Source: Verrucomicrobiia bacterium (GTDB lineage Bacteria > Verrucomicrobiota > Verrucomicrobiia > Verrucomicrobiales > Akkermansiaceae). From it: 64,000 nucleotides of DNA. Positions 1-64,000 of the stretch are shown one piece after another. The stretch lies in NCBI GenBank assembly GCA_030432565.1, contig JAUIGV010000017.1, positions 1 through 64,000 on the forward strand. Direction: 5' to 3'. Under the pieces are notes generated by a model. It was not told where the DNA came from and searched no databases. It worked only from the letters and a program-made list of their open reading frames with translations. Position 1 is the stretch's first letter; the number at the start of each line of letters is the position of its first letter. A program made the translations under genes and the position numbers.

Positions 1-707
1 GTGCTGAGGCGTTGGCTGATCCACTTTGGCTTGTCATCAAGCCGGAAGGCCGTTTCCGGATAAGGCACACGCACGTGGTCGAAACTCTTTTCGTATTTTT
101 TCTCCGGGAAGTAGAAACTGTGGGGAGCCTTGTGGCCCAGCATGAGCAGGAATGGTTTTTCTCCGTCCTCCTGGGCCTTCATCCAATCAAGCGCCATGTC
201 GGTGACCACAGTGGTGTAGTAACCGGGCACAACCTTCCTCTCGCCATCGTTCGTTCGAAACTCGGTGTCGAAGTATTTCCCCTGACCGCGGTGGGTGACG
301 AAGTGATCGAACCCCGGGCGCTTGCTGTCATCGTCCTCGCCCATGTGCCACTTCCCGATATAGGCGGTGGTGTATCCACGACTCTGAAGCTGACGTGGAA
401 AGGTGGGCAGATCCTTCGGGTAGTCGGTGAAATTATTCACGACTCCGTGGGAATGGGCATAGAGCCCGCCCAGAATGGAAGCGCGGCTGGGCGAGCAAAG
501 CGAGGTGGTGCAAAAGTGGTTTTTGAAAAGAATCCCCTCCTTGGCGAGCCGGTCGATGTGAGGAGTCTTGAGGTGAGGATGCCCCATGCAACCAAGCGCA
601 TCGGCACGTTGGTCATCAGTAAGAATGAAGACCACATTGGGGCGTTTGGCAGCGAGGCCCAAGGTCGTCAAAGCCAGGGAGGCAAAAAGGATGGATAATT
701 TCTTCAT
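1..707 (-). CDS. Sulfatase, partial (C-terminus outside window)
   Basis: Secreted arylsulfatase-family enzyme that would hydrolyse sulfate esters, probably on algal or host polysaccharides. The visible N-terminal part has a signal peptide (about residues 1-20), the opening metal-site stretch [12 protein letters not shown] with two Asp (residues 31-32), and the sulfatase signature LCSPSRAS whose Cys71 would be converted to formylglycine. A GKWHMG motif, typical of the family, follows. The start is the ATG at 707, just before the signal peptide; the leader has no obvious Shine-Dalgarno. It lies 12 bases downstream of another sulfatase on the same strand, so the two are probably co-transcribed. 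The reading frame is open to the window edge. Substrate cannot be told from this part. The family call is firm. Confidence 0.93.
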
Positions 708-719
708 AGAAGGGAGGGT

Positions 720-2099
720 TTACTTTTTCTGCTCACGAAGTTCCGAGAATACCTCTCCGCTTGGGCCAGCGGGAAGGGATTTTTTCCAGTCCTCGATCAG
801 GCCCGACAAGCGGGCCACTTCTACTTTATGAGCATCCTTGAGATCGGTTTTCTCGTAGGGATCGGCGACGATGTTGTAGAGTTCTTGCTTCGAGTCGTCG
901 GAGTTGGTGACAAACTTCCATTTGTCGTGGACAACGGCGAAGGAGGCCCAGTGGGTTGTGCTTCTCTTGTTTGAGCCTGACTTCCAGAAGAGGGGCTTGG
1001 ATCGAAGACCACCATCCTTCGAGCCCTGCATCACTTCCAACTGGTTCACTCCGTCGGGTTGATAACCTTCAGGCAAGGTCACTCCGGCTACCGCACAGAA
1101 GGTAGGAAGAAGATCCACCGCTGAGATCATGGAACGTTTGTCGACTTTTCCGGCGGCAATTTGGCCGGGCCAACGAACAATGAAGGGGACGTTAATTCCT
1201 CCTTCGAAGAGTGAGGCCTTGTATCCCTTCCGGCCCGCCGTGATTCCTTTGGCGGCATTGATCCCCCAACCCGCTCCGGTCGCGGTGTCGTAGCTGAGTT
1301 TGAGTTCGCCAGCCTTGCTCGCGCGAGCCGGTCCGTTGTCGGAGCTAAAGATCACGAGAGTATTGTCCGCAATATCCAAGCGGTCGAGAGTCTCGAGAAC
1401 TTCGCCAATGCGGTCATCGGCATGAGAGAGAACGGAAGCATAAATCTGGTCGGGACGGCTCTCCATTTCGCGAAATCGCCACTCGTATTTTGGCACGGTA
1501 TGGAAGGGCGTGTGCGGTTCGTGAATCCAGAGGTTCACGAAGAAGGGCGTTCCAGCCGCAACAGATTTCTCAATGAAGTCAGTGGCATGCATGGCATCTT
1601 CGTGAACCGGCATTTGCTCTCCGGAGCAGTTGAAAGCGCCGTATTCGTCATATCCGTATTCAGCCGGGGTGGGTGAGTCTGGAATCATGTTATTGGCGAG
1701 GTGCCACTTGCCGAAATGGGCAGTCGCATAGCCCGCCTTTTGAAGCATCCGTGGAAGCATCGGAGCCTTGGTATCGAGCCAATCCGGCATACCCCGCTTG
1801 GCTTTGCTGGGGACCCATGCGAAGTGACCGTCGATGTTGTAGCGGGCGGGAAAGTGCCCCGTCAGGACCGCGGTGCGACTCGGCGAACAAACCCCGCTGG
1901 CGACGGTAAAGCGGTGGAAGTCGGTGCCCTCCTTGGCAAGTCGATCAATATTGGGTGTCCTAACGTAAGGATGTCCATGGCATCCGAGGTCACCCCAGCC
2001 CCAGTCGTCGGCAAAGATGAAAAGAATATTGGGACGCTCGCTTCCACGAATGAAACCGATACCGAAGATGAGAACGAGTAACGAAAGAAATAGTTTCAC
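720..2099 (-). CDS. Sulfatase (arylsulfatase family)
   Basis: Complete secreted sulfatase of about 459 residues. After a signal peptide (about 1-20) come the metal-binding Asp pair in FIFADDWGWGD, then GVCSPSRTAVLTG with the formylglycine-forming Cys71, FGKWHLA, and a C-terminal SSDNGPA stretch (second metal site). The frame has no ATG before the mature domain. Candidates are TTG at 2150, GTG at 2129 and GTG at 2099. I chose 2099 because it puts the signal peptide at the very N-terminus and places the catalytic Cys at residue 71, as in the neighbouring sulfatase. It is the first gene of a two-sulfatase unit; the second starts 12 bases after this stop. Activity needs a formylglycine-generating or anaerobic sulfatase-maturating enzyme, which is not seen in the window. 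Confidence 0.93.
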   Translation of the reverse strand: MKLFLSLLVLIFGIGFIRGSERPNILFIFADDWGWGDLGCHGHPYVRTPNIDRLAKEGTDFHRFTVASGVCSPSRTAVLTGHFPARYNIDGHFAWVPSKAKRGMPDWLDTKAPMLPRMLQKAGYATAHFGKWHLANNMIPDSPTPAEYGYDEYGAFNCSGEQMPVHEDAMHATDFIEKSVAAGTPFFVNLWIHEPHTPFHTVPKYEWRFREMESRPDQIYASVLSHADDRIGEVLETLDRLDIADNTLVIFSSDNGPARASKAGELKLSYDTATGAGWGINAAKGITAGRKGYKASLFEGGINVPFIVRWPGQIAAGKVDKRSMISAVDLLPTFCAVAGVTLPEGYQPDGVNQLEVMQGSKDGGLRSKPLFWKSGSNKRSTTHWASFAVVHDKWKFVTNSDDSKQELYNIVADPYEKTDLKDAHKVEVARLSGLIEDWKKSLPAGPSGEVFSELREQKK

Positions 2100-2405
2100 G
2101 ATATGAGCTGTTTGAAAGAGTAGCTTCACGCATCGTCGAACACTTGCCAATCGAAATGCTCATCTCCCGTAAAACAGCTTTACCGAACCAGACCAAGCCT
2201 ATTCCTCCCACCAATGATTGACCGCTCCCACGGACCTGCAAGGGCTGCCTTTTCAAAACTACTCTTCGCCACTGAAGACGAGCTCCTCAGGCGTGATGAA
2301 AATCAGACAGCTTTGCGATCATTCCTACAAAGAAGAACCCGTCCAACATCGGCTGAACGGGCTTCTTAAAGAGTGACACCTCAGGATTCCTCCCGCGTGT
2401 TAAAA
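2100..2405. other. Gene-free stretch with one terminator-like hairpin
   Basis: About 300 bases between the sulfatase start and the small membrane protein stop. It should hold the sulfatase promoter, but I cannot pick out convincing -35/-10 boxes. The only structured element I see is the hairpin at 2333-2367. The short open frames here look like shadows. Confidence 0.5.
2333..2367 (-). terminator. Possible terminator of the small membrane protein gene
   Basis: Inverted repeat with arms AAGAA+CCCGT and ACGGG+TTCTT, one bulged base and a loop of about 14 bases, lying 3' of the minus-strand gene that ends at 2406. The minus-strand run after the hairpin (CTTTGTAGG) is only weakly T-rich, so this is a modest call. 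Confidence 0.45.
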
Positions 2406-2660
2406 TCAGGCATTATTTGATGCTGCTACCATTCCAAATCCGATGAGGTAGACCACAAAAGCAATGGCCCAACGGATGAAGTTCGTTTTTGTTCGCTCCC
2501 AGTGCATGAATACAAAAATCAGCATTACGAAAGGCACAAACAACGATCCGAGTCCCCAAAGGATCGACTCCTTGAAGGCCTCAACCAGAATCATAATTCC
2601 GAAGACCAGAGCGGCGATTCCACCGACGCCGAGTAAGATAAGACCAATAAGATTAAGCAT
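2406..2660 (-). CDS. Small integral membrane protein, unknown function
   Basis: 84 residues, almost all hydrophobic, with about three membrane segments: residues 3-25 (LIGLILLGVGGIAALVFGIM), 33-50 (WGLGSLFVPFVMLIFVF) and 62-80. A charged HWERTKTNFIRW loop sits before the last helix. The start is taken at the ATG at 2660 because it begins directly with the first helix; an ATG at 2714 would add 18 polar residues and overlap the next gene. The layout resembles small uncharacterised bacterial membrane proteins, but I recognise no named family. Confidence 0.6.
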   Translation of the reverse strand: MLNLIGLILLGVGGIAALVFGIMILVEAFKESILWGLGSLFVPFVMLIFVFMHWERTKTNFIRWAIAFVVYLIGFGMVAASNNA

Positions 2661-2697
2661 AATTTTTAGTGTTAGATCAGGAGCCGGAGTCCGGGCT

Positions 2698-3024
2698 TCA
2701 CCTGGAAAAATCAACCGACGCGTTCAAGATTGTCGTTTCCTCAGAGCGAGGTCCAGAGCAAAAACCCAATACCTCCTCGAGCCTAAAATCCTCCACGAAG
2801 CGATCTTCACCTTTGCTGGATTCGACTCCGAAAAAATACCGGACATCTTGATGAATTCTCACGCGCACGGCCTCCCCGCTTAAATCGTTGCGAGTCTCCA
2901 TTTTCAGCATGTCGAGATCAACCAAGTCACCCACTGTGATGCCCCCGGAAACTTCAGCATCGGAGAGGCCGATACCAAAAGTTTCCTCCACGGTCATGAT
3001 GAGCTCCACTGCGTCCGAGCCCAT
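2698..3024 (-). CDS. Acyl-carrier-like protein, apparently circularly permuted
   Basis: 108 residues. The first 40 (MGSDAVELIMTVEETFGI, then TVGDLVDL) match helices II-IV of acyl carrier proteins, which normally follow the phosphopantetheine Ser. Aligned on DxVEL, the Ser position holds Gly and a Ser sits one residue later, so carrier function is doubtful. Helix I is missing at the N-terminus. However, residues about 51-88 (VRVRIHQDVRYFFGVE, then DRFVEDFRLEEVL) look like ACP helix I and its loop, which suggests a swapped order. The start ATG at 3024 has a strong GGGGGGGGAG ribosome-binding site 25 bases after the ileS stop, so it is probably co-transcribed with ileS. I recall similar short MGLD-type proteins in Planctomycetes and related phyla, but cannot check this. 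Function unknown. Confidence 0.65.
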   Translation of the reverse strand: MGSDAVELIMTVEETFGIGLSDAEVSGGITVGDLVDLDMLKMETRNDLSGEAVRVRIHQDVRYFFGVESSKGEDRFVEDFRLEEVLGFCSGPRSEETTILNASVDFSR

Positions 3025-3049
3025 CGCTTCTCCCCCCCCGAGAGGTCAC

Positions 3050-5758
3050 CTAGATCGCGTCCGAGCAGCGCTGACAGAGGTCATCCTTGGCAACTGGCTC
3101 ATACTTGCGGCAGCGGGGACACATTGGGTGCCCGGTGTGGGCTACGGTGGCGGCGAGGGTTTCGCCTTCGACCACCTTCAGCTCGGAGACGATGAAGAAT
3201 TCGGTCGCGAAGTCGTGATCCTTGAGGAGTTCCAGGCAGGAGTGATTCGCGGGAACAGTAAGTGTCACACTCGCTTCGTTGTTCTTTTTGAACTCCTTGG
3301 CCTGGACTTTTTCCTCGATCGCGGTCTGCATGACCCCCCGGATTTCGATGAGCTTGGCGACTTGTTCCGTCGCTTCGCTTCCGGCGAATTTTGGATTCAC
3401 TTCCGGGAAGGTCTGCTCGTGGATTGAACCTTCGCGCCCTGCGTGTTCCCAGGCTTCCTCACTGGTGTAGGCGAGGATGGGAGCGAGGAGTTTGACCACG
3501 GCATCGAAGATTTCCCCAATGCACCAGACGCTCGCCAGACGGCGCTCGCTGTCGGCGGAGTCGCAATAGAGACGGTCCTTGGTAATGTCGATGTAGTAAG
3601 CGCTCAGATCGCTGGCCGCAAACTTGTTTACAGTTGAGAAGACACTACGAAAGTCAAATCGCGCATATGCCTCTTTGATCTCGGCAATAACGACCTGCAG
3701 CCGCTCCATGATCCAGCGGTCAATGAGCGGGAGAATTTCCGGCTCGCTGACCTTCTCGTCGCGCATGTTGCCGAGCAGGATTTTAAACGTGTTTCTGAGC
3801 TGGCGGTAGGGCTGGCCAACCTGCGTGAAAAGATCTTCACCAAAGGGCACCTCATTTTGCCAATCTACCGAGGAAACCCAAAGACGGAGAATATCGGCAC
3901 CATACTTGTTGTAAAAGTGTGCGGCATCGGTTGGCTTGCCCTTTTTCTTGGCAGCCGATTTGGAAATTTTTCCGCCATCTTTATCGACCACGAAGCCGTG
4001 AGTAAGAACCGTCTTGTAAGGGGCCTTGTCACGCACTCCAACACTTAGCATGAGCGAGCTTTGAAACCAACCACGGTGCTGGTCGGTCGCTTCGAGATAG
4101 AGATCGGCCGGGCAGCTGAGTTCGGGATGGGCATCGAGAACGGCAACGTGCGAGGAACCGGAATCGATCCAGACATCGAGAGTGTCGCGACACTTCGTGG
4201 AGCCTTCGGGCAGGCCAAAAAGCGTGGCGAGTTCGGAATCGGATTTCTCGAACCACACGTTGGTGCCTTCCTTCTCAACGAGATCGGCAACCTTCCTGGC
4301 AAGGTCGGCCGATACGATGGGCGCACCATCCCGATCAAAGAAGACGGGAAGCGGAACGCCCCAAGTACGTTGACGCGAGATACACCAGTCGGGACGAGCC
4401 TCGACAGTGCCATAGATCCGGTTGCGACCCCACTTTGGCAGCCACTCGACTTCGTCGATTTCGCTGAGCGCTTTCTCGCGGAGTTGATCGATCGAGATGA
4501 AGAACTGCTCAACTGCGCGGAAGATGATGGGCGTTTTGGAACGCCAGCAATGCGGGTAGCTGTGCTCGTAGGTTTCTTCGCCGAGGAGCGCACCTTTTTC
4601 TGTAAGAATCTCGACGATACGGGCATTGGCCTTGAAAACGTGCATTCCAACCAATTCAGGGAGACCGCACTCGTCGGTATAGAGACCATCGTCATCAACC
4701 GGGCTTAGAACCGAAAATCCATTTTGCTGGCCAATCGAATAATCATCCGCTCCGTGACCGGGCGCAATATGAACGGCGCCGGTTCCCGCATCGGTGGTGA
4801 CAAATGGAGCGAGAATCACTTTGGAAGTACGGTCGAGGAATGGATGCTGTGCTTCCAGACCCTCGAGTTCCACTCCTTTGATTTCGCCCAATTCCTCCTC
4901 GAGCGTGAGGCCGGTCTTTTCCTGAAATTCACCCAGCAGATCACGCACCACGATAATCGTGTCCCCGTTCGAATATTTACCAATGGTGTAAGTAAAGCGC
5001 TCATGCACCGCGATGCCGAGGTTGGCGGGAAGAGTCCACGGGGTGGTCGTCCAGATCGCGATCGAGGTTCCGGCGGGCAGCGCATCGTGCAGGGGAAGAT
5101 CGAATTTCACGAAAACCGCCGTCGACTTCTTGTCCTGATACTCGACCTCAGCTTCCGCTAACGCGGTCTTGGCACCGTAGGACCACTGGACCGGCTTCTT
5201 GGACTGATAGACACAGCCCTTTTCAATCAACGCCGCAAAGGTGCGGATGATGTTGGCTTCGTAACCGGGATCGAGAGTGAGGTAAGGATAATCCCAGTCT
5301 CCAAAAACGCCGAGGCGCTTGAAGGACTCGCGCTGGGTATCGATCCAACCACGAGCGAAGGTTTCGCAACGGCGGCGGATTTCCGCAGGCTCGACGTCGC
5401 GCGCATCTTCGTCCTGCATCACCTTGAATTCGATGGGAAGTCCGTGGCAATCCCAGCCCGGAATGTAGGGAGCTTCAAAGCCGGCCATCGACTTTGACTT
5501 CACCACGAAATCCTTAAGAACCTTGTTCAAACCGGTTCCCATGTGCACGTCTCCATTCGCAAATGGCGGACCATCGTGAAGAATGAAGCGCGGGGCGTTT
5601 TCAGCCTTCCGCTTGGCAATAATTCGCGCGTAGAGACCTTCGGAGTTCCACTTTTCGAGGCGTTCCGGCTCACGCACCGTCAAGTTTCCCTTCATGGGGA
5701 AATCTGTCTGGGGCAGAAACAGGGTGTCTTTATAGGATTTTCCTTCTGGAGTGCTCAT
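3050..5758 (-). CDS. ileS: Isoleucine--tRNA ligase
   Basis: Class I aminoacyl-tRNA synthetase charging tRNA-Ile, cytoplasmic and essential. It has 902 residues, normal for bacterial IleRS. The HIGH motif is present as HMGT (residues 72-75) within GPPFANGDVHMGTGLNK, and the KMSKS loop as KISKS (597-601). The editing (CP1) domain lies between them, with the WTTTPWTLPAN signature. A C-terminal zinc knuckle has Cys880, 883, 895 and 898. The start is the ATG at 5758. I see no T-box-like leader. The short acyl-carrier-like gene follows 25 bases after the stop. Confidence 0.98.
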   Translation of the reverse strand: MSTPEGKSYKDTLFLPQTDFPMKGNLTVREPERLEKWNSEGLYARIIAKRKAENAPRFILHDGPPFANGDVHMGTGLNKVLKDFVVKSKSMAGFEAPYIPGWDCHGLPIEFKVMQDEDARDVEPAEIRRRCETFARGWIDTQRESFKRLGVFGDWDYPYLTLDPGYEANIIRTFAALIEKGCVYQSKKPVQWSYGAKTALAEAEVEYQDKKSTAVFVKFDLPLHDALPAGTSIAIWTTTPWTLPANLGIAVHERFTYTIGKYSNGDTIIVVRDLLGEFQEKTGLTLEEELGEIKGVELEGLEAQHPFLDRTSKVILAPFVTTDAGTGAVHIAPGHGADDYSIGQQNGFSVLSPVDDDGLYTDECGLPELVGMHVFKANARIVEILTEKGALLGEETYEHSYPHCWRSKTPIIFRAVEQFFISIDQLREKALSEIDEVEWLPKWGRNRIYGTVEARPDWCISRQRTWGVPLPVFFDRDGAPIVSADLARKVADLVEKEGTNVWFEKSDSELATLFGLPEGSTKCRDTLDVWIDSGSSHVAVLDAHPELSCPADLYLEATDQHRGWFQSSLMLSVGVRDKAPYKTVLTHGFVVDKDGGKISKSAAKKKGKPTDAAHFYNKYGADILRLWVSSVDWQNEVPFGEDLFTQVGQPYRQLRNTFKILLGNMRDEKVSEPEILPLIDRWIMERLQVVIAEIKEAYARFDFRSVFSTVNKFAASDLSAYYIDITKDRLYCDSADSERRLASVWCIGEIFDAVVKLLAPILAYTSEEAWEHAGREGSIHEQTFPEVNPKFAGSEATEQVAKLIEIRGVMQTAIEEKVQAKEFKKNNEASVTLTVPANHSCLELLKDHDFATEFFIVSELKVVEGETLAATVAHTGHPMCPRCRKYEPVAKDDLCQRCSDAI

Positions 5759-5854
5759 AGCGCTAGGGGCGGGACGCTAGGCAGTTGGGGGAAAAAGGTC
5801 AAGGTCGAGACCATCGGGGAAATTTCCCGGCCGTTACAGCACCCGGATTTTATA

Positions 5855-6724
5855 TCATAAGACGGCAAGCGGGACATCCACTCTCCGCACCGCAACATGC
5901 ACGATGAGGGTGCTTGTTCCTCCTCCAAAATAGGAACCCGAGACGGGGGAAACATCCGTGTAATCACGTCCCACCGCCAACACGATATAGGTGTCATCAA
6001 CCACCTTGTTGTTGGTTGGATCGAGACCAATCCAGCCATACCCCTCCACAAACACTTCCACCCATGCATGGGTCGCTTCCGATCCCCGCAGGCGGTGATC
6101 GCGGGTGGAGTCAAAAAAGTATCCGCTCACATAGCGGGCCGGAATGTTCAAAGACCTGCAAAGAGCAACCATCGCGTGCGCAAAGTCCTGACAGACCCCG
6201 ACCTTTCGCTTGATGACCTCGTTGGCATGGGTGGTTACCGCGGTCGCGCCCGGCTTGTAGTCATACTCCTTAAAAATATGCTCCATGATGGCGTAGCAGG
6301 TCTGAAAAACGTCGGAAGATTCTGACATCATATCAACCGCTTCGCGCCAAATCCCGGGATTCACATCGATATACGGACTGCTTTGAAGGAAAGGATGACA
6401 ATCCTCTCTTCCCGACAAGACCTTCAAGCCAGACATCTCCACCCCGTAAGGGTAATCTTCAACACGCAAACCCGGAGCGGTGTGGATCCGAATTCTCGCC
6501 TCAACCACGAAACGATCGTGTGATTCAGGCAACTCAATGTGGTGGGAGCGGTTCCCGTACAGATCGAGGTAGGGCTTTGGACGGGCCGCTGGAATCACCG
6601 AAACGATGGAACTCGAGCACTTCTGGCTTTTCGAGTCGCGAGGGGTCAACTTCACCTCATTCACGCTGTCCTTCGCTGGTGCGGAATAGCGATACTCCGT
6701 CCGATGATAAACCTTCAGCTCCAT
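5855..6724 (-). CDS. Transglutaminase-like protein of the ATP-grasp/alpha-E cluster
   Basis: 289-residue member of the bacterial transglutaminase-like family (COG1305): a beta-rich N-terminal domain (about 1-140), then a papain-fold core. The catalytic triad is visible as Cys178 (VGVCQDFAHAM), His219 (THAWVEVF) and Asp235 (GLDPTNN). These proteins are predicted to cleave or transfer amide/isopeptide bonds. No signal peptide, so probably cytoplasmic. It is the last gene of a minus-strand set: ATP-grasp (9195), alpha-E (7742) and this gene, with gaps of 22 and 10 bases. The ATG at 6724 starts the typical KVYHRTEYRYS N-terminus. Family and triad are clear; the substrate is unknown. Confidence 0.93.
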   Translation of the reverse strand: MELKVYHRTEYRYSAPAKDSVNEVKLTPRDSKSQKCSSSIVSVIPAARPKPYLDLYGNRSHHIELPESHDRFVVEARIRIHTAPGLRVEDYPYGVEMSGLKVLSGREDCHPFLQSSPYIDVNPGIWREAVDMMSESSDVFQTCYAIMEHIFKEYDYKPGATAVTTHANEVIKRKVGVCQDFAHAMVALCRSLNIPARYVSGYFFDSTRDHRLRGSEATHAWVEVFVEGYGWIGLDPTNNKVVDDTYIVLAVGRDYTDVSPVSGSYFGGGTSTLIVHVAVRRVDVPLAVL

Positions 6725-6734
6725 GAAGTGATTC

Positions 6735-7742
6735 TTACTTCGTTTTTTGCTGCTGCTGTTGCTGCAAACGACCGCTTTGCAATCCCTCGGTCCGGATCGC
6801 CCGGCGAATCTCGGATGGAAGGAGAACGTATTGCTCGAAGATACTTTGCCCGATTTCGTTCAATTGCTCTTGCACAGCATCGATCTCCTCATGCAGGCCA
6901 TTTTCCAGCAACTGGTCAATCGGAGTAAAGTTCACACGCGCCAAAGCCCGGCCGGCAAGTCTCTCCGCCTCGTTCGAGAAATCACCGGGACGCGTTCCGG
7001 AAATCTTGAGCAAGGCAGTGTCGATGCGGGAAAAGCTGAAACGAATCGATCTCGGAAAATCCGGTGAGAAGAAGAGAAATGCCGCAACATTGCGAAGCGA
7101 GACATCGTTGCGGTATTGCGCCCGATACGCGGTGAATGCACTGCATGATCTCAGCACCGCCAGCAGCTCCGCCGAGCTTGGGGCATCTTCAGAAAATGTC
7201 AGTGTATCGAGCATGCGGCTCGTCTTGTCAGCCCGCTCCACATACCGACCAAGTCGCGAAAATTGCCACCCCTCGTCATGACGAATCGTCGACTGGCTCA
7301 GCCCCTGAAAGATGATCGAAAAGCGAATAATTTGCCGGAACAACGACTCGGGATTATTACGATACCGATCGTGTGCTTTCTCCGACGAAAGGAACAAGTG
7401 AATGGCATTTAACTCCAACCACATCTCCTCGGAAAGCTGATCCCGAACCGCCCTCGCATTCTCGCGGGCCGAAGCAATGCAGGCCGCGATCGAAGTCGGA
7501 TTCAGAGGACTCAAAGCAATGTAGTAAGCCGGATCAGCTTCCAGGGCCTTCTCCTGCTCTTCCTTCAATTCATCACCCACCAGTGTGGCATAAATGACCG
7601 CCCTCCAAACATCGCTTTGCTTCCTTCGGTTAAAGGACTCCAACGCCTCTTGGCGCGAAACTTCCACCATGCGCGCCAGATTCTCCGCGCGCTCCACATA
7701 CCGGCCAAGCCAATACAAACTGTCTGCAACTCTTGATAGCAT
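6735..7742 (-). CDS. Alpha-E domain protein (DUF403)
   Basis: 335-residue all-helical protein starting with the family's hallmark MLSRVADSLYWLGRYVERAENLARM. Alpha-E proteins (COG2307) almost always sit beside circularly permuted ATP-grasp and transglutaminase genes, as here, and are thought to be a partner or scaffold of the ligase; no reaction has been assigned with certainty. The C-terminus ends in a Gln run (LQQQQQQ) with Lys at the end. It lies 22 bases after the ATP-grasp stop and 10 bases before the transglutaminase start, so the three are very likely one transcript. Confidence 0.95.
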   Translation of the reverse strand: MLSRVADSLYWLGRYVERAENLARMVEVSRQEALESFNRRKQSDVWRAVIYATLVGDELKEEQEKALEADPAYYIALSPLNPTSIAACIASARENARAVRDQLSEEMWLELNAIHLFLSSEKAHDRYRNNPESLFRQIIRFSIIFQGLSQSTIRHDEGWQFSRLGRYVERADKTSRMLDTLTFSEDAPSSAELLAVLRSCSAFTAYRAQYRNDVSLRNVAAFLFFSPDFPRSIRFSFSRIDTALLKISGTRPGDFSNEAERLAGRALARVNFTPIDQLLENGLHEEIDAVQEQLNEIGQSIFEQYVLLPSEIRRAIRTEGLQSGRLQQQQQQKTK

Positions 7743-7764
7743 CTTCGTATTTTCGTTTAAATGA

Positions 7765-9195
7765 TTAGAGCACCCAGGTGTCCTTCGACCCTCCGCCTTG
7801 CGAGGAATTCACAACCAATGATCCCTTGTTCAAAGCCACTCTCGTAAGTCCGCCGGGAATAATTTCAATATCCTCGCCATACAAAACATAGGGTCGCAAA
7901 TCAACGTGCCGCCCTTCGATTCCCTCACCGCAAACCGTCGGATGTCGCGAAAGCGAAACCACAGGTTGGGCCACGAAATCCCTTGGATTCGCTTTGATCT
8001 TTGCCGCGAATTCCTCCCGCTCCTTCTTGCTCGAAGTCGGACCCATCAACATCCCGTATCCACCGGATTCGTTCGCAGATTTCACCACGAGCTCCTTCAG
8101 ATTCCCGAGAATATGCTGACGGTCTTTTTCGCGCCAAGCCAGATAGGTCGGCACGTTCTCCAGGATCGGATCCTGGTCGAGGTAGTACTTGATCATGTCC
8201 GGCACGTAAGCGTAGGTCACCTTGTCATCGGCCACTCCGGTTCCAACCGCATTGGCGAGCACCACGTTTCCTTTCAAATACGCATCCATGATCCCTGGAA
8301 CTCCAAGAAGCGAATCCTTACGGAAAGCCAGCGGATCGATAAAGTCATCATCGATTCGACGGTAAATGACATCCACCTGCACCAACCCGCTTGTCGTGCG
8401 CATGTAGACGTAACCATCGCTCGCGATAAGATCCCGGCCCTCAACGATTTCAATCCCCATCGCCCTGGCAAGGAAGGAATGCTCAAAATAAGCACTATTG
8501 TAGATTCCCGGTGTCAGCAGAACCGCGACCGGAACACCCGTCTGCCGGGGCGAGAGATGCTCCAGAGTCTTGCGAAGCAACGAAGGATAATTAGCAACCG
8601 GACGCACGCCCAGTGATTGATAAAGCTTCGGGAAAGCACGCTTCATGGCCTCACGATTCTCCAGCACATAGGAGGCTCCCGACGGGCAACGTCCATTATC
8701 CTCCAGCACGAGATACTTCCCCTGGTCATCTCGAATCAAGTCACTTCCGCAAATGTGCATGTAGATATCCCGGGGCACCTCGAAACCCTCCATCAAGGGA
8801 GAGTAATGCGCTGCCGTCTTCACCACATCCTCCGGAATCACCCCGTCCTTGATGATTTTGGCATCGTGATAAATGTCATTCAAAAAAAGATTCAGCGCGA
8901 TAATTCGCTGCGTCAGCCCGTCTTCGATGACCTGCCACTCGTCGGCCGGAATCACACGGGGAATCAAATCAAAGGGGAAAATGCGTTCCGTCCCCTGATT
9001 GTTTTCGCCGTAAACCGTAAAAGTTACCCCCTGCTCAAGAAATGCGGATTCGGTTTGAGCCCTTTTTTCAAGGAATTTTTCGCGCGTGAACCCGCCGATC
9101 ACTTCCTCGACCTGCCGATAGTGCGGGAAGGCTGGACCACCTTCCTTTGGGAACATTTCATCAAAAAAGCCGTCGGTCTGGTAATCTTGGAACAT
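7765..9195 (-). CDS. Circularly permuted ATP-grasp protein (type 2)
   Basis: 476-residue protein of the COG2308 (DUF404/DUF407) family, a circularly permuted ATP-grasp predicted to form amide or peptide bonds using ATP. Typical features are the N-terminal [27 protein letters not shown] (about 70-90), [29 protein letters not shown] (about 148-176), and later [15 protein letters not shown], which resembles a nucleotide-binding loop. The ATG at 9195 opens a minus-strand set with alpha-E and transglutaminase. The gene faces away from the large transglutaminase-DUF2126 gene at 9261 across a 65-base promoter gap. Comparative genomics of this gene set points to a peptide-tagging or small-peptide pathway; that is inference from the family. 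Confidence 0.95.
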
Positions 9196-9260
9196 TGTAT
9201 TGCTAACAGACTACAAAGCTCACGGATCAGGTCACCTCTCATTATTCATTAATTATTTTC
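9196..9260. promoter_or_regulatory. Divergent promoter region of the transglutaminase/ATP-grasp cluster
   Basis: 65 bases between the ATG at 9195 (minus) and the ATG at 9261 (plus). The right side is very AT-rich (TTATTCATTAATTATTTTC). Both transcripts must start here or inside the flanking genes, so a shared regulator is plausible. I cannot define -35/-10 boxes reliably. Confidence 0.5.
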
Positions 9261-12200
9261 ATGGAGAACTTGCATGAAAGTGTGATTACCATGGCCCTCA
9301 TGGGAATTCGAGTCGCACTCAATCATCGCACTGCTTACAAATACGACCGTCGCGTTACGATGTCTCCGCACATCATCCGTCTCCGCCCTGCTGTTCACTC
9401 GCGCACGCCTATCGAGTCCTACTCGCTCAAAATCACCCCGGAGCCTCACTTCCTCAACTGGCAGCAGGACGCTTTCGGCAACTTTCTTGCCCGCGTCGCC
9501 TTTCCGGATAAAACCGATGAATTTTCGTTTGAAGTCGATCTCATCGCCAGTCTCGATATTTACAACCCCTTCGATTTCTTCGTCGACGACGAAGCCGAGC
9601 ATTACCCCATCGACTACACCGAGTCCCAGCGCGAGGAACTCCTTCCCTACTTCAAAACCCGTGACGACGGCCCTCTCCTCAAGGAATTCCTGGATACCAT
9701 CGACCGGGATCAAAAAAAGATCGTCGATTTCCTCGTCTATATTAACCGGCTCATCGAAGCCCACATCGACTACAGCGTCCGCATGGAGCCAGGCGTGCAA
9801 ACTTGCGAGGAAACCCTCGAAAAGAAGGTCGGTTCCTGCCGCGACTCCGCCTACCTCCTCGTCCAGGTCTGCCGGCACCTCGGCCTCGCCGCCCGTTTCG
9901 TCTCCGGCTACCTCGTCCAACTTACCGCCGACCAGGAATCCCTCGATGGACCTTCGGGAACGACCGAAGATTTTACCGACCTTCACGCCTGGGTTGAAGT
10001 CTATATCCCCGGAGCCGGCTGGGTCGGACTCGATCCCACCTCGGGACTCCTCGCCGGCGAAGGCCACATTCCGCTGGCCTGCACTCCCGAACCCGCCAGC
10101 GCGGCCCCGGTCGTCGGTGGCCTTGAGGACTGCGAGGTCGAAGATTTTCAATTCTCGAACACCGTCCGCCGACTCCGCGAAGATCCCCGCGTCACCAAAC
10201 CCTACACTGCCGAGGAATGGGAAGCAATCGACGCCCTGGGCGGCCAGGTCGACACCGACCTGCAAAAATACGACGTTCGCCTGACAATGGGTGGAGAGCC
10301 CACCTTCATTTCCATCGACAACATGGACGGCGACGAGTGGAACACCACCGCCGACAGCCCGCAAAAAAGAAAACTCTCGCGCAACCTTCTGAATCGCCTT
10401 CAGCGAACCTACGCGCCCCAGGGTCTCCGTTACTACGGCGAAGGAAAATGGTATCCCGGCGAACCACTTCCCCGCTGGTCCTATGATCTCATTTGGCGCA
10501 AGGACGGAAAGCCAATTTGGCACGACCAAAAATGGCTCGGCGAACCCACTGGAAAAGGTTCGGTCACCCCGAAACTGGCCAAGAAATTCGCCCGCACCCT
10601 CGCCCGCGCTCTCGCGGTCGATGACGAATGCGTCCGCACCGCCTACGAGGACAAATACTACTATCTCTGGTATGAAGGCCAGCTCCCCAAACACATCGAC
10701 ACCTCCAAGGCCAACCTCAAGGATCCACTCGAGCGACAATACCTCGCCAACATCCTCTCAAAGGGCATGGACGAACCCATCGGCTACGTCCTCCCTCTCA
10801 AATGGAATTATGCCAAGGATAGCTGGACCACCGTCCGCTGGGAATTCCGCCGCGATGAACTCTACCTTACTCCCGGCGGCTCCGCCCTTGGCCTCCGCCT
10901 CCCCCTTTCATCTCTCAAAGACGATACCGGAGAAGAACCCGAAGAAGTGATCCTTCCCCGTTCTCCGCTGGAACCCGCCCCGCCCCTTCCCGATTTCCCT
11001 CAAAAGAAGTACGAAACACCACAGACCAAGGAACGCCTCCGCGTTGCCCCTTCCAAGGTCATCACGGCTGTAAGTGTTGAAATTCGCGACGGCGAACTCT
11101 ACGTGTTCTTCCCGCCACTCGATGATGCCGCGCATTACCTCGCGCTCGTCAACGCCGTCGAAACCACCGCCGCTCACCTGGAAACCCCCGTCATTATCGA
11201 AGGCTACGAGGCTCCTTATGACATTCGCCTTGAGCGGATCAAGGTCACTCCGGACCCAGGTGTGATCGAGGTGAACGTCCACCCCACCCAAACCTGGCCA
11301 CAACTTAAATCACTGATCACCGGGCTCTACGAAGACGCCCGCCAGACCCGCCTTGGCACCGAAAAATTTATGGTCGATGGACGCCACACTGGAACGGGAG
11401 GTGGCAACCACGTCACCATGGGAGGTATCACTCCTGCTGACTCTCCCTTCCTTCGACGCCCCGGACTGCTCCGTAGCTTCATCACCTTCTGGCAGCACCA
11501 CCCCGGCCTTTCCTACCTCTTCTCGGGCACCTTCATCGGGCCGACCAGCCAGGCTCCACGAGTCGACGAAGGTCGCTCCGACCGACTCTACGAACTGGAA
11601 ATCGCCTTCCAGCAACTTCCCGAATCCTCCGACCTCCCGTGGATCGTCGACCGGGTCCTGCGAAACCTCCTCACCGATCTCACCGGCAACACCCACCGCG
11701 CCGAGTTCTGTATTGATAAACTCTACTCGCCCGACTCCGCCACCGGTCGACTCGGCATCGTCGAACTCCGCGCCTTTGAAATGCCACCGCACGCCCAGAT
11801 GAGCCTCGTGCAAATGCTCCTTATGCGAACCTTTGTGGCCATGTTCTGGAACACCCCTTACACCGGACGCCTGGTCCGTTGGGACACGGAGCTCCACGAC
11901 CGATTCCTGCTGCCACACTACGTTCGCGAGGACCTCAAGGACGTTGTCGAAACCCTCCAAGACCAAGGCTATCCCTTCCAACTCGATTGGCTCGATGCCT
12001 TCTTTGAATTCCGATTCCCGGTCTTCGGTCGCGTCCAATACGGAACCATCGGCGTCGAACTTCGCATGGCCCTGGAGCCGTGGAATGTTCTCGGCGAGGA
12101 ATCCTCCTCCACTGGTACCGCCCGCTATGTCGACTCGTCCATCGAGCGGCTTCAAGTCACCGTCACCGGCCTCACCGAAGGACGCCACATTCTCACCTGC

Positions 12201-12653
12201 AACGGTCGCCGCATCCCGCTTCGCCCCACGGGTAGAACCGGAGAGTTCGTGGCTGGAATCCGTTACAAAGCCTGGGACCCTTGGTCCGCCATGCACCCCA
12301 CCATCGGGATTCAAGCGCCCCTCACCTTTGATGTCATCGACACCTGGAACAAGAAATCCCTCGGCGGTTGCGTCTACCACGTCAGCCACCCCGGCGGCCT
12401 CAGCTACGACACCCTTCCGATCAACTCCAATGAAGCCGAAGCACGCCGCGCCAGCCGCTTCAGCCAACAAGGACACACTCCGGGCGAGATCAATCCCCAG
12501 GGACCGTCGCAACCCCTCGTCAACGGCGGCGGTGGCAACATTCTGCGAACCATGGAAGGCCGTGCTCCAGGGCAGGACATTCCCAAATCAATCCCGAAAG
12601 AGGAACCAACGCTCGACTTCCCGCTCACCCTCGACCTTCGCGAAAATCTCTAG
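9261..12653 (+). CDS. Transglutaminase-DUF2126 fusion protein
   Basis: 1130 residues. The N-terminal third is a transglutaminase-like protein (NHRTAYKYDR start) with triad Cys193 (GSCRDSAYLL), His242 (LHAWVEVY) and Asp258 (GLDPTSG). From about residue 320 a long DUF2126 (COG4196-type) region follows, containing RLTMGGEPTFIS, PRWSYDLIWRKDG, and VDGRHTGTGGGNHVTMGG. DUF2126 occurs almost only fused or next to these transglutaminases. It is often considered a catalytic region of the amidoligase-type pathways, but its reaction is not firmly known. The ATG at 9261 is used; ATGs at 9291 and 9300 are alternatives that begin nearer the conserved domain. It is divergent from the ATP-grasp operon. The length is normal for the fusion. 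Confidence 0.94.
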   Translation: MENLHESVITMALMGIRVALNHRTAYKYDRRVTMSPHIIRLRPAVHSRTPIESYSLKITPEPHFLNWQQDAFGNFLARVAFPDKTDEFSFEVDLIASLDIYNPFDFFVDDEAEHYPIDYTESQREELLPYFKTRDDGPLLKEFLDTIDRDQKKIVDFLVYINRLIEAHIDYSVRMEPGVQTCEETLEKKVGSCRDSAYLLVQVCRHLGLAARFVSGYLVQLTADQESLDGPSGTTEDFTDLHAWVEVYIPGAGWVGLDPTSGLLAGEGHIPLACTPEPASAAPVVGGLEDCEVEDFQFSNTVRRLREDPRVTKPYTAEEWEAIDALGGQVDTDLQKYDVRLTMGGEPTFISIDNMDGDEWNTTADSPQKRKLSRNLLNRLQRTYAPQGLRYYGEGKWYPGEPLPRWSYDLIWRKDGKPIWHDQKWLGEPTGKGSVTPKLAKKFARTLARALAVDDECVRTAYEDKYYYLWYEGQLPKHIDTSKANLKDPLERQYLANILSKGMDEPIGYVLPLKWNYAKDSWTTVRWEFRRDELYLTPGGSALGLRLPLSSLKDDTGEEPEEVILPRSPLEPAPPLPDFPQKKYETPQTKERLRVAPSKVITAVSVEIRDGELYVFFPPLDDAAHYLALVNAVETTAAHLETPVIIEGYEAPYDIRLERIKVTPDPGVIEVNVHPTQTWPQLKSLITGLYEDARQTRLGTEKFMVDGRHTGTGGGNHVTMGGITPADSPFLRRPGLLRSFITFWQHHPGLSYLFSGTFIGPTSQAPRVDEGRSDRLYELEIAFQQLPESSDLPWIVDRVLRNLLTDLTGNTHRAEFCIDKLYSPDSATGRLGIVELRAFEMPPHAQMSLVQMLLMRTFVAMFWNTPYTGRLVRWDTELHDRFLLPHYVREDLKDVVETLQDQGYPFQLDWLDAFFEFRFPVFGRVQYGTIGVELRMALEPWNVLGEESSSTGTARYVDSSIERLQVTVTGLTEGRHILTCNGRRIPLRPTGRTGEFVAGIRYKAWDPWSAMHPTIGIQAPLTFDVIDTWNKKSLGGCVYHVSHPGGLSYDTLPINSNEAEARRASRFSQQGHTPGEINPQGPSQPLVNGGGGNILRTMEGRAPGQDIPKSIPKEEPTLDFPLTLDLRENL

Positions 12654-12679
12654 TTCCTCATTTCCCATGGTGATCGGCA

Positions 12680-13534
12680 TCACCCGAGGATCAGGGCATT
12701 CCCGGCGTTCTGCAGGTCGGCCCGCGTCAACGGTTGGAAATCATCGTCGAGGCTGGTGCAGCTGACCGAGAGTTCCGTGCCCTGGATATCTCCAAAAAGG
12801 CTGGCCACCGCGGCATCCGAGGCATCACGGCCGGATGAGATCCGCACCATTCCATTCAGAGGAGCCAGATTGGTGGCGTCGAAAATGTACCACTCACCTC
12901 CGATATTCACCTCGAAACAGGCGTGAAAATCCGGTGGGCTGAGCTGATAGGCGTATACCGTGGTGTAGCGCGCCGGAATGGTGAGAGCACGACAGAGGGC
13001 GATTCCGAGGTGAGCAAAGTCCCTGCAAACACCCTCGCGTTGCTCCAGAGTATCCACGGCCGAACTCTGTTCGCCCGTGGAGCCTGAAACATAGCTGATA
13101 TTTTGCGAAATCCATTCCACTACCGAGAGCACCCATTCGTATGTTGAATTCGGTGGTGGAAAGAGCTCGGCGGCCTTTTCGCGCAAGATATCCGACTGAC
13201 AATAACGGCTTGGGAAGAGGTAGGGAATGATCTCGGGAGCAAGTTGACCGGGACCGATCCGGGAAAGGTTCGCCTGGGGAATCACGAGCGGTGACGTTTC
13301 GGCGACTGCCGAGTAGTCGAGCGCCAATTCACCCGGCTCACTCAGGGTCAATCGGGCAAAACGATTTTGACCAAGCCCAACCGCCATCTCGTCGAACGAC
13401 TCCACCGACTTGCTCGTCACGAAACTTTCTTGCGTAATTTCCTGCCCTCCGGTGCGCATACAATGGAGAGACGTGATAATTGTGGCCGGGGCGTTGACCT
13501 GATAGGCGAGATGTCCCGAGACTGCGAATTTCAT
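12680..13534 (-). CDS. Transglutaminase-like protein, third copy
   Basis: 284 residues; bacterial transglutaminase-like with an N-terminal beta domain and core triad Cys170 (EGVCRDFAHLGIALCR), His204 (DFHACFEV) and Asp219 (IFDATN). The His motif is FHACFE rather than the usual HAW. The ATG at 13534 is preferred to the frame's first start at 13564 because MKFAVSGHLAYQV begins the domain and CAGGAC precedes it. It is convergent with the DUF2126 fusion (26-base gap) and 75 bases downstream of another transglutaminase on the same strand. It is probably cytoplasmic. Family call firm; substrate unknown. Confidence 0.9.
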   Translation of the reverse strand: MKFAVSGHLAYQVNAPATIITSLHCMRTGGQEITQESFVTSKSVESFDEMAVGLGQNRFARLTLSEPGELALDYSAVAETSPLVIPQANLSRIGPGQLAPEIIPYLFPSRYCQSDILREKAAELFPPPNSTYEWVLSVVEWISQNISYVSGSTGEQSSAVDTLEQREGVCRDFAHLGIALCRALTIPARYTTVYAYQLSPPDFHACFEVNIGGEWYIFDATNLAPLNGMVRISSGRDASDAAVASLFGDIQGTELSVSCTSLDDDFQPLTRADLQNAGNALILG

Positions 13535-13609
13535 GTCCTGACAAGGTGCCCCGTCGCACGCCAAATTCCCAGCATTGAAATATGACCGGCCATTGACCTT
13601 GGTGAGAAC

Positions 13610-14467
13610 CTAGAGTTCCTCACGTCTCGAGGTGATCTCGACAACCATGCCCTTCGCATGGTTCCCGTGCCCTTTAAACATTCCAGTAATCGGCATAACG
13701 CCGCGCGGGTGATAGCACACTCCCACCGCAATGTGACCGATATCAACTTGCCCGCCAATCGACGGATCGAACCCGGTCCAGCCACGGTCAGGCAGATAAA
13801 TCTCGGTCCAGGCGTGAGTAGCCCCATCTCCGACCCTTGAGACCTCGCTGTCGAGGTAGCCGCTCACAAACCGGGCCGCAAACCCGATCGACCGCGCGGC
13901 TTCCATCATCAGGACCGCCGTGTCGCGACAAGATCCGGTCCGGAGCCGCAGGGTTTCTTTTGGAGTCTGCACTCCTGGAATTTCCCGCCGCTGATATCCA
14001 ATCTGTTCACGGATCGCGGAAGCCATTCGGTCAAAAAGAGGTCCCTTCTCGCCGGGCATCCCCATGATGTGTTGATCCATCACCCACTTCCGCACCAGCT
14101 CGAGCTGCCTTGGGTAGACCGTATTTCGATAAAGGTAGGTCGCGCCCTGCTCAATGCCGGAATAAAAGGAAGGCACCTGAACCAGGATTCCCTCCGGTCC
14201 GTGAATCCCCTCGGGCGGGGTACTCCGCCAAACTGAAAACCGGCTTGTGATTTCAAGCTCCGCCGCCATCTCGAGGAACTCCACCGTGGCCACCATGTTG
14301 CCGAAAATATCTTCCGCCCAGGTGATCCGATGCTCGGGCGCAATTGTGAGTTCAATTGTCGAAAGTCGCTGGTGGTAGCTTTCCCGCGGGCGCATCACGA
14401 GGCGGTGCTCCCCAAAGGAAACAGGCCCGGTGTAGGAATACCGCGTGGTGTGGGAAAAATGCACCAT
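13610..14467 (-). CDS. Transglutaminase-like protein, fourth copy
   Basis: 285 residues with the family's HTTRYSYTGPVSFGEHRLVMRPR opening (about 6-28) and triad Cys180 (GSCRDTAVLM), His218 (THAWTEIY) and Asp234 (GFDPSIGG). The frame is open to 14512, but the ATG at 14467 fits the family N-terminus. It likely forms a two-gene transcript with the transglutaminase at 13534. With the genes at 6724 and 9261 this makes four transglutaminase-domain proteins in 9 kb, all with intact triads, which suggests division of labour rather than decay. Confidence 0.92.
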   Translation of the reverse strand: MVHFSHTTRYSYTGPVSFGEHRLVMRPRESYHQRLSTIELTIAPEHRITWAEDIFGNMVATVEFLEMAAELEITSRFSVWRSTPPEGIHGPEGILVQVPSFYSGIEQGATYLYRNTVYPRQLELVRKWVMDQHIMGMPGEKGPLFDRMASAIREQIGYQRREIPGVQTPKETLRLRTGSCRDTAVLMMEAARSIGFAARFVSGYLDSEVSRVGDGATHAWTEIYLPDRGWTGFDPSIGGQVDIGHIAVGVCYHPRGVMPITGMFKGHGNHAKGMVVEITSRREEL

Positions 14468-14561
14468 TGTTCCGGGGGTCTGGGCGGTCGGCAGAAGTTG
14501 CGGCGTTATCACTGGCCAAGACTATCGACCCCGGACCACTCCTGTAAACACCTTCATTTCG

Positions 14562-14593
14562 ACAAAACAAAAACGCAGGCCCAAAGACCTGCG
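14562..14593 (-). terminator. Rho-independent terminator after the beta-propeller gene
   Basis: Minus-strand hairpin with arms CGCAGG and CCTGCG (loop about 8 bases) followed by TTTTTGTTTTG. It lies about 48 bases past the stop of the PQQ-type propeller gene, and should end the dipeptidase/propeller transcript. Confidence 0.75.
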
Positions 14594-14640
14594 CTCCAGT
14601 CTGATTTTCAGCGAGAATGATCCACCCCCCATGCAAAACG

Positions 14641-16044
14641 CTAGTCTCCCAGGCAATAGAGATAGCCATTCTTGGAACCAGCATAGACCCGCCCGTTCCA
14701 AACCACCGGAGTTGCATCGAACATCGGTCCGCCCAGGCGATCCAAACGGACCATCTTTCCGGCAGGGGTCACCTGATAAAGATCCATCCCGTTGTCGTAG
14801 CCCACGACAATTTTATCCCCGACGAAGAGCGGCGTGGAGATCGATCCTTGCGGCAACTTCACCCGGTCCAGCACGAGCGGCGCGGGGTATTGCTTCTTCC
14901 TTCGCGGCCCCCAGTTCATCACTCCCGGTTGGAGCTTCTTATGATTCACGAGAGTGAGATTGCCATCAACCCCCACAAAACAAGCGAGATCCCTGGAGAC
15001 CGTGGAGCTGTACCGGTGATTCACCGCAGGACTGCCAACGAGGCCGCCATTCCACGTATACCACTTGCGATCCGGGAGCGGATGGAACCATTTTACTTTT
15101 CCGCCTATGGAGAACTTCACAACGCCTCCCTGCCCCGGGATAAACTGCTTCTCGATTCCAAGCAGGAGGTGTTTGTCGTTGGTCAGCGGCATGGTGCCGT
15201 TGAGATCACCTCCAATTTCCAGCTTGGTGCTGGTCCCACCGAAAAAACCCATTCCGCATCCGTAAACCCGACCCACTCCGGCAGCCACAAAAGCGGTGCT
15301 TCCGACCATGGTGGGCGATGATTCACAACACAACTCACTTCGATATAGCCCGAGATCCGAGTTCTTAAAAAGCTGGGTTTGCCTGCTGATGTCCGGAGTT
15401 GGCAATACCGCACTTTTTTTGGCTTTGCGGACATCCGGAGAAAACACCGTAAAATATCCGTTCTCAAGCGGGATGGCAGCCTTGCTCCCGACGATCACGG
15501 CAGAGGCATCGCAGTCCCGGCTATTGGATGCGGTCGCGCGCGAGTTGTGCGCCCAGAGTTTTTGCCCGGTCGTGTAGGAAATTCCGTGAAGACTGTAGGC
15601 GGTTCCCGTTCTCCAGTGCTGCCCAAACCCGCTGCGACTTCCAACGATCAGGGTGTATCGGGTCGCGGCCGGACCACCAACGTCAATAAAAGTAGGCGTC
15701 CCCTTGATGACATCGCCCACGCTCGTCGACCAAATCACCTTGCCGTCGCGCGCCCTAATTTTTTTCACATGATGGCTGAGTGTTCCCTGGATGAGATAGA
15801 GTTCATTTCCTTCCTGAATCACGAGAGGCTGACCGGTCCAACCCGCACCCTTCCACGTCCGGACATCGCCGGTCCCGAACATCGTTCTCCCCGAACCGAG
15901 CGGAATCTTCCACTTGATCCTCAGTTTTGAAGGAGCCTGATTGCCGTAATAATTTCGCTGATTGTCCCCGAGATAGGTTCCAACGAGAGGTTTGATCTGG
16001 GCGGAGAGCGGGAGACACGCGAGGAGAAAAAGAAAGAGCTTCAT
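14641..16044 (-). CDS. Secreted PQQ-like beta-propeller protein
   Basis: 467 residues with a signal peptide (MKLFLFLLACLPLSAQ) followed by beta-propeller repeats of the pyrroloquinoline-quinone type: ARDGKVIWSTSVGD, TTGQKLWAHNS, IGGKVKWFHPL and a C-terminal GRVYAGSKNGYLYCLGD. Such proteins are periplasmic or outer-membrane. Some are quinoprotein dehydrogenases, but most in this phylum are structural; I see no evidence of a bound cofactor. The start lies 5 bases after the stop of the VanX-like dipeptidase, so the two are co-transcribed, and a terminator follows at 14562-14593. The exact role is unknown. Confidence 0.8.
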   Translation of the reverse strand: MKLFLFLLACLPLSAQIKPLVGTYLGDNQRNYYGNQAPSKLRIKWKIPLGSGRTMFGTGDVRTWKGAGWTGQPLVIQEGNELYLIQGTLSHHVKKIRARDGKVIWSTSVGDVIKGTPTFIDVGGPAATRYTLIVGSRSGFGQHWRTGTAYSLHGISYTTGQKLWAHNSRATASNSRDCDASAVIVGSKAAIPLENGYFTVFSPDVRKAKKSAVLPTPDISRQTQLFKNSDLGLYRSELCCESSPTMVGSTAFVAAGVGRVYGCGMGFFGGTSTKLEIGGDLNGTMPLTNDKHLLLGIEKQFIPGQGGVVKFSIGGKVKWFHPLPDRKWYTWNGGLVGSPAVNHRYSSTVSRDLACFVGVDGNLTLVNHKKLQPGVMNWGPRRKKQYPAPLVLDRVKLPQGSISTPLFVGDKIVVGYDNGMDLYQVTPAGKMVRLDRLGGPMFDATPVVWNGRVYAGSKNGYLYCLGD

Positions 16045-16049
16045 CGGTT

Positions 16050-16769
16050 TCAGAATACGGATTTGATTTTTGAGAGCGGGATGGTGTCGGGATAACTCCG
16101 AAAACGACGATCAGTGAAATGCCACCATTCATTTGGAAGGGGGAAAAAACCGGCCTGGCTCATGGCCTGTTGCAGGATGTGCTTTCTCTTCATCACCTCC
16201 GGATCGGGATGCTGGTAAGCGGCCGCAGCCTGCGGCGTAAAGCTGTCGAAACCAGTGGGCATCTCGACAGGCTCGCCGGACTTCGTGACCAGCGTGACAT
16301 CAACCGCGGTTCCGCAGGAATGCTGCGAGGGTTGGCTGAAAGGATTCGCGACAAAACGATCATCATGACCGGAGGCATCCCAAAGAACCAACTGCGCCGA
16401 AGGGGGACGGTAGGCATCCCACACCTTGATCCGATAACCATAAAGCTTCACCTGCTCATTGGCCTTGCGAAGTCTGACGGCGGTCTCGGGGCGCAACAAA
16501 GCCGGCATGTTTTCCGCGTAAAGCGGCTTCTTCGCGATCGCCGATCCACGGGTGTATCGCAAATCAATCGCGATGCTGCGGTCGACTTCTGCGATCCGAA
16601 TCAAGCCCGCCTCTGCGAGCGTCGAATTGGAGGAGCGGGGCAAGGATGACCCAACCGGGTCACGACCATTCCAGCGGGCGCTTGTCGAACAAGCAACAAA
16701 GATGGTTGTGGCCAGGAGTCCGAGGGGCAGAATAAGTCGCACGGTGGCGAGACTAACGATTTCCGGCAA
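16050..16769 (-). CDS. D-alanyl-D-alanine dipeptidase (VanX/DdpX family)
   Basis: 239-residue M15D zinc peptidase that cleaves D-Ala-D-Ala, for cell-wall dipeptide recycling or, in other contexts, vancomycin resistance. Zinc ligands are His150 and Asp157 in SQHSCGTAVD and His217 in EWWHF, with catalytic Glu214. The Arg of DAYRPPSAQ (121) is the conserved substrate-side residue. The N-terminus has a hydrophobic segment ending TTIFVAC, so it may be a lipoprotein anchored at Cys27. No vanA/vanH partners are seen, so a recycling role is more likely than resistance. It is followed within 5 bases by the beta-propeller gene. Confidence 0.92.
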   Translation of the reverse strand: MPEIVSLATVRLILPLGLLATTIFVACSTSARWNGRDPVGSSLPRSSNSTLAEAGLIRIAEVDRSIAIDLRYTRGSAIAKKPLYAENMPALLRPETAVRLRKANEQVKLYGYRIKVWDAYRPPSAQLVLWDASGHDDRFVANPFSQPSQHSCGTAVDVTLVTKSGEPVEMPTGFDSFTPQAAAAYQHPDPEVMKRKHILQQAMSQAGFFPLPNEWWHFTDRRFRSYPDTIPLSKIKSVF

Positions 16770-16828
16770 TCAGGAAAAAGGGCAAAGTTCACCACCGGCC
16801 AACAGAGATGACGATCGAGCGGGGCCGA

Positions 16829-17233
16829 CTACGCCGCATTCCGACCATTTGGCCCGGACGATGGGAGCTTCTCATCCACGACGAATTCCAAGCGGGACGG
16901 AACCGGGTCTGCAACCACCGGAATTCCGAGGAAAAAAAGGTCCTGCCGCATCCGGGCACCAGACTCCTCGCCAAAACCGCGGGAAATGAAATGGTGGAAG
17001 GAAGCCATTTCCATACATCCCAGAATCAGCAACTCCGGTTCATGCCCCATGTCACGCTCTTTGCGAAGGAGGTTTCTCACCTCAATGGGATCAAACGCCG
17101 GATGGTGCTCTTCTTCAGCCATCAGGTGAAGAAATTCAACAGGCGACGAATGCAATTCGATCCGCAGATTTACAAGGGCACGATGGTCCCAGGCAGGCGA
17201 CATGGAAGATTCGGAGGGGAACTCGTTGCGCAT
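16829..17233 (-). CDS. Hypothetical protein, 134 residues
   Basis: Not recognised. The frame is open to 17452, but the region before residue 74 looks non-coding; the ATG at 17233 gives 134 residues. The protein is acidic and soluble-looking, with ELHSSPVEFLHLMAEEEHH, LLILGCMEMASFHHF and GIPVVADPVPSRLEFVVDEK. No signal peptide or membrane segment. The leader just upstream carries a 7-base hairpin (17245-17265) and a perfect 10-base tandem repeat (17314-17333), which suggests regulated expression. It is on the same strand as the dipeptidase 59 bases downstream. The GIPVV..P...LEFV ending is reminiscent of phage-like small proteins, but that is only an impression. Confidence 0.55.
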   Translation of the reverse strand: MRNEFPSESSMSPAWDHRALVNLRIELHSSPVEFLHLMAEEEHHPAFDPIEVRNLLRKERDMGHEPELLILGCMEMASFHHFISRGFGEESGARMRQDLFFLGIPVVADPVPSRLEFVVDEKLPSSGPNGRNAA

Positions 17234-17244
17234 GGTTTTGGTGG

Positions 17245-17333
17245 GGTTGGTCTTGGTAACCAACCGAAAAGCGCCACCCTTTCGCCGACCGCTTGTTTTC
17301 TCTGTGACCAATTTGCCACATTGTGCCACATTG
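17245..17333 (-). promoter_or_regulatory. Leader with hairpin and tandem direct repeat
   Basis: Between the endonuclease-family gene (stop 17352) and the 134-residue ORF (ATG 17233). It holds a perfect tandem pair of TGCCACATTG (17314-17323 and 17324-17333), one helical turn apart and flanked by CCAAT/ATTGG, and an inverted repeat GGTTGGT/ACCAACC (17245-17251 and 17259-17265) 12 bases before the ATG. The pair looks like operator half-sites; the hairpin could affect translation. Confidence 0.4.
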
Positions 17334-17351
17334 GCTAACAAGAACGCCTTC

Positions 17352-18668
17352 TTACTCGTAAGATGCCGCAATCCTAAAAAACTCCCGCCCGATTGGCGCC
17401 GGAAGAGTCGCGGTTGCGATCTCTTCTTCAATCTCAATCTCCACCTCATCAAGCCTTACCCAGGTATCGGTGTCCAGATTGGTCGCTTTCTCCAACCGGT
17501 ATGAAGCTTCGCCTTTCGCTTTCCAACGAATGACCAATTGCTGCTCAGAGGTCTCCACCGTGAGATCCCGGACGACCTCGTCAATCAAAGGCACCAGTTT
17601 CAGATCCAGATAAACAAGCCGGTGATCCGACACCGTCACCAGATTGGCCCCCTCCTGTGATCCCGTCGGCCAAAAAACCGCTCCATCTTCAATCTGGAAC
17701 CCAATTTTAGACGGGAGAACATAGTCGACCCGGAGCCGAAAGGTGGCGGTATCAAATCGATTCGAGGCCGAAACGTCACCCGTTCGCCCGGGAACAAAAT
17801 CACCGCTCACACGTGGATGATCCAGAAGCTGGTTGATGGCCGCATTCACACTGTCACCCCGGGTAGGGTCCGCATTTTGATCACCCGCAATCACGAAGCG
17901 CTCTCCCTCGTCCAGACCTCCGCCCAGATAGTCGGCAGAACCGGGCGTCAGGTAATCGGCCCAGAGACGGATCTCATCGTGATTCCTACGACCGTTGCGA
18001 TCCTCGGGTCCATCAAAAACGGGAGGGGTCGGGTGACTCACTAGAAAATGAAAACGCGTGCCCAGAACCTCAATCGGCACATCCCAATGGCTCTTCGAAG
18101 AAACCCGGAGCACCTCCTGCTCGTCCGCTGTGTAAAATCCCGGTGGGATCAAATTGCCCGGCATATCCCTCCAAAGCACTTCCTCAAAAGTTCGGACCGC
18201 GTCTGCATCGATGGGAAATTTGGAAAAAACCGCCATCGCAAACTTCCCGGGGAACTCCCCAAAACCGAAGGCATCACCGCCGTAGCTCTGATCTCCCGAC
18301 GTGTCGTCAACCACCCCGTTGTTATCCAGGTCGAAACCCGAGTGAATTCCGGTATTTGAAATCGCCACATAGCGATACGGGTAGTTTTGAGCACTTCGCC
18401 CATTCTGACTGACGTTAAAAAAACGGTCGTTCATTCGCGTCGCGCCAGTCCCATTCGCATCATAGTCGAACTCATTGAGCAAAAGAACATCCGGTTGCAC
18501 AATCTGAACCACCTCGGCAACCCGCTTCGCGGAAACATTGGTTCCCGTCCTGAGCAACGCCGCCAACCGTCCCTCGCTGGTCTGGGATAATGCCACGTTG
18601 TAGGTAGCCACCCGGATCGTTCTGGCCTGAAGAAACGGAGCGAGAAGGAATACAAGAAAAAGTCGCAC
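17352..18668 (-). CDS. Secreted endonuclease/exonuclease/phosphatase family protein
   Basis: 438 residues. A signal peptide (about 1-15) is followed by an EEP fold: RVATYNVAL (Asn), LLLNEFDYD (catalytic Glu), FLVSHPTPP, VIAGDQNADP (Asp/Asn) and VTVSDHRLVYLDL (His). This is a DNase-I-like metal-dependent phosphodiesterase, secreted, that might digest nucleic acid or phospholipid. From about residue 365 a C-terminal module follows (LVIRWKAKGEASYRLEKATNL, then W, then REFFRIA), which recurs in other secreted proteins of this window. The start is the ATG at 18668, divergent from moeA. Confidence 0.85.
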   Translation of the reverse strand: MRLFLVFLLAPFLQARTIRVATYNVALSQTSEGRLAALLRTGTNVSAKRVAEVVQIVQPDVLLLNEFDYDANGTGATRMNDRFFNVSQNGRSAQNYPYRYVAISNTGIHSGFDLDNNGVVDDTSGDQSYGGDAFGFGEFPGKFAMAVFSKFPIDADAVRTFEEVLWRDMPGNLIPPGFYTADEQEVLRVSSKSHWDVPIEVLGTRFHFLVSHPTPPVFDGPEDRNGRRNHDEIRLWADYLTPGSADYLGGGLDEGERFVIAGDQNADPTRGDSVNAAINQLLDHPRVSGDFVPGRTGDVSASNRFDTATFRLRVDYVLPSKIGFQIEDGAVFWPTGSQEGANLVTVSDHRLVYLDLKLVPLIDEVVRDLTVETSEQQLVIRWKAKGEASYRLEKATNLDTDTWVRLDEVEIEIEEEIATATLPAPIGREFFRIAASYE

Positions 18669-18738
18669 GGCGGCACCCTAGCTCATTTTTTGGCGAGTGA
18701 CAGTTGAGAAGTGCCTCTGATTGAACCAAGCTCGCCTC

Positions 18739-19890
18739 ATGAGCTTGATCACGCCCTCCGAGGCCGAATCCCTGATGCTTTCCCGTGTCGACCTTCTCGA
18801 TACCGAAACCATTGCGCTGGAGGAATCTCTTGGCCGCGTCCTGCGCGAAGATCTTCTCGCCGACCGACCCTTCCCACCTTTCGACCGCGTCACCATGGAC
18901 GGGATCGCTTTTCGATTCACCGACTTCGACGGCTCCCCTCTCACCCTCCAAGGAATCCATGCAGCCGGCAACCCCACCCCACCCGCTCTCAAGGAAAAAC
19001 ACTGCTGGCAGATCATGACCGGCTCCGCCATGCCGCCCGATTGCGACACCGTCATCCCCTACGAGGAAGTTTCTCTCAACGACACTCACGCCACCATCAA
19101 CTGCCAGGCCGTTCCCGGAAAGTTAATCCACCGCAAGGGATCGGATGCCTCAACCGGGGACCTCGTGATTCAATCCGGAACACGAATCAATCCAGGTCAC
19201 CTCGGCATGATGGCCTCCATCGGAGCCGCCCGGATCAAAACCACCCGCCCGCCTCGCGTCAAAATTCTCACCACGGGCGACGAACTCATCCCCGTCGGTG
19301 AATCACCGCTTCCCCACCAACTTCGCCAATCGAATGGCATCACACTTCTCAGTGCCATCCAAAATTGGGGCCCGGTCGCTGCCAGTTGGTCCCACCTTCC
19401 GGATGATCTGGAAACAACGACCGAAGGCATCGCCAAAGCCCTCGAATCGTCAGATCTCGTCATCCTCTCCGGAGGCATTTCCAAAGGACGAAAAGACTAC
19501 GTCCGGCCCGCGCTCGAATCGCTCCGAGGCGAGCCCATCTTCCACGGCGTCGCCCAGCGCCCAGGCAAACCTCTCGCATTCTGGAAGGGCATCGTCGCCC
19601 TTCCCGGCAATCCCAACTCCACCCTCACCACCTTCCAACGCTACGTCGTCCCCCTCCTTCGTCGCATGACCGGCGCACCCGATGAACAACTCATCAACCT
19701 CCCCCTCGCCGCTCCCATCGAAAAGCACCCCTTCCTCACCCAATTCCTCCCCGCCAGGCTAAACCCCGAAGGCAAAGCGATTTCCCTTTCCCCCCAAAAC
19801 TCCGGCGACTTCGTCACCCCGCTAGAAGGCACCGGCTACCTCGAGATCCCACCCGGCAAAGAGAAAGCCACCACCGCCCGCTTCTTCTAA
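18739..19890 (+). CDS. moeA: Molybdopterin molybdenumtransferase MoeA
   Basis: 383 residues. MoeA inserts molybdate into adenylated molybdopterin in the last step of molybdenum-cofactor synthesis, in the cytoplasm. The N-terminal domain has FDRVTMDGIAFR (typical AxDGYA), the middle domain TGSAMPPDCDTVIPYEEV, and the MogA-like domain ILTTGDELIPVGE, SNGITLLSAIQNWG, LSGGISKGRKDYV, and ALPGNPNSTLTTFQRYVVPLLRRM. The ATG at 18739 is chosen over the TTG at 18721. It is a lone gene in the window (no other moa/mog nearby), convergent with the response regulator with a 7-base gap. Length is close to the usual 400-410. Confidence 0.94.
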   Translation: MSLITPSEAESLMLSRVDLLDTETIALEESLGRVLREDLLADRPFPPFDRVTMDGIAFRFTDFDGSPLTLQGIHAAGNPTPPALKEKHCWQIMTGSAMPPDCDTVIPYEEVSLNDTHATINCQAVPGKLIHRKGSDASTGDLVIQSGTRINPGHLGMMASIGAARIKTTRPPRVKILTTGDELIPVGESPLPHQLRQSNGITLLSAIQNWGPVAASWSHLPDDLETTTEGIAKALESSDLVILSGGISKGRKDYVRPALESLRGEPIFHGVAQRPGKPLAFWKGIVALPGNPNSTLTTFQRYVVPLLRRMTGAPDEQLINLPLAAPIEKHPFLTQFLPARLNPEGKAISLSPQNSGDFVTPLEGTGYLEIPPGKEKATTARFF

Positions 19891-19897
19891 AATTGCG

Positions 19898-20578
19898 CTA
19901 ACGCACCTTCAACTTATAACCAATCCCCCGCACCGTCAGAACGAACTCCGGCGCGTTCGGATTCTCCTCGATCTTGACCCGCAACTTAGCGACAAAATTG
20001 TCCACCGTCCTCGTCGTGGGCCACGCATTGTATTCCCAAACTTCATCGAGAAATTGCTCGCGGGAAATCGGTTCCTCCTTCGCCGCCACCAGGAGCTTCA
20101 GCATGTCCCACTCACGAGTGGTAAACTCCACCAGCTCTTCCTCCCTCGTCGCTTCCTGCTTTCGAAAATCAAGGTGCAAGCCACCCAGCAGGAGGGTATC
20201 TGGCACCGCTTGAACTCTCGACTGACGGCGCAAAAGGGCGCGCACCCTCGCAAGCAGCTCCTTCATCGAAAACGGTTTCACCAGATAATCATCAGCACCG
20301 CAATCGAGCCCCTCGACCCGGTCTTGCACCTGACCTCGCGCCGTCAACATCAGCACCGGAACCTCTTGTCCCCGGTGCCGGAGTTCACGGCAAAGCGCGT
20401 AACCATCAAGTCCCGGCAACATGACATCGAGGAGGATGAGATCGACTTTCTCAGTGAGCGCAGACTCCATTCCGCTCGGCCCATCCACCGCACTAATGAC
20501 CCGATAACCTTCCGCTTCCAGCGTCTTCACCAAAGCGATTCGCATCGGCAATTCGTCCTCAATAATCAGCAGTCTCAT
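19898..20578 (-). CDS. OmpR/PhoB-type response regulator
   Basis: 226 residues: receiver domain (1-115) with acidic pocket Glu7-Asp8, phosphoacceptor Asp51 (LILLDVMLPGLDG) and the Lys in DDYLVKPF, then a winged-helix DNA-binding domain (about 130-226, FTTREWDMLKLL, RTVDNFVAKLRVKIE, VRGIGYKL). It should bind promoters when phosphorylated by the partner kinase. Its ATG overlaps the kinase stop by 4 bases (20575-20578), so it is translationally coupled. Upstream on the same strand are ankyrin and macroglobulin genes. Confidence 0.97.
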   Translation of the reverse strand: MRLLIIEDELPMRIALVKTLEAEGYRVISAVDGPSGMESALTEKVDLILLDVMLPGLDGYALCRELRHRGQEVPVLMLTARGQVQDRVEGLDCGADDYLVKPFSMKELLARVRALLRRQSRVQAVPDTLLLGGLHLDFRKQEATREEELVEFTTREWDMLKLLVAAKEEPISREQFLDEVWEYNAWPTTRTVDNFVAKLRVKIEENPNAPEFVLTVRGIGYKLKVR

Positions 20579-22110
20579 CTCTTTCCTTCCTCGGCTAAAT
20601 TTGACATCTCAGAAGATAGAAACTGCAGCGTAAATCGTGCACCACCACCGTCGCGATCCTCTACAAAAACTCGGGCCAAGTGTGCTTCCGCGATATGCTT
20701 CACGATGGAAAGACCGATTCCCGTCCCTTGTTCCTCTCTGCGCAGTTCGTTTCCAAGCCTCGTGAAGCGCTCGAAGATCCGCTCCCGATCAGCCACCGGA
20801 ACGCCCGGGCCCTCATCCTCCACTACAAGCTTCCAGCCCTGATCATCGCTCACCAGCATCACCTTGACCGAACTTCCTTCAGGAGAAAACTTAATCGCAT
20901 TACCCAGCAGATTAATCAGCGCTTGCTGAATCGATGGTGAATCAACGAACTGCTCAAGCGGGTCTTCATTGATGACTGTTTCAATCGTCACCTTGCGCTC
21001 GGCCGCGACCAGCTCCATCAAGGAAACGGTATCCCGCACCACCCCGCTCAGATCACTTTCTGCAAAAGCGTAGTCTTTCCGACCTTCCTCTATACGAGCG
21101 AAGTCCAACACGTTCTCGATGAGCGTCGAAAGCCGCGCCCCTTCCTTCGACATAAGCCGATGGAAATCTTGCTGGGTCTCCTCATCAACTTGCTCGGAAT
21201 CCAAAGCATCCGCCATCAGCCTCATCGACGAAACCGGCGCGCGCAGTTCGTGTGAAACACTCGCGACGAACTGACTCTTCAACTCTCCCAACCGTCGCTC
21301 CCGCCGGAGGGTGCGCTGGATCAGCCACATCCCCGCAGCCGCCGTCACAAGAGCACAAGAAATCAGCGCCGCAATCCACCAAACCGCGCGCCAGTACTGC
21401 CCATAAAGTAGATCAGAATCACCGATCCCAACCTCCACTCGCAAAGAATCTCCCCCGCTCGCCAAGGGCGCATCAATCGGATCAAGGAGACTTTGCCCGT
21501 CACCGATCAGATCAAAATTCATCCACTTCGGCAGGCCTTCATCCTTCTCAATCTCACGAGCAAGCTTCCGCAACTCCGCCGGAATCAGAACACGGTTCGC
21601 TCCAATCATCGCGGGCCCATCTCCCTGTGAGACAAATCCGGAAGCCTCTGGATGATCTCGCAGAATCGCACGTCGCTCTTCGCTTTCACGCCACTGTTCC
21701 GCCCAATCCCGATCAGGAAATTTTTCAGCGAGCGCCTCTACGATCGGGCCACTGATTGCCGAAGGCTCATCGTGAATCGCGAGAGCCGCGACTCGTTCCA
21801 CATCTTCATAAGAGCCCGAGCTTCTCCAAGTCTCCCAAGCTTTCAGCACCACTTTGGGAATTCCGGTTTCAGTCAAGCCCACGGTCGTTGATTCTACCAC
21901 CGGCAGCTCTTCATAGAGTTGAACCGGCCTGCTTTTCTCGAGTTCTTGCTTCAGAGTTTGGAGATAACGCGGCGCCCGCCCGGTCCACTCTTCCGCTGCC
22001 GTCCGGGCTTCCGCCGTGACCGAGTGGCGGTATTCGACCAAGCCAAAAACCGCAATCACCGTCAGCAAAACAACCGGCGCAAGAATCAAGATCGCGGAAA
22101 GTTTCTTCAT
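20575..22110 (-). CDS. Membrane sensor histidine kinase
   Basis: 511 residues: TM1 (about 7-25), a roughly 215-residue extracytoplasmic sensing domain, TM2 (about 244-265), a HisKA domain with phospho-His287 (FVASVSHELRAPVSSM), and HATPase with N box QQALINLLGNAIKFSPEG, G1 DEGPGVP and G2 GTGIGLSIVK. The extracytoplasmic part is rich in acidic residues and Trp (WETWRSSGS, FPDRDWAEQW) and matches no sensor family I know. Its stop overlaps the regulator start by 4 bases and its start overlaps the ankyrin stop by 4, so it is the middle of a coupled unit. What it senses is unknown. Confidence 0.96.
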   Translation of the reverse strand: MKKLSAILILAPVVLLTVIAVFGLVEYRHSVTAEARTAAEEWTGRAPRYLQTLKQELEKSRPVQLYEELPVVESTTVGLTETGIPKVVLKAWETWRSSGSYEDVERVAALAIHDEPSAISGPIVEALAEKFPDRDWAEQWRESEERRAILRDHPEASGFVSQGDGPAMIGANRVLIPAELRKLAREIEKDEGLPKWMNFDLIGDGQSLLDPIDAPLASGGDSLRVEVGIGDSDLLYGQYWRAVWWIAALISCALVTAAAGMWLIQRTLRRERRLGELKSQFVASVSHELRAPVSSMRLMADALDSEQVDEETQQDFHRLMSKEGARLSTLIENVLDFARIEEGRKDYAFAESDLSGVVRDTVSLMELVAAERKVTIETVINEDPLEQFVDSPSIQQALINLLGNAIKFSPEGSSVKVMLVSDDQGWKLVVEDEGPGVPVADRERIFERFTRLGNELRREEQGTGIGLSIVKHIAEAHLARVFVEDRDGGGARFTLQFLSSEMSNLAEEGKR

Positions 22111-25100
22111 CTAGGTGATCTGGGAACGAGGGGATGGACGCGCCGGGTCTTGGACGAAGTCCCAGTATCAATCGGACGGGGACGAAGACTCTTCAGAAGA
22201 CCCCGCTCATCAAGGCCACTGTGATGTTCGAAAAAAAGGTGTTTTGCAGAGCCGCCCATACGACTCTTCCGTACCACCTTACTCCGTCCCCGTTTTGGCT
22301 GGATCAAGACCCCTTCACGTAGCCATCGTTCCTGTAATCCCCATTTGAAAGATCCGTCCTTTGCGAAATCAAGCTCATTGACATCCATCACGAAAGGCTT
22401 GTTGGCGGTTTTGCTCACTGCGATGGGACCAGCGGCAGTTTCAAACCAATATGGAGAAGTCCATTGGACCTGGCGGGATGAAAGATCCTCTAAAGTATCG
22501 CCAATCTTAAAGTCATAGGTCAAAGCTCTCTGCATAAATTCGGCGATCTGGGCATCAAAACCTTTCCAAGGCACCTTGGCCTGATTGGGCAGAACGCGAA
22601 TTTCCACGATATCTCCCGCGCACAATTCAAGGTCAGCCTCACGACAGCGATGAAATACGTCCGGAGTTTTTTCGCTCGTCTCTTTAATAAGTTCGACGAG
22701 AGGAACGCGGATGCGCTCGCCACCAAGACGATCAATCCAGATTTCCCGCAAGTCAGGATGGCGGATCGTCGCCCACGGAGCAACTCCACTGCGCTTCACC
22801 GCATCAGCGATCTCATCGTTATTCCAGTTCCTGAACTCCTTCTCTTCTGCCAAAACTTCGCTCATCGATTCTAATTCAAAGGTTTCCACCGGCAGATAGA
22901 ACTCGGTTAAAAACTGAAATAAGGTGGGATAGAACGCCGGCTTATCACTCTTCTCGCTCGAACGCCCTTCACTTGGCACCCACTGCGCCCAACGAAACCC
23001 AGTTTCAGGCTCAAGAAGCTGGATACTCCCAATCCGAGATTTTTCCTTCTTCTCAGGATCAAGCGGACCCACCGTCAGAACATCGCCTTCGAGGAGTCGA
23101 ATTCCCTTTGCTGGCTTATCAGGATCTTTCGGCAACTCAATCGTCGCTCCTCCATTTTCATTCGATCTCGTAATCTGCAGACTTTGCGAAGACGACCCAC
23201 CAAGGAGCTTTATCAAAGCTCTCGGAGCGAGCAGTGGAGCCTCAGCCCGACTTGGGTCATAAACTCTGAGTCCACCACGCAGTAGAAGCTGCTGTCGCGG
23301 ACGATCAGGCCACACGATCGTGACGGAAAACTCCATCTGACCAAAGAGCTCGAGATAAATCTTAGGATCAAGAGAAATCGAATGACTTCTGATATGGGTT
23401 ACCCCGACGGGCTGGCTCAATGGATACACGTAAGATGGAGCATCCACATCAAGCGGGAAAAATTCCAAAATGTCACCCCACTGAAGCTGCGGGTGAGTGG
23501 CAATATCAGCGACTACGAAAGGGATCTTCTGAAATTTGCCGCCCTCTTCAATTCTTCGCACGAAACCACGCTCCAGATTATAGGATCGGCTTCCCCTGAC
23601 CATCGAGGGTTCAACCCAACTCAGCAACGCTTCGACAAGAGACGGGGGTGCTGAAGCGTCCTCGGGATGAGCGACCAAAATACGATTCCGGGATGCAGCG
23701 GGAAGGGCCAAGCTGATTCCTTTGCGGCGGGAGTATTCCGGATAGTGAATCAATTCAGACAACCAAAGCCGCAGCTTAGTCACCGGACAAATATCAACAA
23801 GATTACGCGAGGACGAAACCAAACTCTTCGGAGTGAGACTCGCTCCATACTCGACGAGGACTTGGATCACCTCCTTGGCCCCGGCACCGCCATCGTCCTG
23901 TTGCGCGAAAGCAGAGGCGAACATAATGGGCGTCCATTCTTTATTATCGAGCCTCCCCAGGACGACGAAGGGATCAATTTCATTACGAGGAAGAGGAGGG
24001 TTCCTTCTGGTCTTATCACTGATCCAAGACACCTTGACCGCAACATCACACCCTGCACCTTCATCTAACAAAAGCTGGCAAGACTTCCCCGCATTCAAAT
24101 AAGCCGCTGCATGAAGAGGGGTAAGTCCTTCCGCATCGACTCCCTCTTCATCAGCACCTGCCGCCAAGAGAAGAGATACGATTTCGGGTTTGCCCGCCGC
24201 ATAGTGCAGAGGCCGCCACCCCGCGGCGGTGCTCGCAGGCTGCCGGATTTCTTTGGCAAAGCTGGCAAACCTGTCCGGGGAATTTGGATCTGCACCCAAA
24301 TCAAGCAAGCGCTTTGCCAAGGGCGCATGCCCCTTCCAACAAGCGATGCTTAGCGGAGTGATACTGACGAGATCGTCCTCCGTCCCCCGATAATTCACAT
24401 CGGCTCCGAGCTTGAGAAGCCGATCAATCCACTCGGGGTCGTCGGCCGCGATCGCCGCACCCAGAGGAGTTAGCTGCGCGGAAGTGGAGAATAAAAACGT
24501 TCGCTCTTCACCACTGTAACTATCCCGCTGCGTGCTCCGCCGGTTCTCCAGGTTTTCAAGACGACCTTGCGCTACCATATTGATATCAACGCCCTGCTCC
24601 AGAAGCCAGTCGCCCACCGCTTGATGGCCATCGAGAATCACCCCAACAAGAGCATTTTTTGCGATGGCAAGAGTCGCTCCGTGTTTGAAGAGAAGACGGC
24701 AACTCTCAACCTGACCGGCGCGAGCGGTCGAATAGAGAGCCAGGTCCAATTCCCGTTGCTTGCGCCCCGCTTTTTTGTGCTCTTCCAAAAGGAACTTTAC
24801 CACCCTGAGCCACCCTCGACGAGCTGCTTTCGAAAGAGGAGAAGTGGTCTGATCGCCAGAGTCATTGAGAGCCAGGGGAACCGCATCCCACACCTTCTCC
24901 GGACTGTTTCTGGCAAGCATCATCAGCCGCCGCAGCTCCTTGGTCTCATCAGGGTCATCCGGAATTCGATTGGGCACAGCAGGTAAACCAACCCCCATCG
25001 CGGCGAGATTTTCCCGGCTCAAACGAGCTTCAGCCGACTCCGGAAATTCACCAGTAACTCGCAGATAAAGCTTGGCCGCTTCCTCATTGCGCTCTTGCTT

Positions 25101-25343
25101 GCGCCGGACCTCGGCCAGCCGATAAAGCGCGGACAATCCAACCTTACGAGCCTCGGTATATTCCTCCACCAACTTCTCGTACTCCGCCGCCGCCTTCGGA
25201 AGATCCCTCTCCGCCTCCTCCGCAAAAAGAGCCTTTTGTAAACGAGCCTTTTCAGAAGCAGGTTTGATCTCATCGCCAGGAAGCTTACCCCCTTGAGCCA
25301 GAATTAGAATAAAGACCAGTGCGGTAATCAGCGTTGTTCTCAT
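22107..25343 (-). CDS. Large secreted ankyrin-repeat protein
   Basis: 1078 residues. A signal peptide (about 1-20) is followed by a TPR-like helical stretch (about 25-115, RDLPKAAAEYEKLVEEY, RNEEAAKLYLRV). Then come ankyrin repeats to about 510, for example TPLSIACWKGHAPLAKRLL, RPLHYAAGKPEIVSLLLAAG and TPLHAAAYLNAGKSCQLLL. A roughly 550-residue C-terminal region with several GD-hydrophobic stretches (WGDILEFFPL, GDVLTVGPLD, AGDIVEIRVLP) is possibly beta-rich and not recognised. It sits between the macroglobulin (74-base gap) and the kinase (4-base overlap). It is likely periplasmic or surface; it could be a scaffold or signal input for the sensor. Confidence 0.88.
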   Translation of the reverse strand: MRTTLITALVFILILAQGGKLPGDEIKPASEKARLQKALFAEEAERDLPKAAAEYEKLVEEYTEARKVGLSALYRLAEVRRKQERNEEAAKLYLRVTGEFPESAEARLSRENLAAMGVGLPAVPNRIPDDPDETKELRRLMMLARNSPEKVWDAVPLALNDSGDQTTSPLSKAARRGWLRVVKFLLEEHKKAGRKQRELDLALYSTARAGQVESCRLLFKHGATLAIAKNALVGVILDGHQAVGDWLLEQGVDINMVAQGRLENLENRRSTQRDSYSGEERTFLFSTSAQLTPLGAAIAADDPEWIDRLLKLGADVNYRGTEDDLVSITPLSIACWKGHAPLAKRLLDLGADPNSPDRFASFAKEIRQPASTAAGWRPLHYAAGKPEIVSLLLAAGADEEGVDAEGLTPLHAAAYLNAGKSCQLLLDEGAGCDVAVKVSWISDKTRRNPPLPRNEIDPFVVLGRLDNKEWTPIMFASAFAQQDDGGAGAKEVIQVLVEYGASLTPKSLVSSSRNLVDICPVTKLRLWLSELIHYPEYSRRKGISLALPAASRNRILVAHPEDASAPPSLVEALLSWVEPSMVRGSRSYNLERGFVRRIEEGGKFQKIPFVVADIATHPQLQWGDILEFFPLDVDAPSYVYPLSQPVGVTHIRSHSISLDPKIYLELFGQMEFSVTIVWPDRPRQQLLLRGGLRVYDPSRAEAPLLAPRALIKLLGGSSSQSLQITRSNENGGATIELPKDPDKPAKGIRLLEGDVLTVGPLDPEKKEKSRIGSIQLLEPETGFRWAQWVPSEGRSSEKSDKPAFYPTLFQFLTEFYLPVETFELESMSEVLAEEKEFRNWNNDEIADAVKRSGVAPWATIRHPDLREIWIDRLGGERIRVPLVELIKETSEKTPDVFHRCREADLELCAGDIVEIRVLPNQAKVPWKGFDAQIAEFMQRALTYDFKIGDTLEDLSSRQVQWTSPYWFETAAGPIAVSKTANKPFVMDVNELDFAKDGSFKWGLQERWLREGVLIQPKRGRSKVVRKSRMGGSAKHLFFEHHSGLDERGLLKSLRPRPIDTGTSSKTRRVHPLVPRSPR

Positions 25344-25416
25344 ATTGGCAATTTATCGGCAGGAGATTTTTCAATTGTCACCGTTTTGTCATCAGAATTT
25401 AAAATCAAGATCCACT

Positions 25417-28400
25417 CTACCTTGTTACCTCGATTCTCCGCGAACCACTTTGTCCGCGCAAGTCAGGGGCATACATGCACTCCGCTTGAGCCGGGAGAGC
25501 CAAGGAAACACCCTCGGTCACGACATTCAAGGTGTAACTCAAACGCCGGCTCCCCCCTCGCAATTCATTCAAGAAGAAATGCGCCTCACCGGTCCGGTTC
25601 TGTCGAAAAGCCCCCTGATGATAGCCGCTGAGCTGCATCAATTGTTCGAAACCCGCCGGAATGCCATCGCGCACATGCAAAAACTCACGCGGGCCATCAG
25701 CCGAAATTTCCAGCACCACCTCAATGACATCACCGACCTTCAGTTTTTCATTTTGCGCCACCAGGGTTCGCGAACCATTTGCACCCAATCGGTAGTAATT
25801 CCGATCCAACTTCAGACCATTATCGCTCGCCCCCATGAACGCTTCATTCGTCGTGAAATGACTCACCGAAGCAGCGACCCGCACCCCTCTACCTCCCTTA
25901 CTTTTCGCACGGATCGACAAATCATTCGCCCACTGGTCACCGACCGGGATTTCGATCGACTCCGTCCACAAGTTCTCCTTCGACAAAACAATCTCCCTCT
26001 CTCCGTCCGCCCCGAAAACAGTCACCCGCTGCGCACCTCCTTCTTTGGAAAAGTCCCTCCCCTGCGCTAACATCGCCTCAATGATCGCCTCCACACATAG
26101 GGCCGATTCGCGGGTATGCCGCCAACGCACCCCGTCCACCCGCGCCTCAAGAAGCCAATCGATTTCTGCATTCAACTCCTTCGCATCCGCCCCAAGCTGA
26201 ACCAGCAACTTTAGATAATAAGCCCTTCGCTCAACCTCCGCATCCCACCAAGAGCGCAACCCCGGTTCTACCTCCTTCTCCATCTCCTCCCGAATCTCTC
26301 CAACCAAAACCTCAAGGCCCGGCGACTTCTCCATCGCCAGAGCCAAATGAATCTTGGAAGTCGTTGGCAACTTCACGAGCACGTCCGAAAGCTTTGCAAT
26401 CAACCCATCGACCTTCTTACTCTCCGCCACCCGCAGCACCCAGGCCGCAAAGGCAGCCTCGGCCAAGGTCCGCACTTTCGTCTGATCAGTGAATTCGACA
26501 TCACTCCATTCCTCCAACCATCTCACCCCACGATCAATCGCATAGAGTTGCCTTCCATCACGCCCCTTGGCATCCGCCAACAACAAGCCACGCAAAGCCA
26601 GAGCCGTCATATCAACCCGCGCCTCCGCACCCTTTGCCGAAAACCACCCCCAGGATCCGTCATTCCGCTGCAACTCATCAAGCCGATGAATCCCCACCGA
26701 AATCATATCCGCCACCTTCTCCTCCGTGAGCTTCACTTCCACTTTTCTTAATTCCGTCGCCTGACGACCATTCAACCACCCCAGCGACTGATCTCGTTTC
26801 TTGAAAATTCGCTCCATTTCAGACCACTCCAGGCCCAAATCGTCCACCGCCTTCGAAGCAATCATCAGCGGCAAAAAACGGCTCAAGGTTTGCTCAACGC
26901 AGCCATAAGGATAAGTCGCCAAATCCGGAAGCACCAACAGCGCACTCACCGCCGGATTCGCCTCAGCCCGAACCGTGACCACGCGACCCTGCATCCCCGG
27001 ATCTCCCGGAGTTTCCAGCACTACCATTTCCGAATCAGCCTCAAGCTTCACACTTCCCGAAACCGTCCGCTGAATCTCCTTCGTCGCCACCGGCACCCGC
27101 TGCTCAAAGCCATCAGCAAGCTTCGACTTCCGGCCCAAAACCTTCACCCGAACAACCGCTCCTCCTGCCTCATCCATGACAACCCGCCATTTTGCAAATC
27201 CCTCATCACCCGCCTCCAGCGAAACAACACGCGCCCCGGCATCCTTCACCACAATTCCATCCGTCTCCAAAGTGATGACAAATTCATCACCCACCTCGGA
27301 CAAATTCTGCACAATTGCCCCAACGACCAACTCGTCACCCACCACCGCCGCTCGCGGCAACATCGGACGCACTTGTAATTCCTTCGACACCGGCAGCTCC
27401 AACCGAGCCTCACCAAACAATCGCTCTTTTCCAAATGCCCATGATTGCAAGCGCCACGTTGTCAGGTTGTCAGGCAAGTCAAACCCGACCTCCAAACGCC
27501 CATCTCTGTCCGTCCTCAAAGCGCCGCCCCAATAGGCCTGATCGGTAAACCGGCTCCGGGCCTTCACCTGGTCAACCAGTCCAAATTCCTCGTCGCTTAA
27601 TTCACCTCCACCCGCACGGGAATAAGCATAGAGACTTGGAGTCGCCGGAGTTACCGGAAACCCCGAGCCTCCCTGATTGGGCAGTTCCGGTGGATGATAA
27701 CCGTTCCAGATCTCCCGCCCAATCATCACAAAATACGAATCCTCGCGCCGAACCACCTTGCCCTCCAGACCATCACGCTCCGAAAACACCCCCGGCTCAT
27801 AAAGCGATGGAAAGAGCGGCGTCTCCCGCCATCCGGGATCGACTGAAGTATCAACGCCTCCACCGTATCGAAAGTCCCTCCGCAGCAGCTCCGTCGAAGG
27901 CAAGGGCGACGAAACATCTTCAAGAGCCCGGTCGAATACCGTCAATGCAAGACCAACCTCCTCGGGCCTTCCATCGTGCGACAACACACCCAACTCCACC
28001 TTGGCCCGATCTCCCGGACTCCCCTCTTTCTCTGCCAAACTCATCTCAACCTTTAGGCGACTCGCCTCATCCGGAAAGAGGACCTTGCAATGACCATGCG
28101 ACACTTTTCCCTCGTGATAGGTGAGACCGTTCAGAAAAAAGTTGGGCCGTTGGCTTTCGTGCACCCGCACTTTCACCACCGCCTGATGATCCCGGGTTTC
28201 CACTTGCCGGGGGCTTCGCTGCAGACCATCCGGAAGACTTTCAAAAAGCCACACCCTGCCACTCTCAGCCTGGGTACAAACAAGGCACTCCAGCACCCCG
28301 GGTTCCGCCATCAGGGGCTCGCGGGCAATAATCTGTAATTCATCGTACTTTCTACGAACACCCTCGCCGCCGGTCACTTCCAGGACAAAACCGCGCTCAC

Positions 28401-31347
28401 TTTCTCCCCCAACAAAAACACAACGGTACTGCCCGCCACGGGGAGCGGTGAACGAAACCTGCGCCACTCCGCTTTCATCAACTTCAACCTCACGCTTCAG
28501 AACCCCCTCAAATTCACCATCCTCAACCCGCTCCAGCTTCAAAACCCCTCGCCCCGACTTTGGATCGCCGGCCGGGTTGATCATTCCAACTTCAACCGTC
28601 ACCTCATCTCCCTCATGATAGAATCCCTTCAGGGGCCGAGCAAAAACCTCGAACGGACGCCCGGTATGCACCCAGCTCTTTTGTGTCCCCACCCGACGCC
28701 CCGTCATCTCAACCACTCCCGCCTTCACTGTCACCCGGTAGGGAAACTGATTAAGAAATGGAAAGTGGGCGTCAAACTTCAACCGGGCCCGCCCGTGCTC
28801 GTCGGTCAGTGTTTTCAGCTTCGTCGTCACATCGTAATCCTGGCCGTCATAATCGTCATGCAGCGACGAATCACCCGGCCAGATCGCCCATGATTTCCAA
28901 TCAGGCATCTGCCTCGGAATTGGCAAAGCCCACTGATAGCCCGGCTCAAAAAGATCATCCCATCTCCTCTTCGGATGGAATCGCCGCAGGACCGGACTTC
29001 CCTCCAAACCAGCGACCACCGTAGCCCCCCTCACCGGCTCGCCAGACAAATAGGTGGCCTCCAGCATCATCTCAAACTCCCCACCTCCTTCCAGCGGTAT
29101 TAACTCCACCTGAAAATCCGGTTTGCGCACTTCGCCCACTTCAAAATGCCACCCCCGATGCCACCGTGAGCTGGATTTGACCTCCCGCCATTCCCTCTCG
29201 GGCTCCGCAAAGGGCTCCGCAAAGGGATCAGCAAAGGGATCAGATGAAATGAAGGAACTCTCAGCCTGTAGCTGCACCCGATAGTCACCCAGAACCACCT
29301 CGCCTCCCAGCTGAAACTCCCCCGTGAAACCACCAAATTCGTCCAGCTTGGCTTCACCCGTCCACACTTCCCGCCCCGTTGGATCCGTCACCGCGATTTT
29401 AATTCCCACCCCTTCCAGCTTCTGTTTTTTCCCGGCGCTCCAGCGAGGGATATGCTTCAACCATCCTGCCAGTGCAACCTTCTGCCCCGGACGATAGAGC
29501 GGTTGACTCGTCACCAGGAAGGACTGCCAGATCTGCGTCTCCTCCCACATCGGTCCCGACCCACTATCCCTGATCATTCCCAACTGCCACTCTCCACCAG
29601 AGCGACGAATCAAAAAAGCTCTCCCCAAATCCTCGAAATCTCCCGCTGCCTGAAGTCGCCCGGTGTAATCGGAAATGAAATGCAACTCATCATCCCACCT
29701 CTGACTCGGCCGCACTTCCACGCCCTCCAAAGCCTCACCCGTCAGCGGATCAATCGCATAAAGGTCGGCATTTTTCCGGCCCGCTTTCATTAAGACTGTC
29801 TCGTAAATTCGGAACGGATAAACCGAGCGGCCATTTTTTTTCCTCTCCACAATCGCATAAGTCCCGGGTTCCTTCACCGGGACCTTCACTACCGTCGCCG
29901 ACTGCAATCGCAGTGGCTTCATTCGCAACGGAACTTCCCACTGTCGCTCCAGCTCAAACATCTCCTCAAACCACTCATGCTCTTCCCGGATGTCCTCACC
30001 CTCGTCATCCAGATTACTCAGAAAGCCCCTTCGTAACTCGAGCACAATCGCTCCATGATTCCCGTAATCGCCCACCTCCTCCATCTTCTCCGGACTCAGC
30101 TTCCAGATCTCCAGATTCGCCTTCTCCATCATGCGCGAGTAAATCGTCAATTCCGGCGCCTTCCCTTTTACAAAGAAACGTTCACTACCCACCTCCATCT
30201 CCGGTCCCGGAAGCAGCCCATCAAAGTCTTCTTCATCTTGCTGCTCTTCTTCACTCCCTTTCCCCCGCTCCAGATCCATCCGCCTCACCAACTCCGCTGA
30301 CTTTTCAAACTGTCGACGATTGGGATAATACCCCTCAATCAAATCAGAGGCAGCCCGCCAACGAAGCTCCGCAGATGCCGTTGGATCTTCGATGACCTCA
30401 CGCAACATCGGGATAAAGCGACAGTGCTCCGGCAAGGTGATCCGCTTCGGTCCATCCTCACCCACCACCAAAGTTTCAGAATCCTTCAAGGTGTGTAGCT
30501 CGAACTCTCCCGGCGCTTCCCGGTCAAACTCACTTTCCGTTCCCTCCACATAAATGAACCCTTGGTAAGCCACTTGATCCACCCCTAAAACATCCCCCCA
30601 AAAATCAGCTTTTTCGTAGGTCACTTCCACCTTCTTCTTTTCGGCAAACTTCCCGGCCTGCTCAAGACACCAAAGCGCGCGCTCAAAGTCCGTCCTGGAT
30701 TCCACAAATGATTCCGGAATGGCAGGCATCACAAACTCCTTCAACTTCCCCGACCACGGCCTCCCCCACGAGCGATACCTGATCATCTCGAATTCTGGAA
30801 GAACCTCGAGATCCGTGAGCCCTCGATCTCCATCTTCTGACTGAAACAACAGCCCCAACTCCAAACAAATACCCGCCAAATCATCACCACCCACCAACCC
30901 TTCGCGATACCCCGGCTGTGCCAATTTCCAGGCCTTCATAAGCAGACAAATCCGCTCCACGCGATCCCGCTCCGTGGCATGATGACTCGATCCCGACCAA
31001 CCCAGGCGCCGAACCAGTTCACCTTCCTGCAGGACTCCCGATTCCGGAACCTTCTCGAGAAACCTGGCTGCCTCCTCAAAAGACCACCACTCCCCGGGAA
31101 ACTCGTTCAACAAGCGTCGACAAACTCCCTCGCATCTCAAATTACGCTCCGTGGGACGCCACCCGTTTGGGACCATTTCAAGCAGCCCGGCAAGACGCGT
31201 TCTCCGAACCTCCACCGTTAGCCCATTCTCAAACACTCCGTCTTCAGCAGTCTTGAATTCCGGATCTTCGGACAACCCAGCCATTCCGACTCCCGTCAAC
31301 AAAATCCCAAGCCAGCACCAAATCACTCTGTCAAAAATCCCCGTCAC
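25417..31347 (-). CDS. Bacterial alpha-2-macroglobulin (thioester type)
   Basis: 1976 residues. A signal peptide precedes a long N-terminal region, MG2/macroglobulin beta domains (for example SQPLYRPGQKVALAGWLKH), an ANATO-less bait region, and the thioester-containing helical domain. The thioester motif is YGCVEQ at about Cys1483, matching bacterial CxEQ forms. An A2M family signature, LTTWRLQSWAFG, and SKELQVRPMLPRA also match. The protein probably traps proteases by covalent thioester bonding in the periplasm. A 4-residue repeat (DPFA/EPFA) lies around residues 704-718. It starts an operon-like block of ankyrin protein, sensor kinase and regulator. Confidence 0.93.
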   Translation of the reverse strand: MTGIFDRVIWCWLGILLTGVGMAGLSEDPEFKTAEDGVFENGLTVEVRRTRLAGLLEMVPNGWRPTERNLRCEGVCRRLLNEFPGEWWSFEEAARFLEKVPESGVLQEGELVRRLGWSGSSHHATERDRVERICLLMKAWKLAQPGYREGLVGGDDLAGICLELGLLFQSEDGDRGLTDLEVLPEFEMIRYRSWGRPWSGKLKEFVMPAIPESFVESRTDFERALWCLEQAGKFAEKKKVEVTYEKADFWGDVLGVDQVAYQGFIYVEGTESEFDREAPGEFELHTLKDSETLVVGEDGPKRITLPEHCRFIPMLREVIEDPTASAELRWRAASDLIEGYYPNRRQFEKSAELVRRMDLERGKGSEEEQQDEEDFDGLLPGPEMEVGSERFFVKGKAPELTIYSRMMEKANLEIWKLSPEKMEEVGDYGNHGAIVLELRRGFLSNLDDEGEDIREEHEWFEEMFELERQWEVPLRMKPLRLQSATVVKVPVKEPGTYAIVERKKNGRSVYPFRIYETVLMKAGRKNADLYAIDPLTGEALEGVEVRPSQRWDDELHFISDYTGRLQAAGDFEDLGRAFLIRRSGGEWQLGMIRDSGSGPMWEETQIWQSFLVTSQPLYRPGQKVALAGWLKHIPRWSAGKKQKLEGVGIKIAVTDPTGREVWTGEAKLDEFGGFTGEFQLGGEVVLGDYRVQLQAESSFISSDPFADPFAEPFAEPEREWREVKSSSRWHRGWHFEVGEVRKPDFQVELIPLEGGGEFEMMLEATYLSGEPVRGATVVAGLEGSPVLRRFHPKRRWDDLFEPGYQWALPIPRQMPDWKSWAIWPGDSSLHDDYDGQDYDVTTKLKTLTDEHGRARLKFDAHFPFLNQFPYRVTVKAGVVEMTGRRVGTQKSWVHTGRPFEVFARPLKGFYHEGDEVTVEVGMINPAGDPKSGRGVLKLERVEDGEFEGVLKREVEVDESGVAQVSFTAPRGGQYRCVFVGGESERGFVLEVTGGEGVRRKYDELQIIAREPLMAEPGVLECLVCTQAESGRVWLFESLPDGLQRSPRQVETRDHQAVVKVRVHESQRPNFFLNGLTYHEGKVSHGHCKVLFPDEASRLKVEMSLAEKEGSPGDRAKVELGVLSHDGRPEEVGLALTVFDRALEDVSSPLPSTELLRRDFRYGGGVDTSVDPGWRETPLFPSLYEPGVFSERDGLEGKVVRREDSYFVMIGREIWNGYHPPELPNQGGSGFPVTPATPSLYAYSRAGGGELSDEEFGLVDQVKARSRFTDQAYWGGALRTDRDGRLEVGFDLPDNLTTWRLQSWAFGKERLFGEARLELPVSKELQVRPMLPRAAVVGDELVVGAIVQNLSEVGDEFVITLETDGIVVKDAGARVVSLEAGDEGFAKWRVVMDEAGGAVVRVKVLGRKSKLADGFEQRVPVATKEIQRTVSGSVKLEADSEMVVLETPGDPGMQGRVVTVRAEANPAVSALLVLPDLATYPYGCVEQTLSRFLPLMIASKAVDDLGLEWSEMERIFKKRDQSLGWLNGRQATELRKVEVKLTEEKVADMISVGIHRLDELQRNDGSWGWFSAKGAEARVDMTALALRGLLLADAKGRDGRQLYAIDRGVRWLEEWSDVEFTDQTKVRTLAEAAFAAWVLRVAESKKVDGLIAKLSDVLVKLPTTSKIHLALAMEKSPGLEVLVGEIREEMEKEVEPGLRSWWDAEVERRAYYLKLLVQLGADAKELNAEIDWLLEARVDGVRWRHTRESALCVEAIIEAMLAQGRDFSKEGGAQRVTVFGADGEREIVLSKENLWTESIEIPVGDQWANDLSIRAKSKGGRGVRVAASVSHFTTNEAFMGASDNGLKLDRNYYRLGANGSRTLVAQNEKLKVGDVIEVVLEISADGPREFLHVRDGIPAGFEQLMQLSGYHQGAFRQNRTGEAHFFLNELRGGSRRLSYTLNVVTEGVSLALPAQAECMYAPDLRGQSGSRRIEVTR
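29201..29240 (-). repeat. 12-base tandem repeat inside the macroglobulin gene
   Basis: About three and a half copies of a 12-base unit (GGCTCCGCAAAG/GGATCAGCAAAG variants) encoding DPFADPFAEPFAEP. The phase is kept, so it gives a flexible acidic Pro/Phe spacer. Copy-number change would alter the linker by 4 residues without a frameshift. Confidence 0.8.
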
Positions 31348-31369
31348 GACAGGAGCATAGGACGAATCG

Positions 31370-31398
31370 ATTCTACCGCGTATTCAAAAAAGAAGTTC
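31370..31398 (-). promoter_or_regulatory. Candidate promoter of the macroglobulin gene
   Basis: Minus-strand TAGAAT (31375-31370), 22 bases from the ATG at 31347, with GAACTT (31398-31393) at 17-base spacing. The -10 is good, the -35 poor. It is the only plausible pair I see in the divergent gap to the esterase. Confidence 0.25.
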
Positions 31399-31542
31399 CG
31401 GATTCTCAAACAATCAAATTATGCCAAGGGCTCTGCCACAATAAGCTGCCCGACAGAACACTTTCCTTGTCCTAGAGGCCTTCCTCACCCGAATTGAAAA
31501 CTGAACTTGCGACCCATCATCCCCTCCGTCAGTTTTCCAAAA

Positions 31543-32406
31543 ATGAACCGACGTTTTTACATCGCCCTGGCCACTGTTTCCGCTCTCATTCTTCCACTCT
31601 CAGCTCGGAATGCACCGGAGCCTATCAAACTGTGGCCGGCAGGAAAAGCTCCCCTCGGCGACGGCAAATTTGAAAATGCCGATCCAACCATCACCGTCTT
31701 TCGTCCTGAAAAGCCAAATGGCACCGCCTTCGTCATCGCCCCGGGCGGCGGTTACGCAAGGGTCGTCCAAGGCGAGGGTGCCCCCATCGCCAAATGGCTG
31801 AACACTCACGGCATCACTGGTATCGTTCTCGACTACCGCCTTCCGAAAGGAAATCCAAACCGCCCGCTTCTCGATGTTAAACGCGCCCTCCGGATGACCC
31901 GCATGCGGGCCACCGATTGGGACCTCAAGACGGACCGCATTGGCATCATTGGCTTCTCCGCCGGAGGCCACCTCGCCTCCATGGCCGTCACCAAATACGA
32001 CCTGGGTGAAGGAAAAACAACCGACCCCATTCAGCGTGAAAGCAGTCGCCCGGACTTCGCCATCCTGGTCTATCCCGTCATCACCATGGGCGAAGGAACT
32101 CACCGCGGCTCGCGAAAGAATCTCCTTGGTGCCGAGCCAAGTGGAGAGCTCATCCAGCGCTACTCCAACGAACTTCACATCACGGCCAAAACCCCACCCA
32201 CCTACCTCGTTCATGCCATCGACGATGTCGTCGTCCCCGCCAGCAACAGCGAGGGATTTCACAAGGCCCTCGTCGCAAACAAGGTTCCAACAAAATACCT
32301 TCCCCTCCCCCGTGGCGGCCACGGGCTCAACGGATATAAAGGCCCCATGTGGGATGCCTGGCAGACCCGGTCGATGGAGTGGCTTTCCGCGCTTCTTAAA
32401 AAATAA
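31543..32406 (+). CDS. Secreted alpha/beta-hydrolase esterase
   Basis: 287 residues. A signal peptide (about 1-21) precedes an alpha/beta-hydrolase fold of the acetyl-esterase type. Oxyanion stretch IAPGGGYARV, nucleophile Ser139 in IGFSAGGHLAS, acid in VHAIDDVVVP, and His in RGGHGLNGY are visible. Related proteins deacetylate xylan or other sugars. Next to sulfatases and a sialate O-acetylesterase it fits polysaccharide use. The ATG at 31543 is chosen over 31507 because it begins the signal peptide. Divergent from the macroglobulin; substrate inferred, not proven. Confidence 0.88.
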   Translation: MNRRFYIALATVSALILPLSARNAPEPIKLWPAGKAPLGDGKFENADPTITVFRPEKPNGTAFVIAPGGGYARVVQGEGAPIAKWLNTHGITGIVLDYRLPKGNPNRPLLDVKRALRMTRMRATDWDLKTDRIGIIGFSAGGHLASMAVTKYDLGEGKTTDPIQRESSRPDFAILVYPVITMGEGTHRGSRKNLLGAEPSGELIQRYSNELHITAKTPPTYLVHAIDDVVVPASNSEGFHKALVANKVPTKYLPLPRGGHGLNGYKGPMWDAWQTRSMEWLSALLKK

Positions 32407-32427
32407 GCTTCAGCGGCGCGACAAACG

Positions 32428-34362
32428 CTAGACCAGGGTTCTGAAATCACCGTCCCTTCGGGTGATCTTGTCGCGATCCAATCGCTCCAGCAGAGGCATG
32501 ATCACTTTTCGAGAGGTGCCAAGATGCTGGCGCAATTCGGAGGCCGTCGCCTGACCTTTTTTCTCTATGAAATCCCGTACTTGATCAATGGTATCCTGAA
32601 AAGCACTCGCTCCCAATGTCACCTTGGGGTCCAGCGGAATAATCTGGCGGGTCCGCGAAAGAAACCTGTAAGCCGCCACATGATCCGGCGTCGTCTGCAA
32701 TTCCGTCGGCAATGGAGGGGCCAGTCCTGCCCCATCGAGCGTTTTAAGAATCTCGGCTGCCGGTGCTTCCAGCTCGGGAGGAAGCTCAAGCGAGTGGGAA
32801 TTATGACAGATGATATTCTCTGCTACTTTAAAGTTTTTCTCTCCCAATTGAATCAAAAGAGCATCATACAGCCCCGGAACGGCGGTCGCGGTGCCCAGAT
32901 TTTTTTTCAGCAGATCGGTCGACATCCCCACGTGATCCGGATGGCTTGCGTGATAATCCTGCACCACCTTCGAGGCCTTCTTAACCAACTCCTTCCAATA
33001 AGGTGCGTGGGCAAAATGCTTGTCACCGCGAGCCACAATTTCGTTGGCCTTGGTCAGCTTTTTCAGCGCGGTTTTCATCTCTGCATCCGAGAATGGCAGC
33101 GATTGGGTGAGTTCCAGAGTCGGCACAAAGTGGTCTCGTTCAAGATGCGTCCGCAAGAGAACCTGAAGATCATTCGGGGCCTCCGCCCGGGCATGCAAGA
33201 ACGACTGCCGCTGTTCGGAACGGAACTGCCTCCGCATCGGGTGTGGATCAAGCACGATAGCTCCGGCCAGCGTGGCTTCACCGGAGAGCTCGCGAATCAC
33301 GAGCCGCTCACCGGCCAGGGTGTGAATGGGATGATCAAAGCGCAGCTGCGCAATCGAAGTGTCGCCCGGACTGAGGACGATGTCCTCGGGGAAAAGAACC
33401 CTGGCCTGGGTGCGGCCCGATCCATGGTGAACGAAGATTCGATGATTCGATTTCAGCGGTCGCTGGGTCCCCTTCTGTCCCGGGATGGGACGGTGGGCGC
33501 GGGTGATTTCAACATCGATTTCCAGGGTTGCTTCACCGGGACTTCCGCCCACCAAAAGATGCCCGCGCGAAACGCCCTTTTTGCCTTTTGCCGAGAGCGG
33601 CAGATCCGGAAGATTGAGCGCAGTCCGCATTCCGGGCACCGCCTGCTCGAGTGAAGCACTGTGATTCTGAATCGAGCGGACATGGGTTCTAAGGCCCGAA
33701 GGATAAGCCGTGAGTTGGGTTCCCACCGAGAGTTTCCCTCCCGTCAGCGTGCCAGTCACCACCGTTCCTACTCCTTTTGGCGAAAAAGCCCGGTCCACCG
33801 CCAGACGCGGTTGCTCGAAGTCACGGGGATCTTCAGTCTCCGCAAGAGTATTCGCAATCGCCTCCTTCAACGCATCCATTCCGAGACCCGTCGGTGCGGA
33901 GACCGGGACGATGGGTGCGCCCTCAAGAGCGGTGCCCTGCAAGTCGTCGGCGAGGATCTCGGTGACAAACTCAAGATCATCCACGAGGTCCGCCTTTGTC
34001 AGGGCGACAATGAATTTTTTAATCCCCAGATAGGTGAGAATCTGGAGGTGTTCCTCGGACTGCGGCATCCACGAGTCATCCGCAGCGACGATAAAAATGG
34101 CGAGGTCGATCGACCCGACTCCCGCCACCATGTTGTTCACGAAGTCGGCGTGCCCGGGAACATCGACCACCCCAATTTCAAAGGTATCACTTTGCGTCTT
34201 GGGAATCGGCAGCGAGAAATGGGCAAATCCCAGTTCGATCGTCACACCGCGCTCCTGCTCTTCCGGAAGACGGTCCGGATTGGTCCCAGTCAAAGTCTGC
34301 ACGAGGGTGGACTTTCCGTGATCGATATGGCCGGCGGTGCCGATGATGAAGTTTTTGGACAT
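32428..34362 (-). CDS. selB: Selenocysteine-specific elongation factor SelB
   Basis: 644 residues. SelB delivers selenocysteinyl-tRNA to UGA codons beside a SECIS element. It has a GTPase domain with P-loop GHIDHGKST (residues 11-19), switch RGVTIELGFAHF and DVPGHADFV, and the G4 TKAD, followed by translation-factor beta domains and C-terminal winged-helix repeats (about 450-644, for example ASELRQHLGTSRKVIMPLLERL) that bind the SECIS RNA. Length and order are normal. An IF-1-like gene lies 5 bases upstream in the same operon. No selA, selD or tRNA-Sec is seen in the window. Confidence 0.95.
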   Translation of the reverse strand: MSKNFIIGTAGHIDHGKSTLVQTLTGTNPDRLPEEQERGVTIELGFAHFSLPIPKTQSDTFEIGVVDVPGHADFVNNMVAGVGSIDLAIFIVAADDSWMPQSEEHLQILTYLGIKKFIVALTKADLVDDLEFVTEILADDLQGTALEGAPIVPVSAPTGLGMDALKEAIANTLAETEDPRDFEQPRLAVDRAFSPKGVGTVVTGTLTGGKLSVGTQLTAYPSGLRTHVRSIQNHSASLEQAVPGMRTALNLPDLPLSAKGKKGVSRGHLLVGGSPGEATLEIDVEITRAHRPIPGQKGTQRPLKSNHRIFVHHGSGRTQARVLFPEDIVLSPGDTSIAQLRFDHPIHTLAGERLVIRELSGEATLAGAIVLDPHPMRRQFRSEQRQSFLHARAEAPNDLQVLLRTHLERDHFVPTLELTQSLPFSDAEMKTALKKLTKANEIVARGDKHFAHAPYWKELVKKASKVVQDYHASHPDHVGMSTDLLKKNLGTATAVPGLYDALLIQLGEKNFKVAENIICHNSHSLELPPELEAPAAEILKTLDGAGLAPPLPTELQTTPDHVAAYRFLSRTRQIIPLDPKVTLGASAFQDTIDQVRDFIEKKGQATASELRQHLGTSRKVIMPLLERLDRDKITRRDGDFRTLV

Positions 34363-34367
34363 GATAC

Positions 34368-34589
34368 TCAGGAGGCGGGGAGGATCTCAGCAATACGGGC
34401 TTTCTCAAAATCGAAGGGCGTCATCTCAAGCGTGACCTTTGCGCCCGGGACAATTTTTCCGCTTCTCGCTTCGAGTGCTTTGGCCGGATGCGCGATCACC
34501 TTCTTGCCGTTGGGAAGGCTGACTTGATAAGCGCGGTCGCTGTAGATGAGCAGGACCTCGCCGGTCGTGATGATGGGTTCGGTGGGCAC
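34368..34589 (-). CDS. IF-1-like small S1/OB-fold protein
   Basis: 73 residues, the size of translation initiation factor IF-1. The pattern VSLPNGKKVIAH, then KIVPGAKVTLEMTPFDFEKARI, follows IF-1 (VxLxNGxxVxAH, ILPGDKVxVExSPYDLxxGRI). The typical SGKMRKN loop is replaced by PAKALEARSG, so it is a divergent copy or a distant ortholog. The frame opens at 34724, but the GTG at 34589 gives the IF-1 length; no ATG exists in between. It ends 5 bases before selB. Whether the genome has another infA decides whether this is the main IF-1. Confidence 0.7.
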   Translation of the reverse strand: MPTEPIITTGEVLLIYSDRAYQVSLPNGKKVIAHPAKALEARSGKIVPGAKVTLEMTPFDFEKARIAEILPAS

Positions 34590-34677
34590 GCCGTGAATTT
34601 TGGATAGGTCCGCCGGAGAAGCAAGGAGGGAGAAGAAAAGCTTGTGGGAAGGAAGCGATACGGAATGATGGGAAAAG

Positions 34678-35064
34678 ATGGCTTTCTTCAATATCCTCGG
34701 CGATAAAAACCCGACCGTCGGCACAATTTACGACGGCGGGATCGTGGACCCCATTTTGTCAATCTGGGTCTGGGCCTCCATGATTGCGGGAGCTTACTAC
34801 CTCCTCAAACGAAACCAGAATCTTTGCGCCTATTGCCTCCTCCTGGCCAGCCTCGCGTTCATCAGCTTTGCTTTTCGGGAGTACCAAATCAGTGTTTCAT
34901 GTTCCTACGCCAAATACAATATGGGTTTTGATCCACAAGATTTCCTGATTGATCTCTGGTTCGTCCATCGGGGATCCGCCATTCGCTTCGCCGCTATCGC
35001 CTGTGGTCTCCTCCTCGCAACAGCCTGCCGGATCCTAAAAAAACCTGACCCGGTCGACTTATGA
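34678..35064 (+). CDS. Hypothetical membrane protein, 128 residues
   Basis: Three hydrophobic segments at about residues 26-43, 49-66 and 101-118, with a polar N-terminus (FFNILGDKNPTVGTIYDGG) and YQISVSCSYAKYN between helices. It starts at an ATG with GGAAAAG just upstream, divergent from the IF-1-like gene (88-base gap). No family recognised. The N-terminal reading frame looks coding, and a second, unrelated membrane gene follows. Confidence 0.55.
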   Translation: MAFFNILGDKNPTVGTIYDGGIVDPILSIWVWASMIAGAYYLLKRNQNLCAYCLLLASLAFISFAFREYQISVSCSYAKYNMGFDPQDFLIDLWFVHRGSAIRFAAIACGLLLATACRILKKPDPVDL

Positions 35065-35176
35065 TTCCAAATATCCCCGTCCGACATTTCAACACGCATG
35101 TGCGTGCGGGAGAGGTCAACCCTGTCACCGGCATTCACCCCCGCAGGTAGGGACGAATGCACGACGAATTTACAGA

Positions 35177-35590
35177 ATGCGAAACTTCCTAGCCTCTCTT
35201 TTACTTGGATTTGCTGCCCAGCAGGTCGCTTGGACGGCTCTGGACTATCAAGGCTTGCAGCAGTATGGCGAAGAAGGTTGGCCCTATGAATTGAATCCCT
35301 TCTTTGGAGGAATTATCGCCGTGATCGCATTGGGTTCGGGAATCGCCGCATTAAAACGGCGGCTTTCCTTTTCAGGGCCTGCTGCGATCATCCTCGCGCT
35401 CTCCGCAGGGGTCCACTTTTGGTTGAGCCGAAAGCCGGCAAATCCATACACGGATTACGGGGAGGACAACTTCATCCGCATGTTCCTCAACCTGATCTTC
35501 ATCGGCACCATCATGATGTTGATCTGTAGCATTGAATTCTTCCTGCGGAGAAAAAGCCCGCTTACTCCCCGGCCTTCTTCAACGGGGTGA
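35177..35590 (+). CDS. Hypothetical membrane protein, 137 residues
   Basis: Signal-like first helix (about 3-20), then hydrophobic segments at about 43-60, 66-83 and 101-121, separated by ELNPFFGG and SRKPANPYTDYGEDN. It overlaps the 3' end of the DUF1080 gene by 29 bases, tail to tail. No recognisable family; it may form a pair with the membrane protein just upstream, as the two share strand and size. Confidence 0.5.
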   Translation: MRNFLASLLLGFAAQQVAWTALDYQGLQQYGEEGWPYELNPFFGGIIAVIALGSGIAALKRRLSFSGPAAIILALSAGVHFWLSRKPANPYTDYGEDNFIRMFLNLIFIGTIMMLICSIEFFLRRKSPLTPRPSSTG

Positions 35591-36266
35591 GGGTGAGCCC
35601 TTTAAACTCCACCTCAACGCCTTCCGCCTGCAGCGCGATCTGTCCGCTCTTGGCGGTGCAATTTTTCCCGTGGTTCACCATGTCACCGTTGACCCAGACT
35701 TTAATTTCATCACCCGGGCACTCAATGACCATCTTGTTCCACTCACCAACCGGCTTCTCGGAATTATCGGTGAGGTTGAGAATGCGACGCGCATCGCCCT
35801 GCTGTCCGCCCCACTTTTGATTTTTGCCCTTGGGGCGACGCTTTTCCATGTCCGGCACCTCGATGTTCTCGGCAATACACCAGAAGTCGCCGGCATGACC
35901 GCTATTCATCTGCACTTCGATGGAAGCCGGAAACATTTTGTAAAGCGCCCTCGGTGTGGACGCATGAACGAGAACCCCGCAATTCCCCGGCTTGTTCACG
36001 AAACGATACTCGAGCTCGAGTCGGAAATTTTCGTGCTTTTTGTCCGTGATGAGATGACCGCCCGGCTTGCCGAGACTCACCAACATGCCATCACGAACAA
36101 TGAAGCTCGGCTTGATGTCAGGGTCCTTGTCAGCCGCCGGAACATCAGTGTGCCACCCTGTGAGGTCCTTGCCATTAAAGAGAGAAACAGGTTCACCGGC
36201 AAAGGCCACGGAAGAACAAAAGAGACCGGCAAAAGCAATGGAACGGGAAGTGGTTTTTATCATCAT
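35562..36266 (-). CDS. Secreted DUF1080 (3-keto-disaccharide hydrolase) protein
   Basis: 234 residues: a signal peptide (about 1-23), then the DUF1080 lectin-like/concanavalin-fold domain with SLFNGKDLTGWH, FRLELEYRF, NCGVLVHAS, EVQMNSGHAGDFWCI, EWNKMVIECPGDEIKVWVNGDMV, and GQIALQAEGVEVEFKGL. DUF1080 proteins are very common in Planctomycetes and Verrucomicrobia; one subgroup cleaves 3-keto-disaccharides. Which applies here is not clear. The ATG at 36266 (second ATG at 36263) is preferred over 36350, which overlaps the next gene. Confidence 0.9.
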   Translation of the reverse strand: MMIKTTSRSIAFAGLFCSSVAFAGEPVSLFNGKDLTGWHTDVPAADKDPDIKPSFIVRDGMLVSLGKPGGHLITDKKHENFRLELEYRFVNKPGNCGVLVHASTPRALYKMFPASIEVQMNSGHAGDFWCIAENIEVPDMEKRRPKGKNQKWGGQQGDARRILNLTDNSEKPVGEWNKMVIECPGDEIKVWVNGDMVNHGKNCTAKSGQIALQAEGVEVEFKGLTLTPLKKAGE

Positions 36267-36310
36267 CTTGCTGACAGGATGACTCGGAAAGCAGAGCCTT
36301 TCAAGCGAGA

Positions 36311-37195
36311 TCAATCCGCAGCCTGCCTCCGGCTCTTCCAGAGATTCCAATCGCGAATGAGGGCGTTGTCGACCGTTCTCGCAACCGCTCCTTTTTCGCC
36401 CCCAAAATCTGATCCCACGTGCACGCCCACGACGATCTTTTTACCCCCTCTCTCAACCCAAACCGGAGCTCCACTCAAGCCCTTTGCAGTGATGACATTG
36501 TAGCGAAATAGGTTCGCTTTGATCGCGGTGACCCGGCCCTCGGCTTGATAAAGTCGCTCGCCCGTCGCGCCTTTGACGCGCTTCGAGTCACCCGGATATC
36601 CGGCCACTTTCACGACATCCCCCACCTTCAATTTCACTCCACCCAGGACAAACGAACTTCGACCCCGAAAGCTCTTTCCCAAATCAATAAATCCATAGTC
36701 GTGCTGGATCATTCGATTTGATGCCGAAGGCTTGAGCCAAGTCGAAGGACTCCATTGAAACCTCGGCGCAACTGTCCAAACTCCATCGACCGGGATCATT
36801 CCCTGCTCCACCCGACCTCCGGACACCAGGGCATCAAGGTAGTCTGGCCCCACTTCTGAAACATCCGGTTCCCCGACCAGAATCCCAATGAGTTCGATCC
36901 GACCCCACGGATACGAAGCATTGAAAAGATTATGCCCCGCCGTCAGGACATAACGACCATCGAGCAACACTCCGGTCGAGATCGCGGTTTGGTCAAGAAT
37001 GGCGGCATACTTGCGACTCGCTTTCAAAAAACACACTCCTTCAATGGTACCGGCACGCGACATCTTTTGCGAAGCCGCAACATCCGAACCGGTAATTTGA
37101 TCCGACGACTGAACTCCGGTGCAACCAAACAACCCCAAAGCACAAAGCGCAGGCCCAATCACCCGAAAGACATGCCAAACCGATTTTCTCGTCAT
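36311..37195 (-). CDS. Trypsin-like serine protease lipoprotein
   Basis: 294 residues. A lipobox (ALGLFGC, Cys25) predicts a lipoprotein. The chymotrypsin-fold triad is His88 (YVLTAGHNLF), Asp166 (HDYGFIDL) and Ser241 (AKGLSGAPVW). The latter is GLSGAP rather than GDSGGP, seen in V8/glutamyl-endopeptidase-like enzymes. It starts 7 bases after the cysteine desulfurase stop on the same strand, but a functional link is doubtful. The ATG at 37195 fits the signal peptide; the one at 37219 would overlap the upstream gene. Confidence 0.88.
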   Translation of the reverse strand: MTRKSVWHVFRVIGPALCALGLFGCTGVQSSDQITGSDVAASQKMSRAGTIEGVCFLKASRKYAAILDQTAISTGVLLDGRYVLTAGHNLFNASYPWGRIELIGILVGEPDVSEVGPDYLDALVSGGRVEQGMIPVDGVWTVAPRFQWSPSTWLKPSASNRMIQHDYGFIDLGKSFRGRSSFVLGGVKLKVGDVVKVAGYPGDSKRVKGATGERLYQAEGRVTAIKANLFRYNVITAKGLSGAPVWVERGGKKIVVGVHVGSDFGGEKGAVARTVDNALIRDWNLWKSRRQAAD

Positions 37196-37202
37196 CACGA
37201 GA

Positions 37203-38384
37203 TCAGGAGTAAACGACAACCGGACCCACTCCGCTTCCGCCTTGCACTTGGCGCAGCTTCTTCACCGCCATCTTGATTCGCTCCACCGCCTCATCTGTGT
37301 CCTCTCGTGTTGTGAAACTTGAGAAAGAAATCCGCAAACTGCTTTTCGCTTGCTCGTCGGAAATCCCCATCGCTTTCTGCACATGACTTGGCTGCTGTTT
37401 GCCGGTCATGCAGGCACTTCCGGTCGAGACCTGCACACCGGCTTCGTCCAGCAAGATGAGCAAGCCCGCGCCTTCGCAACCTTCAAAAGAAACATGCGCG
37501 CAGGTCGGCACGCGGTGCTCGCGGGAGCCATTCAAGATCACCCCTTCGATTTCTTCGCAGAGCCGGTTTTCAAGATGATCACGGTTCGCCGCAACGCCGG
37601 CGTGTTGATCTTTCTCCAGAGCAGCCTTCATCAAAGCGGCCGCCTTCCCGAGGCCAACAATATAGGGCACATTTTCCGTGCCACTTCGGTGCCCAAACTC
37701 CTGTCCGCCACCGCGAATGAGCGGCTCAAACCGAACTCCTTCGCGCAAATAAAGCGCGCCGATACCCTTCGGCGCGTGAAACTTGTGACCGCTGATGCTC
37801 AGAAAATCCACTGGCACCTCGCGCACGTTGACCGCCGTCTTGCCAACCGCCTGGATGGCATCGGTATGGAAGGCGATTCCGTTCTCCTTCGCGATTTCAC
37901 ATGCCTCTCCCACCGGCTGGATCACCCCGGTCTCGTTATTTGCCCACATGATGCTGGAGAAGCCGGTCTCGGCGCCCTCGCACGCTTCGCGAAATTCATC
38001 GAGTCGAAGCCGTCCCTCTTCGTCCACCCCGCAACGATGAACCTCGAACCCAACATCTTCCATCGCCTGACACGGACGTAAAACCGCACTGTGTTCAATT
38101 TCTCCCGTGATCACGCGTGAAGTCTTTCGCCCGTATACGCGCGCCAGTGACTTTAACACCATATTGTTGGACTCCGTCCCGCAACCCGTGAAAATCACAT
38201 CCTCCTCCTTGGCTCCGATCAATTCCGCCACCTGCCCACGCGCCTCGGCAATGGCCTTCCTGACCACCCGGCTCGCCCGATATCCGCTCGAAGGATTGTG
38301 AAAATGCTCCGTCAAAAACGGCATCATGGCCTCCACCACTTCGGGATGCACCGCCGTCGTCGCGTGGTTATCGAGATAGATCAT
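37203..38384 (-). CDS. Cysteine desulfurase (NifS/IscS-type)
   Basis: 393 residues. A PLP-dependent enzyme moving sulfur from cysteine to Fe-S clusters or thiolation pathways. It has the YLDNHATT start, PLP-Lys201 in SISGHKFHAPKG, and persulfide Cys325 in STGSACMTGKQQPSHV, plus RSGTENVPYIVG. The GSACxTG loop is close to the NifS/IscS form. SelB nearby raises the option of a role in selenium delivery, but no SelD is seen. It is divergent from a small membrane protein at 38433. Confidence 0.95.
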   Translation of the reverse strand: MIYLDNHATTAVHPEVVEAMMPFLTEHFHNPSSGYRASRVVRKAIAEARGQVAELIGAKEEDVIFTGCGTESNNMVLKSLARVYGRKTSRVITGEIEHSAVLRPCQAMEDVGFEVHRCGVDEEGRLRLDEFREACEGAETGFSSIMWANNETGVIQPVGEACEIAKENGIAFHTDAIQAVGKTAVNVREVPVDFLSISGHKFHAPKGIGALYLREGVRFEPLIRGGGQEFGHRSGTENVPYIVGLGKAAALMKAALEKDQHAGVAANRDHLENRLCEEIEGVILNGSREHRVPTCAHVSFEGCEGAGLLILLDEAGVQVSTGSACMTGKQQPSHVQKAMGISDEQAKSSLRISFSSFTTREDTDEAVERIKMAVKKLRQVQGGSGVGPVVVYS

Positions 38385-38432
38385 TGAAGAGATGTAATGC
38401 GCCCCCTACCTTTCGGCAAGCCGTTCTCCAAC

Positions 38433-38810
38433 ATGTCCATTCGCCGCCTACGCCAAATCCTGACCTACCTCACGGTCATCCTTGCCACCCTTGTTGCCAT
38501 GCTGCTCTTCCAGCGCTACCAGCAGCAAAAGGGACTCCGCGCCGTAGCCGCTGAAATCACCACCGCTTGCCAACTTCCCGAGATCCCCGAGGAAATCGAC
38601 GTTCGACACGCTCACATTGATCCTTCTGAAAATCAGGATTTTATCGATGTCATCCTCACTCTCAGCGGACCGACTGAAACTCTCGACAAATGGCTTGAAA
38701 AGGTCGACGAGTGGGAGAAAAAACGTCCGGGCGTGATCCAGAACCACCGGATTCGTGAAGCGGAAATGAGTTCCCGGGTCGACTTCACCGCTGAAGTTTA
38801 CTTAAAGTGA
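38433..38810 (+). CDS. Hypothetical membrane-anchored protein, 125 residues
   Basis: One N-terminal membrane helix (about 11-28, TYLTVILATLVAMLLFQRY) and a soluble region with short acidic and aromatic stretches (FIDVILTLSGPTETLDKWLEKVDEWEKK). No domain recognised. Starts at ATG 38433, 48 bases from the divergent desulfurase, and its stop is 3 bases before the third sulfatase, so they are co-transcribed. Confidence 0.6.
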   Translation: MSIRRLRQILTYLTVILATLVAMLLFQRYQQQKGLRAVAAEITTACQLPEIPEEIDVRHAHIDPSENQDFIDVILTLSGPTETLDKWLEKVDEWEKKRPGVIQNHRIREAEMSSRVDFTAEVYLK

Positions 38811-38813
38811 TGC

Positions 38814-40274
38814 ATGCGCATCCTTCTCCTCCTTCTCCTTCATAGTTCATACTCAATTTTCGCAGCTCAAAAGCCCAACATCCTCTTCATCGCCATCGAT
38901 GATCAGAACGACTGGATCGGCTGCCTCGGCGGACACCCGAATGCCCAAACTCCGAACATCGATAGACTGGCATCGCAAGGCACCCTTTTCACCAACGCCC
39001 ATTGCCAATCCCCTCTCTGCAATTCATCCCGGGCCAGCCTCATGATGGGCCTCCGCCCGGATACCACCGGGATCTACGGACTCGCTCCCTGGTTCCGAAA
39101 TCTCCCCGAGTTCAAAGACCTCACCGCTCTCCCGCAACACCTCAAAGCCCACGGCTACACCACCTACTCCGCCGGCAAAATTTACCACGGCGGCTACGGC
39201 CGCAAAAAAACAGACCAGGAGTTCGACCATCTCGGCCCCGGCGCCACCGGCGCGCCTTTCCCCGAGAAGAAACTCGTCGCCACCCCCAGCAAAATGCGCC
39301 TTGTTGATTGGGGCCTTTTCCCGCACCAGGACGAGGACAAGGGCGACTACAAGATCGCCGAGTGGGCGGTCAAAACCCTCGACTCAAAACCCAAGGGCCC
39401 CTTCTTCCTCTCGGCCGGATTTTTCCTTCCCCACGTTCCTTGCTTCGCCACCGAGAAATGGTTCGACATGCACCCCGGTGACAAAACCAAACTCGCCCAA
39501 ATCAAGCGCGACGACCGCAATGACACCCCGCGCTTCTCCTGGTACATGCACTGGTCGCTCCCCGAGCCCCGCCTCCGCTGGCTCGAGGAGCACAATGAAT
39601 GGATGAATCTCACTCGCAGCTACCTCGCCTGCACCAGCTTCGTCGATGCCCAAATCGGGAAGCTCATGGAAGCTCTCGAGCGCAACGGCTACGCTGACAA
39701 CACCATCATCGTCCTCTGGTCGGACCACGGTTGGCACATCGGCGAAAAGGGCATCACCGGGAAAAACAGCCTCTGGGATGACGGCACCCGCGTCCCCCTC
39801 ATCTTTGCCGGACCGGGAATTGCCAAAGGCGTCTCCAGCCAACCCGCCGAGCTTCTCGACATCTACCCGACCCTTTCGGAACTCATCGGCGCGAAGGCTC
39901 CCGGCCACCTTGAAGGCATCAGCCTGATGCCCCAGCTCAAGGACGCCGCCACCAAACGCGAGCGCCCGGCCATCACCACCCACAACCATGACAATCACGG
40001 CATCCGCTCGGAAAACTGGCGCTACATCCGCTACGCCGACGGCAGTGAGGAACTCTACGACATGGTCAAAGACCCCAACGAGTGGACCAACCTCATCGGC
40101 AATCCCGGCTACGATCAGGTCATTGCCGAGCACAAAAAGTGGATCCCAAAGGTGAGCCGTAAACCCGCCCCCGGCAGCCGCTCCCGCATCCTCACCTACG
40201 ATGCCAAAACCAAGGAAGTCATTTGGGAGGGCCAAAAAGTCCTCCCCACCGATCCCATCCCCATGGACGAATAA
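38814..40274 (+). CDS. Sulfatase (iduronate-2-sulfatase-like)
   Basis: 486 residues with a signal peptide (about 1-18). PNILFIAIDDQNDW (metal-binding Asp29/30) opens the fold, and the catalytic Cys69 lies in PLCNSSRASLMMG, where the third position of the usual CxPSR motif is Ser. Formylglycine formation should still be possible, as CxSxR-type variants exist, but it is less canonical. SDHGWHIGEKG and the C-terminal RYIRYADGSEELYDM match the choline/iduronate sulfatase group. It follows the small membrane gene by 3 bases. A stem-loop lies just after it (40284-40302). Confidence 0.93.
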   Translation: MRILLLLLLHSSYSIFAAQKPNILFIAIDDQNDWIGCLGGHPNAQTPNIDRLASQGTLFTNAHCQSPLCNSSRASLMMGLRPDTTGIYGLAPWFRNLPEFKDLTALPQHLKAHGYTTYSAGKIYHGGYGRKKTDQEFDHLGPGATGAPFPEKKLVATPSKMRLVDWGLFPHQDEDKGDYKIAEWAVKTLDSKPKGPFFLSAGFFLPHVPCFATEKWFDMHPGDKTKLAQIKRDDRNDTPRFSWYMHWSLPEPRLRWLEEHNEWMNLTRSYLACTSFVDAQIGKLMEALERNGYADNTIIVLWSDHGWHIGEKGITGKNSLWDDGTRVPLIFAGPGIAKGVSSQPAELLDIYPTLSELIGAKAPGHLEGISLMPQLKDAATKRERPAITTHNHDNHGIRSENWRYIRYADGSEELYDMVKDPNEWTNLIGNPGYDQVIAEHKKWIPKVSRKPAPGSRSRILTYDAKTKEVIWEGQKVLPTDPIPMDE

Positions 40275-40283
40275 TTTCGGAGT

Positions 40284-40302
40284 GCGGGAGCAAAGCTCCC
40301 GC
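40284..40302 (+). terminator. Strong stem-loop after the sulfatase
   Basis: Perfect 8-base inverted repeat GCGGGAGC/GCTCCCGC with an AAA loop, 9 bases after the sulfatase stop and 23 bases before the next start. It lacks a T-run, so it may be a pausing or mRNA-stabilising structure, or a repeated palindrome, rather than a full terminator. Confidence 0.5.
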
Positions 40303-40325
40303 TTGCTCCCCACCAAAAACCACCT

Positions 40326-41840
40326 GTGAAATCTCCCCAACTTTCTCTCTTCGCCGTCCTCATTTTTGCGACCGGAGTCTTCGCCGGAAAACTTGCTTTC
40401 CAAAACCCAGCCACCGGAGAATCTGAGAAAATTATACTCAGCCAACGAAGCACACGTTCGCAAACGTCCCGGAGCCCGGCTCGCCAGGATTTCTTGGACC
40501 AAGTCCAACGCGCCCGGGCCCAGCCAAAGGCCGGTGACCGCGAGCAAGCCATGATCCTCCTGCTCACTGACATGGTTCTCACCGACCCCGCCCAAGCCGT
40601 CACCCTCCTCGGCGAAGTCAGCGATCTCAAACGACGGACCGAACTCGCCAAAGAAGCCGCCGCGACGTGGATCCTAAGCGATCCCACTGCAGCGCTTCTC
40701 TGGATTCAAGACCAGGCCTCAAGCCCTCTCAAGAAGGACATCGCTCTTACAATGTTCAATAAGACAAGCGCCCGAAATCCTCTCGTCGCAAAGCAACTCT
40801 TCGAAACAGTCCCCTCGCTCAACAATTCTCACAACATCCGAAAACTCGCAGAAAACTGGGCCCGCTCAGACTTCGAAGCAGCCAAAGAATACGTCATTTC
40901 GCAAGACAACCCGATTCTAGCCAAGTCCGGCATTCTCTCAATTCTGGAAGAATGGGGTCGCAGGGATCCGGCAGCCGCAATCGCCCGTCTGGACGGATCA
41001 CCCGACCTCTTTGCGGGAGGTTATGGCATAAACCACTCCGGGCTGATTCGCGGCTGGGCGCAGAAAGATCCGGAAGCTGCCTTTGAATACGCCAGAGGCT
41101 TCAAGCCCGGCCCTGCTATCATGGCGGCCACCTTCTCGGCCCTAAAAGCCTGGATCAAGGACGACCCGCAGGCTGCCGTCGCGGCGATGCAAAGTATCTC
41201 TGACAAAATTTATCCGAGCGGTCAGATCGTTGAAGATTGGGCAAAGACCGACCTGATTACCGCCAAGGAGTGGATCAAAAACTATGACCACCAGTCCAAA
41301 CACTCAGGCATGAGCGCAATGATCAGGGACCTCGCCAAGACCGATTTCAAAAAAGCAGCCGAGCTCCACCGGGAGTTCACGAATTGGTCGGAAGACCACG
41401 AACCCGACCCCGAAAAATCGGTGGAAAGAGCGGGTTTCAATCTCGCCCGCGAATGGGCGCAACACAATCCTGACGAGGCACTCGCTTGGATCGACTCACA
41501 ACCTGCAGGTGAAGCGAAAGACACCATGATTTCCACAATGATCGGCGAAATAGGCTCCCGACTCCCGCAGAAAGCCAGGGAGCTTGCCGCAGAACTTCCG
41601 CCAGGGGAACTGAGATCAAGCGCGATTTTCGAACTCGTGAGAGATTTGAAACAGGAAGGTAATCCAACCCAAGCTTTCGAAGCCAGCCAACTGCTCATCG
41701 ATGAGCAAACCCGGCTCACCTCCACCGAAGATGTCCTAAAGCGAATCAATACCTCGGCGCCGCAAAAAGCCCTCGAACTCCTCGAGCGCGCCAAGATCCC
41801 CGAAGCAGATCGCGAGCGCATTCGCGGGGCTCTTAAGTGA
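40326..41840 (+). CDS. Secreted helical repeat protein, unknown function
   Basis: 504 residues with a signal peptide and a GTG start at 40326. From about residue 90 on, roughly 35-residue repeats rich in Trp and Asp-Pro (WARSDFEAAKEYV, WGRRDPAAAIARL, WAQKDPEAAFEYA, WIKDDPQAAVAAM, WAQHNPDEALAWI) suggest a helical solenoid of TPR/HEAT type. It resembles abundant repeat proteins in Verrucomicrobia; no enzyme motif is visible. It may be a surface or periplasmic scaffold. It lies between a sulfatase and an FG-GAP protein on the same strand. Confidence 0.75.
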   Translation: MKSPQLSLFAVLIFATGVFAGKLAFQNPATGESEKIILSQRSTRSQTSRSPARQDFLDQVQRARAQPKAGDREQAMILLLTDMVLTDPAQAVTLLGEVSDLKRRTELAKEAAATWILSDPTAALLWIQDQASSPLKKDIALTMFNKTSARNPLVAKQLFETVPSLNNSHNIRKLAENWARSDFEAAKEYVISQDNPILAKSGILSILEEWGRRDPAAAIARLDGSPDLFAGGYGINHSGLIRGWAQKDPEAAFEYARGFKPGPAIMAATFSALKAWIKDDPQAAVAAMQSISDKIYPSGQIVEDWAKTDLITAKEWIKNYDHQSKHSGMSAMIRDLAKTDFKKAAELHREFTNWSEDHEPDPEKSVERAGFNLAREWAQHNPDEALAWIDSQPAGEAKDTMISTMIGEIGSRLPQKARELAAELPPGELRSSAIFELVRDLKQEGNPTQAFEASQLLIDEQTRLTSTEDVLKRINTSAPQKALELLERAKIPEADRERIRGALK

Positions 41841-41906
41841 TCCGCCACCCAGAGTCTTCGTCCTTGCGCTTCGCAACCACCAGTCGGAAACTTCCCCACC
41901 CACTTT

Positions 41907-44606
41907 ATGAAGAGTCTCCCATTCTTCTTTCTGCTCCTCGGCTTTTCCAGCGCCTTCGGCCAAATTTTGATCGGACCTTCACGGGAACTCACAAACTACA
42001 GCTTCCTGCCCAGCGAAACGACAGCTGTTGATCTTGATCTGGATGGAGATCTTGATGTCATCACCCGCGAACAATACTTTGGATGGATTCATTGGTATCT
42101 TAATGACGGTAGCGGAAATTTTTCAAAGGGAGGGGAATGGGCGCCCCCCATTGACATGAATCGAGACAACTGGAACACCCTCGGCTATTTCGACTATGAC
42201 GGTGACGGCTATCTCGACATCCTTGGTTTGCTTAAATTGGAGAACGAAAACACCCAGTCCATCTGCTTGGCCCGCGGCTTGGAGGGAGCTACTTTTGAGA
42301 AAGACTTTACCAGAATTTTTGCCAGAGAATACGATTCCACAAGTTGGAATGATGAGCTCGAGCCAATCGACTTTCCGCTTCAAGATTTTAATCGTGACGG
42401 CAGAAAAGACATCTTGTTTGAAAATCACATCGTCTTTCTCAGAGACTATCCTTTAGTGGCTACCGAGACAAACGCTGATTTTTCCAGTGTTTACGGGTGG
42501 AACGGAAATATTCCATTCGTTGACTGGAACAACGATGGATTGCCAGATCTAGTCAATGAGCGGCTTGGTGTACGACTCAACCAAGGACGCGGTCGTTTCT
42601 CAGAGGAACAAATCATTGACCTTCCATCGTTGGGAGATGGTTCTATCGACAGAAGGGATCTCGGTCCGATCAGGCGGACCAGCGGAGATGGCCCATTGGA
42701 GTTTTGCCTGAGCTACGAAATGGATGATGTGGACTACGTGTCCATCATCACAAAGAACTCTGATGATTCGGTTTCTATTTCCGCGACTTCCAAACTGAAT
42801 GACCTCCTCCCTCCCGCTAGCATCGGAGGCTGGTCCTACGGCGTAAGAGGCGATCGTGTGGTCATCGTGAGCTTTGATCAAAGGCAACGACCAGAAATCG
42901 ATGCTTACGAACTAATTTGGGATGGCACAGCGCTGACGACAGCCCCCATTATCACTAAAATTCCTTCCTATACCTTTGGAGGGCAGGGCTTGATAAGCGA
43001 AGATCTTAATGGCGATGGCACTTTAGATCTCATCGTCACCACACATGGCCCGGATAGGGTCAACGATGGTGCAACAGATGAAATATTTTGGCTTCAAGAC
43101 TCTGTGGGAGGCCCATACGAGACCATTCGGAATCCCATCACAGAACCGTCCTATTCGCAGACCGTGATCGGAGCGTCCGATATCGATGATGATGGGATGA
43201 TCGATCTCCTTACATACGAAACAAGAAGAGGTTCCCAAAGGCCGGGGAGCCTTGCTCTTTGGAAAAACTCGAATGAGGGGGAAGCATTTAACAAGTCATA
43301 CCTCCCTGGAAAAAACTCAGTGTTAAGGCTTCTAAAAACCATCGAAACCGATGCCTCACTGGCTGCGCTTGGTGGTGAATTTGCCAGCCATGATTGGCCA
43401 CTTGGAAAACCAGGCTTTCTGGTCGCCCGCAACATCCAGCCCGAGTCACCGGATGGAAGTTATCAATCGGCGATCAGCTATCTCCTCCAAGATCAGACAG
43501 GGCAATTTACGGCGGTGGATCAGTTCACCTTCAATGGCAACTGGTTGGGGACGAACTTTTTTTACCAGGATCTCAATAATGACGGAATCAAGGATCTCCT
43601 GTATTCCCTCAATCGGAACCAGCTCGACGCCGAATCTGGCGGCAGTGGTATTTTTGTGCAATTCGGCGATGGCAATTCATTTGGCCCGAGCACTCTCCTC
43701 GTCAATCTTAAACATGCCACCTTGGCTGCCCCGCCGGTCGATTTTGATGGAGACGGAGATCTCGACCTTCAAATCCTTCAAATCACCCCACCTCTCCCAA
43801 GAGTAACGTTCGAGTATTCCTGGGCAGAAAACGAGTCCTGGAAGTTCGAAACTCTTAATCCGCTGGATGATTATAACGATTTGATTTTCGAACCTTATTC
43901 AGAAGACGCGGTCACAATGCTCGACCTGGATGACAACGGTGACCTCGACCAGGTCTTCTGGATACCAACCGACAGGGTCTCGGGATTTAACCGCCTGAGT
44001 TGGAAGGAAACGAAGAACCCCGACCAACCGGTCCCGGAAGAAATTGCCTATCTCGAAAGGCTCTTCGCAGAGTCTTTCGCATTTCCGAGATGGGCCCTCC
44101 GGGATTCGCATCTCCTCGCGGATCTCGATAATGATGGCGTCAAAGATCTGGTCGTCGGATCCAAATTTTTTTCCCGGCTCGAATGGTTTAAAATCACCAA
44201 GGCCACCCAACCACCCGCCTACACAGCTTGGGCAACCTCAAAAGGTGTCACCGGTCACTCGGCCTCTCTCCTCGCTGACTGGGATGGCGATTCATGGACG
44301 AACTGGGAAGAGTTCGCCTTCGGATCAGATCCAAATCAAATAGACCCAAACCATCCGGGAAGACCCCAAATATCAGTCAAGGAGGCCGGACCGACCCTGA
44401 CTTTTAGCAGGAGACGAGACGCCGCAAACGACGGAATCATTTATCAACACATTCAAAGCACCAACCTTCGCTCCTGGGCATCTTGGATCCCAGCTGAAGC
44501 TCATCTGGCTCCAATCGATGAAGGCTATGAAAAGGTCTCGATCCCGCTGGATCGGCCACGGGGATTCTTTCGTGTCCAGCCCATGCTGCCCGCAGGAGAT
44601 CAGTAG
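41907..44606 (+). CDS. Secreted FG-GAP/VCBS beta-propeller protein
   Basis: 899 residues with a signal peptide (about 1-18) and at least ten Ca-binding DxDxDG-type loops: DLDLDGDLDVI, DYDGDGYLDIL, DFNRDGRKDIL, DWNNDGLPDLV, DLNGDGTLDLIV, DIDDDGMIDLL, DLNNDGIKDLL, DFDGDGDLDL, DLDNDGVKDLV and DWDGDSWTNWEEFAFG. These belong to FG-GAP/VCBS propeller blades. The C-terminal part, ending GFFRVQP, carries the module shared with other secreted proteins in the window. Probably cell-surface; ligand unknown. It is convergent with the acetylesterase (15-base gap). Confidence 0.9.
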   Translation: MKSLPFFFLLLGFSSAFGQILIGPSRELTNYSFLPSETTAVDLDLDGDLDVITREQYFGWIHWYLNDGSGNFSKGGEWAPPIDMNRDNWNTLGYFDYDGDGYLDILGLLKLENENTQSICLARGLEGATFEKDFTRIFAREYDSTSWNDELEPIDFPLQDFNRDGRKDILFENHIVFLRDYPLVATETNADFSSVYGWNGNIPFVDWNNDGLPDLVNERLGVRLNQGRGRFSEEQIIDLPSLGDGSIDRRDLGPIRRTSGDGPLEFCLSYEMDDVDYVSIITKNSDDSVSISATSKLNDLLPPASIGGWSYGVRGDRVVIVSFDQRQRPEIDAYELIWDGTALTTAPIITKIPSYTFGGQGLISEDLNGDGTLDLIVTTHGPDRVNDGATDEIFWLQDSVGGPYETIRNPITEPSYSQTVIGASDIDDDGMIDLLTYETRRGSQRPGSLALWKNSNEGEAFNKSYLPGKNSVLRLLKTIETDASLAALGGEFASHDWPLGKPGFLVARNIQPESPDGSYQSAISYLLQDQTGQFTAVDQFTFNGNWLGTNFFYQDLNNDGIKDLLYSLNRNQLDAESGGSGIFVQFGDGNSFGPSTLLVNLKHATLAAPPVDFDGDGDLDLQILQITPPLPRVTFEYSWAENESWKFETLNPLDDYNDLIFEPYSEDAVTMLDLDDNGDLDQVFWIPTDRVSGFNRLSWKETKNPDQPVPEEIAYLERLFAESFAFPRWALRDSHLLADLDNDGVKDLVVGSKFFSRLEWFKITKATQPPAYTAWATSKGVTGHSASLLADWDGDSWTNWEEFAFGSDPNQIDPNHPGRPQISVKEAGPTLTFSRRRDAANDGIIYQHIQSTNLRSWASWIPAEAHLAPIDEGYEKVSIPLDRPRGFFRVQPMLPAGDQ

Positions 44607-44621
44607 GAAATGGTGCGCCCC

Positions 44622-46586
44622 CTACTTCCCGGCTTTCGCTTTCTCGAGTTCCTTCCTCTTGGACTCTTCCCAGGCTTTTTTGTCCTTTAAGAATCTCTCC
44701 TTAAGATTGGCCAAAGTCGCTTCGGCTTCCTGAATTTGTCGCTCGGTGTCTCCCAGCTCGAGCTCCTTACGGACCTTACCGTTGAGCTGACGCCGATAGC
44801 TGTTGACGTCGGCTCCTTCTGGAATTGGAAAGGACACCGGAATCTCCTCCTGCCGCCAGTCGTCACTCCGCTGAGTCGCCAGCGGGATTTGACGTGCGCT
44901 CGTCAGGTTGGACATCGGGTTACGTGCCCAGGCATAGCGGTAGTGTTCCGGTTCGGCGACGTGCGGGCTGCTCAAAACGAGGATGTTCCGCTTCACCCGG
45001 GGACGATTGCGGTTGTCCACCCCGTCCGTGCCATAATCGATCACCGCCGGATAAAATCGACGATCTTTCCCCGCGATTGCAAAGCCCAGCATCCTGCCAT
45101 CGCTGTCATCTTTCGTCCGGATCTCCGTCGACATCATCAAAGTCATTTTTCCGTCTTCCTTCTTCACCTCCCGAATCGTAGGCGGCAGCCAGAACTCATC
45201 ATTCAAGACTCCATATTGAGTCGCCATGGCCCACTTCGCGGCACGCTCGCCAACCGGCACTTTGATCTGGGGATGATACCAACTCTTACGAAAATCGTAC
45301 GAACTCGCAAAGCCAATCGTCTTGTCACCGGCCTTCTGAAAATCGAGGAAGGTTTGATATTGCGCTTCTCTTATTCCGGGACCGGCATCGTTCATGGGTT
45401 TAAGAAAATTCTCCTCCGTCTGCGGTTCGCCGGCCGAACACAACGAAATGATGCAGAACGGCAATTCAGGATCATTGAAAGCCGCACGCCATGAGGTGAT
45501 CATCTTTCCGAAGACCTGGTAATACATTCTCGCTCCCGCCGAACCGGCAAAACAATTGTTGTATCCCTGATGAAAAACCGCGCCTTTCACCGAGAGGCCC
45601 TCCATTGGCGAAATCATCCCCGCATAACAATATCCCGGACGATTGTGATCGGCCTTCGGCCCCGGTCGCAAATCCGATGGCGGCTTGCTGTCCGCAGGCA
45701 AGGGCTTGCCGTCCTTCTCCGCCTTTTCTTTCTTACGTTCAAAATTTTTGATGCGCCCTTCAAGATCGGCCTTGGCATCGTAGGCCGCAATCTTCTCATT
45801 CCACTCCGCAAGCTTCGCCTGCGTCTCTTCCCCCTTGATTTGCTTCATGACATCCTCCGGCGTCCACGACTCAACCGTGGTTCCACCACGGGAAGCATCG
45901 ATCAAGCCAATGGGAACCTCGGAGGCCTTGTGAACACGGCGCCCGAAAACATAACCGATGGCCGAGAATTCCTTCACAGTTTCCGGCGTGCAAACCTCCC
46001 AATATCCTTTGCGAAAGTGACGGCTGGACCAGCTGCTGTATTCGTAAAGACCCTCGAAGCTCTTCACCGCTTCAAATCCTTTTCCCTGCGGAACAGTCAG
46101 CAATCGGATCTCCGGATAATTCGCCGAAGCAATCTCCATTGCTCCGTCATCCACCTTTGCCAACTCAAATTCCATATTACTCTGACCTCCCAACACCCAG
46201 ACATCGCCCACAAGAATATTCTCCAAGGTGATGGTCTTATCCTTACCTTTGGCAACCAGGTTCTGCGGATCCCTGCTGGCCGGCTTGGCCATCAACGTCG
46301 CCGCCCAGGCGCCCTTTTGATCAGCAACAGTCAAAAGTGATTCACCCCGAAAGAAGATCGTCACCTTCTCCCCCGGAGCAGCCCAACCCCAGATCCTAAC
46401 AGGCTTGTCCCGCTGCAAAACCATGTTGCTTTGGAAGGCATTGCTCAAACTGAGCCCCTCACCAATGGCGGGAACCTCCACCACGTTTTCACGCGGCATT
46501 TTTTGAGCGGAAAGCAAACCTCCCGACACGATCGTCAGCGAGACACATAGGATTGGGAAAAAACGATTCTTCATTGGTGGATTCAT
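44622..46586 (-). CDS. Sialate O-acetylesterase (SASA family)
   Basis: About 654 residues. A signal peptide (about 5-25) is followed by the SGNH/SASA esterase fold: LVGDVWVLGGQSNMEFEL gives the nucleophile Ser, and VGLIDASRGGTTVESW (as PIGLIDASRGG) and KGAVFHQGYNN match the family. It removes acetyl groups from sialic acid or other sugars. A charged C-terminal helix (about 590-654, DTERQIQEAEATLANLKERF) looks like a coiled coil and is an addition. ATGs at 46586 and 46574 both fit; the frame opens further upstream at 46646. Confidence 0.9.
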   Translation of the reverse strand: MNPPMKNRFFPILCVSLTIVSGGLLSAQKMPRENVVEVPAIGEGLSLSNAFQSNMVLQRDKPVRIWGWAAPGEKVTIFFRGESLLTVADQKGAWAATLMAKPASRDPQNLVAKGKDKTITLENILVGDVWVLGGQSNMEFELAKVDDGAMEIASANYPEIRLLTVPQGKGFEAVKSFEGLYEYSSWSSRHFRKGYWEVCTPETVKEFSAIGYVFGRRVHKASEVPIGLIDASRGGTTVESWTPEDVMKQIKGEETQAKLAEWNEKIAAYDAKADLEGRIKNFERKKEKAEKDGKPLPADSKPPSDLRPGPKADHNRPGYCYAGMISPMEGLSVKGAVFHQGYNNCFAGSAGARMYYQVFGKMITSWRAAFNDPELPFCIISLCSAGEPQTEENFLKPMNDAGPGIREAQYQTFLDFQKAGDKTIGFASSYDFRKSWYHPQIKVPVGERAAKWAMATQYGVLNDEFWLPPTIREVKKEDGKMTLMMSTEIRTKDDSDGRMLGFAIAGKDRRFYPAVIDYGTDGVDNRNRPRVKRNILVLSSPHVAEPEHYRYAWARNPMSNLTSARQIPLATQRSDDWRQEEIPVSFPIPEGADVNSYRRQLNGKVRKELELGDTERQIQEAEATLANLKERFLKDKKAWEESKRKELEKAKAGK

Positions 46587-46856
46587 GGACTTAAGAAAGA
46601 AGTGAGCCCGTTGGAAAGTACAACTCCCCCAACGACCTACCCGCAAATGAGTATTTCAGGCTTCTGGCTTCACTGAAAGCTCACCGACGATTTGGACCAA
46701 CCGGGTTTCCCTGAGGGGTCGTCTGCAAAATGCCAAACGACACCTTGGTCATCCGGGAAAACAATTCCGGCCGTACTCCGGCGGACCCACAATCATAAAG
46801 AAGATCGAAACTGAGCGATTCAGCCTCATTCGTTCCGGAGGACTACCGGGATCCTT

Positions 46857-47285
46857 CTACATAGCAAGCTGCGTGACATTGATCAGCACAAGATAACGAC
46901 CGGCTTTCCCCACAAAGGTCAGAATCCAAAATAAGGTGAAGTTGACCCTCATCACTCCGGCCAAAAAGGTAAGGGCATCTCCGCCAACCGGAGCCCATGC
47001 CAGAAGAAGGGACCAGACTCCATACTTTTGAAACCACTCCTGCGCGCGGGAAAGTTTACCAACCTTAAAAGGAAACCATCTTCGGTCCTGATATCCTTCA
47101 AGATAACGGCCAAGGACCCAATTCGCAGCCGAACCGAGGGTATTCCCAAGCGACGCAACCAGCCATATCCAAACCCATTCTTCGGGGCGGTCAACCACCA
47201 TGCTGACGACAATCACTTCTGAGTAAAAGGGAAGAATCGTCGCAGCAAGGAAAGCCGCTCCAAACATGAGGAGATAGGCTGTCAT
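46857..47285 (-). CDS. YqaA/DedA-like membrane protein
   Basis: 142 residues with four or five membrane segments. ILPFYSEVIVV, ASLGNTLGSAANWVLGRYL and QKYGVWSLLLAWAPVGGDALTFLAGVMRV match the YqaA branch of the DedA/SNARE-associated superfamily (a flippase-like small membrane protein). Its ATG overlaps the C26 stop by 4 bases, so it is translationally coupled to the hydrolase, which is an unusual partnership. Role inferred only: envelope lipid or export. Confidence 0.88.
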   Translation of the reverse strand: MTAYLLMFGAAFLAATILPFYSEVIVVSMVVDRPEEWVWIWLVASLGNTLGSAANWVLGRYLEGYQDRRWFPFKVGKLSRAQEWFQKYGVWSLLLAWAPVGGDALTFLAGVMRVNFTLFWILTFVGKAGRYLVLINVTQLAM

Positions 47286-47992
47286 TCCTCACCCTCGGGG
47301 ATCAAGGTTTCAGCAACGCTGCCTCGTGCACGACGCACCAGCTCCGTAAAAATATTTCGCTGCCTCTTCACATAAAACAGATATTCAGGATGCCATTGCA
47401 CCCCGACAAGCCAAGGATGGGAACTTGCTTCGATGGCCTGAACAAAAGAATCCAAATCCCTCGCGACCACACGGGCTCCTTCTCCAAGGCGGTCGATTGC
47501 CTGATGGTGAAGACTGTTGATCCGCCACCGGTCGCAATCCATGGCCTCTCGAAGATGACCATCTGATTCAGCTACAGCAGTCTTTCTTGGCAAAAGAGTG
47601 CGTCGATTCGAAGTGCGTTTTCGGAGCGGACGGATACTCGGGAAAAGAGATCCCCCGAGCACGACATTGATCAGCTGGGCACCCCGGCAGATTCCAAGAA
47701 TCGGAAGGTGCGTATCGAGAGCATGTTGAATCATCTCAATTTCAAATTGATCCCGCTTCCGGTCAATTCGGCTGTGACCGCTGCTCTCTCCGTCGTACAA
47801 GTCCGCATCAATGTCACTGCCCCCGCCGATGATAACAGCCTTGAAGCGTTCCTTTTCGTGACTTCGGAAATTTGACGGAGTAAGTCGAACAGCCTTGCCA
47901 CCGGCAACAAAGACTGAAAAACGTGTCGCCCACCACGCAATCGGGAAACGGCCATCCGAACCAGTGACAGCTATGAGTGGACGTTCAGCCAT
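47282..47992 (-). CDS. Class I glutamine-amidotransferase-like hydrolase (peptidase C26)
   Basis: 236 residues of the PuuD/gamma-glutamyl hydrolase type. Nucleophile Cys102 in LGICRGAQ, His201 and Glu203 in VQWHPE, and GGGSDIDADLY are visible. It should cleave gamma-glutamyl amide bonds. The ATG at 47992 follows AAGGAGGATGTGAAACA, a good ribosome-binding site; the ATG at 48013 is an alternative. Its start overlaps the amidoligase 3' end by 22 bases. A ligase and a matching hydrolase in one transcript suggest a glutamyl-amide that is made and then broken. Confidence 0.92.
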   Translation of the reverse strand: MAERPLIAVTGSDGRFPIAWWATRFSVFVAGGKAVRLTPSNFRSHEKERFKAVIIGGGSDIDADLYDGESSGHSRIDRKRDQFEIEMIQHALDTHLPILGICRGAQLINVVLGGSLFPSIRPLRKRTSNRRTLLPRKTAVAESDGHLREAMDCDRWRINSLHHQAIDRLGEGARVVARDLDSFVQAIEASSHPWLVGVQWHPEYLFYVKRQRNIFTELVRRARGSVAETLIPEGEE

Positions 47993-49011
47993 TGTTTCAC
48001 ATCCTCCTTCCAAGAATGGTATTCCGAAGAAAAATACCCTCCCGCACGACTTCGGCGATAAGCTTCACAGACGACTTTAAGCCGATGCGGATCTTCCGCA
48101 AGGGATTCGACCTCCTGCCAGTCATTCCAACTACACCAAATGCCCCAAGCGGGATTATCAATATCACTGTTGGGCAAGCGGTAGTGCAGGGTCGGGCGCT
48201 TGCGGATCTTCTCCTTGGGTAAAGATTCCACGACCTTCGACTCATCGAGAAACGCAAACATGGGGAGCATATCGAGTATCCGGTTCCGGCTCGGGTTATG
48301 CTCAAGATAATCATCAATCAATTGACCCAGCGATGGTGAGTAATTCTCCGCTAAAATCAAATCTTCGTATGCGCCGGCATAGCTGCGAATAAACGGGGAG
48401 AACTTTCTGCTGTAGACAATGTCCTCCCTGTCCTCCAGCCAAGCCTGCAGACAAACAAACGCCCTCAGATAGGTTAGGATCGTCCCGGCTTCCAGATCCG
48501 GAAGTTCGAGATTCAGGTGCAGACCAAACGCGGCAAACAAAGCCTGTCGGCTGCCATTGGCTCCGCGGCTCCGCAGGGCATCCACGATCCAATCCAATTC
48601 ACCAAGGCGGGCAAATGGCAAGGGAGGTGAGATCACTTCACAGGGAATTAGATTCCTCATCAAGGCCTGAATCGTATCAGCCGCAAGGTGCTCAAATTCA
48701 CGCATCCAGTCCCCGCCCTCCTCGGAATCATCCCGGTGAAGCTTTTGCAGATATTCGAAGTCCAAATCCACCTTGAAATCCCCCAGCACCGTCCCCTCCA
48801 CCCTAAATTCGTAATCCGAAATTCGATCAATGGTTCCCCCGTAGTGGGCCACCAACTGGGCTGCGATCACCGGCAGTTCGACCCCCGACATCTCGATCTC
48901 CACCCCGATACGGCGGGGTGAACCGTCTAGGCCACTCAACCGGCCAGGCATCCGGTAGCAAGGTCGATCGGGCTGGCCGGAATTGCGTTCGTGGGAATCA
49001 CTTGCGGACAT
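47971..49011 (-). CDS. Putative amidoligase (glutamine-synthetase/GCS fold)
   Basis: 346 residues. The signature RRIGVEIEMSG (residues 33-43) with Glu38 and Glu40 is the metal/nucleotide-binding strand of the amidoligase_2 (GCS-related) family, and FGLHLNLELPDLE and a Trp-rich tail (WGIWCSWNDWQEV) also fit. It is predicted to use ATP to join an amine to a carboxylate, for example a gamma-glutamyl amide. No signal peptide; it is cytoplasmic. The frame is open to 49227 but the ATG at 49011 begins the domain-like part. It leads the operon with the C26 hydrolase and YqaA-like gene. The family was described in computational work; the substrate is unknown. Confidence 0.85.
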   Translation of the reverse strand: MSASDSHERNSGQPDRPCYRMPGRLSGLDGSPRRIGVEIEMSGVELPVIAAQLVAHYGGTIDRISDYEFRVEGTVLGDFKVDLDFEYLQKLHRDDSEEGGDWMREFEHLAADTIQALMRNLIPCEVISPPLPFARLGELDWIVDALRSRGANGSRQALFAAFGLHLNLELPDLEAGTILTYLRAFVCLQAWLEDREDIVYSRKFSPFIRSYAGAYEDLILAENYSPSLGQLIDDYLEHNPSRNRILDMLPMFAFLDESKVVESLPKEKIRKRPTLHYRLPNSDIDNPAWGIWCSWNDWQEVESLAEDPHRLKVVCEAYRRSRAGGYFSSEYHSWKEDVKQWLNVHS

Positions 49012-49273
49012 CAACTTAAAATGAAAGGGAGAAAACCAGAGCAGCCAAACCATTAACCATCCCTTCGGCAACCTAAGCGGGCGCGAGCAGAAACGACAAG
49101 CATCAAGACGCCGGCAATGATCGAAACAACCAGATTTTCCCCCGAGACCGAAGGCCGCGACCTCGTCGCCCGACTCCCCCCAAAAAACGAGCGCGGCCGC
49201 CCCGGACTGCGTCACCTCTCCTGGCAAGAAATTACTGGGGAAAGCTCATCCCATCAGGTAGCTTGCGAGGGAC

Positions 49274-49978
49274 ATGAAAGGCCTCCTTCTTCTTTCCCTA
49301 TTTTGCGTAAGCATTCAGTTTGCGACGGCCTGGTCACCGGTCTCTCCCTACCAGCATGTCGTTTCGAGGGGTTCGTTCTTTTTCGTCATGCTTCCCACCC
49401 AGTATGAGAAAAAGGACGGCAAGTTCGTCGAATCCGACGGCCCAAGCGGAACGTCCTATCGCGTGACGTGGAAGGGTAAGATTAAGAAAATGTGGTCGAT
49501 CAAAAGCTTCTACGCCTTTCCCGGAGACATTCACCTCTCATCGGATGGCAAATCGGTCGCCCTCTTCCGTAACCAATTCCTGGGACAAGACGGAACTTTC
49601 TTTAACGACCCTGATTCAAATTCAGTTTTAAGGATTTACCGCAAAGGGAAGTTGGTCGCTGACTTCGAAGCGAAAGACCTGATGACCGACTTGAAAAAGG
49701 GCATCGTCCCAACGCTCTTTGGAATTCAATACGGCTGGCAAAATCAGGACCTTCACAGAACACAACTCGGCCCCAGCAGAAAACACTTCGTCACCACCGA
49801 AACCGAAGGACGGCCTGGAATGATCGAACACCCCGACGTCCTCCAGTTCGCCACCTTCGAACGTATCCTTTTCCTCATTGATTCAAAAACCGGAGTGGTC
49901 GTCTCGCGGAATCCGATTCCGAAAGAACAAAAGGAAGAAGAAATAACGGATTCCAGCATCGATCCGTTCGCCGAGTAA
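49274..49978 (+). CDS. Secreted hypothetical protein, 234 residues
   Basis: Signal peptide (about 1-19, LLLLSLFCVSIQFATA). The rest, with SFFFVMLPTQYEK, FPGDIHLSSDGKSVALFRN and VLRIYRKGKLVADFEAKDL, looks like a small beta-propeller-type or DPP-like fragment, but no family is clear. It ends in ITDSSIDPFAE. It has a GAGGGAC before the ATG, so the start looks right. It is divergent from the amidoligase operon. Confidence 0.65.
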   Translation: MKGLLLLSLFCVSIQFATAWSPVSPYQHVVSRGSFFFVMLPTQYEKKDGKFVESDGPSGTSYRVTWKGKIKKMWSIKSFYAFPGDIHLSSDGKSVALFRNQFLGQDGTFFNDPDSNSVLRIYRKGKLVADFEAKDLMTDLKKGIVPTLFGIQYGWQNQDLHRTQLGPSRKHFVTTETEGRPGMIEHPDVLQFATFERILFLIDSKTGVVVSRNPIPKEQKEEEITDSSIDPFAE

Positions 49979-50081
49979 TGCCAACCGCACCGCGAGGGAG
50001 TGGCCGATGGCATGAGTTGGGGACTCCGTAGGATTCCTGTCTGATCTTGCTCGCTGCTGGTAGGCGCCTGGGATGCTCAGG

Positions 50082-50774
50082 TCATGGAGCTGCCTCAGAA
50101 TCCCGGGAATCTTCCCGGTGCGGGATCAGTGTTGCGATGAAGATCGCCAAATAAAGGGTGCCGCAAATGGCTTCGAGTGCAGAAAGGATACGAGTGAACG
50201 GAGTAGTCGCAGTGATGTCTCCATAGCCGAGCGTGGTCATAGTCACAAAGCTGAAGTAAAGAAGAGCTCCATTTTCATCGGTCGCCCGCTCGCCGCCGCT
50301 GGTGACAAAGGAGCCGGCTCCACTCAAGTGGCAGATGGCATAAAGATTGGCCCAAAGCATTCCCAAAATGAGGTATCCACAAATCCCCGCCAGCAGCTTA
50401 TCGGTTTGATCGCTCGTCTTACTTTTGAGGGAAAATCGCACCACGGTGACAAGCATCAGCGCTTGCAGCAGAAGGACCAACCAACGGGAAGCGAGAAGGA
50501 GGACGACATTATCCGGTATCATTTCCGAAAGGACGCCCAGCAAAACCATGGGGACACAAAGACCACCAAATAGCTTCAACCAAAAGCGGCTGCTGGCGAG
50601 CAGAAATCCTCCGAGACAAAACACTCCCAAATAAGACGACCAAAGAATGCCCGAGATCCATGGGTCGCCGGTGGCCGATTGACTCCCACTAATTATAATG
50701 AGAGCCAGAAGCGTGACCAGCAGGACCAAAGATCTCAGGCGAAACCATTTCTGAAAAAGAGGAAACGCTGACAT
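50082..50774 (-). CDS. Two-pore-type potassium channel-like protein
   Basis: 230 residues with about five or six hydrophobic segments. The selectivity filter is TTLGYGD (residues 180-186), the K+ channel signature, followed by a last helix (LYLAIFIATLIP). The N-terminal helices have no voltage-sensor Arg ladder that I can see. It starts 6 bases after the RND pump stop, so it is the fourth cistron of the efflux operon, an unexpected place for an ion channel. Confidence 0.88.
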   Translation of the reverse strand: MSAFPLFQKWFRLRSLVLLVTLLALIIISGSQSATGDPWISGILWSSYLGVFCLGGFLLASSRFWLKLFGGLCVPMVLLGVLSEMIPDNVVLLLASRWLVLLLQALMLVTVVRFSLKSKTSDQTDKLLAGICGYLILGMLWANLYAICHLSGAGSFVTSGGERATDENGALLYFSFVTMTTLGYGDITATTPFTRILSALEAICGTLYLAIFIATLIPHREDSRDSEAAP

Positions 50775-50780
50775 GCCGGT

Positions 50781-53700
50781 CTAGTCGGAAGTGGCTACAA
50801 TCTCTTCCTCCAGCGGAGGTTCTTCATCCGATGGCGGATCATCTTTGGGATCGGCTTTTCCCGTCAATTTTTCAACAAGGCCCTGGATGACATAGTAAAG
50901 CAGAGGAACCGCCACCATACTAAGAAGGGTCGCGGCAGCCATGCCTCCAAATACCGCCGTTCCCAAAACCTTGCGCGATTCCGCACCAGCACCGGAGGCA
51001 ATGAGCAGAGGAATAACCCCGAGGATGAATGAGAGAGCGGTCATCATGACGGCCCGGAAACGGAGCCTGACCGCTTCAACGGCCGAGTCCTTGAGGCTCA
51101 TCCCTTCGTCCCTTTTTTCCTTTGCAAATTCTGTGATGAGAATTGCGGTCTTCGTCGATAAGGCGATCAAAAGAATAATGCCGATTTGGGTATAGATGTT
51201 GTTTTCCATTCCCCGCATCATTATCGCACCCACTGCTCCCAGGAGAGCCAGAGGAACCGATAGACAAACCGAGATGGGCAGGGTCCAACTTTCATATTGG
51301 GCGGCCAAAACGAGATAGGCCATCAGGATGGCAAAGGCGAAAACGGTTCCGAGGCCACTGTTGGCTGCGATCTTTTGCTGGAAGGAAAGGTCCGACCAGG
51401 CATACCCCATGCCGGGTGGGAGCGAGTTCTCCGATAGCTCCTCCATCGCATCCATAGCCACCCCCGAGCTGTTATTTCCGGAAGGATCTCCAAGAATTTT
51501 TACCGAGGGCATCATATTGAAACGCGTGATGGTTTGGGGTCCCACGATTTCGTTGAGTTCGGCAACCGCCCCTAGAGGAATCATTTCCCCGTTGGCCCCG
51601 CGCAGATGAAGCGAGTTGATATCATTTGGCTCGGCCCGGAAGGGTGCATCGGCCTGTGCGGTCACCTTGAAGATTCTCCCGAAAATTGAAAAGTCATTTA
51701 CGTAAGCCGATCCCAAGTAGGTTTGCATGGTCTCATTCACGGCCCCCAGAGAGGTTCCGGTCCTCTTAACCTGATCCCGGTCAACATCGACGAAAATTTG
51801 CGGGACGCTCGCGCGAAACGTCGTCCGGACCGAGGTCAGTCGTTCGTCCTGGTTGGCCACCATCATGAGTTGGTTGGCGACCGCCTGCATCTGCTGGCTA
51901 CCCACGCCCTGTTTGTCCTGAAGCATATAGGTGAAGCCTCCCGAGGTTCCCACCCCCGGCAAAGAAGGCATCGCAAAGGCAAACGCCCCGGCTTCCTGGA
52001 TACCCATCAACGACCTCTGCAATTTTTTCAAAATCACGGACTGATGCTGATCCGCCTCGGGACGATCTTCCCATGATTTGAAAGTCACCACCGCAAATCC
52101 GGTGTTCGCAGAAGCCGCTCCATCAATCACCGAAAAACCGGTAATTGAAAGGCAATCCTGCGCTTCCGGAATGGATTTCACGATGGCCTCTACCTTTCGC
52201 ATAACACCCTCGGTACGATCGAGGGTGGCCCCGTCCGGCAGTTGCACTGCGACCATGCAGTAGCCCTCATCCTCTTGCGGAACAAATCCCTCCGGCAGGC
52301 TGCCCAGCCCCTTCATCGAGAGATAGGTGATCCCCCCGTAGGCGAAGACCCCCAGGATGGCAACTTTGATTGCACCGCGGACCAACATGCGGTAGAAGCT
52401 GTTGCACACATCTACCGAGCGATTGAACATTCTAAAAACGCCGCGAGGCTCCCTTTTGCTTTTTCGCAAAAGAATCCCACAGAGAGCCGGGCTGAGAGTC
52501 AGCGCATTGACCGAACTGAAAGCGGTCGCGACCGCGATCGTGATCGCAAATTGCTTGAACATCGTCCCGGTAATCCCGTCCAACATCGCGGTTGGAATAA
52601 AGACCGAGAGAAGGACCAGGGTCGTCGCAACCACCGGACCGGAAACTTCCTTCATCGCGGCAATGGCCGCTTCCTTTGGCGCCAAACCTTTTTCAAGGTG
52701 AACCGTGGTATTCTCCACCACGATGATGGCGTCATCGACAACAATCCCAATCACCAAAACAAGACCGAAAAGGGTCAGGATATTGAGCGAAAATCCCATC
52801 GCGAGGAGAACCGAAAACGCTCCGATCAAAGAGACCGGAATGGTCATCAAGGGAACAAGGGTGGCTCGAAAATCCTGCAGGAAAAGATAGACTGTCAGAA
52901 CCACCAGAATGAGCGTGGCCGCCAGAGTAATGATGACTTCCTTGATGGAAGCATCAATAATGTCGGTCGAATTATAGACGATGGTGTAGTCGACATCCTG
53001 GGGAAAGGTTTCCGAAAGCTCGGTCAGCTTGCCCTTCAAGCCATCGGCCACCCCGATGAGGTTCGAGCCCGGGATTTGCGAAATGGCCATGGTCACCGAC
53101 GGCTTGCCATTGAGCCGGGAGCCGAAGCTGTAGGTGTCCGATCCGAGTTCGACCCGGGCGACGTCGGCGAGGCGGATGTTTCCCTGCTCGCCGTCACTGC
53201 GGACGATGACATTTTCAAATTCCTGGACTGTTTTAAGCCGCCCCTGGGTGCTCAGGACATATTCGTAGGCCGTTCCGGGCTCGCTTGGAGCCGCCCCGAC
53301 CCGACCCGCCGCAACTTGCACATTCTGCTCGCGCACCGCGGCCAGCACTTCGGAGACGGCGAGATTCCGGGCCTTCAACAAATCAGGATTGAGCCAGATC
53401 CGCATCGCAAATTCACCGGCCCCAAAAGTCGTGACATCCCCCACCCCGTTTACCCGAAGAAGCTCATCCCTGACGTTCAGGTTGGCATAGTTTGAAAGAA
53501 AGGCGGCATCGTAGGTCCCATCCGGTGAGGTCAGCCCGATATACATGACGGTATCGGTCGACTTCTTTTTAACGCTGACACCCGTTTTTTGGACCTCGGC
53601 CGGGAGTCGGGGCTCGGCTTTGGTGACCCGGTTTTGAACAAGAACATTCGCGGTATCGAGGTCGGTTCCCGGTTCGAAGGTGACGGTCAGATTCATCGAT

Positions 53701-53960
53701 CCGTCATTTCCGCTCACCGAGTTCATGTAGAGCATGCCCTCGACTCCATTGACTTCTTTTTCGATGGCAGCGGCAACCGTATCGGAGACGGTCTGGGCGT
53801 CAGCACCGGGATAAAAGGCGCTGATTTGAATCGTGGGGGGCGCAAGGTCCGGATAACGGGAAACCGGCATCTTGAGCAGCGCGACCGCGCCGAGCACCAC
53901 CATCACAATGGAGATGACCGCGGCGAAAACCGGGCGTCTAATGAAAATGGCACTGAACAT
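50781..53960 (-). CDS. RND efflux transporter, HAE1 family (AcrB/MexB-like)
   Basis: 1059 residues, the proton-driven inner-membrane pump of a tripartite drug-efflux system. It opens with FIRRPVFAAVISIVMVVLGAVAL and has VLVIGIVVDDAIIVVENT, where the two Asp take part in proton relay, plus periplasmic docking/porter domains and 12 membrane helices. The ATG at 53960 is chosen over 54020. Length and layout match AcrB. Together with the adaptor at 55170 and the outer-membrane factor at 56643 it should expel drugs or bile-like amphiphiles. Confidence 0.96.
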   Translation of the reverse strand: MFSAIFIRRPVFAAVISIVMVVLGAVALLKMPVSRYPDLAPPTIQISAFYPGADAQTVSDTVAAAIEKEVNGVEGMLYMNSVSGNDGSMNLTVTFEPGTDLDTANVLVQNRVTKAEPRLPAEVQKTGVSVKKKSTDTVMYIGLTSPDGTYDAAFLSNYANLNVRDELLRVNGVGDVTTFGAGEFAMRIWLNPDLLKARNLAVSEVLAAVREQNVQVAAGRVGAAPSEPGTAYEYVLSTQGRLKTVQEFENVIVRSDGEQGNIRLADVARVELGSDTYSFGSRLNGKPSVTMAISQIPGSNLIGVADGLKGKLTELSETFPQDVDYTIVYNSTDIIDASIKEVIITLAATLILVVLTVYLFLQDFRATLVPLMTIPVSLIGAFSVLLAMGFSLNILTLFGLVLVIGIVVDDAIIVVENTTVHLEKGLAPKEAAIAAMKEVSGPVVATTLVLLSVFIPTAMLDGITGTMFKQFAITIAVATAFSSVNALTLSPALCGILLRKSKREPRGVFRMFNRSVDVCNSFYRMLVRGAIKVAILGVFAYGGITYLSMKGLGSLPEGFVPQEDEGYCMVAVQLPDGATLDRTEGVMRKVEAIVKSIPEAQDCLSITGFSVIDGAASANTGFAVVTFKSWEDRPEADQHQSVILKKLQRSLMGIQEAGAFAFAMPSLPGVGTSGGFTYMLQDKQGVGSQQMQAVANQLMMVANQDERLTSVRTTFRASVPQIFVDVDRDQVKRTGTSLGAVNETMQTYLGSAYVNDFSIFGRIFKVTAQADAPFRAEPNDINSLHLRGANGEMIPLGAVAELNEIVGPQTITRFNMMPSVKILGDPSGNNSSGVAMDAMEELSENSLPPGMGYAWSDLSFQQKIAANSGLGTVFAFAILMAYLVLAAQYESWTLPISVCLSVPLALLGAVGAIMMRGMENNIYTQIGIILLIALSTKTAILITEFAKEKRDEGMSLKDSAVEAVRLRFRAVMMTALSFILGVIPLLIASGAGAESRKVLGTAVFGGMAAATLLSMVAVPLLYYVIQGLVEKLTGKADPKDDPPSDEEPPLEEEIVATSD

Positions 53961-53982
53961 GGGACTCGCTTGAGTTAAGATA

Positions 53983-55170
53983 CTATTTGCCGGTGGGAAC
54001 CTTCCCGGCAGGTTGGGCATTGACTACCGCTCCCTCGCGGGCCCGCTGGAGTCCGGCCACGATGACATTTTCGCTCCCGTCCAAGCCCGAAAGGATCACC
54101 GATTTTTTGACATCGTCCTTCTTTTCGAGCGGGAGTGATTTTCCGACCACGACCGTGCGTCGCTGCACCGTGTTCTTGTCATCGACGACCCAGACGAAAG
54201 AGCCGGCGAGGTCACGCAAGGTGGCATCCGTCGGAAGAATCAGGGCTTCTTCCACTTCCGGCTTGGAGGGATCGGGAGGTGTGGGAACCCCGACCAAACC
54301 ATAGAGTCCGGAGGCCAGAACCCCATCCGGATTCGAGAACATCGCACGAACCTTGTTGGTCCGGGTTTTCGAAGACACCTCATTGTCGATGAAGTCGACA
54401 TTGCCCGATCCCGCAAAGATCCGGCCGTCAGCCAGTTTCAGACGAACCTCAAGGGCCTTCACCCGTTTCGCAGTGACTTCGTCATTGCGAGCCACCAGAA
54501 ACTCAAGGATCTTGCGCTCGGGAACCTCAAAGTAGGCTTGGATCTGGCTGTCATCGATGATGGTGGTCAGCAGCGTGGGGTCGGCAAACCCGACGAGGTT
54601 TCCTTCGTCAACCAGGGATCGCGAGAGACGACCCGTGATGGGTGCGAAAATTTTGGTATACCCCAGATTGAGCTCGCTGCTCTTCAGCTGAGCCTCCGCC
54701 TGTTGAACTGCCGCTGCGCTCTGGGCGAGTTCGGCAGCGGCGACATCGACATCAATCTTGGAAGTGGCGTTTTTCTTCAGGGCAATCGAGAGGCGGTCGA
54801 AGCGTGTTTGAGCGAGATTTTTCCCGGCTTTGGCGCGGGTCAGATCGGCTTCCGCAGCCAACATGGACTGCCTGTAGGGATCTGGTTCGATCTCAAAGAG
54901 AAGCTCGCCTTTCTTCACCCGCTGGCCATCGGTGAAGTGCTTTTTGAGGAGAACCCCTTTCACACGCGCCCGGATTTCAATTTGGCTAGAAGCCCGAAGC
55001 GTGGCGGGGAATTCGTCATAAACCAGCGGTTTTCCAAGCTCCGCCTTTGCGACGGTCACAGGCAGCGGGGGCATCTGCGCGGGCGGTTCCTTTTCTTTAC
55101 AGGAGGTAAACGAAAAAAGGGCAAAACCGCAGAGAAAGAAGGCCCGGATTTTAGGAAGGATCGAATTCAT
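53983..55170 (-). CDS. RND efflux periplasmic adaptor (MFP)
   Basis: 395 residues. A lipobox (SFTSC, Cys24) makes it an inner-membrane lipoprotein. ASSQIEIRARVKGVLLKKHFTDGQRVKKGELLFEIE is the barrel-sandwich (biotinyl-lipoyl-like) half, then a coiled-coil hairpin (about 100-165) and YTKIFAPITGRLS. It links the pump to the outer-membrane channel. It lies 24 bases after the channel gene and 22 before the pump. Confidence 0.95.
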   Translation of the reverse strand: MNSILPKIRAFFLCGFALFSFTSCKEKEPPAQMPPLPVTVAKAELGKPLVYDEFPATLRASSQIEIRARVKGVLLKKHFTDGQRVKKGELLFEIEPDPYRQSMLAAEADLTRAKAGKNLAQTRFDRLSIALKKNATSKIDVDVAAAELAQSAAAVQQAEAQLKSSELNLGYTKIFAPITGRLSRSLVDEGNLVGFADPTLLTTIIDDSQIQAYFEVPERKILEFLVARNDEVTAKRVKALEVRLKLADGRIFAGSGNVDFIDNEVSSKTRTNKVRAMFSNPDGVLASGLYGLVGVPTPPDPSKPEVEEALILPTDATLRDLAGSFVWVVDDKNTVQRRTVVVGKSLPLEKKDDVKKSVILSGLDGSENVIVAGLQRAREGAVVNAQPAGKVPTGK

Positions 55171-55194
55171 CGGAAGGCGGAATTGAAAATTGAT

Positions 55195-56643
55195 TTACTT
55201 CTGACTGGGGCGGGAGCCGCCACCAAGAGCTTTATAAAGGCTGGCGTAAGCAGCGGCAATTTGCCCGCGGCTTGCTGCATGACTGTCCTCGGTCAGGAGA
55301 ACAACACGCTCGGAATCGAGCACGTTTTGGAAAGGAAGGAGGCCGTCCTTGTAGCTTTCCTTGATCAATTCGCGGCTCCGTTTCGCAGCCTTGACCGCAC
55401 GGCCAAGCGAGGTCTGGCGTTCCCGCTCGTATCGCAGACGGGCCATCGCGGTCTCGACCTCGGAGACCGCATTGATGACGGTCTGCTCATAGGTGGCATA
55501 GGCCGCCCGGGTTTCGGCTTTATTGATCTCGATCAAGTTCCTGATTCGACCCGCATTAAAAAGGTTCCAGGTAAATTTCGGACCAAAGCCGGTGTTCCGG
55601 GAACCCGAATCCAGAACATCCCCCGGGGTGGCCGCTTGCAGGGTGAAATTCCCTCCGAGCTGGAACTGCGGGTAAAGCTCGGCCGTCGCCGAACCAATCC
55701 CGGCATTCGCAGCGGCCAAATTCCGCTCGGCCGCCCGGATATCAGGTCGCGCCCGGATCAGGTCCGCCGGCAGGCCCCGCGCCACCGATTCCGGGGGCAC
55801 CGGAATCTTGCTGCCTTTGGAAAGCATGGACTCAAGCTTGCCGGGATACGTTCCAAGAAGGGCCGCGAGACGATTCACCAGACTAACGCGTTGCTGTTGC
55901 AACTGTGGAATGACAGCCTCGGTATTGGCCTGGTTCGCTTCGGCCTGTGAGACGTCGAGTTCCGGCACCAGCCCGGCGTCCCACCGGTCCTTCGCAATTG
56001 TAACCGAACCCTTTTGGGTCTCCAGGTTGTCCCGCGTAATTTCGATGCGCCGCTTGACGGTCTGCAGTTCGATATAAGCAATCGCAACCTCGGTAAAAAG
56101 GCTGAGCCGGGCGTCAAAAAAGATCTCCACCCGGGCCGCTTCACTGGCCTTCGCCGCCTCGACCAAACGTCGGTTCTTGCCCCAAAAGTCCAACTCCCAT
56201 CCCGCATTGAGACCCAAGTCATAGATTTCATTGCTCGAACCTCCAATCGGCGGTGGATTGAGACCATTCTCAGTCAACCGGCTCCTCGTGAAGGAACCGG
56301 TGCCGTTCACCTGCGGGAAAAGAACACTGCGCGTGGCATTACGATTCGCTCTCGCCTGCAGGACTCTTTCCCCGGCCACGACAAGATTGAGATTGGAAGC
56401 CTCGGCTTTGCGAATAAGCTTATCCAAAACCGGATCATCAAAGTGCCGCCACCAGATCTGAAGCGTCGCCGTATTTGTATCCGAGGCCCCTGGAAGATTT
56501 TGATTCCAAAGATCAGGCGTTATGTTTTCCGGCGCACTATAGTCCGGGCCGACCATATTGCACTGCGTCAATAAAAGGGACGAAGATCCCAACAACGAGA
56601 GAACGAAAGGCGCAAAGAAACAGCGGCTCCGGAGTGATGGCAT
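55195..56643 (-). CDS. Outer-membrane efflux lipoprotein (OprM/NodT type)
   Basis: 482 residues. The lipobox LLTQC gives lipidated Cys28, then CNMVGPDYSAP (family hallmark), RNATRSVLFPQVNGTGSFTRS, AGWELDFWGKNRRLVEAAKAS, and ARPDIRAAERNLAAANAGIGSATAELYPQF. It forms the trimeric TolC-like channel of the tripartite pump. It is placed first in the operon, ahead of the adaptor and the pump, which is not the usual order. Confidence 0.95.
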   Translation of the reverse strand: MPSLRSRCFFAPFVLSLLGSSSLLLTQCNMVGPDYSAPENITPDLWNQNLPGASDTNTATLQIWWRHFDDPVLDKLIRKAEASNLNLVVAGERVLQARANRNATRSVLFPQVNGTGSFTRSRLTENGLNPPPIGGSSNEIYDLGLNAGWELDFWGKNRRLVEAAKASEAARVEIFFDARLSLFTEVAIAYIELQTVKRRIEITRDNLETQKGSVTIAKDRWDAGLVPELDVSQAEANQANTEAVIPQLQQQRVSLVNRLAALLGTYPGKLESMLSKGSKIPVPPESVARGLPADLIRARPDIRAAERNLAAANAGIGSATAELYPQFQLGGNFTLQAATPGDVLDSGSRNTGFGPKFTWNLFNAGRIRNLIEINKAETRAAYATYEQTVINAVSEVETAMARLRYERERQTSLGRAVKAAKRSRELIKESYKDGLLPFQNVLDSERVVLLTEDSHAASRGQIAAAYASLYKALGGGSRPSQK

Positions 56644-57692
56644 GAAAAGGCGACAGGAAAAGATTACAAAGGCGAAAACTCAAACAGATTTCCAAATCGG
56701 ACATTTCTGCTAATTCCTGACGAGATAAAGATCTGCATACCGCAGGTCAAGCCAAGATCTATTCCGAAAAATTCTTGGATTGTATTATCACCATGAATCA
56801 TACTCACAGTAATTTTAAATAACTATTGGCGACATATGGAACACCTCACTTTTGGATACCCTGCACCGTAGGGAAACCTCCTGAAAAATCCAACCCACCG
56901 TAGTGCCACCGACCGGCGATGGCGGAAAAATCCGCTCCCCTCCCTCTGGTCCACCCAGCACCCAATCCCCTTTCTGTTAAAAGTAAATTTCTGGCAGCCC
57001 TTTCAGGGAATCGATGAAAGGAATCTGGAACTTACAGCCCTCGCCACTTCTCACAAGTTCGGAAGGCACGAGAGTCTCTTAACTTTGGACGGACGCGCGG
57101 ATGCCACCCCGATAGTGGGCAAACCCCTTCTCCATCTCATAGTATCACCGTCATCTGCTGGCGGACATCTGCTCGATTCACCGGCGGGTCCGCTCGTTCA
57201 TCTGGATCTGTAGCGTGATAAAACTTTTCAATTCCCCTCCATGGAACAACCGCGGCCCTGATGGCTTGGCACGGGCTGGAGAGCCATCACATTCCCGACA
57301 CCTTCGATGACGAAAGATGACCAGCTGCGGAGTATCCCGGCCTCCTTCACCTCGTCATTGTCGTTTCCACACCAACCGGCGGTAGCGGACAACCAACCAA
57401 CGCTGTTTTTTTCGCCGGGAGCCACTACGCCGACGGCCCGGGAATCTTCCCCACTTCCCCCTTCCAACTCCCCAACCCGGGAGAGCGAGAACCATACGAC
57501 CACCGCCACCTGGACTCCGAACTCGACTCTTCCCTACGCCCGGCCGTCACCTTGAATGATGACATGATCATACACAGTCATTTGATTAAGAATCGAGCAA
57601 TGCTTGCAGGAGCTCTCACGCCCTGCAATTTGGACTGTTGGGTGCGCAACTGGAAACCCACTGAACAAGTCAATTCCAAACACTTGGCGCCG
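56644..57692. other. Long gene-poor interval, possibly with a decayed gene
   Basis: About 1 kb between the efflux operon and the CotH protein. It should contain the efflux promoter and the CotH 3' region. Plus-strand frame from about 57261 reads MAWHGLESHH, hits a TGA at 57318, then stays open to 57968 (VVSTPTGGSGQPTNAVFFAG, ADGPGIFP); the codon pattern looks coding-like until it meets the CotH gene on the other strand. It could be a remnant of a lost gene, but I cannot name it. I see no tRNA, repeat array or other gene. Confidence 0.4.
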
Positions 57693-60600
57693 CTATGGCT
57701 GTCCGGTCACCCGGATCCGAAAAAAACGATCCTCCGGCAGTCCGCTGACCGGTCCGGTCGAGACGAATCGCATGGTCGCGGTGCCATCTCCATTGTTGGT
57801 GGTGGCAGTTGGAATCATTTCGCCGGCATCGGCCCAGTCCGAGAGGTTACCGCTGGCCTGCAGACGATATTGAAGGCCGACCGCAGCAAGGTTGATTGTA
57901 AAGGACACCCCAAGGAAGTCTTCCTGGTCCGCAATCGGTTCCGGACTCAATTGCAGGGATGGAATTGAGCTGCTTGAGTTGTCGCTTGTCGCCATCGCGT
58001 ATTCGAGAAAGGCGTTGAAACCATCGCCGTCCGCGTCGTCGTTCGGGTTCCCCACGAAAGGTTGGGAATCATCGCCCCCCGGACTTCCGTTGATAGCGAC
58101 ACTTGAACGCCAGCTTGCGGGATCGCTGTGGTCGGGGTTGGTGAGAGGAGCATTGAGGACGAGAGAGAATCCCGAGCCGTCGCCTGCGGCTTCCGGCCAT
58201 GGAAAAACGACTCCGTAGGAGAAGTCGCGGATTGGAAATCCTCCGGCGTCCAGAAGGACAGTTTGCTCGCCTTCATTTCTCAAGGAACCTTCGTACTCGC
58301 CGGCAATATTGGCGGTGCCATGTCGGAACTCAAAGGCGGCCCGGTTGCTGACAAGGAGGACCCGCTCGCCTGGCGCAAGGACGCGGGCGGCGACCGGAAT
58401 GGAACTATCAAAACCAGCAAAGGTGATTCCTTCGAAAAAGGAAATTCCCTCCAATGAGATTGAGTTTTCCGGATCGATGTTGAGAAGCTCGATGAATTCG
58501 AAGTCGCCACGGGTGTCAAAGCCCGCCGCAATTTCGGCAGGAGTCGGAGAGGCCGGGCGGTAGTGGAGTTCCGAAATGACGAGGTTTGCGACGGTGGCGG
58601 GGACGGTGTTGACAACAAAGTTGGCCTGGCTCAGCGGGCTCCACCTGGTCCCATCGAAAACCCGCGCGTGGACATCCACCGAACTTTGCAAGTCCATCGC
58701 CGACGAGTAGACCAGGGCACCCGGAGCCACCGCATCACCGCTGCCCTGGCTGCCCTCGAGGATGCAGGACCACAGGGCATCACTGCTGCCTTGCCCGCGA
58801 TTGAGACCGTGAATGGCCAGCATGTTTTGGCCGACCTGAAGATTTGCGTTTCCACCACTGACTTCGAAGTCGAGGTAGTTGATGGCGGAATTGTCATCGT
58901 GGGAACCCTCGGCTCCCGAGTTGTAGGTCAGAATGGCCGGGGCATTTGCTTCGCGGACCACCTCGACTCCATTCAGGTAGGCCACGAAGCTATCATCGTA
59001 GCGCATTTTCAAGACGAGACTGCCCAGGGCATCCAGCTCGGCCTGGGAAGCGATGGTAAAGGGAATGCGAATGTAGCAGGTTTGGTTTTGATTTGCCATT
59101 TCCGCTTCGACATCCAAATCGAAGTAAGGGTCATAGAGGTTGTTCGAGCTCCGTTCATATCCAACACCCTGGGTTCCTGCGGTCCAGTTGGCCGCATTGG
59201 GAGGTGCGGTCGGATTGGTCCACTGGGCAATGCTGAGGCTGCTGCCTCCGTTGGTAATGGAGGGAATGAGCACCTCGCAGGGTGCGTCTTCACTGATCAA
59301 GGTGACTGAAGGGCTGGGGCCGAGCCGGGGGTCGGAGCCATCAAGAGTGTAATAGATCTTGGCATTTGCCCAACCATTGGGTTCGGACATCGTGAGGTCG
59401 AACCCGGCGTTGACCTGGCCGCCGTAGAGATTGAAGGACGGAGGCCGGGCCAGCCCGTTCGTGCCGCGCGACTGGGTCTCCATCCAGGCAAGGCGTTGGG
59501 TCAGCCAATTTTTCATCCAATCCACCTCGGCCTGATGGGTGGTCCGTGATTGATAGCCGCCTGCATTGGGCCAAACATAGCTGCCGAGTATGTTCCATTC
59601 GGCAAAATTTCGGGTCACCGCATTGGGTGCCCCGTTGGCTCCATCGAGTTCGGCATCGTGCCGGTCGATCATGGCCATCATCGTATCGTTGGACAGCAGT
59701 TTACGACGGAACTCCCAGAATCGGTCCCAGTAGGCGAGGTCAAATTCACTATCGAGAAAAAGGCGCTGATACCAATAGTAATTCGGCGAGCTGACCTGGG
59801 GGTAATACCAGCCGATGGGATTCTCACCCTGCAGGTAGTTGGCATTGCCGAGGCCAAGGTTGAAGTCCCAGACTGGAAGGGCCCGGATTTTTCCATCCCT
59901 CGACTTTGAGAAATAGGTGCTGATGCGGTAGCCGTCGATATCCTTGAAGGCCTCGGTGAAGAGATGGGCATCGATGAAACTTTCGCGATCGATGAAGGCT
60001 TGATAGCCAATTTCCGGATCCGCGAAATCAGAGCTATGGAGGGCCGCTTCCATGTCGTTGATATATCCGCGAAGATAATCAAACTGAGCGGAGTTCGGGC
60101 TCTCGGGGTAATGCATGTCGAGCGGAACTCCTTCAATGGCGGTATTCCATGGGCTGCTGTATGGGCCTTTGTCTTTTTTGAAAATGTAGCCTCCGGTGAT
60201 GAGATTCGGATCGGTGGTGAGATCACCCAGGCGTTCGACATCGACCCTTTCGCGGTCCCGCTTGATCTTTTCCATCACCACGTAAATGCCTCGATAGTCA
60301 TTCATAGAAACGGTCCCGCCGTTGGAATTGAAGAAGACTTCCACGTAGCGGGTGCGAACGCCTCCAAAATTCCCCTGGGCCTCTCTTGCGGTTTCGTAAA
60401 CGATGGCGTTTCGCATCAGGGCCTTGTCGGAATACGGAGCGTAGAGAATCCAGTCTGATTCCCGGGGCATGCCAAGGATGGAAACATTCTTGTCTTCGTT
60501 TTCATTGTTCCAGGTCTCCCAGGCGTATTGTTTCTTCGGAAAGCCGGACGATGACTGGCCGCGGACATGCATACCTCCGCGCCCGGTAAATTGTGGAACC

Positions 60601-62180
60601 CCATTGATGCGCGCGATGCCATCGACTTCATCACGGTCAATGACCACGGTGTAAACCGGTCGAAACGGCCGGGGGGCGCCGGGATTGCTGGCACCATCAA
60701 TATTAACGCCATTCGAGTCGACCACGACAATGGGAAGATTTGAGCTGAAGTTTTGAATATCCGGGGCGAGCTCGATCAGAGTCCGGCTTTTGATTTCTCC
60801 GGGAAGCCGCCCTTGATCGTAAATCCTTGCCCGCACTGTCGTAGTATTGGTCAGGTTAAACCCGGTGGTGTAAACGGGGGAGCTCTCATCGGGAATAGTG
60901 CCATCGATGGTGTAGTGAACGACTGCGGTCGGAGAAGCCGGGGGGAGAATTCCCAGAGTCGTGGATCCTGAGAAGACGCCGCCGGTGCGATCAAACTCCA
61001 CATCCTCAGCCGGAGGTCCCGCCGCCTGTAATCCGGAGTTGATGGCTCCGGGCGTTGGGGTTTCGAGGTATCCCATGGTGCGATCCCGTCCGAGGGCTCC
61101 GTAAGCGACATCCTCGGCCTGGGCTTCATAAGTAAACTCGCTCACAACAGTCGAGCCATCGGGAGCAATCAGAGCTAAGTATCCTCCTTCTTTAGAGAGG
61201 TTAAAATTGGTGTGAAGCGGGGAGTCCGGCGAGATGCGATCCTTGCCGGAGGCGAAAATGACGAGGTATTCATAGGGGGTTAGGGTTACTGCTGGAATAC
61301 GCCAAAGGGTTTTTTGAGCGGGATCGTTGGTGAGGTAATAACCTTCCAGACTTTGGCCTGTATCCCGGCCGTTGTAGAGTTCGAGCCAGTCGGAGCTATC
61401 GAGATCCTCGTCTTCAAGACCATCCTCATTGGTGGCGACAAATTCGTTGATCACCGGTCCTGCGGTGGCAATGGGGCTGGCGGTGGTGGTGGTGAAGGAA
61501 AGATCATCAAGGTAGCTGTTCTGGGTGGCGCCGCCGGTGCGTCCCGAGAAGGCGAAGCGATCACCCGCTTTTGGCACAAACCCGGGCGTGGGGAGGTTGC
61601 TCGCGAGCACATTTCCATTGTAGCTGAGATCGAGCCCGTTTTGATCCCAGTTGATAGTCACTGTGACCCATTGGTTGGCGGTCGAGCCGTAGTTGTGCAG
61701 ATTATTGTCAATGCTGATACCGTTCGAGAAGACCTCAACCGATGGGGTGTCTCCACCGTTGTTATAGGTATCCCATGCAATGACCAGTCCATTGGCACTC
61801 GCAAACCCTGCTTCCCCTCCCCCGTTACCAGTCGGGATTTCGCCGAAGGTTAGTGAGATTCCGTCGGCCAAGGTGCCACCGCCACCGATCTGAAGATCGA
61901 AGCTGACTGAGAACGAGTCGATCGCTTTCCCCGGATCAAGGTCAGCCAACTTGAAGGAAGCACTGGTGCTTCCGGTGCCGCTGGCGGTCAGACGAAGATA
62001 TCGGTTGGCGACTCCCTGGACAGAGGCGACCCCGGTGCTGCTTGCGATCCCGGTTCCGTCATTCAGATTGGTTGTTCCGGCAGAGAAGGCGGAAAAATCC
62101 TGGGAGTAGCTTCCGGCAAGGGCCGGGGAAATACTGGAAGGAAAGATCGTAAGGAGAAGGAGACAGGAGAAGGGCTTCAT
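57693..62180 (-). CDS. Giant secreted CotH kinase / lamin-tail protein
   Basis: 1495 residues with a signal peptide. Order: lectin-like domain (about 25-235, VIAWDTYNNGGDTPSVEVF), lamin-tail domain (about 240-375, INEFVATNEDG), a chitobiase C-terminal-type domain (about 400-465, VHYTIDGTIPDESSPVY), a CotH kinase-like region (about 470-850, GGMHVRGQSSSGFPKKQYAWET, SDWILYAPYSDKALMRN), a second chitobiase-type domain (YYTLDGSDPR), a second lamin-tail domain (ISELHYRPASPT), DADGDGFNAFLEYAM, and the shared C-terminal module. Typical of surface proteins in this phylum. CotH kinases phosphorylate spore coats in Bacillus; activity here is unproven. Confidence 0.9.
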   Translation of the reverse strand: MKPFSCLLLLTIFPSSISPALAGSYSQDFSAFSAGTTNLNDGTGIASSTGVASVQGVANRYLRLTASGTGSTSASFKLADLDPGKAIDSFSVSFDLQIGGGGTLADGISLTFGEIPTGNGGGEAGFASANGLVIAWDTYNNGGDTPSVEVFSNGISIDNNLHNYGSTANQWVTVTINWDQNGLDLSYNGNVLASNLPTPGFVPKAGDRFAFSGRTGGATQNSYLDDLSFTTTTASPIATAGPVINEFVATNEDGLEDEDLDSSDWLELYNGRDTGQSLEGYYLTNDPAQKTLWRIPAVTLTPYEYLVIFASGKDRISPDSPLHTNFNLSKEGGYLALIAPDGSTVVSEFTYEAQAEDVAYGALGRDRTMGYLETPTPGAINSGLQAAGPPAEDVEFDRTGGVFSGSTTLGILPPASPTAVVHYTIDGTIPDESSPVYTTGFNLTNTTTVRARIYDQGRLPGEIKSRTLIELAPDIQNFSSNLPIVVVDSNGVNIDGASNPGAPRPFRPVYTVVIDRDEVDGIARINGVPQFTGRGGMHVRGQSSSGFPKKQYAWETWNNENEDKNVSILGMPRESDWILYAPYSDKALMRNAIVYETAREAQGNFGGVRTRYVEVFFNSNGGTVSMNDYRGIYVVMEKIKRDRERVDVERLGDLTTDPNLITGGYIFKKDKGPYSSPWNTAIEGVPLDMHYPESPNSAQFDYLRGYINDMEAALHSSDFADPEIGYQAFIDRESFIDAHLFTEAFKDIDGYRISTYFSKSRDGKIRALPVWDFNLGLGNANYLQGENPIGWYYPQVSSPNYYWYQRLFLDSEFDLAYWDRFWEFRRKLLSNDTMMAMIDRHDAELDGANGAPNAVTRNFAEWNILGSYVWPNAGGYQSRTTHQAEVDWMKNWLTQRLAWMETQSRGTNGLARPPSFNLYGGQVNAGFDLTMSEPNGWANAKIYYTLDGSDPRLGPSPSVTLISEDAPCEVLIPSITNGGSSLSIAQWTNPTAPPNAANWTAGTQGVGYERSSNNLYDPYFDLDVEAEMANQNQTCYIRIPFTIASQAELDALGSLVLKMRYDDSFVAYLNGVEVVREANAPAILTYNSGAEGSHDDNSAINYLDFEVSGGNANLQVGQNMLAIHGLNRGQGSSDALWSCILEGSQGSGDAVAPGALVYSSAMDLQSSVDVHARVFDGTRWSPLSQANFVVNTVPATVANLVISELHYRPASPTPAEIAAGFDTRGDFEFIELLNIDPENSISLEGISFFEGITFAGFDSSIPVAARVLAPGERVLLVSNRAAFEFRHGTANIAGEYEGSLRNEGEQTVLLDAGGFPIRDFSYGVVFPWPEAAGDGSGFSLVLNAPLTNPDHSDPASWRSSVAINGSPGGDDSQPFVGNPNDDADGDGFNAFLEYAMATSDNSSSSIPSLQLSPEPIADQEDFLGVSFTINLAAVGLQYRLQASGNLSDWADAGEMIPTATTNNGDGTATMRFVSTGPVSGLPEDRFFRIRVTGQP

Positions 62181-62362
62181 CGGCTGGATTCTTGAGTGAG
62201 GGACCGTGCGTAAGGAGTTTTAGCAAGCTGCCCAACCGGACAACCACGGCTTTCATAAAGTGGAGTTCTTTAGATAACCCCTCAGAAAGACTTCTCCAGT
62301 GAAATTTGCAGAGCTTTCGCAAGAAACCTATCACCGGGCTCAAAAATAAGTCGTAGCCACGG

Positions 62363-62399
62363 CACGAAAAAAGGGACCGCGGTTTCCCACGGTCCCTTT
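62363..62399 (-). terminator. Rho-independent terminator after the PEP-CTERM gene
   Basis: Minus-strand perfect 10-base stem AAAGGGACCG/CGGTCCCTTT with a 10-base loop, followed by TTTTTT. It lies 19 bases past the stop, so it ends this transcript before the CotH gene. Confidence 0.9.
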
Positions 62400-62418
62400 G
62401 AAAGGTATTAGTAATTCC

Positions 62419-63228
62419 CTACCGGCGACGGCGAAGGAGGAGTCCGCAACTTGCAAAACCCAGAAGCAAAGCACCGCTTGGCTCTGGCACAGTGACGATC
62501 GACAGATTGTCGATCCGGAGTTCCTCGTTTGCTCCACCTGTTCGGGCGCTGAAGGAGAAGCCGTAACTATCGTTTCCGACAAAGGTATGGGGGACGTCGA
62601 CAAAGGTCGCGTTGTCACCGAGTCCGGTTGTCGTGAAGCTGGTCGTTGCTGGATCCCACGAGATCGTTGCAGTTCCCGAGACTTCAACGCCGGAAGCAAG
62701 AACATTTCCATTGATGCGATTGGTCCCGGTTGCCCCCCAGATGTTAAACCCTTGACCGCCGTCCTGCCAGGTATCGATGGCGAAGCCAATGAACGTGCCG
62801 CCCATTCCCGTCTCGGCATTGCCGTGACCGGTTGGACCTGCCGCAAGAGTTGTTTGGGGCAGGATCTCCCCGTAGTTGAACGAGAAGCCGTCGGCGGGAG
62901 GATTACCGCCTGCAGCATCAAACATCGTGAAGTCGAAGGTGGCCGTCCAACCGAGTGAAGAATTAGCTACCGCCGGGATACGGAAGGAGGCACGCTGGCT
63001 GTTCACATCATCTTCCGTAAGGCGGAGAGCACCACCTTGCACCGACGCTCTTCCAACCGGATTACCGGCAATATCGAGATTACTACTGATGGCAGAGCCA
63101 TCACCGAGGTCGGTCGTTCCGTCGGCAAAGCCGTCGAAATCCTGCAGGTAGGATGCAGCAGTAGCTGCGGAACAAAGAAAGCCAGAGGAGAGGCCTATCA
63201 ATGCGGTGTACTTTTGTTTTAGTTTCAT
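62419..63228 (-). CDS. PEP-CTERM protein with lectin-like domain
   Basis: 269 residues. Signal peptide (about 1-24), a legume-lectin-like domain (about 30-240, FIGFAIDTWQDGGQGFNIWG, FSFSARTGGANEELRIDNL), then the sorting tail VPEPSGALLLGFASCGLLLRRRR: a PEP motif, a membrane helix and an Arg cluster. PEP-CTERM proteins are processed by an exosortase and placed on the surface or in exopolysaccharide. No exosortase is seen in the window. The ATG at 63228 starts the signal peptide; the frame opens earlier at 63321. A clean terminator follows. Confidence 0.93.
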   Translation of the reverse strand: MKLKQKYTALIGLSSGFLCSAATAASYLQDFDGFADGTTDLGDGSAISSNLDIAGNPVGRASVQGGALRLTEDDVNSQRASFRIPAVANSSLGWTATFDFTMFDAAGGNPPADGFSFNYGEILPQTTLAAGPTGHGNAETGMGGTFIGFAIDTWQDGGQGFNIWGATGTNRINGNVLASGVEVSGTATISWDPATTSFTTTGLGDNATFVDVPHTFVGNDSYGFSFSARTGGANEELRIDNLSIVTVPEPSGALLLGFASCGLLLRRRR

Positions 63229-63372
63229 GATAGTGGTTAAATCGACCCTCGATATTCTCCCATTCGTAGTGAGCTGTGGTCTGCTAAGAGGAGATAACAA
63301 GGGTGTGAGTAAGTCAATCAATAAGAGTCATTTGTGGAACAATGCTTAAGATAGAGATGCTCGCCAGCTTTA

Positions 63373-64000
63373 TTAGTCGGCGATCCTGCGAACGTGGTAG
63401 AAACGTCTTTGGGTGTCGATTGGAATACCGGATTCGGTAAAGGAGGTCGTCCCGGCGGCCCCGGGGATGCTATCATCCAACTCGTCCCAATCGAGGAGAC
63501 CATTGGCCAGGTCGGGTGAGGCGTAAACTCCGTAGCGATCTCGATCCGAGGATTTCCAGGTTATGGTCACCGACCTGGTGTCAGGATTGGCTCCGACGCC
63601 GGGAACGATGACGTTCTCAATGCTGACGATGCTGAAGTCGTCTTGGGGGGCACTCCCGATAATGATCTGCAGGTTGTCGATCGCCACGGTCTGGTTGGCA
63701 CCACCGATTCGTGCTGAAAACCCGAAATTGTATGCGGCATCGCCCAGAAACGCGGTCGCGATGTTCTCAAAGTCAGCGTTTGTAAGAAGTCCCTCAGTCG
63801 TGAAGGAAAGGCCCTCTTCCGGATCGTAGACAATCGTTACCGGACCGCTCACGGACGTCCCATCGGCAAGGATCGAGCCGTTTGTGAAGGAAAGGTCTGT
63901 ATCAAGTCCTCCAACTTTTTCAGCGATATTGACACCCACCTCCAAACTTCCGTTTTCCCAGGTATCGACCTCAAACGAAACATTCTCGGTAACGGCGCCA
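63373..64000 (-). CDS. Secreted protein with lectin-like domain, partial (N-terminus outside window)
   Basis: The frame is open to the right edge (VTENVSFEVDTWENGSLEVG at the edge), so only about the last 209 residues are seen. FEVDTWENGS, FGFSARIGGANQTVAIDNLQI and other patches match the lectin-like domains of the two preceding genes. After residue 120 or so comes TRSVTITWKSSDRDRYGVYASPDL, ending FYHVRRIAD, the C-terminal module shared with other proteins here. It lacks a PEP-CTERM tail. It is a paralogue of its neighbours. Confidence 0.85.
   Translation of the reverse strand, partial: GAVTENVSFEVDTWENGSLEVGVNIAEKVGGLDTDLSFTNGSILADGTSVSGPVTIVYDPEEGLSFTTEGLLTNADFENIATAFLGDAAYNFGFSARIGGANQTVAIDNLQIIIGSAPQDDFSIVSIENVIVPGVGANPDTRSVTITWKSSDRDRYGVYASPDLANGLLDWDELDDSIPGAAGTTSFTESGIPIDTQRRFYHVRRIAD

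Follow-up and report, generated by a model that had tools for sequence, protein, structure and literature searches.

What does a bacterium gain from an operon in which a predicted amide-forming enzyme, a predicted gamma-glutamyl-amide hydrolase and a small membrane protein are encoded in overlapping frames? This question is raised by a locus from a Verrucomicrobiia bacterium (Akkermansiaceae; assembly GCA_030432565.1), found in positions 1-64,000 of contig JAUIGV010000017.1. This whole stretch of 64,000 nucleotides is called the window here and is numbered on the forward strand.

The operon and its three genes

47971..49011, minus strand: AL, an Amidoligase_2 protein (PF12224) of 346 aa, predicted ATP-dependent amide ligase of the GS fold
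47282..47992, minus strand: C26, a protein of 236 aa with the Peptidase C26 / class-I glutamine-amidotransferase fold, predicted gamma-glutamyl-amide hydrolase
46857..47285, minus strand: VTT, a YqaA-type DedA/VTT membrane protein of 142 aa
47971..47992, minus strand: overlap of the AL 3' end with the C26 5' end, 22 nt
47282..47285, minus strand: overlap of the C26 3' end with the VTT 5' end, 4 nt (ATGA)

The first-pass annotation described three overlapping genes at 46857-49011, and both the open reading frames, all on the minus strand, and the Pfam matches bear this out. AL runs from an ATG at 49011 to a stop at 47971; the ATG of C26 at 47992 lies 22 nt ahead of the AL stop, has a GGAGG upstream of it and opens a frame that stops at 47282; VTT begins with the ATG at 47285 and stops at 46857. 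Judged by their sequences, all three are genuine genes, each under purifying selection: compared to the two nearest homologous operons, each gene is 76-87% identical at codon positions 1 and 2, against 37-44% at the third position. Chance adjacency is unlikely, because the 5.9 Mb genome of this bacterium holds only six C26-like and two VTT matches. In one genome (G194, locus L106) AL and C26 are fused in frame; the alignments used for folding (A6 and A2) were built without loci of the source of L106. The overlaps together with this fusion indicate that joint expression of AL, C26 and VTT is likely.

AL scores far above the gathering cut-off of PF12224 (195.9 bits vs 22) and covers positions 2-243 of the 245 of the profile. 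A search of the PDB with its sequence gave no credible relative. The AF2 model of AL (pLDDT 89.5, pTM 0.88) was compared with the structures, and all of the 50 VIA entries listed belong to the GS superfamily (GS, GmaS, NpaA1 or GCL), with Z of 11.0-12.5 and rmsd of 3.1-4.8 over 190-241 residues; the NpaA1 structure 8x6z is among these fold matches. Foldseek alone gave weak matches of AL to GS, with a best E of 0.02 and TM of 0.31-0.37 for the top two. AL is thus predicted from its model to have the fold of the GS superfamily catalytic domain. Eleven polar residues are invariant in 46 sequences (E38, E40, D84, E125, N167, R202, R242, R244, R272, H276 and R278) and could be considered as candidate catalytic residues.

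C26 is best matched by PF07722 (144 bits vs a cut-off of 20.5) and also matches PF00117 GATase with 55.7 bits. Its triad of C102, H201 and E203 is intact, being invariant in 39 of 39 sequences, and N159, H162 and Q164 are likewise invariant; the alignment comprises 39 of the 46 references, the seven partial or divergent ones having been left out. The PDB sequence search returned 3fij, 7d4r (filed as a probable glutamine amidotransferase) and 6vtv, and the protein is kin to PuuD. It stays below the equivalog cut-offs of both PuuD (NF008471, 75.6 bits vs 266) and gamma-glutamyl-CDP-amidate hydrolase (NF045546, 58.7 bits vs 250).

VTT passes the gathering cut-off of PF09335 (62.4 bits vs 33.9) and is a YqaA-type protein by direct similarity to E. 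coli YqaA, with 37% identity over 137 alignment columns and 142 aa in both proteins. Its AF2 model is all helical (pLDDT 86.3). The sequence found no credible relative in the PDB, and the model found no PDB match at E 0.001, a result which excludes nothing. Members of the DedA family were proposed as undecaprenyl-phosphate translocases in PMC9876793; the VTT domain is common to these and to our protein, but the UptA equivalog models of NCBIfam are not reached (33.5 vs 300 and 19.5 vs 250 bits). PMC10127716 names YqaA in its methods section only.

The E. coli yqaA gene lies 72 nt upstream of gshA, a gamma-glutamyl ligase gene, and no AL adjoins it. In Salinivibrio a YqaA-like gene is also found near gshA, with one gene in between. 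A general link between YqaA and gshA was rejected: among the 30 gshA loci viewed, which came from 56 gshA-bearing genomes among 143 searched, only one lies within about 1.5 kb of a YqaA-like gene.

A familiar enzyme pair and its membrane partner

The coupling of an amide-making enzyme type to one that cleaves gamma-glutamyl amides, as seen by the first-pass annotation, is near-universal in this AL clade. C26 adjoins AL in 75 of 80 selected loci of the clade, which are the best AL matches and not a random draw; when the class was sampled evenly, 18 of the 19 AL copies had it alongside. A gamma-glutamyl cyclotransferase (PF06094) is near AL in eight of the 80 loci, directly upstream in five of them, and in L060 it stands beside AL with C26 absent; within about 1.5 kb of the 19 class copies no cyclotransferase was found. 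From the pairing, the fusion and the nearby cyclotransferase it follows that AL probably makes a gamma-glutamyl amide which C26 cleaves. AL also stands alone in L056, in L090 and in four of the seven plasmid regions viewed. Inspected by eye, the clusters of reading frames around AL loci come down to shadow frames, synteny confined to single lineages, and the cyclotransferase.

Enzyme pairs of this type have precedents. In the PuuA/PuuD putrescine pathway a GS-like enzyme gamma-glutamylates the amine, the cluster includes a gene of the glutamine-amidotransferase type, and oxidising enzymes act between both steps; the C26 of the operon is kin to PuuD. Iyer et al. (2009) reportedly described amidoligase genes whose neighbourhoods also hold GAT and gamma-glutamyl cyclotransferase genes. 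The first-pass annotation stated that amidoligase/hydrolase pairing is known from comparative genomics. Known ligase/hydrolase pairs are AtdA1/AtdA2 and NpaA1/NpaA2, synthetases of gamma-glutamyl-anilide and gamma-glutamyl-1-naphthylamine with GAT-like hydrolases. There, as predicted for our operon, a GS-like gamma-glutamyl ligase adjoins a GAT-like enzyme, and the latter is reported to reverse the ligation (PMC11335346). However, the NpaA1 ligase is longer (487 aa in 8x6z vs 346 aa in AL), the AtdA1/A2-type pair feeds a dioxygenase, and neither a membrane partner nor a fusion is mentioned in the passages considered. According to PMC6529630, the ethanolamine pathway of Streptomyces GlnA4 includes GS-like gamma-glutamylation and a glutamine-amidotransferase-type gene in the cluster; it oxidises between the steps, whereas no such genes were noticed as conserved by AL-C26. 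Phage-ZRK32 encodes an amidoligase along with a gamma-glutamyl cyclotransferase and a glutamine amidotransferase in its one genome; the passages of PMC10945688 considered mention no YqaA/DedA partner and no AL-C26 fusion. Our literature search found no paper that joins an amidoligase to DedA. AL-C26 is a familiar type of pair, and its YqaA-type membrane partner appears to be undescribed.

VTT adjoins the AL-C26 pair, on its downstream side, in nine of the 80 selected loci and in seven of the 19 class copies; as it is not beside AL in the other 71 and 12, it is optional at AL loci and therefore not required for the basic chemistry. The co-occurrence of the three genes in other genomes had been set in advance as the check that could refute their association, and it was found, in these adjacencies and at the level of whole genomes. 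Among 14 class genomes with an AL-type VTT at or above 180 bits, ten carry AL (one-sided Fisher p 3.6e-11, the bit limit having been picked after seeing the list and kinship being uncorrected), three of the ten having an intact VTT on a separate contig; the remaining four are without AL at E 1e-30. Over all 19 class genomes with an AL-type VTT at E 1e-40, again ten carry AL (p 2.9e-9, kinship uncorrected). Twenty-five AL genomes were searched whole, and apart from the six chosen for a linked VTT the other 19 contained one AL-type VTT of at least 200 bits.

The adjacency is found in Verrucomicrobiota and in several gammaproteobacterial families, with all three genes side by side in Marinobacterium rhizophilum DSM 18822, Halochromatium glycolicum DSM 11080 and Rhabdochromatium marinum DSM 5261. 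The AL and VTT trees agree in placing the Verrucomicrobiota operons beside the Hahella operon, and the unit was apparently passed between distant bacteria. In a congener (G003) AL is gone, and the C26 fragment and VTT are both broken. YqaA-type proteins are also found away from AL within AL genomes, and the neighbours of unlinked AL-type VTT genes, viewed by eye, have nothing in common. Taken at the level of sequence, these data support the YqaA-type protein as a recurrent, co-inherited partner of AL-C26.

A proposed gamma-glutamyl-amide cycle and its alternatives

We suggest, with a probability of about one half, that the three genes form a gamma-glutamyl-amide cycle which is complete in itself and has a partner in the membrane. 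AL would use ATP to activate glutamate, or a closely similar molecule, at its gamma-carboxylate and link it to a cellular amine, as proposed because of its fold, family and partners. C26 would then hydrolyse the same gamma-glutamyl amide, so that the product is reversed or unmasked. This step is modelled on AtdA2, which does so with gamma-glutamyl-arylamines, as NpaA2 probably does too, and is assumed because the triad is intact, the protein is kin to PuuD, and a cyclotransferase joins or once replaces it. The fusion or overlap would hold both enzymes at equal dose. The YqaA-type protein would couple the cycle to the cytoplasmic membrane, and in the simplest form it would move the conjugate, or a lipid bearing it, across the membrane; the comparisons of genomes and trees show that VTT is linked to AL-C26, and the movement is inferred. 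The amine may be a common metabolite, since no other gene was noticed as conserved around the pair across lineages. We found no assigned substrate for either Amidoligase_2 or the short YqaA branch of DedA. Both families are now tied together, and to a hydrolase family of known chemistry, so that two open functions become one question: which gamma-glutamyl amide is made, and where is it located?

One would argue that C26 is the glutaminase subunit of an amidotransferase in two parts, and that AL uses its ammonia from glutamine to amidate a carboxylate, with no breakdown step. Overlap and fusion are typical of synthetase/glutaminase pairs, and here we see the AL/C26 overlap and the single fusion L106, the GATase match of C26 (55.7 bits), its relative 7d4r and, in the model, an AL fold which is that of an ammonia-using enzyme. 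However, C26 matches Peptidase C26 better (144 bits) and is kin to PuuD, AL is also found alone, and in some loci, once without C26, there is an unrelated gamma-glutamyl cyclotransferase, which is no ammonia supplier. We consider the glutaminase role unlikely. It is somewhat less likely still that VTT is a passenger, a housekeeping DedA gene that came to lie beside a mobile AL-C26 pair and is functionally unconnected to it. Most AL loci are indeed without an adjoining VTT, and E. coli, like AL genomes, has YqaA-type proteins away from AL; yet the genes adjoin in several families of Gammaproteobacteria as well as in Verrucomicrobiota, the AL and VTT trees agree, genome-level co-occurrence persists where the genes are unlinked, and the one case of decay seen, in G003, is joint.

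Similarly improbable is a cycle in which a soluble gamma-glutamyl osmolyte is built up and broken down under salt stress, with VTT as an envelope stress partner. Judged by eye from their names, many hosts in the selected set of 80 are marine, halophilic or haloalkaliphilic, but these loci are best matches and no random draw. Ectoine synthase is present in 6 of 18 AL genomes vs 47 of 351 without AL (p 0.03), an excess that fades when the chosen centre genome is removed (5 of 17, p 0.076). An ion channel, a BCCT transporter and an ectC-like gene lie near single AL loci, yet such neighbours are sporadic, the ion channel being found in 2 of 88 loci, and the link of AL to salt is weak. Least probable is a protein tag, in which AL would label a protein or peptide with glutamate or a different amine, and C26 or the cyclotransferase would strip the label. 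GS-fold amidoligases do include protein ligases such as PafA; however, inspecting the cluster list by eye, we noticed neither a protease or tag peptide nor a target gene conserved next to the pair, and PuuD, the named relative of C26, acts on a small molecule.

The gamma-glutamyl-amide cycle would have a very doubtful special form in reversible modification of lipid head-groups. AL would gamma-glutamylate a lipid amine at the inner leaflet, e.g. phosphatidylethanolamine, so that a zwitterionic lipid becomes anionic; the YqaA-type protein would flip it, and the eraser would be the cytoplasmic C26 or, in sister lineages, a cyclotransferase with an N-terminal anchor, the domain of which is probably outside by the positive-inside rule. 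If true, this would provide the first cargo for YqaA proteins and the first substrate for Amidoligase_2, and it would suit saline hosts.

Other roles for the locus were rejected. No AL relative was confirmed in viral contigs and there were 0 matches in 50,697 phage records, which argues against an origin from phages or mobile elements; among the three proteins only C26 matches PHROGs, the best being phrog_7218, a glutamine amidotransferase, with 72.4 bits. A defence system was dismissed, as PADLOC has no match for AL, C26 or VTT. The picture is mixed for amine catabolism of the Puu type: no oxidase or dehydrogenase gene is present in the window operon, and none was noticed by eye as conserved in the neighbour clusters, but plasmid pSC52_3 carries one for an aldehyde dehydrogenase immediately upstream of AL, and this arrangement would suit an amine-oxidising pathway rather than a closed cycle. 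A potassium channel was also rejected as a partner: a search for the selectivity-filter motif in 88 loci gave three frames, two of which are channels by Pfam and the third chance-like. One potassium-channel gene is present in the window at 50082-50774, and a channel gene also directly follows AL in L060.

Layout and recurrence of the operon

The first-pass annotation had described an amidoligase (AL), a C26 hydrolase (C26) and a short YqaA-like membrane protein of the VTT/DedA type (VTT) in one overlapping operon, and had proposed that they make, move and break a small glutamyl-amide compound or lipid head-group. The open frames and Pfam scores show that its coordinates and family calls for the three genes are correct, and the overlapping operon is confirmed: the genes follow each other head to tail with overlaps, all on the minus strand.

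Open frames of the operon and its upstream flank in the window
49011-47971, minus strand: AL, Amidoligase_2 (PF12224, 195.9 bits)
47992-47282, minus strand: C26, Peptidase C26 (PF07722, 144 bits)
47285-46857, minus strand: VTT, VTT-domain protein (PF09335, 62.4 bits)
49274-49978, opposite to the operon: open frame upstream of AL, no Pfam match

Since the nearest upstream open frame (49274-49978) points the opposite way, AL is probably the first gene of the operon. Compared with the two nearest homologous operons, each of the three genes is 76-87% identical at codon positions 1 and 2 and 37-44% identical at position 3. Elsewhere in the window, ARAGORN places a tRNA-Trp at 42483-42559 (minus strand) within an 899-codon open frame of the opposite strand (41907-44606); one or other of these calls may be spurious.

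The scan with one genome per species gave 221 relatives of AL, of which the best 80 were retained. AL and C26 share a strand, with C26 downstream, in 75 of these 80 best loci, including L029, which is cut by a contig end. In most of the 75 a C26 start codon precedes the AL stop by between a few and some 50 nt. AL stands alone without C26 in L056 and L090, is interrupted by a stop and lacks C26 in L058, has a cyclotransferase in place of C26 in L060, and lacks C26 in L087, where the contig ends. Genomes drawn evenly from the class of the Marinobacterium genome (the class sample) carry AL in 18 of 369 cases (19 copies at E 1e-30), and C26 adjoins 18 of the 19 copies. Both domains share a single open frame of about 600 codons in G194, a genome of the window's class. 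PF12224 is found in 25 of 387 genomes of the window's phylum, and among the loci listed only those of genomes G000, G155 and G194 score as AL's clade. AL is also present on 11 plasmid records; C26 is downstream in 3 of the 7 examined and not in 4, none by profile either. A second AL copy of genome G706 (L234 / L195), without C26, groups with AL genes that stand alone on plasmids of Rhodovastum, Microvirga and Indioceanicola.

Predicted ligase and hydrolase

The AL sequence retrieved no credibly related chain from the PDB. Its AlphaFold2 model, built from an alignment of 46 sequences (pLDDT 89.5, pTM 0.88), gave glutamine synthetase and glutamate-cysteine ligase as the top Foldseek matches, weak ones with a best E of 0.02. 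When Foldseek's candidates were re-examined by VIA-align, the 50 matches listed (Z 11.0-12.5) were all glutamine synthetases, gamma-glutamylmethylamide synthetases, 1-naphthylamine synthetase or glutamate-cysteine ligase. Both glutamates of an E-x-E pair (E38, E40) are invariant in AL, as are several positions occupied by Arg, Asn, Asp or His. From the modeled fold and the family we infer that AL would act as a ligase.

In C26 the nucleophile C102 as well as H201, E203, N159, H162 and Q164 are kept in 39 of 39 aligned sequences (39 of 46 prepared references, partial or divergent ones excluded). Its best PDB relatives are 3fij (Lin1909), 6vtv (PuuD of the putrescine pathway) and 7d4r, titled a probable glutamine amidotransferase, which we take to be SpuA. 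C26 scores under the equivalog cut-offs of both PuuD and gamma-glutamyl-CDP-amidate hydrolase, thus by these tests its substrate is that of neither enzyme.

AL would form a gamma-glutamyl amide and C26 would reverse this reaction. The make/break core of the proposed module is well supported by context and is of a known kind, the nearest precedent being the gamma-glutamyl-arylamine ligase/hydrolase pairs AtdA1/AtdA2 and NpaA1/NpaA2. One source regards the GAT-like NpaA2 as likely similar to AtdA2 in hydrolysing the glutamylated amine (PMC11335346). A direct cycle of ligase and hydrolase, needing no other enzyme, would be sensible for storing, masking or detoxifying an amine, or for switching a membrane molecule. 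On plasmid pSC52_3, AL-C26 is preceded at about 150 nt by an aldehyde dehydrogenase gene (L124 4275-5804, plus strand) like those of amine-oxidising pathways, which would fit a Puu-like degradation at that locus.

A gamma-glutamyl cyclotransferase of the PF06094 type is encoded within about 6 kb of AL in 8 of the 80 loci (of the eight, the four scored with Pfam all pass, and the other four were identified by similarity to these). It is immediately upstream of AL in L035, L044, L060, L072 and L081; L047 has it on the opposite strand, and its distance from AL is 2.7 kb in L042 and 5.6 kb in L082. That two unrelated gamma-glutamyl-cleaving enzymes recur by AL is the strongest argument for a gamma-glutamyl amide as the predicted product of AL. 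Six of the cyclotransferases start with a hydrophobic stretch, and in 5 of 6 the positive charge is higher before than after it, a distribution which suggests that the enzyme part probably sits outside the membrane. No cyclotransferase occurs within about 1.5 kb of the 19 AL copies of the class sample, and none of the 80 loci has both cyclotransferase and VTT. Distant Amidoligase_2 loci of the window's phylum (L103, L105, L109, L110) have adjoining cyclotransferase-like matches, weak where a score was printed (17-33 bits).

Comparative genomics of amidoligases was reportedly covered by Iyer et al. in 2009. A phage gene set of amidoligase, glutamine amidotransferase and gamma-glutamyl cyclotransferase appears in PMC10945688, so some of the AL-partner association is already in print.

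The membrane partner and its history

VTT is the next gene downstream in 9 of the 80 best loci (L014-L019, L025, L026, L031). The gap before it is 88 nt in L025 and 324 nt in L026; in the other seven it overlaps or is at most 15 nt away. Of the 19 AL copies in the class sample, 7 have an adjoining VTT, one of the seven being truncated and one belonging to the centre genome itself, and an eighth has it at a distance of about 2.3 kb. Searched at the genome level, 293 genomes of the class (those listed are all within the 369) yielded the AL-type VTT in 19 at E 1e-40 and in 14 at 180 bits or more, a limit set after the list was seen. AL is present in 10 of the 14 (10 of the 19 at E 1e-40), and in three of the ten (G531, G605, G706) intact VTT and AL are on different contigs. 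The co-occurrence has a one-sided Fisher p of 3.6e-11 (14) or 2.9e-9 (19), ignoring kinship and assuming, as the worst case, that the 293 include the other 8 AL genomes and that these lack VTT. Whole-genome searches of 25 AL genomes speak against the link: 6 had been chosen for a linked VTT, and among the other 19 only Thiocapsa marina reached at least 200 bits, unlinked. Its AL-type VTT (L154 / L167, G448:C42; 207 bits) has no AL in the 10 kb viewed, and AL-C26 lies elsewhere. At E 1e-20 VTT is matched in only 2 of 288 genomes of the window's phylum, the window's own included. The YqaA-type partner of AL-C26 is real and recurrent. Literature searches for 'amidoligase' with 'DedA', 'amidoligase' with 'gamma-glutamyl-gamma-aminobutyrate hydrolase' and 'yqaA' with 'gshA' found no paper, and as far as these searches go the partner is undescribed.

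VTT would link the AL/C26 cycle with the membrane. Relatives in the DedA family have been proposed to translocate undecaprenyl phosphate, being used conditionally according to pH and sodium (PMC9876793). VTT scores far under the UptA cut-offs, therefore we claim no cargo for it. In E. coli, yqaA (L136 5013-5441, minus strand) and gshA share a strand, with yqaA upstream by 72 nt, and one gene separates a YqaA-type gene from gshA in Salinivibrio (L174). A general yqaA-gshA link was rejected, as a YqaA-like gene lies within about 1.5 kb of gshA in only 1 of 30 gshA loci.

In the midpoint-rooted AL tree the window's operon groups with two from Verrucomicrobiota, with a Hahella operon as their sister (100/97), amid proteobacterial sequences, and the VTT tree holds the identical four-row group (100/98). 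A broader tree, built quickly from 79 of 109 rows (the 30 removed were near-copies or broken), has one 44-row group (SH-aLRT 83) with all VTT and cyclotransferase loci, the latter confined to one 17-row part; VTT there requires nine changes. Together these trees suggest that the three genes seem to have been transferred as a unit, and that VTT may be old within the 44-row group and frequently lost. Strong AL matches occur in two of 24 genomes of the window's genus, and a third has a weak match containing stops. The congener G003 has no AL match. It retains a fragment of C26 together with a VTT copy that an internal stop interrupts (L144, G003:C111:82000-91000), with a gene resembling the window's 44622-46646 immediately downstream; in this one case the operon decayed as a unit.

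Salt-related neighbours

Many hosts of the 80 AL loci carry marine, halophilic or soda-lake names, by name and without a count. Ectoine synthase, taken as a salt proxy, occurs in 6 of the 18 AL genomes against 47 of the 351 that lack AL (p 0.03); leaving out the centre genome makes this 5 of 17 AL genomes (p 0.076). These host names and ectoine synthase counts are only suggestive of a link between AL and saline habitats.

Individual loci have neighbours of related kinds. The window encodes an ion channel (PF07885; 50082-50774, minus strand) about 1.1 kb upstream of AL, and the gene next after AL in Thiomicrospira (L060) also encodes an ion channel; such a channel occurs in only 2 of 88 loci. 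An ectoine-synthase-like gene, the second copy of its genome, is about 2.1 kb from AL-C26 in L233 (1789-2259, plus strand), and a BCCT betaine/choline transporter gene comes after AL-C26 in Porticoccus (L045 7871-9517, plus strand).
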